NCBI RefSeq assembly: GCF_004138215.1
Contig: NZ_RYYS01000020.1
Coordinates: 62,001-126,000, forward strand
Length of the DNA stretch: 64,000 nt
Source: Anaerophilus nitritigenes
Lineage (GTDB): Bacteria > Bacillota > Clostridia > Peptostreptococcales > Thermotaleaceae
Direction of reading: 5' to 3'
Shown here piece after piece: positions 1-64,000 of the stretch (position 1 is the first letter of the stretch; each line of letters begins with the position of its first letter). Both the position numbers and the translations under genes were made by a program. The notes beneath the pieces are model-generated. The model made no database searches, had not been told where the DNA came from, and worked only from the letters and a program-made list of their open reading frames with translations.

Positions 1-228
1 ATCCATCAAATAGAAGAAGCAAGAGAAATCATGTTAAAATACAAATCTCCAGATACACCAGTTGGAATTGTAAGAAATGCAAAAAGAGAAGAGGAAGAAG
101 TTTTTATTACCGATTTAGAACATATGTTGAGCTATCCAATTGATATGCTTACAGTTGTGATTATAGGAAATCAAAAGACTTATGTAAAAAATGGAAAAAT
201 GATCACACCTAGAGGCTATGTATTATGA
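1..228 (+). CDS. cbiH: Precorrin-3B / cobalt-precorrin-3 C17-methyltransferase, C-terminal part
   Basis: The open frame runs in from the left edge, so only the last 75 codons are visible. The tail carries the T-P-V-G-I-V-R-N-A block, a D-M-L-T-V-V-I-I-G-N stretch and the terminal M-I-T-P-R-G-Y motif that end CbiH/CobJ ring-contraction methyltransferases. The enzyme uses S-adenosylmethionine to methylate C17 and contract the corrin ring during cobalamin synthesis. The stop overlaps the start of the next corrinoid gene (ATGA), so they are translationally coupled. The family call rests on the C-terminus only; a related SAM-dependent precorrin methylase is less likely. Confidence 0.85.
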   Translation: MHQIEEAREIMLKYKSPDTPVGIVRNAKREEEEVFITDLEHMLSYPIDMLTVVIIGNQKTYVKNGKMITPRGYVL

Positions 229-989
229 TCATGATTCTTAGTGGTACACAAGATGGAAGAGAAATTGTAGATATGTTGCAAAACTTGAAATATCCACTTT
301 TAGTGACCACAGCCACAGCTTATGGAGCAGAATTAATTCCAAAGAACAACAGATCTATAGTCATTCACAAAAAACTTTCAAAAGAGGAAATGCAAGAGAT
401 GATTATCAATAAGAATATAAAAATTCTTATTGATGCAACTCATCCTTATGCAGTAGAGGTTTCGCAAAATGCAATAGAGGTTTGTAAAAAAAAGAATGTT
501 CTTTATATTCGATTTCAAAGAAAAGAAAGTCTTTTATCTCAATATGAACATAGAATTTATTATGCTTCTGATTATGAAGAAGCAGCAAATAGGATAAATA
601 CTTTAAAAGGAAATGTACTTCTTACGACAGGAAGCAAAACACTAGAAATTTTTACACAAAGTGTGGATACTAATAGACTTTTTCCAAGAGTGTTACCTGT
701 AAGTGATGTCATTAAAAAATGTGAAAATTTAGATATAAAACCTTCTCATATTATTGCTATGCAAGGACCTTTTTCTACTCAAATGAATGTAGAAATCATA
801 AAAAAATGCAAAATAGATATCTTAGTTTCTAAAGATAGTGGAGATTATGGAGGAACCATGCAAAAGCTAGAAGCAGCTAAACTTATGAATATATTTGTAG
901 TGATGATTCAAAGGCCAAAGCTTAATTATCCTCATGTATTTGATAATATAGAAGATATGATAAATAAAGTGAGGATAGCTTATGAATAA
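225..989 (+). CDS. cbiJ: Precorrin-6A / cobalt-precorrin-6A reductase
   Basis: A 254-aa protein of normal family length. It opens with M-I-L-S-G-T-Q-D-G-R-E, the nucleotide-binding start of CbiJ/CobK, and contains D-A-T-H-P-Y-A (near residue 67), L-L-T-T-G-S-K and the C-terminal S-K-D-S-G-D-Y-G-G block typical of the family. It reduces the corrin macrocycle with NAD(P)H. The start overlaps cbiH by four bases and the 3' end overlaps the next gene by eight, so this is one polycistronic unit. An ATG at 231 is an alternative start. The anaerobic name CbiJ is preferred because the organism looks anaerobic. Confidence 0.9.
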   Translation: MIMILSGTQDGREIVDMLQNLKYPLLVTTATAYGAELIPKNNRSIVIHKKLSKEEMQEMIINKNIKILIDATHPYAVEVSQNAIEVCKKKNVLYIRFQRKESLLSQYEHRIYYASDYEEAANRINTLKGNVLLTTGSKTLEIFTQSVDTNRLFPRVLPVSDVIKKCENLDIKPSHIIAMQGPFSTQMNVEIIKKCKIDILVSKDSGDYGGTMQKLEAAKLMNIFVVMIQRPKLNYPHVFDNIEDMINKVRIAYE

Positions 990-1623
990 ATATTATCCTA
1001 TGATGTTAAATATTTATAATAAACAATGCTTAGTAATCGGAGGAGGAGAAGTTGCTCAAAGAAAGATATTTTCTCTTTTGCATTATGGTGCAAATGTAAC
1101 GTTAATAAGTCCTTATATAACCTATCAATTAGATCATCTTGTAAAGGAAGAAAAAATTAAGTATATAAAAAGAGAATATAAAAAGGGAGATATAAGGGGT
1201 TATTTTTTAGCTTATATTACTACAAATCATAAACAAATTAATGAGTTATGTATAAAAGAAGCAAGAGAAGAAAGAGTTTTAATCAATGTAGCAGATGATC
1301 CAAAAAAATGTGATTTTGTTATACCATCAACCTTTAATAGAGGAGATCTTCAAGTTTGTATTTCTACCAATGGAAAAAGTCCTATGCTTACTAAAAAAAT
1401 GAAAGAAGACTTAAAAGAGATTTTTCCTAAAGAATATGAAGAATTTATTAATGCATTAGGAGAGATAAGACAAATAATTATAAAAGAAGTAGATAATATT
1501 CATCTAAGGAAGGAAATTTTTGAAAAATTAGTGTATAATGATGTATTAAAGAAATATATAAACAAAGAAGTTAAAGATATAAAAAAAGCTTTAATTTCTT
1601 TGTATAATGAAAATATAAAGTGA
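982..1623 (+). CDS. Precorrin-2 dehydrogenase (siroheme synthase N-terminal type)
   Basis: A 213-aa protein with a Rossmann start (C-L-V-I-G-G-G-E-V-A-Q-R-K) and the N-V-A-D-D-P-K-K-C-D-F-V-I-P-S block of the CysG-N/Met8p/SirC family. It oxidises precorrin-2 to sirohydrochlorin; some members also insert iron. It feeds both siroheme and the anaerobic (cobalt-early) cobalamin route. It overlaps cbiJ by eight bases and lies just before hemC. In many clostridia a hemA gene sits at this point; none is present here. The C-terminal 60 residues are diverged, so chelatase activity cannot be judged. Confidence 0.88.
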   Translation: MNKYYPMMLNIYNKQCLVIGGGEVAQRKIFSLLHYGANVTLISPYITYQLDHLVKEEKIKYIKREYKKGDIRGYFLAYITTNHKQINELCIKEAREERVLINVADDPKKCDFVIPSTFNRGDLQVCISTNGKSPMLTKKMKEDLKEIFPKEYEEFINALGEIRQIIIKEVDNIHLRKEIFEKLVYNDVLKKYINKEVKDIKKALISLYNENIK

Positions 1624-1636
1624 AAAGGTGAAAAAA

Positions 1637-2554
1637 ATGAAAAAAAGGATTGTGATTGGTTCTAGAGCAAGTGATCTAGCTTTAAAGCAAACTTATTGGA
1701 TCGTAGAATGTCTCAAAGAAAAATATCCTGATCTAGAATATGAAGTAGTAAAAATTAAAACTATGGGCGATCAAATTTTAGATCAAACATTAAGCAAAAT
1801 TGGAGGCAAAGGACTTTTTGTAAAAGAAATTGAAGCAGCACTTCTTGAGAATAAAATAGATTTAGCAGTACACAGTATGAAGGATGTTCCTACTCAAATG
1901 ATAGATGAATTAATTATTGGGGCTATTACAGATAGAGAAGATCCAAGAGATGTACTTATTACTAAAAATCATATTAAATTAGATGACTTAAAACAAGGAG
2001 CCAGAATTGGTACAAGTAGTTTAAGAAGAGCAGCTCAAATTCTTGCATATAGACCAGATATTTCTATTGAACCTATTAGAGGAAATATTAAAACAAGAAT
2101 AGAAAAAATAGAAACTATGAATTTAGATGGAATTATTCTAGCTGCTGCAGGAATTATTCGTATGGGATGGCAAGATAAAATTACAGAGTATCTTTCTACA
2201 CAAATATCTACTCCAGCCGTAGGACAAGGAACATTAGCTATTCAAATCAGAAAAGACGATCAATGGGTGCAGTCTATTGTGAAGGCATTAAATAACGAAG
2301 AAGTTCAAATGAGTGTATTAGCAGAAAGAAGTTTTATGAAAAAATTAAATGGTGGATGCCATGTACCTATTGGAGCTTTTGCCAAAGTAGACGGGGAAAA
2401 AATTCATATGACTACTATAGTGGCAAATGAAGATGGAAAAAAGATAATAAAACTTAAAAATTCTTGTAGAAAATGGGATGCAGAACAATTAGGAGTCCAA
2501 ATGGCACAAGAAACACTAGAAAAGGGCGGTCAAGATATATTAAAAAATTTGTAG
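1637..2554 (+). CDS. hemC: Hydroxymethylbilane synthase (porphobilinogen deaminase)
   Basis: Joins four porphobilinogen molecules into hydroxymethylbilane. Clear family signatures are I-G-S-R-A-S-D-L-A-L at the N-terminus, V-H-S-M-K-D-V-P-T near residue 80, G-T-S-S-L-R-R-A-A-Q, and G-G-C-H-V-P-I-G, whose Cys241 should carry the dipyrromethane cofactor. The 305-aa length is normal. A GTG at 1628 would add three codons, but it overlaps its own Shine-Dalgarno (AAGGTG, 1626-1630). ATG 1637, seven bases downstream of that site, is the better start. It is four bases beyond the preceding stop as read from the GTG, and the operon is continuous. Confidence 0.96.
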   Translation: MKKRIVIGSRASDLALKQTYWIVECLKEKYPDLEYEVVKIKTMGDQILDQTLSKIGGKGLFVKEIEAALLENKIDLAVHSMKDVPTQMIDELIIGAITDREDPRDVLITKNHIKLDDLKQGARIGTSSLRRAAQILAYRPDISIEPIRGNIKTRIEKIETMNLDGIILAAAGIIRMGWQDKITEYLSTQISTPAVGQGTLAIQIRKDDQWVQSIVKALNNEEVQMSVLAERSFMKKLNGGCHVPIGAFAKVDGEKIHMTTIVANEDGKKIIKLKNSCRKWDAEQLGVQMAQETLEKGGQDILKNL

Positions 2555-2566
2555 GCAGGTGATAAG

Positions 2567-4078
2567 ATGAATAAAGGAAAGGTTTTCTTAATTGGAGCAG
2601 GTCCTGGAGATTATAAACTCATTACTATAAAAGGGTTAGAGTGTATTAAAAGGGCAGATGTAGTACTTTACGATCGATTAGCAAGTCCTAGACTTTTATC
2701 TTTTGCAAAAGAAGATTCAGAAATGATTTATGTAGGAAAAGCTCCTAATAATCATGCCTATACTCAAGATGAAATTAATGAATTGATTTTAAAAAAAGCT
2801 TTAGAAGGAAAAGTTGTTGCAAGACTTAAAGGGGGAGACCCTTATGTATTTGGAAGAGGTGGAGAAGAAGCAAAGGTTTTAAAAGATCATCAAGTGCCTT
2901 TTGAAATTGTACCAGGTATCACATCTTCTATAGCGGTTCCATCCTATGCTGGCATTCCAGTAACCCATAGAAATGTAAGTTCTTCCTTTCATGTGATTAC
3001 AGGAAATGAAGATCCTACAAAAGAAGAAAATGTAATTGATTATGAAGCATTGGAAAAGGTAGAAGGTACTCTTATTTTTTTAATGGGTATTAAAAATTTA
3101 GATAAAATTTGTAAAAGTCTTATAAAATTTGGACAAGATCCGAATAGACCAGTAGCTGTAATTATGAAAGGAACTACTTCAAATCAAAAAATGGCAAAAG
3201 GCACATTGTCTGATATTTATCAAAAAGTGAAAGAAAATAATATTCAAAATCCGGCTATTATTATTGTAGGAGAAGTAGTAAATTTATCTGAAACGTTAAA
3301 TTGGTTTGAAAACAAACCATTATTTGGAAAAAACATATTAGTTACAAGAACGAGAACACAAGCAAGTGCTTTGTCTGAAAAATTGGAGGATTTAGGAGCA
3401 AATCCAATAGAGTTTCCTACGATTCGAGTTGAAAAACCTAAAGAATATGAAAAAATTGATAAAGCCATAAAACAAATTGACAAATATAAATGGATTATAT
3501 TTACTAGTGTCAATGGAGTATATGCCTTCTTTGAAAGATTAAAAGAGTTAAAGATAGATGTGAGAAATCTGTATAATGTGAAATTAGTAGCTATAGGAAC
3601 TGCCACTCAAAAAGCTTTAGAAGATAAAGGATTATTGGTAGAGTATGTACCAGATGTATTTAGAGCAGAAGCTATCATAGAAGGATTAAAAGATAAAATC
3701 CATAAAGGAGATCATATTCTTTTACCAAGAGCAGACATTGCAAGAACTATTTTAATTGAAGAATTAGAAAAAATGGGTGCTTTGGTAGATAATATATCTA
3801 TTTATCATACAACAATTCCAAATGTAGATAAAGAAAAATTAATCAATATATTAAAAGAAGGAATAGATCTAATTACTTTTACTAGTTCTTCTACTGTTAA
3901 AAATTTCATAGAGATTTTAGGAGAAGAAAATAAAAAATTATTAAAAGATATAACTATTGCAGTTATAGGACCTATTACAGAACAAACTGCAAAAGATATG
4001 GAACTAAAAGTAGATATTAGTGCAGATGAATTTACAATTGATGGACTTGTAGATTCTATTTTAAAATGGAATAAATAG
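2567..4078 (+). CDS. cobA-hemD: Fused uroporphyrinogen-III C-methyltransferase / uroporphyrinogen-III synthase
   Basis: A two-domain 503-aa protein. Residues 1 to about 245 are a tetrapyrrole methylase ([10 protein letters not shown] start, [33 protein letters not shown]) that makes precorrin-2 from uroporphyrinogen III with SAM. From about residue 250 ([11 protein letters not shown]) to the end is a HemD domain that closes hydroxymethylbilane into uroporphyrinogen III ([27 protein letters not shown]). The fusion is common in Clostridia. It starts 12 bases after hemC, with AGGCAGGTG upstream. Confidence 0.95.
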
Positions 4079-4089
4079 GAGAGATAAAA

Positions 4090-5064
4090 ATGGATTTTAT
4101 TCACAGACCAAGAAGATTAAGAACAAATAAAGCTATAAGAAGTTTAGTAAGAGAGACTATACTTAATGTAGATGATTTTATTTATCCTTTATTTGTAGTA
4201 GAGGGAGAAGGAATCAAAGAAGAAATTGAAAGTTTAAAAAATAATTATCATTTCTCAATAGACATGTTAAAAGATGAGATCCAAGAGATTGTAAGTCTTG
4301 GAATAAAAGGAGTTATTTTATTTGGACTACCAAATAAAAAAGATTCTTATGGAAGTGAAGCTTATAGTGATGAAGGAATTGTACAAAAGGCTATAAGAGA
4401 AATAAAAAAAATAAATGAAGATATTTTAGTTATTACAGATGTTTGTATGTGTCAATATACAGATCATGGTCATTGTGGAATCATAAAAAATAATTATGTA
4501 CAAAATGATATGACTTTAGAATATATTGCAAAAATTGCCCTATCTCATGCTAAAGCAGGAGCAGATATGGTAGCACCATCAGATATGATGGATGGAAGAA
4601 TAAAAGCTATTCGAGAAGAATTAGACAATAATGGATTTGAGGATGTATCTATTATGGCTTATAGTGCAAAATATGCTTCAGCTTTTTATGGACCTTTTAG
4701 AGCTGCAGCTCATTCAACTCCTAGCTTTGGAGATCGAAATACTTATCAAATGGATCCTGCAAATACAGATGAAGCCATAAGAGAAGTTAAATTAGATATA
4801 GAAGAAGGGGCAGATATTGTCATGGTAAAACCGGCGCTTTCTTATCTAGATGTAGTAAGGAGAGTAAAAGATACATTTGATGTTCCACTAGCTGTTTACA
4901 ATGTAAGTGGCGAATATGCAATGGTAAAAGCGGCTTTTGAAAGAGGTTGGATTGATGAAAAAAGAATTGTCTTAGAAAAATTACTATCTATGAAAAGAGC
5001 AGGAGCAGGAATAATCATTACTTACCATGCAAAAGATGCAGCTAGATGGTTAAGAGAGGAGTGA
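4090..5064 (+). CDS. hemB: Delta-aminolevulinic acid dehydratase (porphobilinogen synthase)
   Basis: A 324-aa enzyme that condenses two 5-aminolevulinate molecules to porphobilinogen. Visible signatures are the N-terminal R-P-R-R-L-R-T motif, the zinc-site cysteines in [14 protein letters not shown], and the two active-site lysine regions ([14 protein letters not shown] and [11 protein letters not shown]). The three cysteines point to the zinc-dependent class. TAGGAGAG lies just upstream of the ATG, 11 bases after cobA-hemD. Next in the operon is hemL. Confidence 0.97.
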
Positions 5065-5068
5065 GCAT

Positions 5069-6358
5069 ATGGAGTTTACAAAATCAAAAGCTTTATTTGA
5101 AGAAGCAAAAAAGTTTATCCCAGGAGGAGTAAATTCTCCTGTAAGAGCATTTCCTTCTGTCAATATAGATCCTCCCTTTATTCAAAGAGGTAAGGGAAGC
5201 AAAATATATGATGTAGATGGAAATGAATATATTGACTATGTAGGATCATGGGGACCTCTGATATTAGGACATGCTCATCCTGAGGTGATAAGTGCATTAA
5301 AGGATGTTATGGATCTAGGAACAAGCTATGGAGCTCCTACAGATCTTGAAACAAGACTCTCAAAGCTTGTTTGTGAAGCTGTACCGTCTGTTGAAATGAT
5401 AAGAATGGTAAATTCAGGAACAGAAGCAACTATGAGTGCCCTAAGACTAGCAAGAGGATATACCAAAAGAGATATTATTGTTAAATTTGAAGGAAATTAT
5501 CATGGTCATTCAGATAGCTTGCTGATTAAAGCAGGATCAGGAGCGTTAACATTTGGAGTTCCTAATAGTCCTGGGATTCCACAAGATATTGCAAAAAACA
5601 CTATTACAGCAAAATATAATGATATAGAGGGCATTACAAATATATTTGATAGATTTGGAAAAGATATAGCAGGAGTAATTATTGAGCCGATCTCAGGAAA
5701 CATGGGGGTAGTTCCTGCTACAAAGGAATTTATGAATCATCTTAGAAAAATTACGAAAGAATATGGATCACTTCTCATTATCGATGAGGTAATGACAGGT
5801 TTTAGAGTTTCTTTTCATTGTGCTCAAAGCTTATATAATATAGATCCAGATATTACAACTTTTGGAAAGATCATTGGTGGAGGACTTCCTGTAGGCGCTT
5901 ATGGAGGGAAAAGAGAAATTATGAAGCATATTTCTCCAATAGGAGATATTTATCAAGCTGGGACTTTATCTGGAAATCCATTAGCTATGACAGCAGGATA
6001 TATAACTTTGAAAATATTAAAAGAAAATCCTTATATTTATGAAGAATTAGAAGAAAAGTCTAAAATGTTAGAAAATGGTTTTGTAGAGAACACAAAAAAA
6101 ATAGGAGTAAAAGCCACATTTAATAGAGTAGGATCCATGCTTTGTATGTTTTTTACAGAAAAGAAAGTCGTAGATTTTTCATCTGCTATGACGAGTAATA
6201 CGAGTCAGTTTGCTATCTATTTTGAGGAAATGTTAAAACAAGGGATTTATTTAGCACCTTCTCAATTTGAAGCAACATTCCTAAGTGCAGTGCATACAAA
6301 AGAAGAAATACAAAAGACAATCGAAGCAAATTATCATGCACTCAAAAAAGTTATTTGA
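5069..6358 (+). CDS. hemL: Glutamate-1-semialdehyde 2,1-aminomutase
   Basis: A 429-aa PLP enzyme of the class III aminotransferase fold that turns glutamate-1-semialdehyde into 5-aminolevulinate in the C5 pathway. The N-terminal [13 protein letters not shown] motif is diagnostic, followed by [15 protein letters not shown] and the PLP lysine in [18 protein letters not shown]. It sits four bases after hemB with AGAGGAG upstream. HemL implies a glutamyl-tRNA reductase (HemA), which is not encoded in this window. Confidence 0.97.
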
Positions 6359-6418
6359 TAGATATGAAATAGATGATATAATGAATGATGAAAATTTAAC
6401 GAAGAAGGAGAATTAAAT

Positions 6419-6916
6419 ATGAGTATATATGAACAATGGAAAGCTATAGCATATGAACATGAAAGTCAAGAGAGTTTTAATAAATTTTGGGACAAATATG
6501 CTATTACAGAAAAAAGAATTTATGAAGATGTGTTAACAAATTATAAAGAGAATGTACTAGGAACTATAAAAGAATTAGTAGAAAAATATGACACTACAGG
6601 ACCAGATTTTATGGGATTTTTGGATGGAATTAATGAAAGTTTAAAAAAATCTTTAAACTTAGAAGAAATTAATGAAGACAGCTCTATTCATCTTGAAATT
6701 GATTTTGAAAAACTTTACTATAATATGTTAGAAGCAAAAGCTGATTATCTATATACACTACCACAGTGGGATGTTATTTTAGATGAAGAAACAAGAAAAG
6801 CAATTACAAAAGAACAAAGGAATTCTAAAACTATCATAAAAGAAGATAAAATAGGAAGAAATGATCCTTGTACTTGTGGAAGCGGTAAAAAATACAAAAA
6901 ATGTTGTGGAAAATAA
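6419..6916 (+). CDS. SEC-C motif protein of unknown function
   Basis: A 165-aa acidic protein. Residues 1 to about 140 are helical with no recognisable catalytic motif. The last 22 residues form a SEC-C zinc motif ([18 protein letters not shown]) with the four metal-binding cysteines, as found at the C-terminus of SecA and in many stand-alone proteins. It is 60 bases downstream of hemL with a good AGAAGGAG site and ends just before a strong terminator, so it may be the last gene of the hem operon or have its own weak promoter. Only the motif can be named; the role is unknown. Confidence 0.8.
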
Positions 6917-6925
6917 AATTTAAAT

Positions 6926-6972
6926 AAAAAGACTACTGCATTAGGGGTTACTTTAAGGCAGTAGTCTTTTGT
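6926..6972. terminator. Bidirectional intrinsic terminator
   Basis: AAAGACTACTGC and its complement GCAGTAGTCTTT form a 12-base-pair stem with an A-tract on the left and a T-tract on the right. It can end the hem operon on + and the convergent aminotransferase on -. Confidence 0.85.
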
Positions 6973-6988
6973 TGTTAAGGAAAGTTAA

Positions 6989-8185
6989 TTATTTTTTGTT
7001 TGGATACTTTTCAAGGGCTATTTTTAAAATTTCCATAGCTCTTTTTAAATCTTCTTCTTTTAAAATATGTGCAATCCTGACTTCATCTTTTCCCATGCCT
7101 TTTGTTGTATAAAAGCCTTGACCAGGAGCAAACATGACTGTTTCATTATTTAAGTCAAAATCTTTCAAAAGCCATATTACAAATTCTTCAGCATCTTGTA
7201 CAGGAAGCTTTGCGATTACATAAAAAGCTCCTTTTGGTTTTTGACAAAAAACTCCTGGAATTTTTATAAGCCCTTCATAAACTGCATTTCTTCTTTTTTG
7301 GTATTCACATAAAACTTTTTCAAAATAATCTGTCTCTACATGATAAAGCTCTGTAGCTCCTATTTGTTCAAGGGTTGGACAACAGAGTCTTCCTTGACAT
7401 AGCTTTAAAATTTGTGCAATCAATGCTTTGTTTTTACTTAAAATAGCACCTATTCTTGCACCACAAGCGCTAAATCTTTTAGATACACTATCTACTAAAA
7501 TTACTTGTTCACAAATATCTTTCATATCACAAAAGCTTGTAAATTCTAGATCATCATAAACAAATTCTCTATATACTTCATCAGAAATAATGAAAAGACC
7601 ATGCTCTTTTGCCACATCAGCTAAAAGTCTAACTTCTTCTTTTGTATAAACTACTCCAGTAGGATTGCCTGGATTAGAAAGAAGAATAGCTTTTGTACGA
7701 GAAGTAATTAATTTTTCAATATTTTCTTTAGGTGGAATATGAAAGCCATCTTCAGCTTTTGTAACAAGAGGAATAGTTTTGATTCCTGCAATAGTAGAAA
7801 AGCCTGCATAATTAGAATAAAAGGGTTCAGGAACAATTACCTCATCTAAGGGATCAGCTACAGCTTGAAGTGCAAAGGATAGAGCTTCACTTCCTCCATT
7901 TGTGATTAAAATTTCATCTTTTTCAAAAAATAAATTGTATTTTTCATAATAATCTATCATAGCAGCAATTAGTGTTGGCATTCCTTCAGAATATGAATAA
8001 GCTAATATTTTTTCATCAAAGTTTTTAATTGCTTTCATAAAACCTTCAGGAGTAACAATATCTGGTTGTCCAATATTTAAATGATAGATTTTTTTCCCAT
8101 TCGATTTTGCTTCTTCAGCATAAGGAGTTAACTTTCGAATAGGAGATGCGCCCATAGTTATGATTCTTTTAGAAAAATTTTTCAT
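6989..8185 (-). CDS. PLP-dependent class I/II aminotransferase (aspartate aminotransferase-like)
   Basis: A 398-aa fold-type I aminotransferase. Signatures are L-N-I-G-Q-P-D-I-V-T-P, T-N-G-G-S-E-A-L-S-F-A, S-N-P-G-N-P-T-G, I-S-D-E-V-Y-R-E-F and the PLP lysine in D-S-V-S-K-R-F-S-A-C-G-A-R-I-G. The replacement of the usual S-K-x-x-x-x-x-G-x-R by S-K-R-F-S-A-C-G-A-R is typical of a clostridial AspC-like branch. The substrate cannot be read from sequence; aspartate or an aromatic or branched-chain amino acid are all possible. It is transcribed alone, with a GGAGG site (AGGAGGACC) before the ATG. Confidence 0.88.
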   Translation of the reverse strand: MKNFSKRIITMGASPIRKLTPYAEEAKSNGKKIYHLNIGQPDIVTPEGFMKAIKNFDEKILAYSYSEGMPTLIAAMIDYYEKYNLFFEKDEILITNGGSEALSFALQAVADPLDEVIVPEPFYSNYAGFSTIAGIKTIPLVTKAEDGFHIPPKENIEKLITSRTKAILLSNPGNPTGVVYTKEEVRLLADVAKEHGLFIISDEVYREFVYDDLEFTSFCDMKDICEQVILVDSVSKRFSACGARIGAILSKNKALIAQILKLCQGRLCCPTLEQIGATELYHVETDYFEKVLCEYQKRRNAVYEGLIKIPGVFCQKPKGAFYVIAKLPVQDAEEFVIWLLKDFDLNNETVMFAPGQGFYTTKGMGKDEVRIAHILKEEDLKRAMEILKIALEKYPNKK

Positions 8186-8283
8186 AGGTCCTCCTAATTG
8201 GTATAATATTTTGTGAATTTTTTATAATTTAGTCGAAATATAAAGAATAATGTAAAATATATAATATTATTATATTAGCAAAA

Positions 8284-8370
8284 TCAAATGATACAGTCAA
8301 GAAAAAAGAAAAGCAAACTACTATCACATCCACCAAATAATCCCCCAAAGCTAGATTGTGTATCCGTCAT
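8284..8370 (-). CDS. 28-codon small protein, glycine-rich then hydrophobic
   Basis: A short reading frame opens at the ATG at 8370 on the minus strand, about nine bases downstream of AAAAGGGG, and ends at TGA. The peptide has a polar start, a G-G-L-F-G-G-C core and a hydrophobic tail (S-L-L-F-F-F-L-D-C-I-I). The arrangement of short glycine/phenylalanine repeats and a cysteine before an L-L-F-F-F-L tail resembles the many tiny membrane-associated peptides annotated near sporulation or housekeeping genes in Firmicutes, but no function is known. It occupies most of the otherwise empty 291-base gap upstream of rarA, divergent to it. Confidence 0.5.
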   Translation of the reverse strand: MTDTQSSFGGLFGGCDSSLLFFFLDCII

Positions 8371-8485
8371 ATTCAAGTACCCCTTTTTAAGAAGATAACA
8401 TATTTTTTCTATATTAAAATACGCAATAAGAAAGATATATGTTACACTTTAAATAGATTTTTTATTTAATTAAGAGGTGAGAAGA

Positions 8486-9817
8486 GTGGATTTATTTGAA
8501 ATATTAAAAGAAAAAAATATGAAAAAAGATGCTCCTTTAGCAGAGCGAATGAAGCCAGAATCTTTAGATGAATTTTTTGGACAAGAACATATATTAGGAC
8601 AAGGAAAATTGTTAAGAAGAGCTATACAAGCAGACAAAATTACTTCTTTGATTTTACATGGATCACCTGGAACAGGAAAAACTAGCTTAGCAAAAGTTAT
8701 TGCTAATTCTACAAAGTCAAATTTTGTAAAGTTAAATGCAGTTACATCAGGAATAAAAGAATTAAAAGAAGTTGTCAAAGAAGCAGAAAATGCATTAGGT
8801 ATGTATAATAAAAAAACTATTCTTTTTATAGATGAAATTCATAGATTTAATAAATCACAACAAGATGCATTGCTTCCCTATGTAGAAAATGGAACTTTGA
8901 CTTTGATTGGAGCAACTACAGAAAATCCATATTTTGAGGTAAATGCTGCACTTTTATCTAGATCTATGCTTTTTTCATTAAAACCCTTAGATAAAATATC
9001 TATAAAAAAAATGATTCAAAAAGCACTGACAGATTCGGAAAAGGGAGTAGGTATGCTTCCTATTTATATGGAAGAAAAGGCATATGAATTTTTAGTAGAT
9101 ATTTCTAATGGAGATGGAAGAAGAGCTCTAAATACTTTAGAGTTAGCAGTACTTACTACACCAAAAGGAGAAAATGGAAAAATTCATATTACATTAGATA
9201 TTTTGCAAGAATGTGTTCAAAAGAAACATATTACTTATGATAAAAATGGAAATGAACATTATGATGTGATTTCTGCCTTTATTAAAAGTATGAGAGGATC
9301 AGATCCTAATGCAACTATACATTATTTGGCTCGAATGTTATATGCAGGTGAAGACCCTGTATTTATTGCAAGAAGAATTGTAATAGCAGCAGCAGAGGAT
9401 GTAGGGCTTGCAGATCCAAATGCATTAGTTATTGCTAATAGTGCAGCACAAGCTATAAAGTTTGTTGGAATGCCTGAAGCTAGAATTATATTAGCAGAAG
9501 CTGCATTATACACAGCTACTGCGCCTAAAAGCAATAAAGGATATGAAGCAATCAATCAAGCATTAAAAGACATAGAGAGAAAGGATATTGGACAAGTTCC
9601 TCCTCATTTAAGAGATATGACTTCTCAAAATATACAAAATAAATATAATAATAAGATACAAAACAGTTATCTTTATCCCCATGATTATAAAGGAGCATAT
9701 GTAAAACAGCAATATATGCCTGATCCATTAAAAAATACAAAATATTATAATCCTAAAGAAAATGGATATGAGAAAAATATTTTTGAAAGGTTAAAGAAAT
9801 TAAAAAGTCAGCTTTAG
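8486..9817 (+). CDS. rarA: Replication-associated recombination protein A (AAA+ ATPase)
   Basis: A 443-aa RarA/MgsA/WRNIP1 protein, which acts at stalled replication forks. Visible features are the family start (L-F-E-I-L-K-E-K-N-M, A-P-L-A-E-R-M-K-P), G-Q-E-H-I-L-G, Walker A G-S-P-G-T-G-K-T-S near residue 60, Walker B L-F-I-D-E-I-H-R-F, the sensor G-A-T-T-E-N-P-Y-F and the C-terminal M-R-G-S-D-P-N-A clamp-loader-like region. A GTG at 8477 would add three codons but lies inside the AAGAGG Shine-Dalgarno; GTG 8486 matches the usual family N-terminus. It is expressed alone and ends in a terminator that overlaps its last codons. Confidence 0.95.
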   Translation: MDLFEILKEKNMKKDAPLAERMKPESLDEFFGQEHILGQGKLLRRAIQADKITSLILHGSPGTGKTSLAKVIANSTKSNFVKLNAVTSGIKELKEVVKEAENALGMYNKKTILFIDEIHRFNKSQQDALLPYVENGTLTLIGATTENPYFEVNAALLSRSMLFSLKPLDKISIKKMIQKALTDSEKGVGMLPIYMEEKAYEFLVDISNGDGRRALNTLELAVLTTPKGENGKIHITLDILQECVQKKHITYDKNGNEHYDVISAFIKSMRGSDPNATIHYLARMLYAGEDPVFIARRIVIAAAEDVGLADPNALVIANSAAQAIKFVGMPEARIILAEAALYTATAPKSNKGYEAINQALKDIERKDIGQVPPHLRDMTSQNIQNKYNNKIQNSYLYPHDYKGAYVKQQYMPDPLKNTKYYNPKENGYEKNIFERLKKLKSQL

Positions 9818-9829
9818 CTGACTTTTTAA
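9803..9829. terminator. Bidirectional terminator shared by rarA and hom
   Basis: AAAAAGTCAGC, a short TTTA loop and GCTGACTTTTT form an 11-base-pair hairpin with flanking A and T tracts. It covers the stop codon of rarA and reaches the stop of the convergent hom gene. Confidence 0.85.
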
Positions 9830-11103
9830 CTTAAATTCTCTACTTTTAATATACTAGAGATTTCAATTACCATTTGATTTTTAAGAATTTCTTCTAAAGC
9901 TTTATTTAATATAGATTTTTTTACTTCATGAGTAACCACTACCAAAGGAATGGAGAAACCTTCTTTTCCTCTTTGAACAACAGAAGATAAACTAATACCA
10001 TATTTTCCGAAAGTAGATGAAATTTTTCCGAGCATTCCTGGCTCATCATCCACTAAAGTTCGTATATAGTATTGACTAAGTCCTTCTTCTATTTTTGGAA
10101 GATTTTCACAAGGAGTAGGGCAAATTAAAAGATGATCTTTGTTTACAATACCCTTAGCAATTTCTAATACATCTCCCATTACAGCACTTCCAGTAGGCAG
10201 AGAGCCTGCTCCTTTTCCATAAAGCATTAATTCTCCTACAGCATTTCCTTTTACAAACAATGCATTAAATTCATCGTTAACAGAAGCTAGTGGATGATTA
10301 TTAGGAATAAGTGTAGGATATACATAAAATTCTAGTTGATTATCCATCTTTTTTGCTGTAGCAAATAATTTAATTCTATAATCTAATTGTGTTGCGTAAT
10401 CTATATCTTTTTTAGATATTTTGCTAATTCCTTCTTTTTGAATTTGATTTGGAGAGACATAAATACCAAAAGCTATAGACATCAAAATAGATAATTTAAA
10501 GGCAGCATCTTCTCCTTCTATATCGGATGAAGGATCCGCTTCAGCATATCCTTTTTCTTGTGCGAGTTTTAGAGCCTCATGAAACTCCATTCTATTTTCT
10601 GTCATCTGTGTAAGAATATAATTTGTTGTTCCGTTAATGATTCCTACCATTTCTTCTATTTCGTTGGCTGCAAGACTTTTGGTTAAAGTATTGATAATAG
10701 GAATCCCACCACCTACACTTGCCTCATATCTTAAAGCTACTTTATGTTTATGAGAAAGAGCATGAAGAGTTTCTCCATAAGTTGCAATAACTGCTTTATT
10801 TGCTGTAACTACATGCTTATGATTTTCAATAGCTTTTTTTATATACGAAAATGCAGTATCTATACCTCCTATAAGTTCAATGATTAGATCTATCTCAGGA
10901 TCTAGAAGTATTTCATCAGCATTTGTAGTTAAAATTTCTTTAGGAACTTCATTATGTTTAGCTGGATTTCTTACAAGTATTTTTTTTATTTCCAACTTAG
11001 CACCTGTATAAGATTGAATCTTTGACATGTTTTTTTTTGTAATATCCCATACACCTTTTCCTATATTTCCTAATCCTAATAATCCTATTTTTATTGTTTG
11101 CAT
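9826..11103 (-). CDS. hom: Homoserine dehydrogenase with C-terminal ACT domain
   Basis: A 425-aa enzyme that reduces aspartate semialdehyde to homoserine for threonine and methionine synthesis. Signatures are the Rossmann G-L-L-G-L-G-N-I-G-K-G, V-V-T-A-N-K-A-V-I-A, G-G-G-I-P-I-I-N-T-L, G-I-I-N-G-T-T-N-Y-I-L and the A-E-A-D-P-S-S-D-I-E-G-E-D-A-A-F-K catalytic block. The last 80 residues (Y-I-R-T-L-V-D-D-E-P-G-M-L-G) are an ACT domain, probably for allosteric control by threonine. The ATG at 11103 follows AGGAGG by six bases. An imperfect copy of its first codons lies 31 bases upstream. Confidence 0.96.
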   Translation of the reverse strand: MQTIKIGLLGLGNIGKGVWDITKKNMSKIQSYTGAKLEIKKILVRNPAKHNEVPKEILTTNADEILLDPEIDLIIELIGGIDTAFSYIKKAIENHKHVVTANKAVIATYGETLHALSHKHKVALRYEASVGGGIPIINTLTKSLAANEIEEMVGIINGTTNYILTQMTENRMEFHEALKLAQEKGYAEADPSSDIEGEDAAFKLSILMSIAFGIYVSPNQIQKEGISKISKKDIDYATQLDYRIKLFATAKKMDNQLEFYVYPTLIPNNHPLASVNDEFNALFVKGNAVGELMLYGKGAGSLPTGSAVMGDVLEIAKGIVNKDHLLICPTPCENLPKIEEGLSQYYIRTLVDDEPGMLGKISSTFGKYGISLSSVVQRGKEGFSIPLVVVTHEVKKSILNKALEEILKNQMVIEISSILKVENLS

Positions 11104-11138
11104 AATTAGTGCCTCCTATTTTAAGTGTTTGCATAATA

Positions 11139-11158
11139 AAAACAAATGTATTTGTTTT
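11139..11158. promoter_or_regulatory. Palindrome upstream of hom
   Basis: AAAACAAAT-GT-ATTTGTTTT is a perfect 9-base dyad 36 bases upstream of the hom start. It could be an operator for a dimeric repressor or an overlapping promoter element; no regulator can be named. Confidence 0.35.
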
Positions 11159-11240
11159 AAAAACTATAGGATTAATAGTACCATATTTATGAAAGATAGA
11201 CAATAGATTTTGTGAAAAAAGGAAAAATGGTAAAGAAAAC

Positions 11241-11251
11241 GGGACGGTTAA
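11241..11251 (+). repeat. REP-like tag, left copy (GGGACGGTTAA)
   Basis: GGGACGGTTAA is the complement of the tag at 12533-12544, so the two form an inverted pair about 1.3 kb apart around the DUF2971 gene. GGGGACGGTT is a common core of short palindromic repeats near REP-associated tyrosine transposases in Firmicutes. No such transposase is present here. Confidence 0.45.
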
Positions 11252-11484
11252 ACATTAAGAATAAAAAATAAATAAAGATAAAAACTATTATTATGTTAGA
11301 TAAATTTTTAAGAAGTGTGTAAATTGAAATAAATACTAGATAAAGTGAAGGGGTTATTGAGTGTGCCTAAAAATAAAATAACAGCAAATATAGGAATATT
11401 TTACCTAAAGATAAAGGATTTTTTAATTGAATAATCAATAGAAATTATTAACCGTATTCCGTTTTTCCTCGTTCTTCATTTTTT

Positions 11485-12414
11485 TTAGAAATCTCGCCTC
11501 ATGCTTGTTTCCACAGTATCTACGATTACTTTAGAATATCCATGAAAATCTAAAAATCGTTTTAAACCACTATACAAAGTTTCGGTTTCATTAAAGGGAG
11601 AGATAATAACTCTTTTAATAGGAAGCTGTTTATTTCCTCGAAGCTTGATGACTGGTCTTATAGTATCATTAGTATTATAAAAACCTAGTGATAAATTTTT
11701 TGTAATCTGTTTTTCTTCTTTATCAAAATTACATTGTTCTTCAAAATATTTTTTATCTAATCGAATTACAAATCTTGTTTCTCGTTCATATTTAAAAATT
11801 TCATCTTTGAATGCATAGGAATATTTTAATGCAGATTTCCAAAAGTGTGGTTGCATTTCTTTGATTCTTTCTATAATATAGGTTCTTAAGATATTATATT
11901 TTTCTTCTTTTTCATAAATACATTTATAATCTACAAATATTGATTCACCACAATCTTTGATACAGTACTCAAAAAAATTACGCAATTGATGGAGATCAAA
12001 TTCTATGCATATCCCTGAACTTTGAGAATAATAATTCCACATGGGTATTGAATTATCATATTCTGATGCAGAAAATATAAAATATGAAGCATGATAATAG
12101 TAATCAGTGTGTTTTTGCTCATTTCTTTCTAGAGCTTTTTTATATTCTTCTAACAAAATTTTATAATTATTTTTGATTTGCTCATCTTGTTCTGTATCAA
12201 TTAAATTTCTTACAGTATCACACATGGAATGTAAAAAATCTGCGAATTCATTTCTATCGTTTAAATACATGGAATTAGTCAATCGTAAAGAATGGGTTTT
12301 GATCATTGAATATAAGGCTGATACAGAAGTAAAATGAAATACTGTAGTTGCATTGGACTTAGAAATTTTTTCTCCTAATACATCATCAATAATATGTTCA
12401 TAAAAAGATAGCAT
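11485..12414 (-). CDS. DUF2971 family protein
   Basis: A 309-aa cytosolic protein. The DUF2971 pattern is clear: F-H-F-T-S-V-S-A-L-Y-S-M-I near residue 27, L-R-L-T-N-S-M-Y-L-N-D-R-N-E-F, F-I-F-S-A-S-E-Y-D-N-S-I-P-M-W-N-Y-Y, G-I-C-I-E-F-D, and a late Y-E-R-E-T-R-F-V. The conserved H/Y, N-D-x-x-E and E-x-R residues hint at an enzyme, but the family has no established reaction. Members are patchily distributed and often lie in accessory DNA. It is a lone gene flanked by inverted REP-like tags, which fits recent acquisition. Confidence 0.75.
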   Translation of the reverse strand: MLSFYEHIIDDVLGEKISKSNATTVFHFTSVSALYSMIKTHSLRLTNSMYLNDRNEFADFLHSMCDTVRNLIDTEQDEQIKNNYKILLEEYKKALERNEQKHTDYYYHASYFIFSASEYDNSIPMWNYYSQSSGICIEFDLHQLRNFFEYCIKDCGESIFVDYKCIYEKEEKYNILRTYIIERIKEMQPHFWKSALKYSYAFKDEIFKYERETRFVIRLDKKYFEEQCNFDKEEKQITKNLSLGFYNTNDTIRPVIKLRGNKQLPIKRVIISPFNETETLYSGLKRFLDFHGYSKVIVDTVETSMRRDF

Positions 12415-12532
12415 ATCTAATCACTTCCTTCTCTATAATTTTTTTTGTTCAATAATACTCTAATTTTTTTGAAAAAAGTCTAGTTTTTTATAGCTTGAAA
12501 GTTAGTATCACTATATTAAACTTATAAATTTA

Positions 12533-12544
12533 TTAACCGTCCCC
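12533..12544 (-). repeat. REP-like tag, right copy (TTAACCGTCCCC)
   Basis: TTAACCGTCCCC is the inverted partner of GGGACGGTTAA at 11241. A third partial copy (TTAACCGTATTCC) lies just left of the DUF2971 stop. Confidence 0.45.
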
Positions 12545-12711
12545 AGTGTTTCAGTGTTTTACCCTTGTCTAAAAAATAAGATAGATTATTTCTATTATAA
12601 AATGTATTGTAAATATTGGCAAATGAATGTTTTGATCAAAGTAAATATAATAAAGATTTATAAATTATTTCATAAAAACAAGGGTATCTTTTTTCGCGTG
12701 AAATGAAATTT

Positions 12712-12729
12712 TTGGCATGAAGTGTGCAA
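12712..12729 (+). promoter_or_regulatory. Sigma-54 (RpoN) type -24/-12 promoter
   Basis: TTGGCATGAAGTGTGCAA keeps the essential GG (12714-12715), a spacer of exactly 10 bases and GC (12726-12727), close to the consensus TTGGCAC-N5-TTGCA. Transcription would begin near 12739 and read into the DUF362 gene. rpoN itself is encoded at 34959. No sigma-54 activator gene is visible in the window. Confidence 0.6.
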
Positions 12730-12757
12730 ATAAAAAATATAAGGAGGGGTGTGAGGA

Positions 12758-12817
12758 TTGCTCGCAGCTATTTTTGTTGATTTTGTATATTTTTATGATG
12801 ATATGGCTAGTGTATAG
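12758..12817 (+). CDS. Possible 19-codon leader peptide
   Basis: A strong AAGGAGGGG (12741-12749) precedes a TTG codon that opens a 19-codon frame, hydrophobic at first (L-A-A-I-F-V-D-F-V-Y-F) and ending in D-D-M-A-S-V. It lies between the sigma-54 promoter and the DUF362 start, so it would be the first thing translated on that transcript. The site is too strong to ignore, but the product is short and unrecognised; the ribosome binding site may be a chance purine run. Confidence 0.3.
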   Translation: MLAAIFVDFVYFYDDMASV

Positions 12818-12840
12818 ATATTGATAAAAGGAGTGATCAT

Positions 12841-13773
12841 GTGAGAAAAGATAGAAAAATAAAAGAACCTATTATTGCAATTATGAAAGATACAAAAGAA
12901 GAAGAGTCTCTTACAAAGGCTTTAGATTTACTTCCTATGAACAAAATTATCCATACAAGTGATATAGTATGTATTACTCCTAATTGGGTAAAAGCAAAGC
13001 CTCCTTATACAGCAACAGTAGTAGGACCATATACATTACAAAGATTAATACAATATATAAAAAAAAGAAACCCTAAAAAAATATATATTGCCACAGGCTC
13101 AGGAGGAGATCCTACACCTAAAGTTATGAGTACTATAGGTTATGATAAAATTATAAAAAAAGAAGAAGTCGAATTTATTGACTTAAATTATGGTCCATAT
13201 ACAGAGGTTTTTTTAGACCATGATCAACCGATTAGTACCAAAATAAATCAATTAATCGAAAAAATAGATGTTTTAATATCTTTTACACAACTTAAGTATC
13301 ATGAAGAAGCTACTATAAGTGCTGGAATGAAAAATATTGCTCTTGGATGGCCACCAGCAGAAATTCATGGTTTTCCCAAAAAAAAATTAGGAATTCACGA
13401 AGATTTACATGGGTTTATAGAAGCTATGATAAAAAAAATTCCTATTGATCTTACAATTGTGAGTGCAGACAAAACTATGATTGGAACAGGTCCTTCGTCA
13501 GGAAAAGCCATAGATACACCAGGACTTATTATAGCGGGGACAGATCCTGTTGCAGTAGATACTATCGGAGCAAGATTACTAGGATTTTTACCTCAGGCTA
13601 TTTCCTATTTATATAAACTACATAAAGAAGAGATCGGAACAGCTCTTCCAGAAAGAATGGATTTAAGGGGAATTTCATTAGAAGAAGCTGAAAGGATATT
13701 TAGTAAAGCTGCATTTGGACAAGAAATTATATTAGATAAAGGGCATATAAAAAATATACATGGAAATAGATAA
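12841..13773 (+). CDS. DUF362 domain-containing protein
   Basis: A 310-aa protein with the DUF362 pattern: I-I-H-T-S-D-I-V-C-I-T-P-N-W-V, a T-G-S-G-G-D-P-T loop, V-L-I-S-F-T-Q-L-K-Y-H-E-E-A-T-I-S-A-G-M-K-N and I-A-G-T-D-P-V-A-V-D-T-I-G-A-R-L-L-G. Some relatives carry ferredoxin domains; this one has no CxxCxxC motif. The family's reaction is not established. GTG 12841 follows AAAGGAG by about eight bases. The upstream sigma-54 promoter suggests control by a signal-responsive activator. It is followed by a 107-base gap before cheX. Confidence 0.8.
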   Translation: MRKDRKIKEPIIAIMKDTKEEESLTKALDLLPMNKIIHTSDIVCITPNWVKAKPPYTATVVGPYTLQRLIQYIKKRNPKKIYIATGSGGDPTPKVMSTIGYDKIIKKEEVEFIDLNYGPYTEVFLDHDQPISTKINQLIEKIDVLISFTQLKYHEEATISAGMKNIALGWPPAEIHGFPKKKLGIHEDLHGFIEAMIKKIPIDLTIVSADKTMIGTGPSSGKAIDTPGLIIAGTDPVAVDTIGARLLGFLPQAISYLYKLHKEEIGTALPERMDLRGISLEEAERIFSKAAFGQEIILDKGHIKNIHGNR

Positions 13774-13880
13774 GTAAGAAACAAATAGTAACCTAGTTTG
13801 AAAAATGTAAAAAAAATACGTAAAAATATGATATAATTACAAAAATGTATAAGATAAGTGAAAAAAGGAGGGAATTTAAA

Positions 13881-14342
13881 ATGAAGGTAGAATGGGTAAA
13901 TCCTTTTATTGAAGCAAGCCAAATGATTTTAAAGCAAATGGCGAATATATCTTGCGAGAAAGGTACAATTCATATAAAAGATGGATCTTTTGATGCTCCA
14001 GATGTAATGATTTTAATAGGACTTACAGGAAAACTCAAAGGACAAGCTATTTTAGGAATGAATGAAGAAATGGCAAAAAAAATCGCTTCTCATATGATGT
14101 GTGGTATGCTTGTAGATGAATTAGATGAAATGGCAAGAAGTGCTATTTCGGAACTTGGTAATATGATTTTAGGAAATACAGCTACCCTCCTTAGCAACCA
14201 AGGTTTTGAGGTAGATATTACACCTCCAACACTATTGGTTGGCAAAAAAGTTTCAATTTCTACAAATTCTAATCAAACAATTACTGTACCTCTAAATACA
14301 GATTATGGTATAATTGAACTAGATATTGCAATAAAGGAGTAA
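13881..14342 (+). CDS. cheX: CheX-family chemotaxis phosphatase
   Basis: A 153-aa protein matching CheX, which dephosphorylates CheY-P. It opens with W-V-N-P-F-I-E-A, and the conserved phosphatase helix reads A-R-S-A-I-S-E-L-G-N-M-I-L-G-N-T, containing the Glu and Asn used for CheY-P hydrolysis. P-P-T-L-L-V-G follows. ATG 13881 is preceded by AAAGGAGGG. It lies away from other chemotaxis genes and is coupled to trmL, whose Shine-Dalgarno overlaps the end of this gene. Confidence 0.85.
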   Translation: MKVEWVNPFIEASQMILKQMANISCEKGTIHIKDGSFDAPDVMILIGLTGKLKGQAILGMNEEMAKKIASHMMCGMLVDELDEMARSAISELGNMILGNTATLLSNQGFEVDITPPTLLVGKKVSISTNSNQTITVPLNTDYGIIELDIAIKE

Positions 14343-14347
14343 TGCAT

Positions 14348-14818
14348 ATGGCGATTAATGTAGTTTTATTTGAACCGGAGATCCCTCCAAACACAGGAAA
14401 TATTGCAAGAACTTGTGCAGCCACAGGGAGCAGTCTTCATTTAATTGAACCTTTAGGATTTTCAGTAGATGATAAGCATTTAAAAAGAGCAGGACTTGAT
14501 TATTGGGATTTGTTAGATTTGAATATTTACCCAAATATAGAAGAATTTCTAAAAGCACATCCACAAGGAAAATTTTTCTTTTCCACTACAAAGGCAGAGA
14601 AACTTTATACAGATGTGACTTATGAAGATGAATGTTTCTTAGTATTTGGAAAGGAAACAGCAGGATTACCTAAGGAACTACTTCATAAAAATATGGACAA
14701 GGCCATTAAAATTCCTATGATTGAAAATGAAAAAGCTAGATCTTTAAATCTTTCCAATTCGGTAAATATTGTACTCTATGAAGCTTTACGACAAACTGGG
14801 TTTATGCATTTGAAATAG
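14348..14818 (+). CDS. trmL: tRNA (cytidine/uridine(34)-2'-O)-methyltransferase TrmL
   Basis: A 156-aa SPOUT-fold enzyme that methylates the wobble ribose of tRNA-Leu using SAM. It has the short length of TrmL rather than longer SpoU proteins, the start I-N-V-V-L-F-E-P-E-I-P-P-N-T-G-N-I-A-R-T-C-A, the V-F-G-K-E-T-A-G-L-P block and I-P-M-I-E-N-E-K-A-R-S-L-N-L-S-N-S-V, which form the knot and the SAM site. An ATG at 14342 is only two bases from AAAGGAG; ATG 14348 has normal spacing and matches family starts. Confidence 0.93.
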   Translation: MAINVVLFEPEIPPNTGNIARTCAATGSSLHLIEPLGFSVDDKHLKRAGLDYWDLLDLNIYPNIEEFLKAHPQGKFFFSTTKAEKLYTDVTYEDECFLVFGKETAGLPKELLHKNMDKAIKIPMIENEKARSLNLSNSVNIVLYEALRQTGFMHLK

Positions 14819-14842
14819 AGAGGTAAAACTCTCTTTTTTTGT
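14818..14842 (+). terminator. Terminator after trmL
   Basis: AGAGAG-GTAAAA-CTCTCT followed by TTTTTT, a short hairpin with a good U-tract directly after the stop. Confidence 0.75.
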
Positions 14843-15069
14843 GAAAGGTAAATGATTCTAAAAATTCAAACAATCAAAATGATATTTTGATTGATATATG
14901 CTAAAAAACTCTAAAAAATTAGAATAATGAGTTTTATAAACTCTATTTTAAACTTATCAACATAATACGACATATTTTAATAAATTTAACATAGATTTAA
15001 CAAAACTAATAAAAAATAGTGTATTATAGATAAGGTGTGAATGCATAATAGAATATAGGAGGGGCATAA

Positions 15070-16701
15070 ATGGAAATATTTTTTGGAGTACTTGGAGGCT
15101 TAGGGTTATTTCTTTATGGAATGACCATTATGGGAGATGGTTTGCAAAAATCTGCTGGAGATAAGATGAAGAGAATCATCGAGGTACTTACAAATAACAG
15201 AATCATGGCCGTAATTGTTGGATCATTGGTGACTATGATTATTCAAAGTAGTAGTGCGACGACTGTAATGGTAGTGGGATTTGTAAATGCAGGAATCATG
15301 AATCTTACACAAGCTACTGGAATCATTATGGGAGCGAATGTTGGAACAACTGTAACGGCTCAAATTGCATCTTTAGAACTTAGCTATATTGCTCCTGCTG
15401 TAGTAGGACTTGCAGTTGTAGTTTGGTTATTTACAAATAATAAAAAAACTAAAAATATGGCAGAAATTTTTATAGGTTTTGGTATATTATTTATTGGAAT
15501 GGATTTTATGAAAGAAGCTGTAAAACCTCTTCGAGAATATTCAGGGTTTAGAGACATGCTATTATCCTTTGGTAGTGGGAATTTTACAGATTCTTTGATG
15601 GCTATATTTACAGGGTTTTTTATTACTGCTGTTGTTCAGAGTAGTAGTGCAACTACAGGGATTTTAATTGCGTTAGCTAGTGAAGGCCTTCTTCCTATAG
15701 AAGCTTCTTTGCCTGTTATATTTGGAACAAATATAGGAACTTGTGTGACGGCTATGTTATCTAGTATTGGAGCAAATCGTACAGCAAAAAGAGCTGCATT
15801 TATCCATTTTACTTTTAATGTGGTTGGAACGCTTCTTTTTATGTTACTTTTTAAGAATATAACAGTGGCTTTTGTACAGAAAGTTTCTCCTACAGATGCA
15901 GCAAGACAATTGGCCAATGCCCATACATTATTTAATATTATGAATACGGTGTTGTTGCTTCCATTTGCAGCAATATTAGTAAGATTAGCAAATAAAGTAA
16001 TTCCTGTGAGTTTAGCAGAACAGAAACAACAAATTGGTATCAGTCATTTAGATGACAGGATGTTAGAAACTCCATCTATTGCTATTGTACAGGTTATAAA
16101 AGAAATTTTAAATATGGGAGATTTAGTATTAGAAAATTACAAAACTTCTATGGAAGCTTTCTTTGCACAAAGTGAAAAATTAGCAGACACAACTTTTGAA
16201 ACAGAAAAAATGATAAATAGAATGGAAAGACAAATTGCAGAATACTTGGTAAAATTATCAAGTACACCTTTATCTGGAAAACAACATGAATTAATAGATG
16301 GTCTTTTTAGTACTATTAATGACATTGAAAGAGTAGGAGACCATGCAGAAAATTTAGCAGAACTAGCTGTATTTAGTTCAGATAATAGGCTCATGTTTAG
16401 TGAGAAAGCTTTTAAAGATCTACAACATATGCATGATCGAGTAATTAAATCTTATGAGCAAGCAATATTAGCTTTAAGAATAGGAGATGTAAATCTTGCA
16501 AGAAGAGTTGTAGAAAGAGAAGGGGAAATTGACCATATGGAAAAATCCTTAAGAGCAAATCATATTGCAAGATTAAATAAGCAACAATGCGCACCGAGTG
16601 CAGGAATTATATTTTTAGATATTATTAGTAATTTAGAAAGAATTGGAGATCATGCAGCAAAAATTGCTTTTTCAGTAATTGATTCAGTAGATAAAAAATA
16701 G
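15070..16701 (+). CDS. Na+/phosphate cotransporter family protein with PhoU-like domain
   Basis: A 543-aa membrane protein. Residues 1 to about 310 hold eight or more hydrophobic segments with the duplicated Q-S-S-S-A-T-T signature (near residues 61 and 193) and G-A-N-V-G-T-T / G-T-N-I-G-T-C repeats that define the NptA/YjbB family. Residues from about 340 onwards are helical and contain two PhoU-type I-E-R-V-G-D-H-A-E-N and L-E-R-I-G-D-H-A-A-K motifs. It probably moves phosphate, in or out, under PhoU-type control. The ATG follows TAGGAGGGG. It is monocistronic, with a terminator right after the stop. Confidence 0.92.
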   Translation: MEIFFGVLGGLGLFLYGMTIMGDGLQKSAGDKMKRIIEVLTNNRIMAVIVGSLVTMIIQSSSATTVMVVGFVNAGIMNLTQATGIIMGANVGTTVTAQIASLELSYIAPAVVGLAVVVWLFTNNKKTKNMAEIFIGFGILFIGMDFMKEAVKPLREYSGFRDMLLSFGSGNFTDSLMAIFTGFFITAVVQSSSATTGILIALASEGLLPIEASLPVIFGTNIGTCVTAMLSSIGANRTAKRAAFIHFTFNVVGTLLFMLLFKNITVAFVQKVSPTDAARQLANAHTLFNIMNTVLLLPFAAILVRLANKVIPVSLAEQKQQIGISHLDDRMLETPSIAIVQVIKEILNMGDLVLENYKTSMEAFFAQSEKLADTTFETEKMINRMERQIAEYLVKLSSTPLSGKQHELIDGLFSTINDIERVGDHAENLAELAVFSSDNRLMFSEKAFKDLQHMHDRVIKSYEQAILALRIGDVNLARRVVEREGEIDHMEKSLRANHIARLNKQQCAPSAGIIFLDIISNLERIGDHAAKIAFSVIDSVDKK

Positions 16702-16728
16702 ACTTCTTTTCATAAAGAAGTCTATTTT
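16697..16728 (+). terminator. Terminator after the Na/Pi transporter
   Basis: ATAGACTTCTTT-TC-ATAAAGAAGTCTAT hairpin followed by TTTG; it starts inside the last codons of the gene. Confidence 0.8.
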
Positions 16729-16796
16729 GTTGTAAAATTTCTACATAAATAATAAAATATAAAGAAGGAAACAATGCACTAGGGGAGGAGATCAAA

Positions 16797-17645
16797 GTGA
16801 AACCTATAAAAATTATGACTACGAGTCTAGCAGATGTACCAAAAGAATTAGCAAAAGAATATGATATTACCATATTACCACTGTGTATAAGATTTGGAGA
16901 GGAAGAATTTAAAGATGGTGTAGATTTGCATTCAGAAGAATTTTTTCAAAGATTAAAAGATACTGGGGAAGTTTCACAAAGTTCTCAGATTCCTCCAAGT
17001 ATTTTTATAAAAGAGATGAAAACACTTTTAGAAAAAGGGTACCAAGTCATTTTAGTTAATGGTTCCTCTAAAGTAAGTGGTACTCATCAATCATCTATTA
17101 TGGCTCAAAATGAGATAGGAAATGAAGATATAACTATCATTGATACTATGGCTTTATCGTATGGATGTGGAATGATTGTAGTAGAAGCTGCCAAGATGGT
17201 CAAGGAAGGAAAATCAAAAGAAGAAATTATCAACAGGATAGAAGAAATGAAAGATAAGGTAGATCATATTTTTTCTGTGGATACATTAGATTACTTACAA
17301 AAAGGAGGCAGACTAAGTGCAACAAAAGCTACAATAGGAAAAATTTTAAATGTAAAGCCTATTTTAACTATACAAGATGGAATAGTAGAGCCTTTTGATA
17401 AAGTAAGAGGAAGTAAAAAAATTATTCCAAGAATGATAGAACTTGCACAAGAAAGAGGTCTTAAAAAAGGATCTGAATATATTTGTGTAGCCCATGGAGG
17501 AAACAAAGAAAATTTTAAAAAATTAAAGGAAGAAATAGTACAAGTTTTTGAGACTGAAAATATGATAGAAATGGAAATAGGATGTACCATAGGAACTTAT
17601 ACAGGACCAGGATTTTTAGCTATTATATATATAAAAAATGAATAA
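16797..17645 (+). CDS. DegV family fatty-acid-binding protein
   Basis: A 282-aa DegV/FakB-type protein. It opens with K-I-M-T-T-S-L-A-D-V-P, has S-S-Q-I-P-P-S, G-S-S-K-V-S-G-T-H-Q-S, and a late E-I-G-C-T-I-G-T-Y-T-G-P-G region that lines the lipid pocket. Known relatives bind fatty acids and present them to the FakA kinase. No fakA lies nearby. The GTG start at 16797 follows GGGGAGGAG by seven bases. Confidence 0.88.
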   Translation: MKPIKIMTTSLADVPKELAKEYDITILPLCIRFGEEEFKDGVDLHSEEFFQRLKDTGEVSQSSQIPPSIFIKEMKTLLEKGYQVILVNGSSKVSGTHQSSIMAQNEIGNEDITIIDTMALSYGCGMIVVEAAKMVKEGKSKEEIINRIEEMKDKVDHIFSVDTLDYLQKGGRLSATKATIGKILNVKPILTIQDGIVEPFDKVRGSKKIIPRMIELAQERGLKKGSEYICVAHGGNKENFKKLKEEIVQVFETENMIEMEIGCTIGTYTGPGFLAIIYIKNE

Positions 17646-17714
17646 TAAATTTCCACATTCCTATAATTGTATAGTCCATATAAAAGTAAAATATGAAAAA
17701 AATGTTAAAATGTA

Positions 17715-17744
17715 TTGTCAATAGAACTACTTTTATAATATAAT
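17715..17744 (+). promoter_or_regulatory. Vegetative promoter of the glycine reductase operon
   Basis: TTGTCA (17715-17720), an 18-base spacer and TATAAT (17739-17744), about 65 bases ahead of the riboswitch. Confidence 0.65.
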
Positions 17745-17806
17745 GATTATAAAGAAAGTTAATAATAAAAAAAAATAAATGAATATTCTTAATTCTGAAT
17801 GAAAAA

Positions 17807-17984
17807 TGCGGGAGAGAATCCATAGAGGATCGCCGAAGGGACAAGCAAAAGATATTGCCTATCTTTTGTGAAATTCTCAGGCAAAAGAACTGTATTTGGA
17901 CAGAACTCTGGAAAGCTTATGAATGGCATCAAAGGAGTATATTTCAATTAAGGAGAAATTCTTAGGGTAAAGACAGAGACATAT
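17807..17984 (+). ncRNA. Glycine riboswitch, tandem aptamers
   Basis: Aptamer 1 (about 17807-17915) has the family landmarks GCGGGAGAGA, CGCCGAAGGGACAAG, TTCTCAGGCAAAAGAAC and TGGACAGAACTCTGGA. Aptamer 2 follows directly, with GCATCAAAGGAGTATA matching the GCACCGAAGGAGCAA position and TTCTTAGGGTAAAGACAGAG matching the CTCAGGTAAAAGGACAGAG position. Its core departs from consensus. The 3' strand of aptamer 2 P1 overlaps the 5' arm of a terminator, as expected for a glycine-on switch. It controls the glycine reductase operon below. Confidence 0.9.
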
Positions 17985-18016
17985 GGCAATCTAATATTTG
18001 TCATATGTCTTTTTAT
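17977..18016 (+). terminator. Riboswitch-controlled terminator
   Basis: AGACATATG and CATATGTCT form a 9-base-pair stem followed by TTTTTAT. The 5' arm shares bases with the end of aptamer 2. Confidence 0.8.
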
Positions 18017-18063
18017 ATTCATTAGGGAATTTGATAAACGTTTTCATAAGTTGAGGTGAAAAA

Positions 18064-18450
18064 ATGAAGAATACTATCATTACAAATAATCCTAAAGTTT
18101 TTGAAGGAAAGCAGGATAAAACGGATATAATTTATTTAAAGGACGATTCTTATCTTTCAGTACTTTTGTTAGCAAGAGATAAGATACATAAAGGACATAA
18201 ACTTTTAACACATCCCTTATCTGGAAGTGTAAAGCCCAATGAAACCCCTTATAAATCTATTATAGTAACAGAAAAAAAGAAAGAGGTAGATATAGATTCT
18301 ATAAGAATAATAGAAGAAAGTATTCAAACGGTTAAAAAGTTTTTGAGTACAAAAAAAACTCCTCTTTGGACAGACAAAATTTTAAAAGACTTTCAATTGA
18401 TTGATTATTGTTTGATTCAAAGTGCAATTGAAAGTATGACTCAATTTTAG
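18064..18450 (+). CDS. grdX: GrdX family protein
   Basis: A 128-aa protein that heads glycine reductase operons in Stickland fermenters. The family pattern is visible in I-I-T-N-N-P-K-V near the start, the G-H-K-L-L-T-H-P-L-S-G-S-V-K-P-N-E-T-P-Y block, and D-Y-C-L-I-Q-S-A-I-E-S near the C-terminus. Its function is unknown; a regulatory or accessory role is only inferred from constant linkage. It is the first gene after the riboswitch terminator, 29 bases ahead of trxB. Confidence 0.9.
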   Translation: MKNTIITNNPKVFEGKQDKTDIIYLKDDSYLSVLLLARDKIHKGHKLLTHPLSGSVKPNETPYKSIIVTEKKKEVDIDSIRIIEESIQTVKKFLSTKKTPLWTDKILKDFQLIDYCLIQSAIESMTQF

Positions 18451-18479
18451 TAAAATTTCAATATGAAGGAGGTAATGAA

Positions 18480-19424
18480 ATGGAAAATTTATATGATGTA
18501 GTAATTATTGGAGCAGGACCTGCTGGTCTTTCAGCTGGTCTTTATGCAGCAAGAGCAAAAATGAAAACATTGATACTAGAAAAAGAAAGAGTAGGTGGGC
18601 AAATTGTTACTACAAATGAGGTGGTTAATTACCCAGGTTCTATAAAAGATGCTACAGGACCTAGTTTGGTTGCTAGAATGTTAGAACAATCAGAAGAATT
18701 TGGAGTGGAAAGAAAAAAGGATACTGTAGTAGATGTAGATTTTACACAAAAGATTAAAGTAATTAAAGGAGAACAAGGAGAATATAATGCTAAAGCTGTA
18801 ATTATAGCTAGTGGAGCAAAGCCTAAATTGATTGGATGCCCTGGAGAAAAAGAATTAACTGGAAAAGGGGTATCTTATTGTGCAACTTGTGATGCGGATT
18901 TTTTTACAGATCTTGAAGTTTTCGTAGTAGGAGGAGGAGATTCGGCTGTTGAAGAAGCTCTTTATCTTACTAAGTTTGCAAGAAAGGTAACTATTGTACA
19001 TAGAAGAGATGAGTTAAGGGCTGCAAAATCTATTCAAGAAAAAGCTTTTAAAAATTCAAAGATTGAGTTTATGTGGGATACAGGAATTGAAGAGATTAAG
19101 GGAGATGGAATTGTAGAATCTGTAGTATTTAAAAACAAAAAAACAGGAGAAGTAACAGAATATCAAGCAAATGAAGAGGATGGAACTTTTGGAATATTTC
19201 CTTTTGTAGGTTATCAACCACTAAGTGAAGTTTATAAAGGGAAGATAAATATGAATGATGTAGGCTATGTTATTACAGATGTAGAAATGAAGACAAATGT
19301 AGAAGGAGTTTTTGCAGCAGGAGATATTAGAGAAAAATCATTAAGGCAAGTAGTAACTGCAACAGCTGATGGAGCAATAGCAGCTGTGAATGCAGAAAAA
19401 TACATAGAAAGTCATTTTGAATAA
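18480..19424 (+). CDS. trxB: Thioredoxin reductase of the glycine reductase system
   Basis: A 314-aa flavoprotein that passes electrons from NAD(P)H through FAD to thioredoxin. It has the FAD fingerprint [15 protein letters not shown] at the N-terminus, the redox pair C-A-T-C near residue 135, the NAD(P) fingerprint [12 protein letters not shown] and the C-terminal [10 protein letters not shown]. It lies between grdX and trxA, so its main job is probably to recycle the thioredoxin that re-reduces GrdA. AAGGAGG lies eight bases before the ATG. Confidence 0.95.
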
Positions 19425-19440
19425 AAAAGGAGGTAGTAGT

Positions 19441-19761
19441 ATGTTATCTGTGAACAAAGAAACTTTTCAAGGAGAGGTACTAGAAGCAAATGGCTATGTT
19501 TTAGTAGATTATTGGAGTGATGGATGTGAACCTTGCAAAGCATTAATGCCTGATGTAGAAGAAATTGCTAAGGAATACGAAGAAAAGGTAAAATTCACAA
19601 AATTAAATACTACAAAGGCTAGGAGATTGGCTATATCTCAAAGAGTATTAGGACTTCCTACAATTGCTTTATATAAAGATGGTCAAAAGGTAGATGAAGT
19701 AACAAAAGAAGATGCAACAAAGTCAAATATTCTTTCTATGCTTCAAAAACATGTGGATTAG
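19441..19761 (+). CDS. trxA: Thioredoxin with GCEPC active site
   Basis: A 106-aa thioredoxin. The active site reads W-S-D-G-C-E-P-C-K (Cys29 and Cys32) instead of W-C-G-P-C; G-C-x-P-C variants are known from thioredoxins of amino-acid-fermenting clostridia. The cis-proline loop is L-P-T-I-A. It supplies electrons to the glycine reductase selenoprotein GrdA. ATG 19441 follows AAAGGAGG by seven bases; an upstream in-frame ATG at 19417 overlaps trxB and has no such site. A hairpin lies downstream before grdE. Confidence 0.93.
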
Positions 19762-19773
19762 AAAATAATCTGT

Positions 19774-19795
19774 ACAGGGGAAACATTTCCCCTGT
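19774..19795 (+). promoter_or_regulatory. Perfect hairpin between trxA and grdE
   Basis: ACAGGGGAAA-CA-TTTCCCCTGT is a perfect 10-base dyad with no U-tract. It could partly terminate, protect the 3' end of a processed message or set trxA versus grdE levels. Confidence 0.5.
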
Positions 19796-19827
19796 TGCAG
19801 GTTAAAATATAAAGGGAGGTGAATGAT

Positions 19828-21114
19828 GTGCGCCTAGAGTTAGGAAAAATTAATATTTCAGATGTCCAGTTTGGAAGTATTACCAAATTGGAAAATGAAA
19901 CCTTGTATGTAAACAAAGATGAGATCATAAGTCTTATAATGCAAGACGATCACATCAAACATGTAGAGGTAGAGATTGCAAAACCAGGGGATGAAACTAG
20001 AATTACTCCTGTAAAAGATGTCATAGAACCTAGAGTAAAGGTTTCTGGAGAAGGGGGGATATTTCCTGGGATTGTAAACAAAGTTACTACAGTAGGTTGT
20101 GGTCGCACACATGTATTAAAAGGAGTTTCAGTAGTTACCTGCGGTAAAATTGTAGGTTTCCAGGAAGGTATTATTGATATGAGTGGTCCTGGTGCAGACT
20201 ACACTCCATTTTCTAAACTAAACAATATTTGTTTAGTCATTGATCCCATTGATGAACTTAAACAACATGAATATGAAGCTGCTGTAAGAATGGCAGGTCT
20301 AAAAGTTGCTACCTTAATAGGGAAAGCAGGAAAAGAAGTAGAGCCTAATGAAGTAGAAATTTATGAAACAAAACCATTGTTAGAAAGTATTGATGAATAT
20401 CCTGATCTACCTAAGGTTGGATATGTTTATATGCTTCAGACACAAGGACTTTTGCATGATACGTATGTATATGGAGTAGATGCTAAAAAAATTGTTCCCA
20501 CAATTCTTTATCCAACAGAAGTAATGGATGGGGCAATTCTTAGTGGAAATTGTGTATCAGCTTGTGATAAAAATACCACTTATCATCATCAAAATAATCC
20601 TATTATCCATGATTTATATAAAAAGCATGGAAAAGATATCAATTTTGTAGGTATAATTATTACAAATGAAAACGTATATCTTGCAGATAAAGAAAGATCT
20701 TCAAATTGGACTGCAAAACTTTGTAAATATCTTGGATTAGATGGAGTGATTGTATCTCAAGAAGGTTTTGGAAATCCAGATACAGATTTAATTATGAACT
20801 GTAAAAAAATTGAATCACAAGGAGTAAAAACTGTTATTGTTACAGATGAATATGCAGGAAGAGATGGAGCATCTCAATCTTTAGCAGATGCAGATCCTTT
20901 GGCTAATGCAGTTGTAACAGGTGGAAATGCCAATGAAATTATTGTACTTCCACCAATGAAAAAAGTGATTGGAATGTTAGATTATGTAGATAAAATTGCT
21001 GGAGGCTTTGATGGAAGCCTAAGAGAAGATGGAAGTATTGAAGTTGAGCTTCAAGTGATTACAGGAGCTACTAATGAATTAGGGTTTAATAAATTATCCA
21101 CTATAGAATTTTAA
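19828..21114 (+). CDS. grdE: Glycine reductase complex component B, alpha/beta proprotein
   Basis: A 428-aa proprotein of the substrate-binding component PB. The start R-L-E-L-G-K-I-N-I-S-D-V-Q-F-G matches GrdE, which fixes GTG 19828 (GGAGGTG six bases upstream) over the in-frame GTG at 19819 that lies within that site. The processing site is S-G-N-C-V-S-A-C: Cys242 follows Asn241, the known cleavage point where the Cys becomes the pyruvoyl group of the beta chain. The pyruvoyl binds the amino group of glycine, which is then passed to the GrdB selenocysteine. Confidence 0.95.
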   Translation: MRLELGKINISDVQFGSITKLENETLYVNKDEIISLIMQDDHIKHVEVEIAKPGDETRITPVKDVIEPRVKVSGEGGIFPGIVNKVTTVGCGRTHVLKGVSVVTCGKIVGFQEGIIDMSGPGADYTPFSKLNNICLVIDPIDELKQHEYEAAVRMAGLKVATLIGKAGKEVEPNEVEIYETKPLLESIDEYPDLPKVGYVYMLQTQGLLHDTYVYGVDAKKIVPTILYPTEVMDGAILSGNCVSACDKNTTYHHQNNPIIHDLYKKHGKDINFVGIIITNENVYLADKERSSNWTAKLCKYLGLDGVIVSQEGFGNPDTDLIMNCKKIESQGVKTVIVTDEYAGRDGASQSLADADPLANAVVTGGNANEIIVLPPMKKVIGMLDYVDKIAGGFDGSLREDGSIEVELQVITGATNELGFNKLSTIEF

Positions 21115-21138
21115 TAAAAAAAAGAGAGGATGGTAAAT

Positions 21139-21609
21139 ATGGGTATGTTTGATGGCAAGAAAGTCATCATCATCGGTGACAGAGATGGTATACCAGGACC
21201 TGCTATTGAAGAATGCCTAAAGGCAACAGAAGCAGAAGTGGTATTTTCTTCTACTGAATGCTTTGTCTGAACGGCTGCAGGCGCAATGGACCTAGAAAAT
21301 CAAAATAGGGTAAAAAATATGACTGAAAAGTATGGTGCTGAAAATATTATCGTACTTGTAGGTGCAGCAGAAGCAGAATCAGCAGGATTAGCTGCTGAAA
21401 CTGTTACAAATGGAGACCCTACTTTTGCAGGTTCATTAGCAGGAGTCCAGTTAGGACTCAGAGTATATCATGCAGTAGAGCCAGAGTTTAAAGAAGCTGT
21501 AGATGAAGATGTATATGAAGAACAAATAGGAATGATGGAGATGGTTTTAGATGTAGATGAAATCATTTCTGAGATGTCATCTATTAGAGAACAGTTTTGT
21601 AAATATTAA
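21139..21609 (+). CDS. grdA: Glycine reductase component A, selenoprotein
   Basis: A 156-aa selenoprotein read through an in-frame TGA at 21268-21270. The frame before it opens with [15 protein letters not shown] and reads C-F-V-U-T-A-A-G-A-M-D after decoding, placing selenocysteine at residue 44 in the known C-x-x-U motif. GrdA carries the carboxymethyl group from component B to component C and is recycled by thioredoxin. A G/C-rich run straight after the UGA (CGGCTGCAGGCGC) is a likely SECIS apical region. A plain ORF caller splits this gene. GAGAGGATGG lies before the start. Confidence 0.97.
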
Positions 21610-21646
21610 TAATTCCCGTTCAAAAGCCGAAAGGGGGGAAACATGA

Positions 21647-22957
21647 ATGAGCAAAATTAGAGTTGTTCATTATATTAATCAATTCTTTGCAGGAATTGGT
21701 GGAGAAGAAAAAGCAGATACAAAACCTGAATTAAGAGAAGGTATAGTAGGACCAGGGATGGCTTTAAAGGCTGCATTTAAAGAAGAAGCAGAAGTTGTAG
21801 CTACAGTAATTTGTGGAGATTCTTATTTTAATGAAAACTTAGAAGAAGCTAAGGCTGTTGTTTTAGATATGGTAAAAAAATATGATCCAGATTTATTTAT
21901 TGCAGGACCTGCTTTTAATGCAGGAAGATATGGTGTAGCTTGTGGAACAATTAGTAAAGCTGTGCAAGATGAATTAGGTATTCCAGTTGTAACGGCCATG
22001 TATCCAGAAAATCCTGGAGTAGATTTATTTAAAAAAGATGTATATATTGTACAAACAGGAAATTCAGCTGCTACTATGAGAAAAGCAATTCCTGTTTTAT
22101 CAAAATTAGCTTTAAAATTAGGAAAGAAAGAAGAAATAGGTTCACCAAGTGAAGAAGGGTATATTTCTCGTGGAGTAAGAAAAAATATTTTTAGAGAAGA
22201 AAGAGGATCAAAACGTGCAGTAGATATGCTGATTCAAAAACTTAAAGGAGAAGAATTTGTCACAGAATACCCAATGCCAAACTTTGATCATGTTACACCA
22301 GGTAAAGCAGTTGAAGATGTTTCTAAAATAAAAATTGCACTAGTTACTTCTGGTGGAATTGTTCCAAAAGGAAATCCAGATCATATTGAATCTTCAAGTG
22401 CATCAAAATATGGAAAATATTCTATTGAAGAATTTGATGATTTAACACATGAAACACATGAAACAGCTCATGGAGGATATGATCCTGTTTATGCCAATGC
22501 CAATGCAGATAGAGTACTCCCTGTAGATGTTTTAAGAGATTTTGAAAAAGAAGGGAAAATTGGTAAACTACACAAATATTTTTATACTACTGTAGGAAAT
22601 GGTACCTCTGTTGCTAATGCTAAAAAGTTTGCAGCACAATATGCAAAAGAATTAATAGCAGATGGAGTAAAAGCTGTTATTCTCACATCTACCTGAGGTA
22701 CCTGTACACGTTGCGGTGCAACAATGGTAAAAGAAATAGAAAGAACAGGCATTCCAGTAGTACACATGTGTACAGTTGTTCCAATATCGTTGACAGTTGG
22801 GGCAAATAGGATTGTACCTACTATTGCTATACCTCATCCACTAGGCAATCCATCCTTAGATCCTATAGATGAGAAAAAATTAAGACGTAAATTGATTGAA
22901 AAAGCATTAAAAGCATTAGAGACTGAAGTTGTGGATCAAACTGTTTTTGAAGATTAA
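21647..22957 (+). CDS. grdB: Glycine reductase component B gamma subunit, selenoprotein
   Basis: A 436-aa selenoprotein with an in-frame TGA at 22694-22696 (residue 350) in S-T-U-G-T-C-T-R-C-G. It starts V-V-H-Y-I-N-Q-F-F-A-G-I-G-G-E-E, the GrdB hallmark, and continues after the UGA through H-M-C-T-V-V-P-I-S to a normal C-terminus. The selenol attacks the glycine Schiff base held by GrdE and releases ammonia. A hairpin GTTGC-GGT-GCAAC begins 14 bases after the UGA and fits a bacterial SECIS. The ATG at 21647 follows AAGGGGGG. Operon position is grdE-grdA-grdB. Confidence 0.97.
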
Positions 22958-22964
22958 TCATAAG

Positions 22965-23038
22965 GCCAGCTGTGTTTTACAGCTGGCAGCTACTTGACTA
23001 AAAATAAATGGGTGGTTTTTGATCACCCATTTTATTTT
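22965..23038 (+). terminator. Double hairpin between grdB and grdC
   Basis: GCCAGCTGT/ACAGCTGGC (22965-22987, no U-tract) is followed by AAAATAAATGGGTG/CACCCATTTTATTTT (23001-23038), a strong stem ending in T-rich sequence. Together they should lower or stop transcription into grdCD. Confidence 0.75.
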
Positions 23039-23100
23039 AAATAATATATTTTTACAAAAGCAATTATCAGAAATTTCAATATTTATACATGTAGTCTGTG

Positions 23101-23126
23101 GCTGCGAGCTGAGAAAGCCTTGCGGC
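23101..23126 (+). promoter_or_regulatory. Leader hairpin ahead of grdC
   Basis: GCTGCGAG pairs with CTTGCGGC (two G-U pairs) around a 10-base loop. It is G/C-rich in an A/T-rich leader, about 35 bases before the grdC start, and no known riboswitch matches it. It may control translation or stability of grdCD. Confidence 0.4.
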
Positions 23127-23163
23127 ATATGAAATTTTCAAACTATATGGAGGTGGAGAAAAA

Positions 23164-24702
23164 ATGAGTTATGCAGTAATAAAAGGTGCTGGATATGCAC
23201 TAATCCATACACCAGATATGATTATTCATAATGGAACAACTCAAACAACAGAAAGAAGTACAAATCCTGATTCTGAATATTTAAAAGAATTAAAAAAGCA
23301 TATCAGAACTTATGAAGAAGCACTGAAATATCCTCCAAATCAAGTTTACATAGGAAATATGACACCTAATGATTTATCTACTTATGAAATGCCATGGTAT
23401 GATAAGGAAGCCGATATAAAAGAAAGATTTGGAAAGCTTGGAGAAATAATGCCCCAAGATGAATTTATTACTTTGATGAAATTAGTAGATGTTTTTGATT
23501 TGGTAAAGCTTGAAAATAATTTTATGCAAGACGTAAAGAAAAAGCTTTTAGACCATCCTTTATTCAAAGAAGATGCAGAAAAATTAAAAGAAGGAGAAAC
23601 CATAGAAGAAATAGAAAAATTTATTCAATCACAACATGCAGAGGCAATTTACAATGAAGGGAAATTAGTAGGGTGTGTAAAAAGAGCTCATGACCTAGAT
23701 CATAACTTAACGAGTCATATTTTATTTGAAAATTTAGTTGTAAAAGCATCTGGAGTACTAGCTTTTAAACATTTGATTGATAAAAATAATATTCCTATTG
23801 AAGATATAGATTATGTTATTGAATGTTCAGAAGAAGCTTGTGGAGATATGAATCAAAGAGGAGGAGGAAATTTTGCAAAAGCTATTGCAGAGTGTTCAGG
23901 GGCTAGTAATGCAACAGGATCAGACACAAGAGGATTTTGTGCAGCGCCTACTCATGCTTTGATTTTAGCAGCTTCATTAGTAAAAGCAGGAACTTATGAA
24001 AATGTAGTTATTGTAGCAGGGGGAGCTACTGCAAAGCTTGGTATGAATGGAAAAGATCATGTTAAGAAAGGACTACCTATACTAGAAGATGTGGTTGGAG
24101 CATTTGCAATTTTAGTAAGTAAAAATGATGGAATTCATCCTATACTTCGTACAGATTTAGTGGGAAGACATACGGTAGGAACGGGTTCATCTCCACAAGC
24201 TGTTATTACATCTTTAGTTACTGCTCCACTGGATAAGGGAAACTTAAAAATAACAGATATCGATAAATACTCTGTAGAGATGCAAAATCCTGACATTACA
24301 AAACCAGCAGGAGCAGGAGATGTACCAGAAGCAAATTACAAGATGATAGGTGCATTAGGAGTAAAAAGAAAAGAATTAGATAGAAAAGATCTTTTGAGCT
24401 TTGTAAAAAAACATGGTATGGTTGGATGGGCTCCTACTCAAGGACATATTCCTTCTGGTGTTCCTTATATTGGATTTGCTAAAGAAGATCTGACCAATGG
24501 GGAATTGAATAAAGTTATGATTGTAGGAAAAGGTAGCTTGTTTTTAGGACGTATGACCAATTTATTTGATGGGGTATCTATTGTCATAGAAAGAAATAAT
24601 GGAAAAGTGGAAAATGATAGTCAACAAGTATCAGAAGAAAAAATAAAAAGCTTCATAGCAGAGGCTATGAAGGATTTTGCATCACATCTACTTAAAGAAT
24701 AG
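23164..24702 (+). CDS. grdC: Glycine reductase component C beta subunit
   Basis: A 512-aa subunit of the acetyl-phosphate-forming component PC. It starts V-I-K-G-A-G-Y-A-L-I-H-T-P-D and contains C-S-E-E-A-C-G-D-M-N-Q-R-G-G-G-N-F, G-S-D-T-R-G-F-C-A-A-P-T-H-A and a late G-R-M-T-N-L-F-D-G block, a thiolase/FabH-like fold. With GrdD it converts the carboxymethyl-selenoether on GrdA to acetyl phosphate. The ATG follows TGGAGGTGG. It is set apart from grdB by terminator-like hairpins and a structured leader, so it can be regulated separately. Confidence 0.95.
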   Translation: MSYAVIKGAGYALIHTPDMIIHNGTTQTTERSTNPDSEYLKELKKHIRTYEEALKYPPNQVYIGNMTPNDLSTYEMPWYDKEADIKERFGKLGEIMPQDEFITLMKLVDVFDLVKLENNFMQDVKKKLLDHPLFKEDAEKLKEGETIEEIEKFIQSQHAEAIYNEGKLVGCVKRAHDLDHNLTSHILFENLVVKASGVLAFKHLIDKNNIPIEDIDYVIECSEEACGDMNQRGGGNFAKAIAECSGASNATGSDTRGFCAAPTHALILAASLVKAGTYENVVIVAGGATAKLGMNGKDHVKKGLPILEDVVGAFAILVSKNDGIHPILRTDLVGRHTVGTGSSPQAVITSLVTAPLDKGNLKITDIDKYSVEMQNPDITKPAGAGDVPEANYKMIGALGVKRKELDRKDLLSFVKKHGMVGWAPTQGHIPSGVPYIGFAKEDLTNGELNKVMIVGKGSLFLGRMTNLFDGVSIVIERNNGKVENDSQQVSEEKIKSFIAEAMKDFASHLLKE

Positions 24703-24714
24703 GGGGTGATGATT

Positions 24715-25890
24715 ATGAGTGAAAAAATAATAAAGCAAATGATCGGAAAAGCATTTTTAGAGATAGCAGATTCTTTAGAAACAGGAAGTTTTGAAAAAAA
24801 AGTAAAGATAGGAGTAACTACTTTAGGAAGTGAGCATGGAGTAAAAAATATGATAAAAGGTGCAGAGTTAGCTAAAAAAGAAGAAAATGTAGAAGTTGTA
24901 CTTATAGGACCAAAGTTAGAAACTTCATTAGAACTAATAGAAGCAAATACAGAGGAAGAAGCTCACAAAAAAATGGAGGAACTTTTAGATAGTAAATATA
25001 TTCAAGGTTGTGTAACTATGCACTATAATTTTCCTATAGGAGTTTCTACGGTTGGAAAGGTTATTACTCCTGGATTTGGAAAAGAAATGTATCTAGCAAC
25101 TACTACTGGAACTTCAGCTACTAATAGAATAGAAGCAATGGTAAAAAATGCTCTATATGGGATTGTTACTGCAAAAACTATGGGAATTTTAAAACCTACT
25201 GTAGGAATTTTAAATCTTGATGGGGCAAGACAAGTAGAAAGAGTATTAAAAGAATTAAATTATAATGGTTATGAAATTCATTTTGCAGAGTCTATGCGCT
25301 CAGATGGTGGAGCCATCATGAGAGGAAATGACCTTTTAGGTGGTAGTGCAGATGTTATGGTCACAGATACATTGACAGGAAATATTATGATGAAAGTATT
25401 TTCATCCTATACAACAGGAGGAAGTTATGAAGCCTTAGGATATGGTTATGGTCCTGGAATAGGAAAAGATTATGAAAGAGTCATATTGATTTTATCAAGG
25501 GCATCAGGTTCTCCTGTAGTTTGTAATGCTATAAAATATGCATCTAAGCTTGCTCGTGGAAATCTAGTAGATATAGCAAAAGAAGAATTTGAAAAAGCGA
25601 GTAAAGCAAGGTTAGATGATATTTTAAAATCTTTTAGCAAAGAAAATAAAAAAGAAGATGAAAAAGATATAAAAGTACCTCAAAAAGAGGTAGTTACAGG
25701 TTCTATAGCTGGAATAGATATTATGGATTTAGAGGAGGCAGTAAAAGTTTTATGGAAAAAAGGAATTTATGCAGAGAGTGGCATGGGTTGTACAGGACCT
25801 ATTGTACTAGTCAATGAACAAAAGTTAATAATAGCTACAAAAATTTTAGGAGAAGCGGGATTTGTTGCAAAAAAGGGTGATATTTGTTAG
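24715..25890 (+). CDS. grdD: Glycine reductase component C alpha subunit
   Basis: A 391-aa subunit with a PlsX-like fold. The start at ATG 24715 is chosen for its spacing from GGGGGTG; ATG 24709 and GTG 24706 are too close. With this start the conserved cysteine in G-M-G-C-T-G-P-I is residue 359, the position reported to carry the acetyl thioester in GrdD. It releases acetyl phosphate, which acetate kinase can use for ATP. It follows grdC by 12 bases and ends at a strong bidirectional terminator. Confidence 0.95.
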   Translation: MSEKIIKQMIGKAFLEIADSLETGSFEKKVKIGVTTLGSEHGVKNMIKGAELAKKEENVEVVLIGPKLETSLELIEANTEEEAHKKMEELLDSKYIQGCVTMHYNFPIGVSTVGKVITPGFGKEMYLATTTGTSATNRIEAMVKNALYGIVTAKTMGILKPTVGILNLDGARQVERVLKELNYNGYEIHFAESMRSDGGAIMRGNDLLGGSADVMVTDTLTGNIMMKVFSSYTTGGSYEALGYGYGPGIGKDYERVILILSRASGSPVVCNAIKYASKLARGNLVDIAKEEFEKASKARLDDILKSFSKENKKEDEKDIKVPQKEVVTGSIAGIDIMDLEEAVKVLWKKGIYAESGMGCTGPIVLVNEQKLIIATKILGEAGFVAKKGDIC

Positions 25891-25891
25891 A

Positions 25892-25938
25892 AAATATAAA
25901 AATGGCTAAGTAATTTTTACTTAGCCATTTTTATATTT
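25892..25938. terminator. Bidirectional terminator between grdD and RNase J gene
   Basis: A long stem: AAATATAAAAATGGCTAA with TTAGCCATTTTTATATTT. It includes the last codons of the convergent gene. Confidence 0.85.
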
Positions 25939-27589
25939 CAATAATAATTGGTAAGATCATAGGCCTTCTTTTGGTTTGACTATAAAGATATTCTCCTAAT
26001 GATTTTTTAACATTATTCTTAATCGTACTCCAGTCTGAACCTTGGAATTTTTCAGTTGTATTTTTAGTGATATGTCTCATCTCTGATATTAAATCCTCTG
26101 ATTCTCTTACATAAATAAATCCTCTAGATATAATGTCAGGAGTATTCATAGACATGCCTGTTTCTTTATCAATAGTGATCATAACAATTACCATACCATC
26201 TTGGGATAAAAGCTTTCGATCTCGTAATACAATGTTTCCTACATCTCCTACTCCAAGTCCATCTACAAAAACTTGCCCAGAAGGAACACTACCAGTAATT
26301 TTTGCATTGAAAGAATCTAATTCCAATACTTTACCAATATTCATAATAAAAATATCTTCTATGGACATTCCTAATTGAAGAGCCAAAAGTGCATGATGTT
26401 TAAGGTGCTTGTATTCACCATGAACAGGCATAAAAAACTTTGGTTTCACAAGACTATGAATTAATTTTAATTCTTCTTGACAAGCATGTCCTGAAACATG
26501 AATATCTGCAAGAGATTCATATATAACGTCGGCCCCTTGCTGAAATAATTTGTTAATAGTTTTTGAAATCATTTTTTCATTTCCTGGTATAGGTGTTGCT
26601 GAGATGACAACCAAATCTCCAGGAATAATTTCTAATTGCCTATGGGTAGAGGATGCCATTCTAGATAATGCAGACATTGGTTCTCCTTGGCTTCCTGTAG
26701 TGATAATCATTAATTTTTCTGGTGGATATTTATTAATATCTTTAATATCAATAAATAGTTCTTCAGAAGCACTTAAATAACCTAGTTCAAGTGCAACATT
26801 CACTACATTTACCATACTTCTACCACAAACAGCTATCTTTCTATTAAAGTTTATGGCGGCATTGACAATTTGTTGTATTCGATGAATATTGGATGCAAAA
26901 GTAGCAACGATAATTCGACCTTCTATATTTATGAATATTTTTTCAAAAGTCTCACCTACAGTTTTTTCAGACATAGTATAACCTTCTCGTTCTGCATTAG
27001 TACTATCAGACATAAGAAGCAATACTCCTTTTTTTCCTAGCTCTGCAAAACGTGCTAGATCTATAGGTTTTCCTTCTATAGGAGTATAATCAATTTTAAA
27101 ATCTGAGGTATGTACTATTACACCGATAGGTGTGTGGATAGCTAATGCTGCTGCATCGGCAATGCTATGACAAGAACGAATAAACTCTACTTGAAATACT
27201 CCTAATGAAATCGTTTCACCAAATTGAACAGTTTTAAGTGTTGTATCAGAGAGCATTCCATGTTCTTCAAGTTTGGTTTTTAGTAAGCCTAAAGTAAGTT
27301 TTGTTCCAAAAACAGGTACATTGATATCTTTTAATACATAGGGTAAAGATCCTATATGATCTTCGTGTCCATGTGTTAAAACAATACCTTTAATTTTTTT
27401 TTGTTTACTTTTCAAATAAGTAATATCTGGAAGAACCAAATCAATACCCAACATTTCATCTTCTGGAAAAGCTATACCACAATCTACTATGATAATATCC
27501 TCATCATATTCAAAAACAGTAATATTCTTTCCTACTTCACCTAGTCCGCCAAGAGGTATTACTTTTAAATTTTCTTTGTTTTTAGACAT
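25931..27589 (-). CDS. rnj: Ribonuclease J
   Basis: A 552-aa beta-CASP metallo-beta-lactamase RNase with endonuclease and 5' exonuclease activity in RNA decay. Visible are P-L-G-G-L-G-E-V-G-K-N, the zinc motif L-T-H-G-H-E-D-H-I-G, S-C-H-S-I-A-D-A, S-D-S-T-N-A-E-R-E-G-Y, T-T-G-S-Q-G-E-P-M-S-A-L-S-R and H-V-S-G-H-A, plus a C-terminal RNA-binding region. A longer reading from 27601 begins inside the GGAGG site; ATG 27589 has the right spacing. Whether it is the J1 or J2 type cannot be told. Confidence 0.95.
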   Translation of the reverse strand: MSKNKENLKVIPLGGLGEVGKNITVFEYDEDIIIVDCGIAFPEDEMLGIDLVLPDITYLKSKQKKIKGIVLTHGHEDHIGSLPYVLKDINVPVFGTKLTLGLLKTKLEEHGMLSDTTLKTVQFGETISLGVFQVEFIRSCHSIADAAALAIHTPIGVIVHTSDFKIDYTPIEGKPIDLARFAELGKKGVLLLMSDSTNAEREGYTMSEKTVGETFEKIFINIEGRIIVATFASNIHRIQQIVNAAINFNRKIAVCGRSMVNVVNVALELGYLSASEELFIDIKDINKYPPEKLMIITTGSQGEPMSALSRMASSTHRQLEIIPGDLVVISATPIPGNEKMISKTINKLFQQGADVIYESLADIHVSGHACQEELKLIHSLVKPKFFMPVHGEYKHLKHHALLALQLGMSIEDIFIMNIGKVLELDSFNAKITGSVPSGQVFVDGLGVGDVGNIVLRDRKLLSQDGMVIVMITIDKETGMSMNTPDIISRGFIYVRESEDLISEMRHITKNTTEKFQGSDWSTIKNNVKKSLGEYLYSQTKRRPMILPIIIEI

Positions 27590-27790
27590 ATGAACCTCCA
27601 TGTTAATTATATTTTTATATAGTATTAATTCAATATTTATTATTGAATAAGAATAAAGGGAACTTTATATTTTGAAACATCATGATCTACATTTTTAGGA
27701 AATATTTTAAAATTATCTCATATATAGTATTACCCATTATATCACTATAAAAATTATTTTTATTTTTAAATTTTATAAAATATTTAATAG

Positions 27791-29269
27791 CTAATTATTA
27801 TTTGTTTGTGTAAGAGTATTTCTTGTAGTATAAGTAGAAAGTTTATCAAATAAAGTAGAACAGTTTTTATTTAATCCAATAATATTTACTTTTATATTAT
27901 TTTGATTGAATTTCATCAAAATCTTATCTATAGCACCTACAGCTGAGTCATCCCATAAACGAGCATGTGTAAAATCTATATCTATTTCACTTATCTTTTC
28001 TTTAAAATCAAAAGCTTCTATAAAGTCTATAGTAGAAGCAAAAAATATTTGACCCGTAACTGTATAAACTTTTTTATCTTCTTTTTCTGAGTAAAAACTT
28101 ATAATATGTAGTTTAGATATTTTAGAAGCAAAAAAAAGTCCACTAAGAATAACTCCTATAAAAACACCTATTGCTAAGTTATGAGTAAAAACTACAGTTA
28201 CAACAGTAACAATCATTACAAAAGCATCACTTTTAGGCATTTTATATAAATTTTTTAAAGAATGCCAATCAAAAGTTCCTATAGAAACAACAATCATAAC
28301 AGATACTAATGCTGCTATTGGAATTTGAAGTACAAAACTTTTTAATACTAGGATCAGAAACATTAAAAATACACCTGCTGATAATGATGATAAGCGTCCT
28401 CTACCTCCTGAGTTTATATTGATTAAAGATTGTCCTAACATAGCACAACCAGCCATTCCTCCCAAAAATCCTGTTACAATATTAGATAGTCCTTGACCTA
28501 TACATTCAATATTTTTATTGGTAGTTGTATCAGTAAGATCATTTACTAAAGAAGAAGTTAATAATGACTCCAATAACCCAACGATACATAGAGAAACAGA
28601 ATAAGGAAGTATAACCTTTAAGGTCTTTAGATTAAAAGGAACTTTAGGGATAGAAAATTTAGGGAGTGTTGTTGGAAGACTTCCCATACTTCCAACTGTT
28701 CTGACAGAAGCATGTGTATAAATAGAAAAAATGGTGATAGCAATAATAGCTACTAGTGGAGCAGGAATTTTTTTGGAAAACTTAGGAAATAGATAAATAA
28801 TCAAAAGACCTGCCCCTACCATAAGATACATATTTAAAGAAGCACCTTTAAAATGTGATATTTGAGAATCAAAAATTAGAATTGCTAATGCGTTTACAAA
28901 TCCTATCATAACAGGACGAGGAATAAACTTCATGAGATTACCAAACTTAAAAAAACCTGCAATGATTTGAATTATCCCAGTGAATAAAGTGGCTAAAAAT
29001 AAATATTCTACGCCATAATCTTTAACTAATGAAACTACTAAAAGAGCCATAGCTCCAGTAGCAGCAGAAATCATACCAGGAGTAGAACCAGTAAAAGCAA
29101 TGATTGTTGCTATACAAAAAGATGCATAGAGTCCAACCATTGGATCTACTCCTGCTACGATAGAAAATCCAATAGCCTCTGGAATAAGAGCAATAGCTAC
29201 TACGATTGATGATAGTAAATCTCCCTTTATATTGTGAAACCATTCTTTTTTATATTTAATTAGATTCAA
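27791..29269 (-). CDS. SulP family anion permease with STAS domain
   Basis: A 492-aa membrane protein with about ten to twelve hydrophobic segments. Family landmarks are [13 protein letters not shown] near residue 24, a G-L-Y-A-S-F motif, [13 protein letters not shown], and [18 protein letters not shown]. The C-terminal 90 residues form a STAS domain ([14 protein letters not shown]). It could carry sulfate, bicarbonate or another anion. Its start lies 41 bases after a methyltransferase-like fragment on the same strand. Confidence 0.9.
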
Positions 29270-29310
29270 TGTTTGACCTTCTTTCTATAAAATTTGAAAT
29301 GTAATAGCAA

Positions 29311-29502
29311 TTATTTTTTACAAACAGCAACCATTAGATAATATTTTTTATCTATTTTAGGTATTTCTAATTCTATATCTCTTTGGTGATACATAGTAAC
29401 TTTTGTAAAGGGCTTTAATATATCTATAAATTCGTATTCTGTGTATTGATAGACATGATATGGATTAGAGCAAGAATGATTTTTTCCCCCAGTATATTTC
29501 AT
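29311..29502 (-). pseudogene. C-terminal fragment of a SAM-dependent methyltransferase
   Basis: A 63-codon frame whose core (S-N-P-Y-H-V-Y-Q-Y-T-E-Y-E-F-I-D-I-L-K) matches the C-terminal third of class I methyltransferases, where N-P-[FY]-H-V-x-E-[FY]-T is common. The SAM-binding glycine motifs are missing because the N-terminal two thirds are absent. It has its own AAAGGA site and ATG, so a short peptide could still be made. Most likely a deletion relic, retained upstream of the SulP gene. Confidence 0.55.
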
Positions 29503-29686
29503 TTCACTATCCTTTCTATTTATAATTATTTATAATGAATTATAATTATAACAAATAATGAACAATGTATCAATATGACTTATAAATTTTCTTGTCTCAT
29601 TATAATAAGTTATATATAATAGGTTTAGTAAATAGTAAAAAGAAGAGGTGGTTTAAAAATCCAATTTGAAGAAAGGGAGATATAAA

Positions 29687-29887
29687 TTGAAGAATGATCA
29701 ACATCAAGAAGATGAGATTATGACTGTAAGTGAAGTCGCTGAGTATTTGAAAATTAGTGAAGTGACAACTTATAAGTGTGTTCAAGAAGGAAAAATACCA
29801 GGCTTTAAGATTGGACGTCATTGGAGAATAAAAAGAAGTGATTTAGTAGAGTTTATTGAAAAACAAAAGCAGGGAGAAAGATTATAG
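29687..29887 (+). CDS. Excisionase-type (MerR-like) helix-turn-helix protein
   Basis: A 66-aa DNA-binding protein. From residue 13, M-T-V-S-E-V-A-E-Y-L-K-I-S-E-V-T-T-Y-K and K-I-P-G-F-K-I-G-R-H-W-R-I-K form the HTH_17/excisionase domain that fills the whole protein. TTG 29687 follows GAAAGGGAGA by six bases. No integrase or other phage gene is next to it, so it is more likely a small regulator than a true excisionase. The nearest downstream genes are the BMP-type importer, beyond a terminator. Confidence 0.8.
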   Translation: MKNDQHQEDEIMTVSEVAEYLKISEVTTYKCVQEGKIPGFKIGRHWRIKRSDLVEFIEKQKQGERL

Positions 29888-29972
29888 ATAAGATATATGA
29901 TTAAGAAATTAATCCTATTTATTTTGAAGTGAGAAAATTTATAGATATAAGATACTTGATATTTAAACAGTC

Positions 29973-30003
29973 TGAAACTTCGGCATAGCCGAAGTTTCTT
30001 TTG
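29973..30003 (+). terminator. Terminator after the HTH gene
   Basis: GAAACTTCGGC-ATA-GCCGAAGTTTC, an 11-base-pair stem with a short T-run. Confidence 0.8.
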
Positions 30004-30098
30004 TATATAATAACAAAAGATAGGAAAAGAGAAGGAATTTTAAATATTTTGAAGAATACTAATATTGTAAGAAATGAAAAATATAGGGAGGGGTTTAT

Positions 30099-31139
30099 AT
30101 GTTTAAAAGAGGGGGTACCTTATTATTGGTATTGCTTTTAACGATGGGTATATTTACAGGGTGTGGAGGGCAACAACCACAACAAAAAAATGAATCAGAA
30201 GATAGTCAAGAAAGAGAAGTCTTAAAAATAGGAATGGTAACAGATGTAGGCGGAGTTTATGATAAAGCATTTAATCAATCTGCTTGGGAAGGATTACAAA
30301 GGGCAAGAGATGAGCTAGGAATTGAAATAGGATATCAAGAATCTAAACAAGAAGCAGATTATGAAGATAATCTAGAGAGATTAGTAGAACAAGAAAACGA
30401 TTTAGTATGGGGCGTTGGATATATTATGGGTAAGCAAGTTAAAGAAGCAGCTCTTAATTATCCTGATATAAAATTTGGTATTATTGATAATACATATGAT
30501 GAGATTCCTAAAAATTTACAACCTGTAATATTTAAAGATCAAGAATCTTCATTTTTAGTTGGATATATTGCAGGAAAGATGACTAAAACAAATAAAGTAG
30601 GTTTTATTGGAGGCGTAAAAGGTGATGTAATTGATCGATTTGAATATGGATATATGACAGGAGTAAAATATGCAAATTCTGATTGTGAATTATTATCACA
30701 ATATGCTGGAGCTTTTGATAAACCAGCAATAGGAAGAAGTATTGCTGAATCTATGTATGGAAAGGGAGCAGATATTATTTTCCATGCATCAGGAGATACA
30801 GGAAATGGAATGATAGCCGTAGCCCAGGAAAAAAATAAATATGCTATAGGAGTAGATAGAGATCAAAGTAAAGAAGCTCCGGACCATGTGATTACTTCTG
30901 CTATAAAAAAAGTAGACAATGCTATGTTTAATGTGGCTAAAGATTTAAAAGAAGGAAAATGGAACGGAGGAGAAACAATTGTGTATGGATTATCAGAAGG
31001 TGGTGTAGATATTGCCCCTACATCTGATAAACATGTTCCAAAAGAAATTTTAGATGAAGTAGAAAAATTAAAGAAAAAAATTATTGATGGAGAAATAAAA
31101 ATTCCTCAAAATGAAGCGGAATATAAAGCAATGAAATAG
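30099..31139 (+). CDS. BMP family ABC transporter substrate-binding lipoprotein
   Basis: A 346-aa lipoprotein. The signal peptide ends in the lipobox I-F-T-G-C (Cys22), followed by a Q/E-rich linker. The mature protein has K-I-G-M-V-T-D-V-G-G-V-Y-D-K-A-F-N-Q-S-A-W-E-G, the BMP/PnrA nucleoside-binding signature, and A-I-G-V-D-R-D-Q-S. It delivers a ligand, most likely purine nucleosides, to the three-gene importer that follows. AGGGAGGGG precedes the ATG, and a hairpin separates it from the ATPase gene, as is usual for a binding protein made in excess. Confidence 0.92.
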   Translation: MFKRGGTLLLVLLLTMGIFTGCGGQQPQQKNESEDSQEREVLKIGMVTDVGGVYDKAFNQSAWEGLQRARDELGIEIGYQESKQEADYEDNLERLVEQENDLVWGVGYIMGKQVKEAALNYPDIKFGIIDNTYDEIPKNLQPVIFKDQESSFLVGYIAGKMTKTNKVGFIGGVKGDVIDRFEYGYMTGVKYANSDCELLSQYAGAFDKPAIGRSIAESMYGKGADIIFHASGDTGNGMIAVAQEKNKYAIGVDRDQSKEAPDHVITSAIKKVDNAMFNVAKDLKEGKWNGGETIVYGLSEGGVDIAPTSDKHVPKEILDEVEKLKKKIIDGEIKIPQNEAEYKAMK

Positions 31140-31145
31140 TTTCAT

Positions 31146-31172
31146 AGCCCAGAACTATAGTTCTGGGCTTAT
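31146..31172 (+). terminator. Attenuating hairpin after the binding-protein gene
   Basis: AGCCCAGAACT-AT-AGTTCTGGGCT with only a short T-run; probably a partial terminator inside the importer operon. Confidence 0.65.
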
Positions 31173-31219
31173 TCCTTAGAATGTAAAGATCTAATAAATG
31201 AAGAAAAGGAGGATTTGAT

Positions 31220-32764
31220 TTGGATTACTTAAAAAGCCATATAGATTTAAATGAGCTAGTGATAGATATGAGAAAGATTACAAAGAAATTTGGAGATTTT
31301 GTTGCAAATGATTGTATTGATTTAAAAGTTTATAAAGGAGAAGTACATGCTCTTTTAGGAGAAAATGGAGCTGGAAAATCTACACTTATGAATATATTGT
31401 ATGGCTTATATACACCTACAAATGGAGAAATCTATATTAAAGGAAAAAAAGTAGATATTAAAAATCCTAATGTGGCCATTCACCATGGAATAGGAATGGT
31501 ACATCAACATTTTATGCTCATAAAACCTTTTACTGTAGCAGAAAATATTATATTGGGAATAGAGCCTATTACTTCTTTTTATCAATTAAATATGAAAAAG
31601 GCTATTGAGGATGTAGAAGAGATTTCAAAAAAATATGGACTTTATGTAGATCCAAGGGCAAAGATAGAAGATATTTCCGTAAGTATGCAACAAAGAGTTG
31701 AAATTTTAAAAGCTTTATATAGGGGAGCAGAAATATTAATATTAGATGAACCTACAGCAGTACTTACCCCTCAAGAAATTAAAGAACTTATTCAAATTAT
31801 GAGAAATTTAACAAAACAAGGAAAATCTATTCTTTTAATTACTCACAAATTAAAAGAAATAAAAGAAGCTGCTGATTTTTGTACCATTATCAGAAGAGGA
31901 AAGAAAATAGATATGGTAGAAGTATCTAAAATAGATGAAAATCAATTGGCAGCTATGATGGTAGGAAGAGAAGTAAATTTTAAAGTACACAAAGAAGAAA
32001 AAAGACCAGGAAAAGTTATACTACAAATTAAAGAGTTAACGGTAGAAGACAATAGAGGTATTTCTACTGTAAAGGATTTGAATTTAACAGTACAAGCAGG
32101 AGAAGTGCTAGGGATTGCTGGAGTAGATGGAAATGGACAGACAGAACTTATAGAGGCTATTACAGGGCTTCGAAAAGCAAAGTCAGGACAAATTTTAATC
32201 AAGGATTATGATATTACAAATAAAACCCCAAGAGAAGTTTTTGAATCTGGAATTTCAAATATTCCAGAAGATCGACAAAAACATGGGTTAGTTCTTGATT
32301 TTACAGTTTATGAAAATATGATATTAGAAAATTTTAGAAAAAAACCCTTTTCAAAGAAATTTAAATTGCAGAAAGAAAACATTATAAATTTTTCAAAAAA
32401 ATTAATAGAAGAATTTGATATACGTCCAAAAGATGAGAATAATTTAGCACGTTCTTTATCTGGAGGAAATCAACAAAAGGTAATTATTGCAAGAGAAGTA
32501 ACAAATGACCCAGAACTTTTGATTGCAGTTCAACCTACAAGAGGACTTGATGTGGGAGCTATAGAATTTGTGCATAAGTCTTTAGTGGATCAAAGAAATA
32601 AAAATAAAGCTGTACTTTTAGTTTCTTTTGAATTAGATGAAATTATGAGTGTTTCAGATAGGATTGCAGTAATTTATGAGGGGAAAATTGTAGGAATTGT
32701 AGATGCTAAAAAAACTACTGAGAATGAATTAGGACTTATGATGGCAGGAGGTGGCTATAAGTGA
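31220..32764 (+). CDS. Nucleoside-type ABC importer, double ATP-binding protein
   Basis: A 514-aa protein with two ATPase halves. The first has Walker A G-E-N-G-A-G-K-S-T near residue 50, I-S-V-S-M-Q-Q-R-V-E-I as signature and L-I-L-D-E-P-T-A. The second has a degenerate Walker A (G-V-D-G-N-G-Q-T-E) and L-S-G-G-N-Q-Q-K-V-I-I-A-R-E, as in sugar and nucleoside importers (RbsA/NupB type). It energises the two permeases downstream. TTG 31220 follows AAGGAGG by seven bases. The stop overlaps the next gene's GTG. Confidence 0.93.
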   Translation: MDYLKSHIDLNELVIDMRKITKKFGDFVANDCIDLKVYKGEVHALLGENGAGKSTLMNILYGLYTPTNGEIYIKGKKVDIKNPNVAIHHGIGMVHQHFMLIKPFTVAENIILGIEPITSFYQLNMKKAIEDVEEISKKYGLYVDPRAKIEDISVSMQQRVEILKALYRGAEILILDEPTAVLTPQEIKELIQIMRNLTKQGKSILLITHKLKEIKEAADFCTIIRRGKKIDMVEVSKIDENQLAAMMVGREVNFKVHKEEKRPGKVILQIKELTVEDNRGISTVKDLNLTVQAGEVLGIAGVDGNGQTELIEAITGLRKAKSGQILIKDYDITNKTPREVFESGISNIPEDRQKHGLVLDFTVYENMILENFRKKPFSKKFKLQKENIINFSKKLIEEFDIRPKDENNLARSLSGGNQQKVIIAREVTNDPELLIAVQPTRGLDVGAIEFVHKSLVDQRNKNKAVLLVSFELDEIMSVSDRIAVIYEGKIVGIVDAKKTTENELGLMMAGGGYK

Positions 32765-33831
32765 AGCAAAAGATCATAAACGAAACTTTTTTATTTACTA
32801 TTTTAGCCATTGTTATGGGACTGTTAGTAGGAGCTGTTGTGATTTTTATTTCTGGATACAATCCTATTGAAGCGTATGGGCTTATGATCAAAGGAATTTT
32901 TTCAAAACCTAAGTATATAGCAAGAACTATTATTCGAGCGACTCCATTAATTCTAACAGGATTGTCCGTAGCTTTTGCTTTTCGAACAGGGCTTTTTAAC
33001 ATTGGAGCAGAAGGACAATTTATTATAGGAGCACTAACGGCAGCCTTATTAGGATATTTCATACAGCTACCCATGATTCTTCATGTTCCTATTGTATTTT
33101 TAGGATCTGTATTTATTGCTTCTTTATGGGGAGCTATGGCAGGTTATATGAAGGCAAAATTTGGGGTACATGAGGTAATTGCAACAATCATGCTAAACTG
33201 GATTGCCCTTTATACTTCAAATTATATAATATCTTTAGAAAAAGTAAAAATGCCTGGAAGTGAATCTTCTTACGACATTCAAGAAACAGCAAGAATGAGT
33301 ATAGATTGGTTTAAAGGGATTGTAGGAGCCTCTACAAAAGTAAATTTTGGAATGGTCATTGCAGTGTTAGCTTCCATTTTAATTTATTATATATTATTTA
33401 AAACTACTTTAGGATATGAATTGAGGGCTGTAGGCTATAATAAGGATGCAGCAGAATATGGAGGAATTCATATAAAAAGAAATATTATTGTTTCTATGAG
33501 CATAGCGGGTGCCCTAGCAGGAGCTGCAGGAGCTGTTCATGTGATGGGAGTTTCTTATCGTGCATCCACATTAGCAGCTATGGAAGGATATGGATTTAAT
33601 GGAATAGCTGTTTCTCTCATTGGTAATAATTCTCCTTTTGGAGTTGTTCTTTCATCATTTTTATTTGGAGGTATTACTTATGGGGGAGCAAATATGCAGC
33701 TTTTAGGAATACCTACAGAAGTGATTAATATTGTAATTGGATCGATTGTTTTCTTTGTAGCTGCGTATAGAATATTTCAGTGGATTACTATATTTTTCAA
33801 TCATGAAAAACCTCAAAAGGAGGATCGATGA
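32761..33831 (+). CDS. Nucleoside-type ABC importer permease 1
   Basis: A 356-aa permease of the RbsC/BPD_transp_2 family with about eight to ten hydrophobic segments and the motif R-T-G-L-F-N-I-G-A-E-G-Q near residue 77, typical of the NupP/YufP branch. A long loop (V-H-E-V-I-A-T-I-M-L-N-W) is also characteristic. The GTG start overlaps the ATPase stop (GTGA), with GGAGGTGG upstream, so translation is coupled. It forms the membrane channel with permease 2. Confidence 0.92.
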   Translation: MKQKIINETFLFTILAIVMGLLVGAVVIFISGYNPIEAYGLMIKGIFSKPKYIARTIIRATPLILTGLSVAFAFRTGLFNIGAEGQFIIGALTAALLGYFIQLPMILHVPIVFLGSVFIASLWGAMAGYMKAKFGVHEVIATIMLNWIALYTSNYIISLEKVKMPGSESSYDIQETARMSIDWFKGIVGASTKVNFGMVIAVLASILIYYILFKTTLGYELRAVGYNKDAAEYGGIHIKRNIIVSMSIAGALAGAAGAVHVMGVSYRASTLAAMEGYGFNGIAVSLIGNNSPFGVVLSSFLFGGITYGGANMQLLGIPTEVINIVIGSIVFFVAAYRIFQWITIFFNHEKPQKEDR

Positions 33832-34793
33832 TGCTTAAAGATATAGCTTTTATATTTGGAACGACTTTTATGTATGCTACCCCTTTACTTTATGGTGCTT
33901 TAGGAGGAGTTTTCTCAGAAAATAGTGGAGTTGTAAATATTGGAATTGAAGGTATGATGACAATTGGTGCATTTAGTGGAGCTGCATCTACCTTTATACT
34001 ATTAGAATTATATGGAAATGCATTATGGGTACCTTGGGCAGGGTTTTTGATTGCAGGGTTAGCAGGTTGTTTTTTAGCACTATTACATGCAATTGCTTGT
34101 ATTACTTTTCGTGCAGATCAAGTAGTATCAGGAATAGCTATAAATTTTTTAGGACCAGGCCTGGCTATGTTTTTAGGAGGAAGAATATTTGGTGGTTCAG
34201 GTACAACTCCTACTATTCCATTAGAAGCAAAATTAATAAGACCCTTTGATACCATATTAAAAGGAAAACCATTATTAGGGATGATGTTGAATCAATACAT
34301 TTCAGTATATATTGTATTTTCTCTGGTAGGTATATCTTGGTATATCTTATATAAAACTAAGTTTGGAATTCGACTAAGAGCAGTAGGAGAACATCCTAAA
34401 GCTGCTGATACCTTGGGAATAAATGTATATCAAATGAGATATATTGCAGTGCTCATATCTGGATTTTTATCAGGACTTGGAGGAGCTTCTTTGAGTATGG
34501 CGATTATTGCTAACTTTAGACCTACTCTCGTATCAGGGCAGGGATTTATTGCATTAGCTGCTATGATCTTTGGAAAATGGAAGCCTCAGGGTGCTATGTG
34601 GGCATGTCTTTTATTTGGAGTTACAACAGCTTTGCAGATTTATTTAGGAAGTCCAGCAGTAGGACTTAAGATTTCTACTCATTTATTATCTATGATTCCA
34701 TATATTATTACATTGATTGTATTGATGGGATTTGTAGGAAAATCTAGCGGACCTGCTGCAAATGGCATACCTTATGAAAAGGGAAAGAGATAA
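33828..34793 (+). CDS. Nucleoside-type ABC importer permease 2
   Basis: A 321-aa permease, the NupQ/YufQ partner, with about eight hydrophobic segments. The marker motif is S-G-V-V-N-I-G-I-E-G-M-M near residue 37, and R-A-D-Q-V-V-S-G-I-A-I-N-F-L-G-P-G follows. ATG 33828 overlaps the stop of permease 1; ATG 33831 has better spacing from AAGGAGG and may be the true start. Terminator follows the stop directly. Confidence 0.92.
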   Translation: MMLKDIAFIFGTTFMYATPLLYGALGGVFSENSGVVNIGIEGMMTIGAFSGAASTFILLELYGNALWVPWAGFLIAGLAGCFLALLHAIACITFRADQVVSGIAINFLGPGLAMFLGGRIFGGSGTTPTIPLEAKLIRPFDTILKGKPLLGMMLNQYISVYIVFSLVGISWYILYKTKFGIRLRAVGEHPKAADTLGINVYQMRYIAVLISGFLSGLGGASLSMAIIANFRPTLVSGQGFIALAAMIFGKWKPQGAMWACLLFGVTTALQIYLGSPAVGLKISTHLLSMIPYIITLIVLMGFVGKSSGPAANGIPYEKGKR

Positions 34794-34819
34794 AATAGGC
34801 AAAATACAGCCTATTTTTT
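34792..34819 (+). terminator. Terminator of the ABC importer operon
   Basis: AAAATAGGC-AAAATACA-GCCTATTTT followed by TTG; stem overlaps the stop codon. Confidence 0.8.
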
Positions 34820-34958
34820 GTTATGATAGAATGTTAATATACAATTATTTGTTGAAACTTTATTTACAGTCTATTTAATGTTATAATGATATAAATCGGT
34901 GAAATGATTTACAAAGGAACGATATAAATTTGAACTAGGGAGTGGGTGAGGGTTTAAG

Positions 34959-36362
34959 ATGAGACTAGGATTTCAATTAAATATTGAACAGGTACAAAAG
35001 TTGGTGATGACTCCTGAATTAAAGCAAGCTATTCAAATCTTACAGTTTAATCATCAAGAATTAAATGAATTTATTGATGAGCAAGTACTCACCAACCCTG
35101 TTCTAGAGATAGGTTTACCTAAAGATGTAGATATAAAAAAGAAAGAAGAGACAGTTGAAAAAATAGAAAAAGTAGAAAAAGAGGATATAGATTGGAAAGA
35201 ATATATTAGAGAATATGATGATATAAGCTATAGACAATATAATTCTTATCAAGAAAAAGAAGACACATCCTTTGAACAATTTGTATCAGCAGATATTACT
35301 TTAACAGAGCATTTATTATTTCAATTACAGTTTGCTGTATTAAAAGAAAAATATAAAAGTATAGGAAGATATATTATTGAAAGTTTAGATGTAAATGGAT
35401 ATTTAAATACAAGCATTTCTGAGATCGCAGAGTGTTTTCATACAGATGAAAATATGATAGAAAATATTTTAACGGTGATCCAAACCTTTGAGCCCACTGG
35501 AATTGCTGCTCGCAATTTAAAAGAATGCTTATTGATTCAAGTAAGGCAAAAAGGAATAACAGATCCATGTATTATAAAAGTTATTTCAGAGCATTTAGAT
35601 GATGTAGCTCAAAATAGATTATCTAACATTGCTAAGGTAGTAAATGTTTCTACAAAAAAAATACAGGAAATAACAGATTTTATAAAGACATTGGAACCAA
35701 AACCTGGAAGAGCGTTTGCTTCAGGAGAAGAAATAAAATATATTACTCCTGATGTGACTGTTGAAAAAATCGATGGAGAGTATTTGATTTGGGTTAATGA
35801 CACAACAGCTCCTAGACTATCTATTAGTTCTTATTATAGAAAAATACTTTTATATGAAAGTAAAGATTCCAATACGTCAAAATTTTTAACAGGAAGATTA
35901 AACTCAGCTATGTGGTTGATTAAAAGTATAGAGCAAAGAAGACAAACGATTTATAATGTAGTAAAAGCGATTGTAGATTATCAGATGGACTTTTTTGAAT
36001 ACGGAAGAAAGCATTTAAAACCCCTTACCTTAAAACAAATAGCTGATGAAGTAGGAATTCATGAATCTACTGTAAGTAGAGCAGTCAATGGAAAGTATAT
36101 GCAGTCTCCTATGGGAGTATTTGAAATAAAATTCTTTTTTACCAGTGGGGTTTCTAATGATATGGGAGAAGGAATTGCATCGGAAAGCATTAAGACTATG
36201 ATTAAAGACTTAATTGAACAAGAAGATGTTAAAAAGCCTTTAAGTGATCAAGCTATATCTGATGTATTGCAAGTAAAGGGAATTCAGATTTCTAGAAGAA
36301 CGGTTGCAAAATATAGAGATGAAATGAAGATATTATCTTCATCTAAAAGAAAAAGATTTTAA
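34959..36362 (+). CDS. rpoN: RNA polymerase sigma-54 factor
   Basis: A 467-aa sigma-54. Region I is the glutamine/leucine-rich start (L-N-I-E-Q-V-Q-K-L-V-M-T-P-E-L-K-Q-A-I-Q), followed by an acidic linker, the core-binding domain (I-A-A-R-N-L-K-E-C-L near residue 185), an HTH (H-E-S-T-V-S-R-A-V) and the RpoN box near the end (I-S-R-R-T-V-A-K-Y-R). All parts are present. It is transcribed alone from an A/T-rich promoter region; TATAAT lies at 34882-34887. In many clostridia cggR follows rpoN directly, but here cggR is about 27 kb away. Confidence 0.97.
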   Translation: MRLGFQLNIEQVQKLVMTPELKQAIQILQFNHQELNEFIDEQVLTNPVLEIGLPKDVDIKKKEETVEKIEKVEKEDIDWKEYIREYDDISYRQYNSYQEKEDTSFEQFVSADITLTEHLLFQLQFAVLKEKYKSIGRYIIESLDVNGYLNTSISEIAECFHTDENMIENILTVIQTFEPTGIAARNLKECLLIQVRQKGITDPCIIKVISEHLDDVAQNRLSNIAKVVNVSTKKIQEITDFIKTLEPKPGRAFASGEEIKYITPDVTVEKIDGEYLIWVNDTTAPRLSISSYYRKILLYESKDSNTSKFLTGRLNSAMWLIKSIEQRRQTIYNVVKAIVDYQMDFFEYGRKHLKPLTLKQIADEVGIHESTVSRAVNGKYMQSPMGVFEIKFFFTSGVSNDMGEGIASESIKTMIKDLIEQEDVKKPLSDQAISDVLQVKGIQISRRTVAKYRDEMKILSSSKRKRF

Positions 36363-36374
36363 AATCACGTGAGG

Positions 36375-36398
36375 ATCACGTCTAGGACAAACGCATGA
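36375..36398 (+). repeat. Short repeat, copy A (downstream of rpoN)
   Basis: Contains GACAAACGCATGAA preceded by CACGT and CT. The complement of the same 14-mer, with ACGT in a similar place, lies upstream of cggR at 63179-63206. Just left of copy A is a small ACGTGA-GGA-TCACGT hairpin. Confidence 0.6.
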
Positions 36399-36434
36399 AA
36401 TAAATTTAATTTAAAATCTCCTTTCTAAATTATA

Positions 36435-36463
36435 TTGACAAATTTACAAAACTTATATATAAT
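36435..36463 (+). promoter_or_regulatory. Vegetative promoter of the metF-metH operon
   Basis: TTGACA, exactly 17 bases, TATAAT: a consensus promoter about 40 bases ahead of the SAM riboswitch. Confidence 0.85.
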
Positions 36464-36500
36464 CATATTCAATAAATTTTAAATAAAATATCAATTGAAT

Positions 36501-36602
36501 ACTCTTATCAAGAGAAGTGGAGGGAACGGGCCCATTGAAGCTTCAGCAACCAGCATTATGCCAGGTGCTAAATCCTGCAGAACGTTGTTCTGAAAGATGA
36601 GA
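36501..36602 (+). ncRNA. SAM-I riboswitch (S-box)
   Basis: Core landmarks in order are CTTATCAAGAGAAGTGGAGG, GAAGCTTCAGCAACCAGC, CCAGGTGCTAAATCCTGCAG and GAAAGATGAGA. P1 pairs CTCTTATC with GATGAGA. SAM binding should favour the terminator at 36643 and turn off metF and metH. Confidence 0.95.
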
Positions 36603-36642
36603 AAAGGTGTATATTATGCTCATAGAGCGATATTAGGTAAAG

Positions 36643-36671
36643 ACCTCTTCATCTTAGAAGAGGTTTTTTTG
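36643..36671 (+). terminator. SAM riboswitch terminator
   Basis: ACCTCTTC-ATCTTA-GAAGAGGT followed by TTTTTT. Confidence 0.9.
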
Positions 36672-36706
36672 TTTATAAATTTATTTTATTATGAGGAGGA
36701 GTTTTT

Positions 36707-37600
36707 ATGTACATAAAAGATATTTTTACAAAGAAAAAACCAGTTATTTCGTTTGAAATATTTCCACCAAAACCATCGGCTTCGATTCAAACCATCTATA
36801 ATACGATTGATGCTTTGGCACCTTTACGACCTGATTATATTAGTGTGACCTATGGAGCAGGGGGAAGTACAAGTAAAAAAACTGTTGAAATTGCATCTAT
36901 GATCAAAAATACATATGATATAGAAGCTTTGGCACATCTTACTGGGATTACATATAATAAAAAAGAAATTGATCATATATTAAAAGAATTAAATGAAAAT
37001 AATATTGAAAATGTATTGGCTCTAAGAGGAGATTTGCCACAAGATCCTGAATTTAAATTATCAGAAGAATTAGATTTTAAATATGCTTCTCATTTGGTAA
37101 AACATATAAAGCTTAATCAAAAATTTTGTATAGGAGGAGCTTGTTATCCAGAAGGACATATGGATACAACAAAAGAAGAAGATTTGTCCAATCTATGTAA
37201 AAAAGTAGATGCTGGAGTGGATTTTCTTATTACTCAATTGTTTTTAGATAATCATTTTTTCTACGAATTTAAAGAAAAAACTATCAAAAGGAATATCAAT
37301 ATTCCTATACAAGCTGGGATTATGCCGGTGATTAATAAAAATCAGATTCGTCGTATTATATCTTTGTGTGGTGCATATATTCCTAAAAAGTTTTTAAAAA
37401 TTATAGACAAATATGAAAACAATCCTGAAGCATTAAAGGATGCAGGAATTGCTTATGCTACAGATCAAATTATAGATTTATTATCTTCAGGAGTAGATGG
37501 CATACATATTTATACTATGAATAATCCGGAAGTAGCAAAAAGAATTGTATCAAACACTAGCTCTATTGTATACGCTCTCAATAAAAAGCATGCAGTGTAA
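36707..37600 (+). CDS. metF: 5,10-methylenetetrahydrofolate reductase
   Basis: A 297-aa FAD-dependent TIM-barrel enzyme that makes 5-methyltetrahydrofolate. Signatures are S-F-E-I-F-P-P-K near residue 14, V-T-Y-G-A-G-G-S-T, H-L-T-G-I-T, A-L-R-G-D-L-P, G-G-A-C-Y-P-E-G-H and F-L-I-T-Q-L-F-L-D. It is the first gene after the SAM riboswitch and supplies the methyl donor used by metH two genes down. AGGAGGAG lies seven bases before the ATG. Confidence 0.96.
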   Translation: MYIKDIFTKKKPVISFEIFPPKPSASIQTIYNTIDALAPLRPDYISVTYGAGGSTSKKTVEIASMIKNTYDIEALAHLTGITYNKKEIDHILKELNENNIENVLALRGDLPQDPEFKLSEELDFKYASHLVKHIKLNQKFCIGGACYPEGHMDTTKEEDLSNLCKKVDAGVDFLITQLFLDNHFFYEFKEKTIKRNINIPIQAGIMPVINKNQIRRIISLCGAYIPKKFLKIIDKYENNPEALKDAGIAYATDQIIDLLSSGVDGIHIYTMNNPEVAKRIVSNTSSIVYALNKKHAV

Positions 37601-37615
37601 GGGAGATGAACGAAA

Positions 37616-38284
37616 TTGCATATTCATAAAGATGAAGTACTACGGTATTTAGGATATAGACATCAAAATATAGATGAAAATTTAGATAGGTTGATGGATA
37701 CATGTATAGAGGAAACAAAACAATGTGTACAATGTAAATATGTAATAAAAGTTTTTGATATAGAAAAAGATGATAAACATATTGAACTATTAGGGAGTAG
37801 ACTTATCTTTAGAGGAAAAGATATTATAAATCATCTACAGGATTCAAATACTTGTGCCATTATGGTTGTAACTCTTGGAAATCATATAGAAAATAAAATC
37901 AAATTATATGAAAAAACAAATTTAACAAAAGCTGTTATTTTAGATGCTTGTGCTACTACAGCTGTAGAGAGTCTTTGCGATGAGGTGCAAAAGGAAATAG
38001 AAAAGCAAGCAAATAGCAGAAATTTAGGAATTACCCATAGATATAGTCCAGGGTATGGAGACTTTTCTATAGATATACAGCCTATGATTTTAGATACTTT
38101 AGAAGCATATAAAAAAATTGGACTTACTTGTACGAAAGAAAAGATTTTAATTCCTAGAAAATCTGTAACAGCTATTATTGGCTTTAAAGACAATAATATT
38201 ACCACAAAGTACTCAAGTTGTAAGGAATGTAGTAAATATAGAGATTGTACATTTAAAAGAGAGGAGAATTTTTGTGGGAATTAA
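37616..38284 (+). CDS. Stand-alone MetH activation-domain protein
   Basis: A 222-aa protein of the vitamin-B12-dependent methionine synthase activation-domain family. It has E-V-L-R-Y-L-G-Y-R at the start, D-A-C-A-T-T-A-V-E-S-L-C-D in the middle and R-Y-S-P-G-Y-G-D-F-S, the SAM-binding motif of the activation domain, followed by L-I-P-R-K-S-V-T-A-I-I-G-F and a cysteine-rich tail. It should help reactivate oxidised cobalamin on the MetH encoded next, which lacks this domain. TTG 37616 follows GGGAGATG; the gene overlaps metH by 11 bases. Confidence 0.9.
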   Translation: MHIHKDEVLRYLGYRHQNIDENLDRLMDTCIEETKQCVQCKYVIKVFDIEKDDKHIELLGSRLIFRGKDIINHLQDSNTCAIMVVTLGNHIENKIKLYEKTNLTKAVILDACATTAVESLCDEVQKEIEKQANSRNLGITHRYSPGYGDFSIDIQPMILDTLEAYKKIGLTCTKEKILIPRKSVTAIIGFKDNNITTKYSSCKECSKYRDCTFKREENFCGN

Positions 38285-40673
38285 AGATATATTAAAAACA
38301 AAAAGATTATTTTTTGACGGTGCTATGGGTACACAATTGCAAAAAAGAGGATTATGTGCAGGAGATATACCTGAAATTTATAATTTTACTCATCCAGAGA
38401 TCATTACAGAAATTCACCAAAACTATATTCAAGCAGGTGCAGATATTATAACAACCAATACCTTTGGAGCTAATGAACTAAAGCTTGAAAAAACCACATA
38501 TACAGTAGAGAATGTGATCACAAAAGCAGTAAATGTAGCAAAGGATTCTATAAAAGATATGAAAGATAAGTATATTGCATTAGATATAGGTCCTATTGGT
38601 CAATTACTGGAACCCATTGGAACACTAAGCTTTGATAGAGCATATGAGATTTTTAAAAGACAAGTAAAGGCAGGGGCTAAAGCAGGATGTGACTTAATTT
38701 TGATTGAAACCCTATCTGATATTTATGAAGCAAAGGCTGCTGTTCTTGCTGCAAAGGAAAATAGTGATTTACCTATATTTTGTACTATGACTTATGATGA
38801 TACAGGAAGAACATTTACTGGAACAGATCCTCTCACAATGGTTATGGTCCTTGAAGGATTAGGGGTAGATGCTTTAGGAGTAAACTGCTCTTTTGGACCA
38901 AAAGAAATACTGCCTATTGTTGAAGAAATTATAAAATATGCATCTATTCCAATTATGGTACAGCCTAATGCAGGTCTTCCAAAAGTAGATAGGGGTAAAA
39001 CTGTATATGATATTGATCCTTGTGAATTTGCTTTTTATGCAAAAAAAATTGCAGAAAACGGAGTAAATATTATAGGCGGATGTTGTGGTACGGATGAACT
39101 TTTTATCAAAGCTATGATAGAAGTAGTAAAGCCTGTTCCTTTTGTCATACCAAATAAAAAGCATATAACAGCAGCTTGTTCTGCCAATCAGACAGTTGTA
39201 CTAGGAAATGAAGTGAAGATTATAGGGGAGAGAATAAATCCTACAGGAAATAAAAAGTTAAAAGAAGCATTAAGAAATTATCATATGGATTATATATTAA
39301 ATGAAGCTATTCTTCAAATGGAAGCAGGTGCAGATGTATTAGATGTAAATGTGGGGCTTCCTGAAATTGATGAACAAAAAACAATGATTCATTTAATTAA
39401 AGAGATACAATCTATCATTCATATTCCTCTTCAAATAGATAGTACAAATAAGGAAGTCATAGAAGCTGCTGCTAGAATCTATAATGGAAAACCCATTATC
39501 AATTCAGTGAATGGAAAAGAGCAGGTCATGAAGGAAATATTTCCTATTGTCAAAAAATATGGAGCTTGTGTCATTGGTCTAACACTAGACGAAGAAGGAA
39601 TTCCTAAAAAGGCAGAAGAAAGAGTAAAAATTGCACAAAAAATTATTCGTACCGCTCAAGATTATGGAATACCTAAAGAAAATATTATGATTGATTGTTT
39701 GGTGTTAACAGCTAGTGCACAACAATCTGAAGTTATGGAAACCATTAAAGCTGTAGGGATGGTCAAAGAAAAATACAATGTAAAGACTTCTTTAGGGGTA
39801 AGTAATGTATCTTTTGGATTACCAGATAGACAGTTACTCAATCAAACCTTTTTAGCTATGGGACTGACACAGGGGCTAGATGCACCTATTCTAAATCCTT
39901 TGGACCAAGGAATGATCAATACCATCCATGCATTTAAAGTACTTTCTAACCAAGATAAGGAGGCAAAAAAATATTTGCAAGAATACGAAAATAGAAAAGG
40001 TGAAAAAAGAATAATAGAAAAAGTTCATGTTCATGAAAAAGATTTAAAAGCTATTATTATTCAAGGATTAAAAGATGAGGCAACAAAAGAAGTTACAAAA
40101 CTTTTAGAAACGATAGAGCCTTTAAAAATTGTAGATGAGTATTTAATTCCTGCATTAGATATGGTAGGAATTAAATTTGAAAAGGGAGATATATTTTTAC
40201 CACAACTCATTCAATCGGCAGAAACGGTCAAAAATGCTTTTGGGGTGATTAAAGACAAGATGCTCCAAGATGGAGATTGTAAAATTTCAAAAGGAAAAAT
40301 TATATTGGCTACAGTAAAAGGAGATATCCATGATATAGGGAAAAATATTGTAAAAACAATTCTTGAAAATTATGGATTTGAGGTGGTAGATTTAGGAAAA
40401 GACGTTCCGATTGAAACTATTGTAAATACGACAAAAGAACAAGGGGTAAGGCTTGTAGGATTAAGTGCCCTTATGACCACAACAGTAAAAAGTATGGAGG
40501 AGACAATTACAGCATTAAAAGAAAGTGGGATAGAGTGTAAGATATTTGTAGGAGGAGCTGTTCTTAACCAAGAATATGCAGATATGATTCAAGCAGATTA
40601 TTATGCAAAGGATGCACAAGTAGCTGTTGAAATTGCTAAAACTGTATTAGGAAGTTCATCAATAGATATATAG
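38274..40673 (+). CDS. metH: Cobalamin-dependent methionine synthase without activation domain
   Basis: A 799-aa enzyme. Domains in order: homocysteine-binding barrel (F-F-D-G-A-M-G-T-Q-L-Q; zinc cysteines in G-V-N-C-S-F-G-P and G-G-C-C-G-T) to about residue 290; pterin-binding domain (I-G-E-R-I-N-P-T-G-N-K-K, D-V-N-V-G-L-P) to about 570; helical cap; cobalamin domain with D-I-H-D-I-G near residue 683 supplying the lower-ligand His. The usual C-terminal activation domain is absent and is encoded by the preceding gene. GTG 38274 follows GAGGAG by seven bases. Confidence 0.96.
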   Translation: MGIKDILKTKRLFFDGAMGTQLQKRGLCAGDIPEIYNFTHPEIITEIHQNYIQAGADIITTNTFGANELKLEKTTYTVENVITKAVNVAKDSIKDMKDKYIALDIGPIGQLLEPIGTLSFDRAYEIFKRQVKAGAKAGCDLILIETLSDIYEAKAAVLAAKENSDLPIFCTMTYDDTGRTFTGTDPLTMVMVLEGLGVDALGVNCSFGPKEILPIVEEIIKYASIPIMVQPNAGLPKVDRGKTVYDIDPCEFAFYAKKIAENGVNIIGGCCGTDELFIKAMIEVVKPVPFVIPNKKHITAACSANQTVVLGNEVKIIGERINPTGNKKLKEALRNYHMDYILNEAILQMEAGADVLDVNVGLPEIDEQKTMIHLIKEIQSIIHIPLQIDSTNKEVIEAAARIYNGKPIINSVNGKEQVMKEIFPIVKKYGACVIGLTLDEEGIPKKAEERVKIAQKIIRTAQDYGIPKENIMIDCLVLTASAQQSEVMETIKAVGMVKEKYNVKTSLGVSNVSFGLPDRQLLNQTFLAMGLTQGLDAPILNPLDQGMINTIHAFKVLSNQDKEAKKYLQEYENRKGEKRIIEKVHVHEKDLKAIIIQGLKDEATKEVTKLLETIEPLKIVDEYLIPALDMVGIKFEKGDIFLPQLIQSAETVKNAFGVIKDKMLQDGDCKISKGKIILATVKGDIHDIGKNIVKTILENYGFEVVDLGKDVPIETIVNTTKEQGVRLVGLSALMTTTVKSMEETITALKESGIECKIFVGGAVLNQEYADMIQADYYAKDAQVAVEIAKTVLGSSSIDI

Positions 40674-41007
40674 TTTGAAAAATAAAAAATTTGAAAACAT
40701 ATTTTCATACAATAAAGAGATCAGAAGGTGGATTGAATTATAAAAGATTTTAAAAAATCAAAAGAATCAATAGAACTAGCAAATAGGATAGCTCAAGCAA
40801 TGAATGAAAATCAGTACACGATTCACTATGGAATATAAAAAAATTGGTACTATAAAAGCTTTTATTTATTGTATAATATAATAAAGAAAAAAATAGAGAA
40901 TAGAAAGATGTTGTGATAGGTTTTGAAAATAGAACGTATTGTTATCCTATTGTGATATGCAGGAGTCTATGAAAGATAAAACTATTTAGATGGTGGTATA
41001 AATAATC
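40674..41007. other. 334-base gap with a degenerate 33-codon frame
   Basis: No terminator with a clear stem follows metH. AAGGTGG at 40726-40732 precedes an ATT that opens a 33-codon frame (40738-40839) reading I-E-L-A-N-R-I-A-Q-A-M-N-E-N-Q-Y-T-I-H-Y-G-I before a stop. It looks protein-like but has no standard start codon and may be a relic. The rest is A/T-rich promoter sequence for the two-component genes. Confidence 0.35.
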
Positions 41008-41706
41008 ATGAGCAAAAATTTAAATATTCTTGTAATAGATGATAATGAGGAAATATGCGAAATTATAAATATACTTTTAACCAAGGAAGGTTTTTGTGTT
41101 TATACGGTTAATAATAGCACCATGGCTATGTCATTGGTAGATAAATCAATAGACCTTATAATTTTAGATATTATGATGCCAGATAAGTCAGGATTTGAAC
41201 TATGTAAGGAAATTCGTGCAATAACAATGGCACCAATTATGTTTTTATCTGCTAGGTTTCAGGATGAGGATAAAACCTATGGACTTTCTTGTGGTGGGGA
41301 TGATTATATAATAAAACCATTTTCTTCAAAAGAGCTTATAGCTCGTGTTAAAGCATTGTTAAGAAGGTATTTAATATATCAAGGAAATAACCAAAAACAT
41401 AGAGAGAATGGAGTCGAAATAGGGGAGTTGTGGTTTGATGCTTCAAAGAAACAACTAACAAAGAAGGGGAAGGATATCAAACTTACAGACATTGAGTATA
41501 GGATATTTGAACTTTTTATGAAAAATAGACAAAGGGTTCTATCTGCAAAATATATATATGAGCAAATATGGAATGAAAAATATTTACCAATATCCAACAA
41601 TACAGTTATGGTACATATAAAAAATCTTAGAAAAAAGATAGAAAATGACTGTGAAAATTTAAAATATATTACAACAGTATGGGGAAAGGGCTATAGAATT
41701 GATTAA
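41008..41706 (+). CDS. OmpR/PhoB-family response regulator
   Basis: A 232-aa regulator. The receiver has the acidic pair D11-D12, the phosphorylation site Asp54 in I-I-L-D-I-M-M-P and the K in I-I-K-P-F-S. The C-terminal winged helix ends in T-T-V-W-G-K-G-Y-R-I. It is coupled to the sensor kinase that follows (eight-base overlap) and convergent with the ABC importer and EamA gene, which are plausible but unproven targets. Confidence 0.93.
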   Translation: MSKNLNILVIDDNEEICEIINILLTKEGFCVYTVNNSTMAMSLVDKSIDLIILDIMMPDKSGFELCKEIRAITMAPIMFLSARFQDEDKTYGLSCGGDDYIIKPFSSKELIARVKALLRRYLIYQGNNQKHRENGVEIGELWFDASKKQLTKKGKDIKLTDIEYRIFELFMKNRQRVLSAKYIYEQIWNEKYLPISNNTVMVHIKNLRKKIENDCENLKYITTVWGKGYRID

Positions 41707-43000
41707 ATATAAGGACTCTATGAAATTAGCACATAAACTGATAATAGGAGTGATAATAGCCTTTTTTATATCTTCTTTTTTGTTTATGCTCTTTAGATTC
41801 ATGGGAAATATGATACTTCATAACTATTGTAAAAGAACTGAGGTTATTTTAGACAATGAGCAAAAAGCAATAAGTGATATGCAAAGATACATATTTGATC
41901 ATAAATTGGGGATAGAAGATGTCCAACATATTGATAGATGGATACAGCAAAGAGAGTTAATAATGGTATCGATATATAATAATGATACACTTATATATAG
42001 TTCTTATTTTAATAACAATGATGACAAATCTATTAAAAACGTTGTGCCATTAAAAAACTCTTATAAGCTATATTTTAAAGATGAAAAGGTTGATGTATTG
42101 ATATTGTATTTATTTGAACATCACTATAGAGATTATGTAATGTATTTTGGTCTTTTGATATTTTTCTTATTGTTTACAGCTATAATGTTTTTTTTGATAA
42201 AGACAAAAGTCAATTATATAAATGAATTAGAAAAAGATATAAAAGTCCTTGAAACCGGAGCTTTAGAGTATGAAATTAGTATTAAAGGCAATGATGAATT
42301 ATCAGCTTTAGCCAATAGTATTAATGAGATGCGAAAAGCCTTTATAATAAGAGAGGATTATTCAAAAAAGTTAAAGGAATCTACAAATGAGCTTATGGCA
42401 TATATTTCACATGATTTAAGAACTCCTCTTACTACAATGATAGGATATTTAGAAATTTTAATAGAAGAGGATAATATTAAGAATACAGATGCAGAGAAGT
42501 ATATAGAAAAATCTAAAGATAGAGCCTATCAGTTAAAGAAATTAATAGATAATCTATTTAAGTATTTCTTTGCATCTATTAAAACAGAGTCACAAATACA
42601 GCTAATAACATATTTTGGTACAACTGAGCTATATCCAATGATTGAAGAGAGTATATCAGTTTTAAAGGATGCAGGCTTTAGTGTATATAATAAAACTACT
42701 AATGATAATTATTATATACAGATGAATTTGGATCTTATTAGACGAATTTTTGATAATCTACTATCTAATTTTTTGAAATATGCTGATGTCAATGAGCCTA
42801 TTGAAATAATAAACTATATTGAGAACCACCAAATGATATTTGAGTTTAGAAATAAAATTGCACAAAAAACAAGCATGTGTGAAAGTACAGGACTTGGCAT
42901 AAAAACCTGCGAGGAAATAATGAAATCTCACAAAGGGACGTTTTACTACGAGGAGAGAAATGATAAATACATATCAAGGTTGATTTTTCCTATAATATAA
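41699..43000 (+). CDS. Sensor histidine kinase
   Basis: A 433-aa membrane kinase. TM1 lies near residues 15-38 and TM2 near 148-168, with an extracytoplasmic domain of about 110 residues between. HAMP-like sequence follows. The phosphoacceptor is His238 in Y-I-S-H-D-L-R-T-P-L, then the N box R-R-I-F-D-N-L-L-S-N and a G box G-L-G-I-K-T-C. The D-x-G-x-G ATP-lid motif of typical kinases is weak (F-R-N-K-I), as in VanS-like kinases. TTG 41699 follows AAAGGG; ATG 41720 is an alternative. Confidence 0.9.
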   Translation: MIKYKDSMKLAHKLIIGVIIAFFISSFLFMLFRFMGNMILHNYCKRTEVILDNEQKAISDMQRYIFDHKLGIEDVQHIDRWIQQRELIMVSIYNNDTLIYSSYFNNNDDKSIKNVVPLKNSYKLYFKDEKVDVLILYLFEHHYRDYVMYFGLLIFFLLFTAIMFFLIKTKVNYINELEKDIKVLETGALEYEISIKGNDELSALANSINEMRKAFIIREDYSKKLKESTNELMAYISHDLRTPLTTMIGYLEILIEEDNIKNTDAEKYIEKSKDRAYQLKKLIDNLFKYFFASIKTESQIQLITYFGTTELYPMIEESISVLKDAGFSVYNKTTNDNYYIQMNLDLIRRIFDNLLSNFLKYADVNEPIEIINYIENHQMIFEFRNKIAQKTSMCESTGLGIKTCEEIMKSHKGTFYYEERNDKYISRLIFPII

Positions 43001-43026
43001 AGAAACCACAGTATTGTGGTTTCTTT
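42999..43026. terminator. Bidirectional terminator between kinase and EamA genes
   Basis: AAAGAAACCACA-GTAT-TGTGGTTTCTTT, a perfect 12-base-pair stem between convergent genes. Confidence 0.88.
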
Positions 43027-43028
43027 AT

Positions 43029-43880
43029 TCATTTTTGTTTTAATTTGTTTATTAAAATGCAACCTACAACAATAAGTATTCCACCTAGAATAGCATATAA
43101 ATCAGGGGTTTCATTAAAAAAGGCAAATCCCCAAAAGGCATTATAAACAATGCCGATATATCTTATGATTTCTACTACTACAGGGTTTTCATGAGTAAAG
43201 GCTTTAGTTAAGAATACTTGTGCTAATAAAGAAACAACACCTATACATATAAGGTAGAATAATTCTAGTGAGTTTGGTACTACAAAGCTATTCGACATAA
43301 GAGGAATAGAGGTTAAAGTTGCTGTTAACATAAAGTAAAAAATTATCTCGTAGGTGTGATGTTTTTCACTCAAAAAACGAATACACACACCTGCAGCACC
43401 TGAAAATACTGCTGACAAGATACCAAATATGGCAACAATAGAAAATGTAGAATAACTAAAGGGCTTTATAGTTAATATTGCACCTATAAATACTATGGGC
43501 AAAGCACCATACATTTTAGGAGGCAGTTTTTCTTTTAAGAATATACTAGAAAAAAGTAAAACAAATATAGGAGACATATTAACTAGCAGTATGGCATCAA
43601 GTAAAGGCATATTTGAAATAGTATAAAAGTAAGCTATCATGTAAAAGGCACCGCAGCAACCTCTAAGCATAAGAATAGGTATGCCAGCTTTGGAGAAAGA
43701 TACACTATCTTTTTTCATAAGAATCAATATAAGTATTGTTCCTATTATGCTTCTAAAGAAAACAATTTCATTGGAGGATATGGATGAAGCAGTTGCTTTT
43801 ACAAGTGCATTCATAATACTAAAAGTTAATGAAGATAACAAAGCATATATAATGCCGTTATTTTTAATATTTTGAACTAT
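43029..43880 (-). CDS. EamA/DMT-family transporter, apparent AUA start
   Basis: A ten-TM drug/metabolite exporter of about 283 aa made of two EamA repeats. The first repeat opens N-N-G-I-I-Y-A-L-L-S-S-L-T-F-S-I-M-N-A-L. No ATG, GTG or TTG exists upstream of this segment in frame; the first standard start, TTG 43841, would cut off half of TM1. AGGAGGGG at 43894-43887 stands eight bases before ATA at 43880, so AUA (or a neighbouring AUC/AUU) seems to be the start, or a former ATG has mutated. It is the last gene of the ABC importer operon. Substrate unknown. Confidence 0.8.
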   Translation of the reverse strand: MVQNIKNNGIIYALLSSLTFSIMNALVKATASSISSNEIVFFRSIIGTILILILMKKDSVSFSKAGIPILMLRGCCGAFYMIAYFYTISNMPLLDAILLVNMSPIFVLLFSSIFLKEKLPPKMYGALPIVFIGAILTIKPFSYSTFSIVAIFGILSAVFSGAAGVCIRFLSEKHHTYEIIFYFMLTATLTSIPLMSNSFVVPNSLELFYLICIGVVSLLAQVFLTKAFTHENPVVVEIIRYIGIVYNAFWGFAFFNETPDLYAILGGILIVVGCILINKLKQK

Positions 43881-43892
43881 GATAATCCCCTC

Positions 43893-44663
43893 CTAGCTTA
43901 TTAAAGTACTAGGTTTTATTGGGGTAATGGTTGTGTACCCTTTTTTACTTGTGGTTACGTCAACCTCTACTTTATAAGCTTTTTCTAATAAATGTGCATC
44001 TAATACATTTATAGGGTCTCCTTGCTTTGACGAATATCCTTCATTTAAAAGAATCATATAGTCACTATATCTAGCAGCAAGACCTAAATCGTGAATAACC
44101 ACAATAGTAATAGCACCAGTGTCTTTAGTATATTTTTTTGCAATATCAAGAACTTGAAGTTGGTGGCGAAGGTCTAGAGCACTTGTAGGTTCGTCTAAAA
44201 GAAGAATTTTGGGAGATGAAACTAGTGCTTGAGCCATTATTACTAATTGTTTTTGACCACCGCTTAGACTTGAAAATGGAGTGTAACACAGATGTATAAG
44301 TTCAAGCTCCTCTAATATTTTTGTTACAGCATGAAGATGTATCTCTTCAACCTTCCACGATAAATCCTTAACTCTACCAAGAAGAACCATTTCAAAAACT
44401 GACAAATCTGTTGTGGTTACAGTCATTTGTGGAACATATGCAATCTCATGTGTTAAGATATTTGTTCCATCTGTGTTTTTTGCATGAATAGTACCTTTAA
44501 ATTTAATTAGCTTAGCAATAGCTTTAATGAGAGTGGTTTTACCAGTACCATTAGGACCAATTATCGAAACAAGCTGACCACCATATAAGAGAGAGGAAAC
44601 ACTCTTTAAAACAGATTTGCTTTGATAACTTACAGAGATATCAGATAATTCCATTGAAATCAT
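43893..44663 (-). CDS. FecE/BtuD-type ABC importer ATP-binding protein
   Basis: A 256-aa ATPase. Walker A is G-P-N-G-T-G-K-T-T, the signature L-S-G-G-Q-K-Q-L-V and Walker B I-L-L-L-D-E-P-T-S-A-L-D. It powers uptake of iron-siderophore, haem or cobalamin complexes with the permease and binding protein upstream. The frame could extend further, but ATG 44663 follows AAGGAGGG by seven bases and overlaps the permease stop (TAATG), so this start is preferred. Its stop codon overlaps the Shine-Dalgarno of the EamA gene. Confidence 0.93.
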   Translation of the reverse strand: MISMELSDISVSYQSKSVLKSVSSLLYGGQLVSIIGPNGTGKTTLIKAIAKLIKFKGTIHAKNTDGTNILTHEIAYVPQMTVTTTDLSVFEMVLLGRVKDLSWKVEEIHLHAVTKILEELELIHLCYTPFSSLSGGQKQLVIMAQALVSSPKILLLDEPTSALDLRHQLQVLDIAKKYTKDTGAITIVVIHDLGLAARYSDYMILLNEGYSSKQGDPINVLDAHLLEKAYKVEVDVTTSKKGYTTITPIKPSTLIS

Positions 44664-45724
44664 TATTTTGCCCTCCTTAAAATCATATAAATCAAAAATG
44701 GTACTCCAATTAGAGAGGTTACAATACCGATAGGAACAATAATACCAGGTATTACAAGCTTTGATATGATTGAGGCACAAGTCATAAGTAATATACCAAG
44801 CAAAGCAGACATTGGAGATAAATAACGTTGATCCTCACCAATCATCATTCTAGCAAAGTGAGGAGCTACAAGACCTATAAATCCAATAGTTCCAACAAAA
44901 GCGACAGCACCGGCTGTCATTAAAGCACTTATAATAAAAACATGAAGTCTTAATTTATTTGTATCTACTCCTAAGCTTTTAGCTCTCTCTTCTCCAGCGG
45001 ATAAGGTAGTAAGCTTCCAAGCATATCTTGTAAGCAACAAAGAACATAATATAAAAATAGCACCACTTACATATACTCCAGTCCAAGTAGCCTTCAATAG
45101 ACTTCCGAACATCCAATATACGATTTGGGCTGCAACTTCAGGAGTTGAGCGAAACTGTACCAGTGATAAAAGTGCTTGAAACAAGAAGTGAATTACTATA
45201 CCAAATAAAACCATAGACTGTGCTTGCATTCCCTTTACCTTTCCTAAAAAATAGATAGCAAGGCTTGATAGTACTGTCATGAAGAAAGCAAGAAAAGGTG
45301 CATTAATCCAAGAATAATTTCCTCCAAAAGGGAAACCAGTTATAAAGGCAATTGCAGCTCCAAATCCAGCAGCAGAGGAAACACCAAGAGTATATGGACT
45401 TGCTAGCGGATTTGAAAGTATGGTTTGCATTTGTGTTCCTGATAAACCTAAGGAGGCTCCTACACATAAGCAAATAAGTGTCATAGGTAGTCTAACCTTC
45501 CATATTATAGTAGATTTAATAGTATCACCATTAGGACCATTAAATAGGGATGTGAAAACATCTGATATGGTAAAACCAGAAGAACCTACTGCAAGATCTA
45601 TAAATAAAGCAAGTAAAATAGATATTATGGTTATTATAACTATAGTATTTCTCTTTTGATTTATTTTTTTATAAATATCTAGCCCATTTTTTATATTAGG
45701 GCTAGAGTTAGATATATGTTGCAT
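44663..45724 (-). CDS. FecCD/BtuC-type ABC importer permease
   Basis: A 353-aa permease with about ten membrane segments. FecCD markers are R-L-P-M-T-L-I-C-L-C-V-G-A-S-L-G-L-S-G, N-P-L-A-S-P-Y-T-L-G-V-S-S-A-A-G-F-G-A and a late G-L-V-A-P-H-F-A-R-M-M-I-G coupling helix. ATG 45724 follows GAAAGGAG. It couples to the ATPase by a one-base overlap. One permease gene suggests a homodimer, as in BtuC. Confidence 0.93.
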   Translation of the reverse strand: MQHISNSSPNIKNGLDIYKKINQKRNTIVIITIISILLALFIDLAVGSSGFTISDVFTSLFNGPNGDTIKSTIIWKVRLPMTLICLCVGASLGLSGTQMQTILSNPLASPYTLGVSSAAGFGAAIAFITGFPFGGNYSWINAPFLAFFMTVLSSLAIYFLGKVKGMQAQSMVLFGIVIHFLFQALLSLVQFRSTPEVAAQIVYWMFGSLLKATWTGVYVSGAIFILCSLLLTRYAWKLTTLSAGEERAKSLGVDTNKLRLHVFIISALMTAGAVAFVGTIGFIGLVAPHFARMMIGEDQRYLSPMSALLGILLMTCASIISKLVIPGIIVPIGIVTSLIGVPFLIYMILRRAK

Positions 45725-45764
45725 AATGGCTCCTTTCTAAGACTTTTTCAAAAAAGCCCAATTA

Positions 45765-46919
45765 TTATTTTTCGTATTTTGTCATGAAGCACCCAGTTGC
45801 TTTAATTGGAAGATAATTTTCATAGAATTTAAGAATGTTTTCTTCTGGATTTACATCCTTAAATAAATCAGGGTACATAGATTTTGCAATAAATTGCAAG
45901 TAAACATAGTCATAAATACTTCTAAGTCCTGCGTGGTCTACAGCATAGATATTATCATTTTTAATAGCGGATATTTTATTCCACCCTGGTCTTTTTGTAT
46001 AGGGTTCAATACGATTATTTGTTTCTTTTGAATCAACACCATAACCTATTTTAACTCTATTTCCAGTATCATTTGACCATATCGATCCTGCTAGGAATAT
46101 ATATTCTGGGTCAGAGGATAAAATATATTCAGGGCTTAGAGGACCATAACTTTCTATTTTTCCAAAAGCAATATTGTTTCCACCTGCAGTTATTGCAAGA
46201 CCACCCCACATATAATCTCCATAGCTGTTACCATATTCTTGCGCTCCTAGATTTCCAAGTTCTATGTATACTCTTCTTTTTTCATTATCATTAAGATGTG
46301 CTACACGATTTTTTACATCTTCTACAGCAGCTACATATTCATCAGAAAGCTCTTTTGCACGCTCAGTTTTACCAGTAATCATACCGATTATTTCAGTACT
46401 TAATACATGTCTATCAACTTTTTGAGCATTATAATCTACTACAACAATCTTTGTTCCTGCTTCCTCTAGCTTCTTCACATTTTCTCCAAGGGTTTCAAAC
46501 TGAAAAGGAGCTAAGATTGCAACATCTGGAGCTAGGCTTATTGTTGTTTCCATACTGAAGGAACCTTTATATATAGAACCTGTATCGATTATATTTTTTA
46601 ACTCAGGAACACTTGCTTCATAAGCTTTATACTGTGCATTAAAAAACTCTGACCACTCTGCTTTAGAAATACATACTACATTATCAACTCCACCATTTAT
46701 AGCTATGAAACTTTCTGCATAAAAGCCTAAAAAAATTCTTTTAGCAGGTCCATCCAGCTCTACCTTTCTTCCTGAAAGATCAGTGAAGCTTATTTTGCTT
46801 TTTTCTGAAGTTGTAGCAGTACTAGAATTAGATTTACTTGCTGGACTGCAACCTGCGATACTAATTATCATTATCAATGACAAAATAGAAATCCAGATTG
46901 ATTTTTTTGATTTAAACAT
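45765..46919 (-). CDS. FecB/BtuF-type ABC substrate-binding lipoprotein
   Basis: A 384-aa lipoprotein with lipobox I-S-I-A-G-C (Cys24) and a serine/threonine-rich linker. The periplasmic-binding-protein fold type II shows D-L-S-G-R-K-V-E-L-D near residue 47, P-A-K-R-I-F-L-G and S-L-A-P-D-V-A-I-L. Its 384 residues exceed the usual 300-330 of siderophore binders. It is the first gene of a four-gene minus-strand operon. Ligand could be a ferric chelate, haem or a corrinoid; no cobalamin riboswitch precedes it, which argues mildly for iron. Confidence 0.88.
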   Translation of the reverse strand: MFKSKKSIWISILSLIMIISIAGCSPASKSNSSTATTSEKSKISFTDLSGRKVELDGPAKRIFLGFYAESFIAINGGVDNVVCISKAEWSEFFNAQYKAYEASVPELKNIIDTGSIYKGSFSMETTISLAPDVAILAPFQFETLGENVKKLEEAGTKIVVVDYNAQKVDRHVLSTEIIGMITGKTERAKELSDEYVAAVEDVKNRVAHLNDNEKRRVYIELGNLGAQEYGNSYGDYMWGGLAITAGGNNIAFGKIESYGPLSPEYILSSDPEYIFLAGSIWSNDTGNRVKIGYGVDSKETNNRIEPYTKRPGWNKISAIKNDNIYAVDHAGLRSIYDYVYLQFIAKSMYPDLFKDVNPEENILKFYENYLPIKATGCFMTKYEK

Positions 46920-46961
46920 TAATTAATACCTCCTAAAAATAAATTATTTTACAATAACATT

Positions 46962-46977
46962 GTTAGTGCTATCTAAC
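46962..46977 (-). promoter_or_regulatory. Candidate metal-repressor operator upstream of the importer
   Basis: GTTAG-TGCTAT-CTAAC is a 5-base dyad about 43 bases upstream of the lipoprotein start. The TTAG/CTAA arms resemble DtxR/IdeR-family boxes, but the site is short. Confidence 0.3.
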
Positions 46978-47082
46978 TTTACTAAAATTATATAAACTTA
47001 GCAATATTATTTGCTTATTCTTCAGATTTCTTCATAATTAGCAAAGTATACTTTATATTGGTGAAGTTTGTAAAAGTTACAT

Positions 47083-47121
47083 GAAAAACATCTCATAAAA
47101 AATTTTTATGAGATGTTTTTC
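47083..47121. terminator. Long bidirectional hairpin
   Basis: GAAAAACATCTCATAAAA pairs with TTTTATGAGATGTTTTTC, a perfect stem of about 19 base pairs with almost no loop. It lies between two minus-strand genes and ends the small membrane-protein transcript. Confidence 0.8.
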
Positions 47122-47201
47122 AAATGATTTAGTGAACTGCAAACATGGATTTTGGCAGTGTTTGTCTAGTAATATTTGTTGTTCATTATCTTTATACTCC
47201 A

Positions 47202-47612
47202 TTATGATGCTTTATCTTGAATCACTTGTTTATCTTTAGTCAATTTATCTGTTTCCCATGCCTGATAAGTGTTAAGTAGATTTAATGCTCTTTGAATTGT
47301 TTTATCATGTACTTTGGATCGGTTTTTAAGAATATTTGACATTTGCATTAATTGAATGTTTACATATTTAGGATTGTTAAGTTTATTGGAAATAGAATTT
47401 TTATCTTTTTTGTTTTTTGATGACAAAAGAGATTCTTTAAACATCAGTAGTACAAAACTATTTTTCTTTTGTTTTGGGATTTGCTTTGTCATTTCATATG
47501 TTTGAGTGAATAACTTTTCTAAATTTCGCTTTTTGTAACGAAAAAATGTAAAACCTCCTCCAATTGCTAAACCGACAATTGCTCCAACAGCAAATAAATG
47601 CGTAATGTCCAT
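47202..47612 (-). CDS. Small membrane-anchored protein, unknown
   Basis: A 136-aa protein with one N-terminal membrane segment (H-L-F-A-V-G-A-I-V-G-L-A-I-G-G-G-F-T-F-F near residues 5-24) followed by a lysine-rich, helical cytoplasmic tail (R-Y-K-K-R-N then K-N-K-K-D-K-N). I do not recognise the family. ATG 47612 follows AAAGGAG by nine bases; a GTG at 47621 overlaps the site. It has no operon partner and is expressed away from the IStron-carrying gene. Confidence 0.65.
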   Translation of the reverse strand: MDITHLFAVGAIVGLAIGGGFTFFRYKKRNLEKLFTQTYEMTKQIPKQKKNSFVLLMFKESLLSSKNKKDKNSISNKLNNPKYVNIQLMQMSNILKNRSKVHDKTIQRALNLLNTYQAWETDKLTKDKQVIQDKAS

Positions 47613-47852
47613 TAATATCACTCCTTTATAAAATATACTTTATCATTTTATCATAAATCATTTGTAAATACATCATCTATAAATGATATAATAATTTATC
47701 ATGCTAGTTTTATAAGTATTAGATAAATAGATAAACCTTAGAAAAAATATATTTAAAAAACAAGGGAGTTCTATTTTTATTGTGATAGAATTAAAAATAT
47801 CATAGATAAAAATTGTACTTATAATTGTACTTGCAAGGAAGGAGAAATTGAA

Positions 47853-48038
47853 TTGGATATACTAAAAGTTAAGGGAAATACTTACTGCATTGATACTGGA
47901 ATGATTTATATACCATTTTATAAAATGAATGATCAAGAAATTATTATGTTAGATACAGGGTTGGAAAAAGAAGACCGTCAGGGTATAGAAGAAGTTTTGG
48001 AAAAAAACAATTTTAAGGTTACAGCTATTTTAAACAGT
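47853..48038 (+). CDS. MBL-fold metallo-hydrolase, 5' exon (interrupted by IStron)
   Basis: The first 62 codons of a metallo-beta-lactamase-fold hydrolase: TTG start after AAGGAAGGAG, then V-K-G-N-T-Y-C-I-D-T-G, I-I-M-L-D-T-G-L and V-T-A-I-L-N-S. Read straight through, translation stops at 48047 inside the inserted element. If the segment 48039-50492 is removed, the frame continues into H-A-H-I-D-H at 50493, giving a 296-aa protein with an intact zinc motif. The gene is therefore either a knockout or is rescued at the RNA level by the group I intron in the insert. Confidence 0.85.
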
Positions 48039-48455
48039 AAACAATAGTTTATAAAATCTTATAAAAAGATTATAAAAATATAAACTATACTGCGTATGTA
48101 GAGAAATCTGCATAGGACACCACTTTAAAACCAGTAAATCCTAAAGCCTTACTACCACAATAAGAGATAGAATCAGAAACTCTTATGAAGGTGTGAAAAC
48201 ATAACAAGTGTAAGGATAGCATATGGTTAAATCCTAAGTGCTGATACAATGGAAATTTGGTCGCCAAGCCTAGAAATAGGAAGGTCAAACGACTATTCCG
48301 AGAGGAAGTAAAGCCCTAAGCGATTGAGGGAGGAAATGGGTGGCTCTTAACGGGTAATGCCGAAGATGAAGAAATAGTCTTTGCACGTTCTGAAAGGAAG
48401 TGGTCATTAGCGTGAGCGAAATGGCATCTATGAGGTAGCGTTCATAGATAAAAGA
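48039..48455 (+). ncRNA. Group I intron ribozyme core of the IStron
   Basis: The 5' end folds back: ATAGTTTATA (48044-48053) pairs with TATAAACTAT (48079-48088), and next to it host CAGT (48035-48038) can pair with ACTG (48089-48092), a P1-like helix. The catalytic core is recognised by CAAACGACTATTCCGAGAGG, by the P7 strands GACTATT (48291-48297) and AATAGTC (48373-48379), which are fully complementary, and by GGTAATGCCGAAGATGAAGA just before the second P7 strand. These are typical of subgroup IA-like bacterial introns. No protein is encoded in this part. Confidence 0.85.
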
Positions 48456-48500
48456 GTATAAACTTTATAAAAAATATAAATACTTTATAATTTTTATAGA
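48456..48500 (+). repeat. Inverted repeat arm, left
   Basis: GTATAAACT, a variable A-run, then 26 bases that are exactly complementary to 50440-50465. It separates the intron core from tnpA. Confidence 0.85.
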
Positions 48501-48544
48501 CTTCTTTCTGTAGTTATATTAATATAATTGTAGGAGGTGGTCTT

Positions 48545-49153
48545 GTGAGAAAATATTCGATTGGTCAATTTGCTAAAAAAATAAATAAGACACAACAAAC
48601 TCTCCGAAATTGGGATAAAAGTGGAAAACTTAAACCTCAAATAGTTGATGAAAATACAGGATATAGATACTATACTGAAAAACAACTTAAAGAATTTTAT
48701 GGAGAAGTGAGCAACAAAGAAAGAATAGTTATAGGATATTGTAGAGTTTTTAGTGCTAAACAAAAAGAAGCACTTGAAAGACAAATAGAAAATGTAAAAA
48801 CTTATTTAATCTCAAAAGGATATCAGTTTAAAATAATATCCGATATTGGAAGTGGGATAAATTATGACAAAAAAGGCTTAAACCAACTAATTCAAATGAT
48901 TCTACAAGATGAAGTTTCTAAGGTTGTTGTGCTATATAAAGATAGACTTGTTAGATTTGGATTTGAACTTATAGAAAATATATGTGAATTTAAATCAATA
49001 GATATAGAAGTTATAGATAGCACAGAAAAATCAGAAGAACAAGAAGTTGTAGAAGATTTGATACAAATAATCACAGTTTTTAGTTGCAGACTTCAAGGTA
49101 AAAGAGCAAAGAAAACTAAAGATATGATTAAGGAGTTGGCGAATGATGATTAA
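48545..49153 (+). CDS. tnpA: IS607-family serine recombinase TnpA with substituted active-site Ser
   Basis: A 202-aa protein. Residues 1-55 are a MerR-type HTH (Y-S-I-G-Q-F-A-K-K-I-N-K-T-Q-Q-T-L-R). The resolvase domain follows with V-I-G-Y-C-R-V, K-D-R-L-V-R-F-G and a C-terminal helix, as in IS607 recombinases. The motif that normally reads R-V-S-S reads R-V-F-S here: Phe69 is where the nucleophilic serine is expected, and the codon TTT is one change from TCT. The adjacent Ser70 remains. If the alignment is right, the enzyme is inactive. GTG 48545 follows AGGAGGTGG; it overlaps tnpB. Confidence 0.9.
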   Translation: MRKYSIGQFAKKINKTQQTLRNWDKSGKLKPQIVDENTGYRYYTEKQLKEFYGEVSNKERIVIGYCRVFSAKQKEALERQIENVKTYLISKGYQFKIISDIGSGINYDKKGLNQLIQMILQDEVSKVVVLYKDRLVRFGFELIENICEFKSIDIEVIDSTEKSEEQEVVEDLIQIITVFSCRLQGKRAKKTKDMIKELANDD

Positions 49154-50321
49154 AGCTATTAAAGTTAGACTATATCCTACTAAAAAACAAGAAGAATTGA
49201 TGTTTAAAAGTGCAGGTGTGGCTAGATTTTCTTATAATTGGGGACTTTATTATCTTAATAACTGTTATAAAGATAATAAAAAATCTTTATCAATAGGTGA
49301 ATTAAGAAAAGTTTTCACTAAATTAAGAAATAGTAATGAATTTCCTTGGCTAAAAGAAGTATCAGCAGAAATACCACAACAAGCACTTAAAGATTTAGGA
49401 GAAGCTTTTAGTAAATTCTTCAACAAAGAAGCTGATTATCCTAAGTTTAAGAAAAAGGGAAAATGTGAAGTTTCATTCTTTCATTTAAATAACAAATTCA
49501 AAGTTGAAAATAAACATATCAGCCTTGAAAAAATAGGCTATGTAAAAATGAAAGATGAAGACAGACTTCCTGTTGGTAACTATAAAAAAGATAAAATTAA
49601 AGTCTTAAATCCGAGAATAAAGCATAACGGAAAGTTTTGGTATCTATCATTAGGATTAGAATTTGATGATATGGAGAAACAAAAACTTACTAATGAAAGT
49701 ATTGGAGTGGATTTAGGAATCAAGGATTTAGCAATAGTTAGCAACATAAATAAACCTTTTAAAAACATTAATAAATCTAAAGAAGTTAAAAGATTAAATA
49801 AGAAACTTAAAAGACTACAAAGAAAAGTTTCAAGAAAATATGATAAGTTGAAATCTGAAAAAGCCTTCCAAAAAGGTGAAAGACTTACTAAAACCCAAAA
49901 TATCATAAAACTTGAAAAAGAGATAAAACTTGTTCATAAAAGAATTGCAGATATACGCTTAAATCATATACATCAAACTACTAATGCGATAGTGAAAACC
50001 AAACCGTCAAGAATAGTAGTTGAGGATTTAAATGTAAAAGGAATGATGAAGAACAAACATCTATCTAAGGCAATTGGGGAACAAGGTTTTAATAAATTCC
50101 TAACTATTCTTAAATACAAGTGTGAGTGGAGAGATATAGAATTTATAAAAGCAGATAAATTCTTTCCAAGTAGTAAAATGTGTTCTTGTTGTGGAACTAT
50201 CAAGAAAGATTTAAAACTTAAAGATAGGACTTATAAGTGTCCTAATGAAAAATGCAATCTTGTGCTTGATAGGGACAAAAATGCAAGTATTAATTTAGCA
50301 AATTATAAATTAGTAGTTTAA
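49143..50321 (+). CDS. tnpB: TnpB RNA-guided nuclease
   Basis: A 392-aa TnpB of full length. N-terminal helical region begins I-K-A-I-K-V-R-L-Y-P-T-K-K-Q. The RuvC residues are all present: Asp in G-V-D-L-G-I (about 188), Glu in V-V-E-D-L-N-V-K-G (about 292), Asp in L-D-R-D-K-N-A-S (about 375). A zinc finger C-S-C-C ... C-P-N-E-K-C lies between the last two. It should cut DNA matched by an omega RNA read from the right end of the element. It overlaps tnpA by 11 bases. No frameshift or missing catalytic residue. Confidence 0.93.
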   Translation: MMIKAIKVRLYPTKKQEELMFKSAGVARFSYNWGLYYLNNCYKDNKKSLSIGELRKVFTKLRNSNEFPWLKEVSAEIPQQALKDLGEAFSKFFNKEADYPKFKKKGKCEVSFFHLNNKFKVENKHISLEKIGYVKMKDEDRLPVGNYKKDKIKVLNPRIKHNGKFWYLSLGLEFDDMEKQKLTNESIGVDLGIKDLAIVSNINKPFKNINKSKEVKRLNKKLKRLQRKVSRKYDKLKSEKAFQKGERLTKTQNIIKLEKEIKLVHKRIADIRLNHIHQTTNAIVKTKPSRIVVEDLNVKGMMKNKHLSKAIGEQGFNKFLTILKYKCEWRDIEFIKADKFFPSSKMCSCCGTIKKDLKLKDRTYKCPNEKCNLVLDRDKNASINLANYKLVV

Positions 50322-50492
50322 TCACTAAAAAGATACTACTAATATGTAGACATTGACGAGGTCGAATTTAAGCCTTTCGAGTGTTACATCAAACCAAAGT
50401 AGCTAATGCAAAATGGGACACGATGAAGAAGGAAATAAATCTATAAAAATTATAAAGTATTTATAAAAAAATTATAGAGTTTATACGTCAGT
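50322..50492 (+). ncRNA. Probable omega RNA (TnpB guide RNA) scaffold
   Basis: The 170 bases between the tnpB stop and the right end hold no ORF and are more G/C-rich at first (ACGAGGTCG, CCTTTCGAG). TnpB elements make their guide RNA from this position, with the guide taken from the flanking host DNA, here starting at CATGCTCATATAGATC in the second exon. The exact scaffold and end need RNA data. Confidence 0.6.
50440..50486 (-). repeat. Inverted repeat arm, right
   Basis: Complement of 48456-48500: the first 26 bases match exactly and the outer GTATAAACT part with one change. In RNA the two arms would pair and loop out tnpA-tnpB. Confidence 0.85.
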
Positions 50493-51197
50493 CATGCTCA
50501 TATAGATCATATTGGGAATAATGCATATTTTAAAAATAAATATAATTCTATCGTTGCTATGTCTGTTTATGAAGCTCTTATTTGTAGTTCAGAGGTTAAT
50601 CTTAAGCTTTTTTATGGAAATTATACCCTAGAATCTATAAAGAGATATTATGGGCATATGGTTTGTAAAACAGACATTACAATAGAGGATAGTCAAGATG
50701 AAATATTATTATGTGGTGTTCATTTTAAAATTATGCATACACCAGGGCATAGTCCTGCTCATATATGTATTATAACCCCTGATGATGTTGCTTATATAGG
50801 AGATGCTCTTATAAGCTATGAAGTAATGGAGAGGGCAAAAATGCCATATGCATATATATTAAGTGAGGACATAAAGAGTAAGAGAAAACTTTATAACCTA
50901 AATTGTAGCAAATATATAGTTGCCCATAAAGGAATATATAACAATATTACAAAATTAATAGATGATAACATAAATTGTTATGAAAGTAGAGCAATGAGAA
51001 TATATGAAGCAATAGACGGATCTATGAAGATGGATGACATTTTGAAAAGTGTCATTAAAAGGTTTAATATTCATGTAAATAATATATATAGATATTATTC
51101 TATAGAAAGAAAGCTAAAATCTTATGTGGAATATTTATATGAAATTAAAAAGCTTAAGTTAATTATGGAAAATGGATTTCTTAAATATACAAAATAA
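50493..51197 (+). CDS. MBL-fold metallo-hydrolase, 3' exon
   Basis: Begins H-A-H-I-D-H-I-G-N-N, the zinc-binding H-x-H-x-D-H motif, in the frame that continues exon 1. It goes on with H-T-P-G-H-S-P-A-H, Y-I-G-D-A-L-I, V-A-H-K-G, which supply the other metal ligands, and a C-terminal winged-helix-like region of about 80 residues. On its own the first ATG (50559) would give a protein without the zinc motif. Function is not known. In the joined form it is 296 aa, normal for the family. Confidence 0.85.
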   Translation, partial: HAHIDHIGNNAYFKNKYNSIVAMSVYEALICSSEVNLKLFYGNYTLESIKRYYGHMVCKTDITIEDSQDEILLCGVHFKIMHTPGHSPAHICIITPDDVAYIGDALISYEVMERAKMPYAYILSEDIKSKRKLYNLNCSKYIVAHKGIYNNITKLIDDNINCYESRAMRIYEAIDGSMKMDDILKSVIKRFNIHVNNIYRYYSIERKLKSYVEYLYEIKKLKLIMENGFLKYTK

Positions 51198-51252
51198 GAT
51201 CTAAGGTTGCTTATATATTTATAATCTAATAAAAATAATTTTACAAATTTTA

Positions 51253-51281
51253 TTGACAAAATAACAAAATAATCATATAAT
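51253..51281 (+). promoter_or_regulatory. Vegetative promoter of the T-box trpB unit
   Basis: TTGACA, 17 bases, TATAAT, about 25 bases ahead of the T-box leader. Confidence 0.85.
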
Positions 51282-51304
51282 TATTTTCAACATCATAAAC
51301 TTAA

Positions 51305-51575
51305 ATCGATGAATAAGAGTAGTAAGTATATTGAAGGATTGTAGAGAGTCGGTGTTGGTGAAAATCCGATATTTGTAGATATACTGAATGGACTTATGAG
51401 TTGGAGCTGAAAAGTTTAGTAGGCAACACGGGTATCTCCCGTTATAGAGATAAGATATCGGAACAATTCCCGTATCTGAGAAAGTGGGTTATTTATTTTG
51501 ATAACCAATTGAGGTGGCACCACGTATATAGCGTCCTCTATGTGTTTGTATAAACATGTAGAGGATTTTTTAATT
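51305..51575 (+). ncRNA. T-box leader, tryptophan specific
   Basis: Stem I begins near AAGAGTAGTAAG and contains AGAGAGTCGGTGTTGGTGAAA. The antiterminator T-box sequence is GAGGTGGCACCACG (51531-51544). In the specifier region TGG (51402-51404) precedes AGCTGAAA, which fits uncharged tRNA-Trp and the trpB gene downstream. A terminator, GTCCTCTATGTG with CATGTAGAGGAT and a U-run (about 51533-51573), completes the switch. Uncharged tRNA would allow readthrough. Confidence 0.93.
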
Positions 51576-51702
51576 TCCGGAAATGATTATTTTTAAACGC
51601 TATATTCATACTTAATTATAATGACAATAGTATGTATGGTCTTTTTATGAACTATTTCTAACTGGTATTTTTAGAATATTCAATCAATAGGAGGTTTTTT
51701 AT

Positions 51703-52881
51703 ATGATTAAAAACAATAATGGTTATTTTGGAGAATTTGGAGGAAGCTATGTTCCTAAAATATTAAAAGAAGTTTTAAAGGATGTAGAACAAAACTTTTA
51801 TCACTTCATTAATGATTCTACATTTATGGAAGAATTAGCTTATTATCACAAGCAATATATTGGTAGAGAAAATCCTCTTTATTTTGCTGAGAGATTATCC
51901 AAAAAAATAGGTGGAGCCAAAATTTATCTTAAAAGAGAAGATTTAAATCATACAGGTGCTCATAAAATTAATAATGCTATTGGACAAGCTCTTTTGGCAA
52001 AAAAAATGGGAAAGAAAAGAATTATTGCTGAAACAGGAGCTGGACAGCATGGCGTTGCTACTGCGACCGTTTGTGCTTTATTTGGAATGGATTGTACTGT
52101 TTATATGGGAGAAATTGATATCAAAAGACAATCTCTAAATGTGTTTAGAATGGAGCTTCTAGGAGCCAAAGTTGTTCCTGTAACAAAAGGATCAGCTACA
52201 TTAAAAGATGCTGTAGATGCTGCTTTAGAAGATTTTGTTGAAAATGCTAGTGATACCTTTTACTTGTTAGGATCGGCAGTTGGTCCTCATCCTTACCCTA
52301 CTATGGTAAGGGAATTTCAAAGTATTATTGGAAAAGAAGCAAGAAAACAAATACTGGATATGGAGGGAAAGCTTCCTAATTATGTTGTTGCAGCTGTAGG
52401 TGGTGGTAGTAATTCTATAGGTCTTTTTTATCCATTTGTAGAAGATAAAGATGTAAAAATAATTGGAGTAGAGCCAGCTGGTAAGGGCCTTGATACACCT
52501 GATCATGCAGCATCCATCATAAAGGGAAGTGTAGGAATTATCCACGGTTTTAAATGCTATACACTTCAAGATGAAAAGGGAGAGCCTCTTCCAGTTCATT
52601 CTATAGCAGCAGGACTTGATTATCCTGGAGTAGGTCCTGAACATAGTTATTATCATTCTATTGGAAGGGCTAATTATGTAGGAATTACAGATGATGAAGC
52701 TTTAGATGCATTCTTTGAACTGTCTAAAACAGAAGGTATTATCCCTGCTATTGAAAGTGCACATGCTGTTGCTTATGGGATGAAGCTTGCAAAAGATTTA
52801 GATAAAGATAAAATTATTATTATTAGTCTTTCGGGCAGAGGAGATAAAGATGTAGCACAGATCAAGGAAATAATGCAATAA
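51703..52881 (+). CDS. trpB: Tryptophan synthase beta chain
   Basis: A 392-aa TrpB1-type enzyme joining indole and serine. It starts [12 protein letters not shown], and the PLP lysine lies in [24 protein letters not shown] and G-G-G-S-N-S-I-G follow. No trpA or other trp gene is adjacent, yet a tryptophan T-box precedes it. It may salvage indole or form part of a dispersed trp pathway. AGGAGG lies nine bases before the ATG. A hairpin follows the stop. Confidence 0.96.
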
Positions 52882-52886
52882 TATAT

Positions 52887-52922
52887 TTACAACAGGGTGA
52901 TTTATAATCACCCTGTTGTAAA
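52887..52922 (+). terminator. Hairpin after trpB
   Basis: TTACAACAGGGTGAT-TTATA-ATCACCCTGTTGTAA, a near-perfect 14-15 base-pair stem; the U-tract is weak. Confidence 0.75.
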
Positions 52923-53106
52923 ATAGTGAGTTGTATAATAATATTTAAATAACGTATGATAAATTAAGGTATTCTTAAGGTAATAAAATGATTTCTAGTA
53001 TAGGGTAATTAGTTATTGAAAAGGGTGAAAAAATAATGGCTAAAGGTCTTTGAATTACTAATGTGGGTATAGAAAAAATAAATTATATTAAGAGGAGAAT
53101 CAGTGC

Positions 53107-53456
53107 ATGGTTTGTTATAGGGACATATCATTTAATGAGGTTTCAAAGATTAAAGAGGTATGGGAGAGAAATAGAAAATTCCATGAAGAGATATCAAAAA
53201 TTTTCAGTAATCTGTATTCAGATATTGTATTTCTACCTTTGAAGGAAATCATGGACAGCCACAAACTCTTCATGTTATAGAAGAAGCTAGAGGAAGAGGA
53301 ATAGGCAAAGAGCTTATGAATCGCAGTATAGAATGGCTAAAAAGTAATGAATGTGAAGTTATTATCCTTACAGTTTCTTGTGAAAACAAATATGCTATTG
53401 AGTTTTATCAAGCTATGGGTTTTAGACCAAATACGATGGAAATGAGACTACAGTAA
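53107..53456 (+). pseudogene. Decayed GNAT N-acetyltransferase
   Basis: The first 57 codons (ATG after AGGAGAA) read Y-R-D-I-S-F-N-E-V and E-V-W-E-R-N-R-K-F-H-E-E, like a GNAT N-terminus, and stop at 53280. Another frame, open from 53211 to 53456, carries E-E-A-R-G-R-G-I-G-K-E-L, the acetyl-CoA P-loop, and A-I-E-F-Y-Q-A-M-G-F. The two parts together are shorter than a normal GNAT, so a frameshift with an internal deletion near 53211-53230 is likely. A terminator follows the second part. Confidence 0.7.
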
Positions 53457-53488
53457 GATGCCTACATGTATTCGTAGGTATCTTTTTT
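53457..53488 (+). terminator. Terminator after the GNAT relic
   Basis: GATGCCTAC-ATGTATTC-GTAGGTATC followed by TTTTTT. Confidence 0.8.
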
Positions 53489-53576
53489 ATTAAATAGGAA
53501 AGTTCTACTTTTATATTTAATAAAAAACTTGCTACTAGAGATTTATAGCAAGACAAAAAGATCTAACGTAAAAGTG

Positions 53577-54131
53577 CTAGATTATTTTTTTGTATTCGTA
53601 ATGTATGCCCCTAATACCTGTATAAGATATTGGAGTCATAGTACCATCACAAACCTGACAATAAGGTTGTGGTGGAATTGATGGATTAAACCCGTTTAAA
53701 ATATTATCTTCTTATAGTTGTTCAACAATGAAACGAGGAACCCATAGGGAATAGTTACATTTTTATTTCCACATAAACAACAAAGAGGATCAACACCAAA
53801 AGAGGTTGCGAAGTTCAGAAGGAATAGTAAAAACAAGATGACGATGTCTACAATTAATAAGCTTAAAAGAAATATTCTTAGCACGTTCAGAAACATAAGC
53901 AGCACCACAAGTATTGCAAAAGCGACTTTTACAGCGAAAAGACACATACTTAAATTGATTACAGTGATCACAAAAATAAAGAGCATGACCAAAAGCGGGG
54001 TCACCACAATGAATAACCTTTTCAACATTTTTAGGTATAGCAGGCCGTAAATCATATCCTAGAGAAAGGAAGCTATCCCAATGGTCAGATAAAATTTGTT
54101 TAATAGTAAAAGATTTATTAGTCATAAACAA
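53577..54131 (-). pseudogene. IS91-family transposase remnant
   Basis: The minus-strand frame from 54131 encodes a zinc-binding N-terminus (F-C-D-H-C-N-Q ... C-K-S-R-F-C-N-T-C-G-A) and H-L-V-F-T-I-P-S-E-L-R, typical of IS91/IS1294 Y2 transposases, then stops. Other frames further on read D-P-L-C-C-L-C-G-N-K and P-Q-P-Y-C-Q-V-C-D-G-T-M, which look like C-terminal pieces of the same protein. The catalytic two-tyrosine region is missing. It is a deleted, inactive copy. Confidence 0.7.
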
Positions 54132-54194
54132 TCACCAATATATTTATATCAAAATAAAGAAAACTACTCAAGAAAAAACAGCAATCTAAAAGAA

Positions 54195-54247
54195 AAAAGT
54201 CAGCCATTAGGTGACTGACTTTTAACGTGGCGCTAGCCACTTTTTTT
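54195..54247. terminator. Two adjacent hairpins near the IS91 relic
   Basis: AAAAGTCAG/CTGACTTTT (54195-54223) and GTGGC-GCTA-GCCAC followed by seven Ts (54227-54247). The second is a good terminator on +; both may also be leftovers of an IS end. Confidence 0.65.
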
Positions 54248-54328
54248 ATATTGGTAGAAAATTTTAATAAATGTGTATTATTTATAATTTATGGAAAAAA
54301 TAGACTGTAAGAGAGGTGGTGCTTTAAA

Positions 54329-54943
54329 ATTTATGTATTAATCATAATATTTATAATCCCTTTATTATTTATTCCTATAGTTTTTGAAGGTAAGGTTTTA
54401 AAGAATCATGAAAATGACAAAATTATATTAAATTTTAAAACGTTTTTTGGACTACTTAGATACAATACAGAAATTCCTTTTTTGGATTTTGATATAAAAA
54501 AAAATACAAAACCTTTTTTAAAAATTAAAAAAGAAACCAATAAAAATATAGGAGAGTCACAAGAAGAAAAATCAATTTTTACTATGGAAGAGATGAAAAA
54601 AATTTATAAACAAATAAAGTATTTTAATCGTTTATATAATCATGTGATTAAATATTTGAATAAAAAGATTGTAATAGATGATTTTTTCTTAGAAATTAAA
54701 TTTGGAATAGGAGATGCAGCAGTAACTGGAATGGTAGCAGGATTTTTGTGGATGATAGAAGGACAAATTTTTACATTAATAAAAGAAAATATGAATTGTA
54801 AAGAAATGAACATAAAAGTATGTCCTAATTTTAATCAACAAATTTTTAAAATGAATCTTGATTGTATAATAAGTATTAAAATAGGCTATATTATTATTGC
54901 AGCCCTAAAGATTTTTTATACATTTTTGATAAAAAGGCGGTGA
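54329..54943 (+). CDS. DUF2953 membrane protein, apparent AUU start
   Basis: A protein of about 204 aa with an N-terminal membrane segment (V-L-I-I-I-F-I-I-P-L-L-F), a G-I-G-D-A-A-V-T-G-M-V-A-G block typical of DUF2953 (YtfI type), and a C-terminal hydrophobic stretch. It is next to gerW/ytfJ, as in other spore formers. The frame is open only from 54311 and has no ATG or GTG; the first TTG (54482) would remove the membrane segment. ATT 54329, nine bases after AGGTGG, is the best start. It ends four bases before gerW. Confidence 0.75.
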   Translation: MYVLIIIFIIPLLFIPIVFEGKVLKNHENDKIILNFKTFFGLLRYNTEIPFLDFDIKKNTKPFLKIKKETNKNIGESQEEKSIFTMEEMKKIYKQIKYFNRLYNHVIKYLNKKIVIDDFFLEIKFGIGDAAVTGMVAGFLWMIEGQIFTLIKENMNCKEMNIKVCPNFNQQIFKMNLDCIISIKIGYIIIAALKIFYTFLIKRR

Positions 54944-54947
54944 AAAA

Positions 54948-55397
54948 ATGAGTAGTCATCCTATAGAAGCATTAATGAAAACTACAATGGAAAGTTTAAA
55001 AGACATGGTAGATGTAAATACCATTGTAGGAGATCCAGTAGAGTCTCCAGATGGTACAGTAATTATTCCTATATCTAAGGTATCTTTTGGCTTTGCTTCT
55101 GGAGGTGGAGAATATACGAAAAACAATTCTTCACAAGTAAGTAATACAAATGAAGAAGAGGATAAAAAATTACCTTTTGCTGGAGGAACTGGAGCGGGAG
55201 TTTCTGTTCAACCAGTGGCATTTATGGTAGTAGGAAATGGAGAAATGAAATTACTACCAGTGGATCAAAATGCAAATATGGTAGATAATGTAATTAATTT
55301 TATTCCTAAATTATTAGATAAAGTTCAAGGAATGTCTAGTAAAAAAAATAAAAGTAAGATACAAAAAAATATACAAGAAGAGGATACAGAAGAATAA
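54948..55397 (+). CDS. gerW: GerW/YtfJ family spore protein
   Basis: A 149-aa protein with the family core: I-V-G-D-P-V-E-S-P-D-G-T-V-I-I-P-I near residue 25, V-S-F-G-F-A-S-G-G-G-E, and G-G-T-G-A-G-V-S-V-Q-P-V-A-F. GerW is a sporulation protein needed for proper germination in Bacillus. It is translated right after the DUF2953 gene, with GGCGGTG before the ATG. A terminator-type hairpin overlaps the stop. Confidence 0.92.
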   Translation: MSSHPIEALMKTTMESLKDMVDVNTIVGDPVESPDGTVIIPISKVSFGFASGGGEYTKNNSSQVSNTNEEEDKKLPFAGGTGAGVSVQPVAFMVVGNGEMKLLPVDQNANMVDNVINFIPKLLDKVQGMSSKKNKSKIQKNIQEEDTEE

Positions 55398-55425
55398 GGA
55401 GTGAACATTTCAACTCCTTATTTTT
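55393..55425 (+). terminator. Terminator after gerW
   Basis: AATAAGGAGT-GAACATTTCA-ACTCCTTATT followed by TTT. Confidence 0.8.
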
Positions 55426-55496
55426 ATATAAATGAATGTTTTTTAAAAGATGTGAAAATAATATAGATAGGCAAGAAAACAAATGGAGTGATGAGT

Positions 55497-56615
55497 TTGA
55501 AAAGAAAGATTTCTATATATTTCCTAGTAGTAATATTGATGTTCCAATTTACTACTTTAACCTTTGCTAAAGAAACAGTTTCAAATTCTGCAAGTAGTGC
55601 CATTGTAATGGATGTAAAAAGTGGTAGAATTCTTTATCAAAAAAACATCTATGAAAAAAAACCTATGGCAAGTACTACCAAAATTATGACTGCTCTTTTA
55701 GGAATAGAAAAATCAAAACTAGATAAGGAAGTAAAAATTTCTAAGAAAGCCGTGGGGGTGGAAGGCTCATCTATTTATTTAGGCTATGATGAAAAAGTAA
55801 AAATGAAAGATTTACTTTATGGGTTAATGCTTCGATCTGGAAATGATTCAGCAACTGCAATTGCCATAGAGCTAGCAGGATCTGTGGAGAAATTTGCACA
55901 ATTGATGAATCAAAGAGCAAAAGAAATTGGTGCAAAGAATACTAATTTTGTCAATCCTCATGGATTACATGACGAAAATCATTATACTACAGCTTATGAT
56001 TTGGCCCTGATCAGTAGGGAAGCTTTAAGAAATAAAGATTTCAAAGAAATTGTGAAAACCAAACTCTGGATAGCAGATAGAGAAGGATATAAACATTTTT
56101 ATAATAAAAACAAAACCTTGAGCCAATATGAGGGTGGAGATGGAGTAAAGACAGGATACACAAAAGCTTCGGGAAGATGTCTTGTAACTTCAGCCACAAG
56201 AGGTGGTATGCAGCTTGTATGTGTAGTTTTAAATGATTACAATTGGTTTGAAGATTCATATAGATTGTTAGATGATGCATTTAATCGCTATGAACCATTT
56301 TGTATGATGAAAAAAGATGGTGTGATTCAAACGGCATCTGTAGAAAATGGAAAAAAGAAAAATACAAAAATTGTAGGAAAAGAAGATGTGATATTGCCAT
56401 TGACAAAAGAAGAACAAAAAAAAATAATGATGATTTTAAAAGTGAATGAGAAAATACAAGCTCCAATAAAAAGAGGGCAAAAAATAGGAAAAGCAAGGAT
56501 ATATCTAAATAATCAGCTTATTTATACTACAGATTTAGTATTTAGAGAAGATATAGAATGCAAGAATATAAAAGATAAGATACTAGATTATTTTTCAAAT
56601 AGTAACCAATTTTAA
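55497..56615 (+). CDS. dacF: D-alanyl-D-alanine carboxypeptidase (DacF/PBP5 family)
   Basis: A 372-aa secreted enzyme that trims peptidoglycan stem peptides. Signal peptide to about residue 24 (T-L-T-F-A). Active-site motifs S59-T-T-K62, S-G-N (R-S-G-N-D-S-A) and K-T-G (V-K-T-G-Y-T-K) are in order; a C-terminal beta domain follows. Its place after gerW suggests the sporulation-linked DacF type, but a vegetative role is possible. TTG 55497 stands eight bases after TGGAG; ATG 55491 is too close. Confidence 0.93.
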   Translation: MKRKISIYFLVVILMFQFTTLTFAKETVSNSASSAIVMDVKSGRILYQKNIYEKKPMASTTKIMTALLGIEKSKLDKEVKISKKAVGVEGSSIYLGYDEKVKMKDLLYGLMLRSGNDSATAIAIELAGSVEKFAQLMNQRAKEIGAKNTNFVNPHGLHDENHYTTAYDLALISREALRNKDFKEIVKTKLWIADREGYKHFYNKNKTLSQYEGGDGVKTGYTKASGRCLVTSATRGGMQLVCVVLNDYNWFEDSYRLLDDAFNRYEPFCMMKKDGVIQTASVENGKKKNTKIVGKEDVILPLTKEEQKKIMMILKVNEKIQAPIKRGQKIGKARIYLNNQLIYTTDLVFREDIECKNIKDKILDYFSNSNQF

Positions 56616-56624
56616 AGTAAAAAA

Positions 56625-56651
56625 ATACCCTATTATATAGGGCATTTTTTT
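56625..56651 (+). terminator. Terminator after dacF
   Basis: CCCTA-TTATA-TAGGG stem within A-rich and T-rich flanks (ATTTTTTT). Confidence 0.7.
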
Positions 56652-56676
56652 ATCCTTAAAATTGGAGGGATTAAAT

Positions 56677-57627
56677 TTGAGCGATAAAGATCATATATGT
56701 GTGGATATGGGAAGTGAATATTGCCCATGCTATCTAGCGGAAATGAAAGAATGTATTATGTGTAATCATTTACAAGGAAAAGAATTATGTGATTGTAATT
56801 GGCAAGGGATATGTATATATCAAGAATTTTATTGGAATGGACAAAAAAGAAAAGATATTCGAAAAACTGTAGAAGGAAAGATTATTGAGAAAAAAGTGAT
56901 TCAAGAAAATTATGTTCTTTTTAAAGTAAAAGTAGATGTAGATTTGGCATTAAAACTAAAGCATCCAGGGTCTTATATTTTTATTAGACATATAGAAAAA
57001 CCATACTTTTTTGATACACCAATGTCTATTATGGATGTAGATGAAAAAAATGGAGAAATACAATTTGTAGTACAAATTTTAGGACCTAAGACAAAAGATA
57101 TTTTATCTTGTGAAAACAAAATATTTATAAGAGCTCCTTATTGGAATGGTGTAATAGGTTTGAAAAAATTAAAGGAAACAAAAGAGAAAAAAGTTTTATT
57201 GATTGGAAAAGGAGTGGGATTGGCACCTGCTATTTTGGCTATCAAATATCTTCTTAAAAATAAAAATCATATTACCTTTGTCATAGATCCGGGAAAAATA
57301 GGGGTAGATTTTATAAATGAGTATATCAAAGATTTTAAAATAGAGCCTATAGAAATTTCTCTAAGAAATCAAAAAGGGGTAGATATACTCATCTCTTTAT
57401 TAAAAGAAAATTATGATTTAATTTATAGCTTAGGATCTGATAAACTTCATAAAATAGTAAAAGCTGAAATTGAAGATACTTCTAAGTTTGTTTGTACAAA
57501 CAATTCATCTATGTGTTGTGGAGAAGGAATTTGTGGCGCTTGTACTTGTAAAACAAAGAGCGGACAATTGGTGAGAATGTGTAAAATGCAAGTAAAAGCT
57601 GAAGAAATTTTGGAGGAGGGAAAATAA
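56677..57627 (+). CDS. PyrK/sulfide-dehydrogenase-like FAD and iron-sulfur electron transfer protein
   Basis: A 316-aa protein. The N-terminus holds a cysteine cluster (C-P-C, C-I-M-C, C-D-C, C-I-Y) over about 45 residues. Then a ferredoxin-reductase-like FAD/NAD domain (H-P-G-S-Y-I-F-I-R, F-D-T-P-M-S-I-M, L-I-G-K-G-V-G-L-A-P-A) and a C-terminal [2Fe-2S] motif M-C-C-G-E-G-I-C-G-A-C-T-C. It probably passes electrons between NAD(P)H and the flavoprotein encoded next (same operon, adjacent stop/start). The partner reaction is unknown. TTG 56677 follows GGAGGG. Confidence 0.85.
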   Translation: MSDKDHICVDMGSEYCPCYLAEMKECIMCNHLQGKELCDCNWQGICIYQEFYWNGQKRKDIRKTVEGKIIEKKVIQENYVLFKVKVDVDLALKLKHPGSYIFIRHIEKPYFFDTPMSIMDVDEKNGEIQFVVQILGPKTKDILSCENKIFIRAPYWNGVIGLKKLKETKEKKVLLIGKGVGLAPAILAIKYLLKNKNHITFVIDPGKIGVDFINEYIKDFKIEPIEISLRNQKGVDILISLLKENYDLIYSLGSDKLHKIVKAEIEDTSKFVCTNNSSMCCGEGICGACTCKTKSGQLVRMCKMQVKAEEILEEGK

Positions 57628-58908
57628 ATGGCAAAGGTAGTAATCATTGGGGGAGGATGGGCAGGTGTAGCAGCTGCTGTAACTGCAAAAAAATCAGGAG
57701 CAGATGTAATGATACTTGAGAGAATGGATATTTTGTTAGGACTTGGAAACGTAGGGGGAATCATGAGAAACAATGGTAGATATACGGCAGCAGAAGAGAA
57801 TTCATTATTAGGGGCCAAAGAATTATTTGAAGTGACAGATCAAGCTTCAAGACATGTAAATATTGAATTTCCTGGTCATAAACATGCAAATCTTTATGAT
57901 GTTTGTAAAGTTGAGCCTATGGTAAGAAAGTTACTTCAAGAAATGTGTATTGATCTACAATTTAAGTCAAGAGTTGTAGATGTAGAAGTAGAAGATCAAA
58001 GAATTGTATCCATTGTTTTACAAGATGGAACAAAAATAAAAGCAGATGTATTTATTGAAACAACAGGATCTACAGGTCCTATGGGCAATTGCCTAAAATA
58101 TGGGAATGGATGTTCTATGTGTATATTAAGATGTCCTTCTTTTGGTCCGAGAGTAAGTATTACGAGTAAAGCAGGAATCAAAGATGATATAGGAAAAAGA
58201 AAAGATGGCACTTATGGAGCATTTAGTGGATCATGTAAGTTAAACAAAGATTCTTTAAGTGAAGAAATTGTAAAAAAGCTAAATGAAACAGGGGTAGTGC
58301 TACTACCTGTTCCAAAAGAAGAAATCAACATGAAAAAATTAGATATGAAAGTTTGTCAGCAATATGCACTCAAAGAGTTTGCAGAAAATATTGTTTTATT
58401 AGATACGGGCCATGCAAAGCTTATGGCACCTTTTTATCCACTAGATAAACTAAGAAAATTTAAAGGATTAGAAAATGCAAGATATGAAGATCCTTATGCA
58501 GGAGGAGTAGGAAATTCTATAAGATATTTATCTATTGCACCAAGAGATAATAAAATGCAAGTAAATGGACTTAAAAATTTATTTTGTGCAGGAGAAAAAT
58601 CAGGATTATTTGTAGGTCATACAGAAGCCATTGTTACAGGAAGTTTAGCAGGACACAATAGTGTAAGGTTTATAAAAGGTATTCCACTTTTAGAGCTTCC
58701 AATTAACACCTGTATAGGAGATTTGATTTCTTATGAAAGAGAACAAAGAAAGACGGAAGAAGGATTAAGAACAAGATATACTTTTGCAGGAGCAGATTAT
58801 TTTAAAAGAATGAAAGATTTAGATCTTTATACAACAGATACAGGGAAAATTAAAAAAAGGATTGAAAAAATGAATTTACTCAATATTTATGAAGAGAAGA
58901 TTATATAA
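57628..58908 (+). CDS. FAD-dependent oxidoreductase
   Basis: A 426-aa flavoprotein with N-terminal FAD fingerprint V-I-I-G-G-G-W-A-G-V-A-A-A and a C-terminal second FAD motif (N-L-F-C-A-G-E-K-S-G-L-F-V-G-H-T-E-A). The middle has G-N-C-L-K-Y-G-N-G-C-S-M-C-I-L-R-C-P, a cysteine-rich stretch. The overall pattern is distantly GidA/TrmFO-like. It immediately follows the iron-sulfur subunit and should form a two-component enzyme with it. The substrate is not known. The nearby sporulation genes may be chance. Confidence 0.82.
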   Translation: MAKVVIIGGGWAGVAAAVTAKKSGADVMILERMDILLGLGNVGGIMRNNGRYTAAEENSLLGAKELFEVTDQASRHVNIEFPGHKHANLYDVCKVEPMVRKLLQEMCIDLQFKSRVVDVEVEDQRIVSIVLQDGTKIKADVFIETTGSTGPMGNCLKYGNGCSMCILRCPSFGPRVSITSKAGIKDDIGKRKDGTYGAFSGSCKLNKDSLSEEIVKKLNETGVVLLPVPKEEINMKKLDMKVCQQYALKEFAENIVLLDTGHAKLMAPFYPLDKLRKFKGLENARYEDPYAGGVGNSIRYLSIAPRDNKMQVNGLKNLFCAGEKSGLFVGHTEAIVTGSLAGHNSVRFIKGIPLLELPINTCIGDLISYEREQRKTEEGLRTRYTFAGADYFKRMKDLDLYTTDTGKIKKRIEKMNLLNIYEEKII

Positions 58909-58946
58909 AAATTTATGACATGAGTATAGGGGGCTGTGAAAAAATA

Positions 58947-58993
58947 AAAACATTGTAAGTTTTCAGAGTTATTCTGAAAGCTCACAATGTTTT
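58947..58993. terminator. Bidirectional terminator
   Basis: AAAACATTGT ... ACAATGTTTT with an inner AAGTTTTCAGA/TCTGAAAGCT pairing; it includes the end of the convergent GNAT gene. Confidence 0.8.
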
Positions 58994-59487
58994 GCAAGTA
59001 ATGAAAGTGCTTGTTCTTGGACACGGTAAACAGTCCACTCATCCATTGGTATAGCACCCATTTCTTTATAAAATTCAATAGAAGAGGTGTTCCAGTCTAG
59101 GCACCACCAATCTAGTCTACCACAATTTCTTTCAATAGAAATTTTTGCAAGAAATGAAAGTAGTATTTTACCAAAACCATTTCCTCTCATTTCTGGTTGT
59201 ACAAAAAGATCTTCTAAATAAAGATTTGCTTTTCCTAAAAAAGTAGAAAAATTATGAAAAAATAATGCAAAACCTACAGGTTTTCCATAATATTCACCTA
59301 TAATTACTTCGGCTTGATTTTTTACAAAAAGAGATTCATGTAAAATAGCTTCTGTTGCTTCAACTTCATGAAGTAATTTTTCATAATCAGCTAATTGTTT
59401 TATAAAATTTAGTATCATGGGGGTGTCTTTTTCATTTGCAAAGCGTATTGTAAAATGCTCAACAGGTGTTTTGTAAAGTTGACTCAT
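58969..59487 (-). CDS. GNAT N-acetyltransferase (SAT/thialysine-like)
   Basis: A 172-aa GNAT. It has the start I-R-F-A-N-E-K-D-T-P, a D-Y-E-K-L segment, L-Y-L-E-D-L-F-V-Q-P-E-M-R-G-N-G-F-G-K as the acetyl-CoA loop, and a C-terminal L-D-W-N-T-S-S-I-E-F-Y-K-E-M-G-A. The W-N-x-x-x-I-x-F-Y pattern is shared with spermidine/thialysine acetyltransferases. The acceptor is probably a small amine. It is a lone gene. Confidence 0.88.
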   Translation of the reverse strand: MSQLYKTPVEHFTIRFANEKDTPMILNFIKQLADYEKLLHEVEATEAILHESLFVKNQAEVIIGEYYGKPVGFALFFHNFSTFLGKANLYLEDLFVQPEMRGNGFGKILLSFLAKISIERNCGRLDWWCLDWNTSSIEFYKEMGAIPMDEWTVYRVQEQALSLLAKHCELSE

Positions 59488-59592
59488 AATAGCCCTCCTA
59501 AAAGTAAATTTACTGTATTTATATATTATATCAAATAAATTATTTTTTCAAATTTTGTGTTAAAATAATATTATCACAGAAAGATGATGTTT

Positions 59593-59673
59593 ATGAAAAC
59601 GATACTATGTTATGGAAATTCTAACACTTGGGCATATGATTTAAAAAATAAATATTACAAAAAAACTATATAA
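59593..59673 (+). pseudogene. N-terminal relic of an SGNH/GDSL hydrolase
   Basis: ATG opens M-K-T-I-L-C-Y-G-N-S-N-T-W-A-Y-D and ends after 26 codons. Intact family members begin M-K-T-I-L-C-Y-G-D-S-N-T-W-G-Y-D; here the block I Asp is Asn and Gly is Ala, and the other 180 or so residues are gone. It is almost certainly a fragment in the gap before the SNF2 gene. Confidence 0.7.
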
Positions 59674-59765
59674 TGAAATCAAAAAAATTAAATCTATGTA
59701 TAAATCATCAGTAAGATATTATTATATTATTATTATAACAATTTATTAAGATGAGGAGAATATTC

Positions 59766-62453
59766 TTGAAACAGATGTTTACAGACAAAAAAGAGTTAAT
59801 GGTTATTTTTAGTGAAACAGGATTTGTAGTGGATTATGAAATAATTGATAAAAAATTTATATCAGAAGAATATCAAAAATATCAATTAATCTGGTATGAA
59901 CGTTTTGAACAAGATAAATATAAAGCGTTATGGGATTTGGGATTTATTGAAAAAAAAGGATGGATGTCACCTACAATTCATTTCTTGAATTTTTTATCCA
60001 GTCAATTTATATTAAAAATTTCGAGGCAATCAGATATTGAATTTACTAGAGAACAAGCAGATTTAACATTATTGGAAGAAGAAGTTGAGGATATTAAACA
60101 AAGAATTCCTTTTGCAATAGGTATGGAATTTATAAATGATGAATGGATTTTTTTAATATGGGAAAAAATTGCTGAAATATATATAGAAGAAATCTCTAAT
60201 TATTCTGGAACAGTTGAAGACTTTTTAATAGAAAGAAATGCAAATATAAATATTGTGGGAAGAGTATTTTTTCACTTAGTTGAAAATAAAAATATGGATT
60301 ATCCCTTTGCGTTTTTAGCTACATATTCAACACAAAATTATAATATAAAGAAAGATAATGCTGATGTATCACATAAAGCAAAGCATATGCCATTGAAAAA
60401 TGCTTTATTAGAATATAAAGACGATAAAGAAAAACTTCTTCAACTAATGTCAACAATAAGTAAAGCTGCTGATAAAAGTAATTTTATATCAGAATTAATG
60501 GAAAGTGGAGAATTATTTTCTCCATTAAAACTTACAAAACAAGAAGCATATATCATTTTAAAGGAGTTATCAATTTATGAAGAGTCTGGAATTATGTGTA
60601 GAATTCCAAATTGGTGGAGAAGAAAAAGTAATTCATTGAAAGTTTCTGTAGCGATTGGAAATAAAGAACCTTCAAAAATTGGAATGAATGCATTATTATC
60701 TTTTAAACCAGAGCTATTTTTGGGAGAAGATAAAATATCTAAAGAAGAATTAAAAAAACTGCTTCTAGAATCAGAGGGATTAGAACTTATTAAAGGGAAA
60801 TGGGTAGAGATAGACAAAGAAAAGCTTCAAAAAGTTTTAGAAGCATATAAAAAAGCCGAAAAGTTAGCTAAAAAAGAAGGAATTACTATTGCAGATGCTA
60901 TGCGTATGGAGCTAAATGCAAGAGAAAAATTAGGTATTGATGATGAAAGTGTAGATATAGAGGTATCAAATGGAAACTGGTTAGAAAGTATAAAAGATAA
61001 AATGTGTAATCCAGAAATAATAAAAGAAATTAAACCTCAAGGAAGTTTTAATGCTACTTTAAGACCTTATCAACAAACAGGATATTCGTGGTTGTATTAT
61101 ATGCAAAAGCTTGGATTTGGAGCTTGCCTTGCAGATGATATGGGACTTGGAAAAACTGTACAAATTATTGCATTGCTTGAGAAGATCAGAGTAGAGAAAC
61201 AAGGACATGCATTGTTAATTATTCCAGCATCTTTAATAGCAAATTGGAAGAAGGAAATAGAAAAGTTTGCTCCTGAAATGACGGTATGTATACTTCATGG
61301 AAAAGAAGCAAGTGTTGAGTTAGATCAAAAAAATACTTCATTTTTATATATTACTACATATGGTATGGCAGTGCGTTTAGAAAAATTAAAAGAAATAAGA
61401 TGGAATTTATTAATATTAGATGAAGCACAAGCAATTAAAAATCCTAGTACAAAACAGACAAAGATAATTAAGCAAATCAAAGCAGAAACTAAAATAGCAA
61501 TGACAGGAACTCCTATTGAAAATAAACTTTCTGATTTATGGTCATTATTTGATTTTTTAGATCCAGGGTTACTTGGCAATGCTAAGGAATTTACAAATTT
61601 GACAAAAAAAATAAAAGAGAATAATAAAGCTTATTCAAAACTTAGAAATATTGTTAGTCCATTTATATTAAGAAGACTAAAGACTGATAAATTGGTAATA
61701 GCAGATCTTCCAGAAAAGATTGAAAAGAAGGAATATGCATCTTTAAGTAAAAAACAAGTTGTATTATATAAAAAATTAGTAAAAGAAATTGAAATAAAGT
61801 TACAAAATACAGAAGGAATAGAGAGAAAAGGACTAGTCCTTGCAAGTATAATGAAATTTAAGCAGATTTGTAATCATCCAGATCAATATCTTGGATTAGA
61901 AGAATATAAACCACAACAGAGTGGGAAATTTGAACAACTTCAAAATATTTGTGAAAATATATATGAAAGAAGAGAAAGAGTTATTGTGTTTACTCAATTT
62001 AAAGAAATGACTGAACCTATTTCAAATTTCTTGGAAAAAATATTTAATCGAAAAGGATTTATTCTACATGGAGGTACACCGATTAAAAAGAGAGGAGAGA
62101 TGGTAGAGATTTTTAATGGAGAAGAATATGTTCCTTATATGGTACTTTCACTTAAAGCAGGGGGTGTAGGACTTAATCTTACCAAAGCAAACCATGTGAT
62201 TCATTTTGATAGATGGTGGAATCCAGCTATTGAAAATCAAGCTACAGATAGAGCTTTTCGTATAGGACAGACAAAGAATGTAATGGTACATAAATTTGTT
62301 ACATTAGGAACAATTGAAGAAAAAATAGATTTAATTATAGAAGAAAAACAAAAGTTAGCAGGAGATATAATAGCATCATCGGAAGAAAAATGGATTACAG
62401 AGTTTGATAATAATGAACTTATGGAATTATTTAAACTAGGTGGTGAAAAATAG
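59766..62453 (+). CDS. SNF2-family helicase/ATPase
   Basis: An 895-aa protein. Residues 1 to about 410 are a diverged region typical of bacterial SNF2 proteins. The motor follows: A-D-D-M-G-L-G-K-T-V-Q near 455, L-D-E-A-Q near 549, A-M-T-G-T-P-I-E-N-K-L-S-D-L-W-S, then V-I-V-F-T-Q-F-K-E-M, G-G-V-G-L-N-L-T and R-A-F-R-I-G-Q-T motifs of the C-terminal lobe. It should move along or remodel DNA. TTG 59766 follows GAGGAGA. The next gene, one base after its stop, encodes a SWIM-domain partner. Role unknown. Confidence 0.9.
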   Translation: MKQMFTDKKELMVIFSETGFVVDYEIIDKKFISEEYQKYQLIWYERFEQDKYKALWDLGFIEKKGWMSPTIHFLNFLSSQFILKISRQSDIEFTREQADLTLLEEEVEDIKQRIPFAIGMEFINDEWIFLIWEKIAEIYIEEISNYSGTVEDFLIERNANINIVGRVFFHLVENKNMDYPFAFLATYSTQNYNIKKDNADVSHKAKHMPLKNALLEYKDDKEKLLQLMSTISKAADKSNFISELMESGELFSPLKLTKQEAYIILKELSIYEESGIMCRIPNWWRRKSNSLKVSVAIGNKEPSKIGMNALLSFKPELFLGEDKISKEELKKLLLESEGLELIKGKWVEIDKEKLQKVLEAYKKAEKLAKKEGITIADAMRMELNAREKLGIDDESVDIEVSNGNWLESIKDKMCNPEIIKEIKPQGSFNATLRPYQQTGYSWLYYMQKLGFGACLADDMGLGKTVQIIALLEKIRVEKQGHALLIIPASLIANWKKEIEKFAPEMTVCILHGKEASVELDQKNTSFLYITTYGMAVRLEKLKEIRWNLLILDEAQAIKNPSTKQTKIIKQIKAETKIAMTGTPIENKLSDLWSLFDFLDPGLLGNAKEFTNLTKKIKENNKAYSKLRNIVSPFILRRLKTDKLVIADLPEKIEKKEYASLSKKQVVLYKKLVKEIEIKLQNTEGIERKGLVLASIMKFKQICNHPDQYLGLEEYKPQQSGKFEQLQNICENIYERRERVIVFTQFKEMTEPISNFLEKIFNRKGFILHGGTPIKKRGEMVEIFNGEEYVPYMVLSLKAGGVGLNLTKANHVIHFDRWWNPAIENQATDRAFRIGQTKNVMVHKFVTLGTIEEKIDLIIEEKQKLAGDIIASSEEKWITEFDNNELMELFKLGGEK

Positions 62454-63170
62454 ATGAGTTTCTATGGCTTTGGTGAGTATATTACAGTTGCAAAGAAAAA
62501 AGAAAATGCTCAAAAGAGTATTGAAAAACTTAGAAAGAAAAATCCCAATATTTCTCCAGTTATAATAAATGGTAATGCAATAGCAAAAAAATGGTGGGGA
62601 AAAGCCTGGAATACAAATTTAGAAAGCTATGCAGATTTAAAAAATAGAATAGGAAGAGGACGAAGTTATGTAAGACATGGTGCAGTTTTAGATTTACAAA
62701 TCAAAACAGGACAAGTTGAAGCACTTGTTCAAGGAAGTAGTTCTAAGCCATATAGTGTTTTAATTCAAATAGATGAATTAGATCAAGGAAAATGGACAAG
62801 AGTAATAGAAATTTGTAACCATAGAATAGATACAATGGAAACATTAATAGCAGGTGAATTCCCAAAGGAATTTGATGAACTATTTAAGGAGTCAAAGAAC
62901 GGATTATTTCCATCTTTAAAAGAGATACATTTTCAATGTAGTTGCCCTGATTCAGCAGTAGTTTGTAAGCATATTGCAGCAGTATTGTATGGAATAGGTG
63001 CTAGGTTAGATAATGATCCTATTCTTTTCTTTAAGCTTAGAAATATTGATTTTGAATCATTACTCAAAAAATCAATAGAAGAGAAAATGAAAAGCATGCT
63101 TCAAAATGCAGATAAGAACAGTAAGCGTGTTATTGATGAAGATGAAGTATTTGATTTGTTTGGTATATAG
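62454..63170 (+). CDS. SWIM zinc-finger protein, SNF2 partner
   Basis: A 238-aa protein with the SWIM signature C-S-C-P-D-S-A-V-V-C-K-H (C-x-C-x(n)-C-x-H) near residue 161. The N-terminus W-W-G-K-A-W is conserved in relatives found beside SNF2 genes. SWIM domains bind nucleic acid or protein. It starts immediately after the SNF2 stop with GGTGG upstream, so the two are made together. Function is not known. Confidence 0.85.
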   Translation: MSFYGFGEYITVAKKKENAQKSIEKLRKKNPNISPVIINGNAIAKKWWGKAWNTNLESYADLKNRIGRGRSYVRHGAVLDLQIKTGQVEALVQGSSSKPYSVLIQIDELDQGKWTRVIEICNHRIDTMETLIAGEFPKEFDELFKESKNGLFPSLKEIHFQCSCPDSAVVCKHIAAVLYGIGARLDNDPILFFKLRNIDFESLLKKSIEEKMKSMLQNADKNSKRVIDEDEVFDLFGI

Positions 63171-63178
63171 TTGTCAAA

Positions 63179-63206
63179 GTTCATGCGTTTGTCTTGAGAA
63201 CACGTC
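63179..63206 (-). repeat. Short repeat, copy B (upstream of cggR)
   Basis: TTCATGCGTTTGTC followed by TTGAGAACACGT, the inverted counterpart of copy A at 36375-36398. The shared core is 14 identical bases plus an ACGT block. Confidence 0.6.
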
Positions 63207-63268
63207 ATTTTTCTATTGAAAATTTTAGGAAATTATGTTAATGTATAAATAGATATTTTAGAATGAAT

Positions 63269-63304
63269 GGGACCTAAAAAGTCTATAGGGACTATTTAGG
63301 TCCC
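63269..63304 (+). promoter_or_regulatory. CggR operator
   Basis: GGGAC-N7-GTC-TATA-GGGAC-N7-GTCCC. The Bacillus subtilis CggR operator has the same layout, two GGGAC-N7-GTC half sites in tandem. It sits 34 bases upstream of cggR, so the gene is autoregulated with the glycolytic genes expected beyond the window. Confidence 0.85.
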
Positions 63305-63337
63305 GAAAAACAAGGTAGATTATAAGGAGATGAAAAA

Positions 63338-64000
63338 ATGACTGAAAAAGAAGAATTTTGTGTTGCCGATTTTATACAAACACAAAAGAAAATAGCTCCT
63401 GAAATGGTAAAGCTTTTGATGGATCGGTATCATATTCTTCGTTTAATTTCTTATCATCAGCCCATAGGAAGAAGAAGTTTATCTGCTTTTTTACAAATAA
63501 GTGAGAGAGTTATAAGAAAAGAAGTAAATATCTTAAAGGATCAAAATCTTATAGAGATAAAAGCTGAGGGAATGAACATTACTGAATCTGGTTACACTAG
63601 TTTAGAAGTATTAAGAAGCTTTATACATATTTTAAAAAATTTAAATTCTATTGAAGAAGAAGTGGCTCAAAAGCTTGAAATTAAAAAAGTAATAGTTGTG
63701 CCAGGTCTTTATGATGAAGATGAATTTATTTTAAGAGAAATAGGAAAAGTTGCAAGTAAGTATTTTAAATCTATTTTGAAGGATCATATGATTGTAGGAG
63801 TTACAGGAGGAACTACTATATCTATGGTAGCTGATGAAATGATAGAAGAAGATTTAAAGCACCACATGATGATTGTTCCTGCTAGAGGGGGCTTAGGTAA
63901 AAATGCTGAGAATCAGGCAAATCATATTACCGCAAAAATTGCAAGAAAATTAAATTGTCCATACGAACTTTTGCATATGCCTGATAATATTTCAAAAGAT
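63338..64000 (+). CDS. cggR: Central glycolytic genes regulator (partial, runs off the right edge)
   Basis: The first 221 codons of a SorC/DeoR-like regulator. An HTH near residues 30-70 (I-G-R-R-S-L-S-A-F-L-Q-I-S-E-R-V-I-R-K-E) is followed by a sugar-phosphate-binding domain (V-G-V-T-G-G-T-T-I-S-M-V-A-D-E, P-A-R-G-G-L-G). In Firmicutes CggR represses gapA-pgk-tpi-pgm-eno and is relieved by fructose-1,6-bisphosphate. ATG 63338 follows AAGGAGATG. The CggR-type operator upstream supports the identity. The glycolytic genes lie beyond the edge. Confidence 0.92.
   Translation, partial: MTEKEEFCVADFIQTQKKIAPEMVKLLMDRYHILRLISYHQPIGRRSLSAFLQISERVIRKEVNILKDQNLIEIKAEGMNITESGYTSLEVLRSFIHILKNLNSIEEEVAQKLEIKKVIVVPGLYDEDEFILREIGKVASKYFKSILKDHMIVGVTGGTTISMVADEMIEEDLKHHMMIVPARGGLGKNAENQANHITAKIARKLNCPYELLHMPDNISKD

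Follow-up and report, generated by a model that had tools for sequence, protein, structure and literature searches.

A gene interrupted within a catalytic motif is a natural test of how transposons hide in coding sequence, as such an insertion should abolish the enzyme if the mRNA is not mended by splicing. In the 64,000-nucleotide stretch of Anaerophilus nitritigenes DNA analysed here (the window; features lie on the forward strand unless stated), an MBL-fold hydrolase gene is interrupted in this way, and the question is whether the enzyme is still made. Our analysis makes it highly probable that the element, an IStron, splices itself from the hydrolase transcript so that an intact 296-aa enzyme is made, and that this copy, which belongs to an ACAG target class and has a probably inactive TnpA, is kept by splicing.

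The first exon (47853..48037) has a TTG start and ends in AAACAG, while the second (50492..51197) runs from (S)HAHIDH through the stop codon and carries the Lactamase_B domain (Pfam PF00753, profile from position 51). The reading frame is the same across the junction, from ILN(S) at the end of exon 1 to HAHIDH at the start of exon 2, and the ORF joined without the insert encodes 296 aa of an MBL-fold protein in which the Lactamase_B domain and HxHxDH are both present. Aligned with uninterrupted orthologues, from genomes taken one per species, the joined ORF is full-length and gap-free in 12/12 comparisons (63.5-78.7% identity). The earlier note on this DNA had placed the insert in active-site codons of an MBL hydrolase and had held that its removal restores the frame, and both claims are borne out. 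Because CAGT occurs at both junctions, the 48039-50492 given there and our 48038-50491 are one insertion with a one-base shift; we set the boundaries by the published convention for IS607-type IStrons, with G before the element, U as its first base and G as its last (PMC4227781).

Comparison of the window hydrolase with the orthologues L006, L007 and L008 gave dN/dS values of 0.135, 0.220 and 0.166 and no sign of relaxed constraint or decay, and dN on the window branch is near that of its sisters. We rejected dN/dS as a dating test; it shows no decay and proves no maintenance. An intact hydrolase ORF would also fit a very recent insertion without splicing. Another reading of the locus is that translation starts within exon 2, at the ATG at 50559, and yields only a shortened protein with some other role. 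A 212-aa ORF is indeed open from that codon, but its product would be without HAHIDH and the full 296 aa are kept in 12/12 orthologues, and we regard this reading as very improbable.

That the insert (TAAACAATAG..TTTATACGTCAG, 48038..50491, 2454 nt, delimited by the joined ORF and the comparison of copies) is an IS607-type IStron is well supported. It opens with stop codons in all three frames (48038..48054, starting at element nt 1, 8 and 15), and its IS genes lie 3' of intron helix P9.2 and within an AU-rich inverted repeat, whose 5' arm (48456..48508) is matched by the reverse strand of the 3' arm (50432-50486) at 84% identity. Inspection by eye of the stretch from P9.2 to the IS part revealed no motif like GAACGA, a point against the splicing reading. 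Pfam upholds the earlier calls of tnpA and tnpB. The element is of the IS607 type, whereas CdISt1, then offered as the example, is an IS200/IS605 element. A length divisible by three had also been put forward; this is true of the 2454 bases but carries no weight, as other in-frame copies measure 1880, 1930 and 1804 nt. We rejected divisibility as evidence on the lengths of seven elements (2454, 1880, 1930, 1866, 2457, 1854 and 1804 nt).

The 5' part of the element contains a group I intron that extends from P2 to P9.2 (48086..48462; alignment A1 and pair counts), and the window forms 78/78 tested pairs. A covariance model, R1, built from 21 relatives with the window left out, finds the core at 48249..48380 with 127.7 bits and an E value of 1.3e-25, the P7 strands being 48291-48295 and 48375-48379. 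Helix covariation is extensive, with 94.8% of 2055 cells paired and 55/78 pairs changed on both sides, and pairing was as good in 0/500 shuffles. The internal guide sequence (IGS) UACUG (48088..48092), read from the minimum-energy fold and the exon/IGS table, pairs with exon CAG and intron UA (48035-48039). In that table, where one G417 site (the sixth, L157) is omitted and orthologous introns of one type make a single entry, the three terminal bases of the exon are paired with the IGS at 24/24 sites, wobbles allowed. Against the splicing reading, the first intron U of the window faces an IGS A, and G stands there in half of the G417 copies. By its resemblance to the survey description (PMC4227781), the intron appears to be of type IA2.

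A covariance search without a group I intron was the outcome that had been named in advance as speaking against a 5' core, and the Rfam model RF00028 (Intron_gpI) indeed has no match to the insert at the gathering threshold or at E<=10, while R1 finds the core. The Rfam library is insensitive to this kind of intron, because related introns of other loci are missed too: at E<=1 it misses L085, L087, L094, L095, L104, L116, L149, L150, L153 and L209, and RF00028 missed 11/11 IStron-type introns tried (the window and ten relatives). Since these introns are missed, intact genes that carry them may be annotated as broken. The lack of an RF00028 match is also what favours regarding the 5' region as a structured transposon end and no working group I intron. 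Three findings stand against that view: the R1 match to the core, exon/IGS pairing that shifts as the target does, and a connection through R1 to a phage intron (L210) that Rfam itself calls Intron_gpI. We give it hardly any probability.

Sister copies in other genes bear on whether the intron works in such settings. Of the resolved intragenic copies, 17/17 are in the sense orientation and have an intact host frame across the joined exons. This count leaves out L090, in sense in a 5' UTR beside the start codon; L092, whose junction is not resolved; L096, L175, L184, L186, L089, L091 and L093, with ends or host not resolved; L152, at a contig end without a long upstream ORF; the remnants L185 and L187, without a host ORF; L085, L167, L181-L183 and the L168-L180 type, introns in which no IS genes were found; and L174, an ORF-less ACAG copy whose 3' end was read only by eye. 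The last of these apparently lies in frame within a DNA methyltransferase gene. The junctions of L087, L088, L094 and L095 were read by eye, and the six G417 pairs, which lie on separate contig ends, were matched by eye and by codon phase; among these six, only WecB shows Pfam continuity across the junction (profile 119 and 122), and in the Clp pair the junction separates Clp_N from AAA. In the one-contig genome G556, where cysS is interrupted, no second close cysS copy was found. Codon 4 of its second exon is ATG, and translation could begin downstream there, which weakens this case as proof of splicing.

These copies also bear on a third reading, in which the insertion is a recent knock-out, with the ribozyme intact by descent, too little splicing in the hydrolase mRNA and the enzyme lost in the strain. 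The genome has only one full copy of the element, its TnpA looks inactive, and an intact ORF with normal dN/dS is also expected of a young insertion; however, the 17/17 relatives in sense with restored frames, and a complete core with every tested pair formed, argue against it, and we consider it unlikely. That splicing may still allow the hydrolase to be made, as the earlier note proposed, is well supported by the covarying core, the exon/IGS pairing and the resolved relatives.

The IS607 serine recombinase gene tnpA (48545..49153) encodes a protein that matches Pfam Resolvase and MerR in fold and family, with Phe at residue 69 (codon 48749-48751) where the RVS motif should hold the catalytic serine. 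Since Phe replaces this serine, TnpA probably cannot catalyse and the window copy is probably immobile. TnpB (49143..50321) matches OrfB_IS605 and Cas12f1-like_TNB and retains the RuvC acidic residues, and its gene is followed by a RAGATH-18 element (50373..50434; RF03064, 67.1 bits) that would form part of the TnpB guide RNA (reRNA), a role taken from PMC11061315. By analogy with the same work, the expected 20-nt guide is 50492..50511, which codes for (S)HAHIDH. The flank of the element is AAACAG, and its ACAG (48034..48037), present in 10/10 non-remnant copies of the class, is the target word and the expected TnpB TAM. RAGATH-18, Phe69 and the ACAG class had escaped the first reading of the sequence.

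From these parts a working scheme for the splicing reading can be proposed. The IGS of the 5' ribozyme would pair with exon CAG and the cut would follow that G; the exon-end G would then be joined to the U after the terminal G of the element, giving mRNA for the intact enzyme. The 5' stops may bar ribosomes from the ribozyme. In an unspliced transcript, the 20 nt that open exon 2 would come after the RAGATH-18 scaffold, and TnpB might thereby be aimed at the uninterrupted allele. An IS607 IStron transcript reportedly yields either spliced mRNA or TnpB guide RNA. The element may be nearly neutral, as the earlier note proposed, but a cost could arise from incomplete splicing or from an active TnpB. 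The copy, probably not moved by its own transposase, would persist through its ability to splice.

The ACAG class departs from the GG class in its target, in the guide sequence of the intron, at the end of the element and in some of the TnpB residues that read the target. Its ribozyme guide is CUG, and AG forms the element end and overlap; the window has ACAG and ..GTCAG rather than the GG-ending target and CGG 3' end of GG-type group B. We tentatively suggest, at somewhat less than even confidence, that an entire IStron can change its target, selection holding recombinase, RNA-guided nuclease and ribozyme to one four-base word, and comparison of the two classes lets joint change of the three specificities be tested. 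Because the guide falls on invariant zinc-motif codons, it nearly matches the orthologues of other species; that of L007 has an ACAG flank and 19/20 bases of the guide. If true, this near-match might allow homing between species.

The IStron thus belongs to a known kind of self-splicing transposon, with ACAG rather than GG as its target class. BcISt1, for which splicing in vivo was shown, and CbISt2, both of group B (PMC4227781), share with it a 5' group I intron, IS607 tnpA/tnpB, an AU-rich inverted repeat, G|U..G boundaries and the absence of target duplication. Most group B elements follow GG and end in CGG, in contrast to the preceding ACAG and final CAG of this element, which by eye also lacks the motif of GAACGA type described after P9.2 in the 2014 survey (PMC4227781). 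As in ISFba1, RAGATH-18 RNA and a guide taken from the flank come after TnpB; the published TAMs are AGGAG or GAGGG (PMC11061315), whereas the window has AAACAG and, by our own mapping, E and Q at the K80 and K83 positions. Likened by description, CsISt1 of Clostridium sporogenes is inserted after AG and ends in CAG as the window element does, and the survey places it in group B as a deviant; it has ORF B only, whereas the window element carries a full-length, probably inactive tnpA (PMC4227781).

The metallo-β-lactamase (MBL)-fold hydrolase gene starts at 47853, is interrupted after ..TTTTAAACAG (48037) and continues at 50492 with the codons (S)HAHIDH. The insert is 2454 nt long, with TAAACAATAG at its 5' end and TTTATACGTCAG at its 3' end; because CAGT is common to both junctions its register is ambiguous, and our coordinates follow the published group B convention. 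An earlier note had proposed that removal of the insert restores the reading frame, and this holds: compared with 12 relatives from other species, the joined ORF of 296 aa could be aligned to every one of them without a gap (63.5 to 78.7% identity). The same genome contains one full IStron copy, a 5' remnant and an intronless IS607 element. The remnant (L187/L004, contig C40, about 223517-223591) consists of 75 nt of a related IStron after ATAG.

The note had also placed a group I intron core at the 5' end of the insert, and named failure of a covariance-model search to find it as a refuting outcome. Rfam did not recover it, as RF00028 gave no match in the window intron at E<=10, nor at E<=1 in ten other loci with related introns. 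Our own core model, built from 21 sequences that leave out the window, L149, L150 and L174, did recover it, at 48249-48380 (127.7 bits, E 1.3e-25), and gave no match at E<=10 in L097 and L207, two elements that lack the intron. The model also scored 112.7 bits at a phage locus (L210) that Rfam names Intron_gpI (95.9 bits) and that is followed by an annotated intron-associated endonuclease; these results answer the refuting test of the note. A blastn search with E<=0.01 matched the core in records of phages (71) and plasmids (25), although part of these matches are short or AT-rich and fall outside the core. When 27 introns, two partial, were aligned and tested against a group I fold that includes a P3/P7 pseudoknot, 94.8% of 2055 cells paired, with changes on both sides at 55 of 78 pairs. 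Covariation reached 0.549, whereas shuffles averaged 0.218 (none of 500 reached the observed value) and sliding the pairing partners gave at most 0.137, in a test that favors the structure because the structure was partly derived from the same sequences; P7 is invariant and therefore uninformative. The insert is almost certainly an IStron.

Exon recognition would run through the internal guide sequence (IGS). In the minimum-energy fold of 48020-48520, exon CAG and intron UA pair with UACUG at 48088-48092, with U at +1 opposite A; in three of six 5' ends in genome G417 the IGS is GCUG, giving U-G. If wobbles are counted, the IGS pairs with the final three bases of the exon at every one of the 24 sites tabulated, and none of 20000 shuffles scored as high; within one class the sites have common descent and do not count as independent. 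The stronger point is that there are four differing solutions: CAG/CUG, AGG/CCU, GGG/CCC and GGAG/CUCC.

Copies collected for their resemblance to the element, without regard to which gene they lie in, provide a natural test of splicing. Both junctions were resolved within ORFs for 11 copies (window, L149, L150, L151, L153, L165, L166, and, read by eye, L087, L088, L094 and L095). Six further copies in G417 are split across contig ends, with all six 5' halves in phase 1 and all six 3' halves in phase 2; matched by eye, the halves make up six genes, four identified with Pfam (for WecB, a Clp ATPase, a short-chain dehydrogenase and a molybdopterin-binding protein) and two by eye (for a TasA-like and a small protein). 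One of these 5' ends (L154) begins AAA, not TAA. All 17 of these intragenic copies are sense and in frame, L149 being the weakest because a long antisense frame is also present; under random orientation, 17 of 17 sense would be expected about once in 131,000. One copy (L165, G556, about 3439-5292) lies about 20 codons into cysS (cysteinyl-tRNA synthetase), and no second close cysS was found in that one-contig genome. Another (L088, G330, about 6100-7350), with a damaged tnpB, is sense and in frame in a guaA-like gene, named by eye. In the survey by Tourasse, 118 of 202 IStron sites are intragenic, 64 of those 118 in-frame, and a word search of its main text finds neither "orientation" nor "antisense" (PMC4227781). 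Judging from sequence, the window copy is very probably spliced out so that the hydrolase is restored.

The element's tnpA (48545-49153) encodes a MerR/resolvase IS607 transposase and its tnpB (49143-50321) an OrfB_IS605/Cas12f-like nuclease that retains the RuvC residues of solved relatives. In resolvases, the RVS-motif serine is the nucleophile. The window TnpA has Phe69 at this position, where three aligned PDB chains and the TnpAs of L097, L153, L207 and L208 have serine, and it is likely inactive. Searches of five genomes with TnpA found no further full-length TnpA in an ACAG-class element (that is, one preceded by ACAG); the top TnpA in G417 was 39% identical to that of the window, and G585 gave a 33-residue fragment only. 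The TnpA of L207 (G587), an intronless GG-target IS607 element with GG-type ends, is about 65-66% identical. The intronless IS607 of the window's own genome (L097, contig C14, 1625-3575) has GG-type ends, a TnpA 65% identical and a RAGATH-18 RNA.

In the window, RAGATH-18 lies at 50373-50434 (67.1 bits). This RNA is described as marking the IS607 TnpB reRNA, in which the sequence 3' of the element serves as guide, with an optimum of 20 nt for ISFba1 (PMC11061315). The corresponding stretch codes (S)HAHIDH, and ACAG precedes it in 3 of 12 orthologous empty sites (L006, L007 and L016, with 2, 1 and 5 mismatches to the guide). By analogy, the TnpB guide would fairly probably be aimed at the empty allele.

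Related introns also occur without IS genes. L174 (G567, 4930-5313), an ACAG-class intron or IStron that has no ORF, lies in a gene resembling those for DNA cytosine methyltransferases. L158 and L159 (G417 contigs C38 and C53) are right ends separated from intron pieces by only about 20 and 220 nt, which suggests further ORF-less ACAG-class copies. Group I introns after ACAGGGGG (L085, L167, L181) were read with this flank in three of eight genus-g42 genomes and matched in all eight; that of L085 precedes a permease-like ORF. Nine loci in several genera (L168, L169, L171, L173, L176, L178, L179, L180, L160) carry a related intron after GAGG, followed in L169 by an acetyltransferase-like ORF, and this position looks like a shared old location. 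In Staphylococcus phage vB_SauM_VL10 (L209, 48561-53762) the portal gene is annotated as several pieces and is accompanied by two transposase ORFs and two RAGATH-18 RNAs; this single gene has probably received two IStron-like insertions. Elsewhere in the window are a T-box leader ahead of a PALP-family (trpB-like) gene (51300-51541), a SAM riboswitch (36502-36603), a glycine riboswitch (17799-17902) and a SECIS_4 element (22697-22734).

By target, the IStrons form two classes. In one, all 10 non-remnant copies (window, six G417 sites, L149, L150, L174) are preceded by ACAG, as is the remnant L185, and the remnant L187 follows ATAG. GG precedes the ten copies of the other (L151, L152, L153, L165, L166, L087, L088, L090, L094, L095), and the nine 3' ends read among these are CAACGG or GTAACGG. 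At the positions of the TAM-reading residues K80/K83 of ISFba1, which we mapped with a three-residue offset, all three ACAG-class TnpBs have E and Q; N and K stand there in L151, L153, L165, L166 and L097, the last of which is intronless. Three other GG-class TnpBs vary (L090 Q/A, L094 K/A, L095 Q/Q), which counts against class-specific TAM-reading residues; because of L095, Q at the second position is not peculiar to the ACAG class. With three ACAG TnpB sequences of one lineage, a repeated joint change cannot be shown. The overlap dinucleotide of IS607 is GG (PMC4058570); the shared pair in the ACAG class would be AG. We found neither the ACAG class nor joint retargeting described in the open literature searched, which excludes the main recent IStron paper. 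The window IStron offers a testable lead on coordinated specificity.
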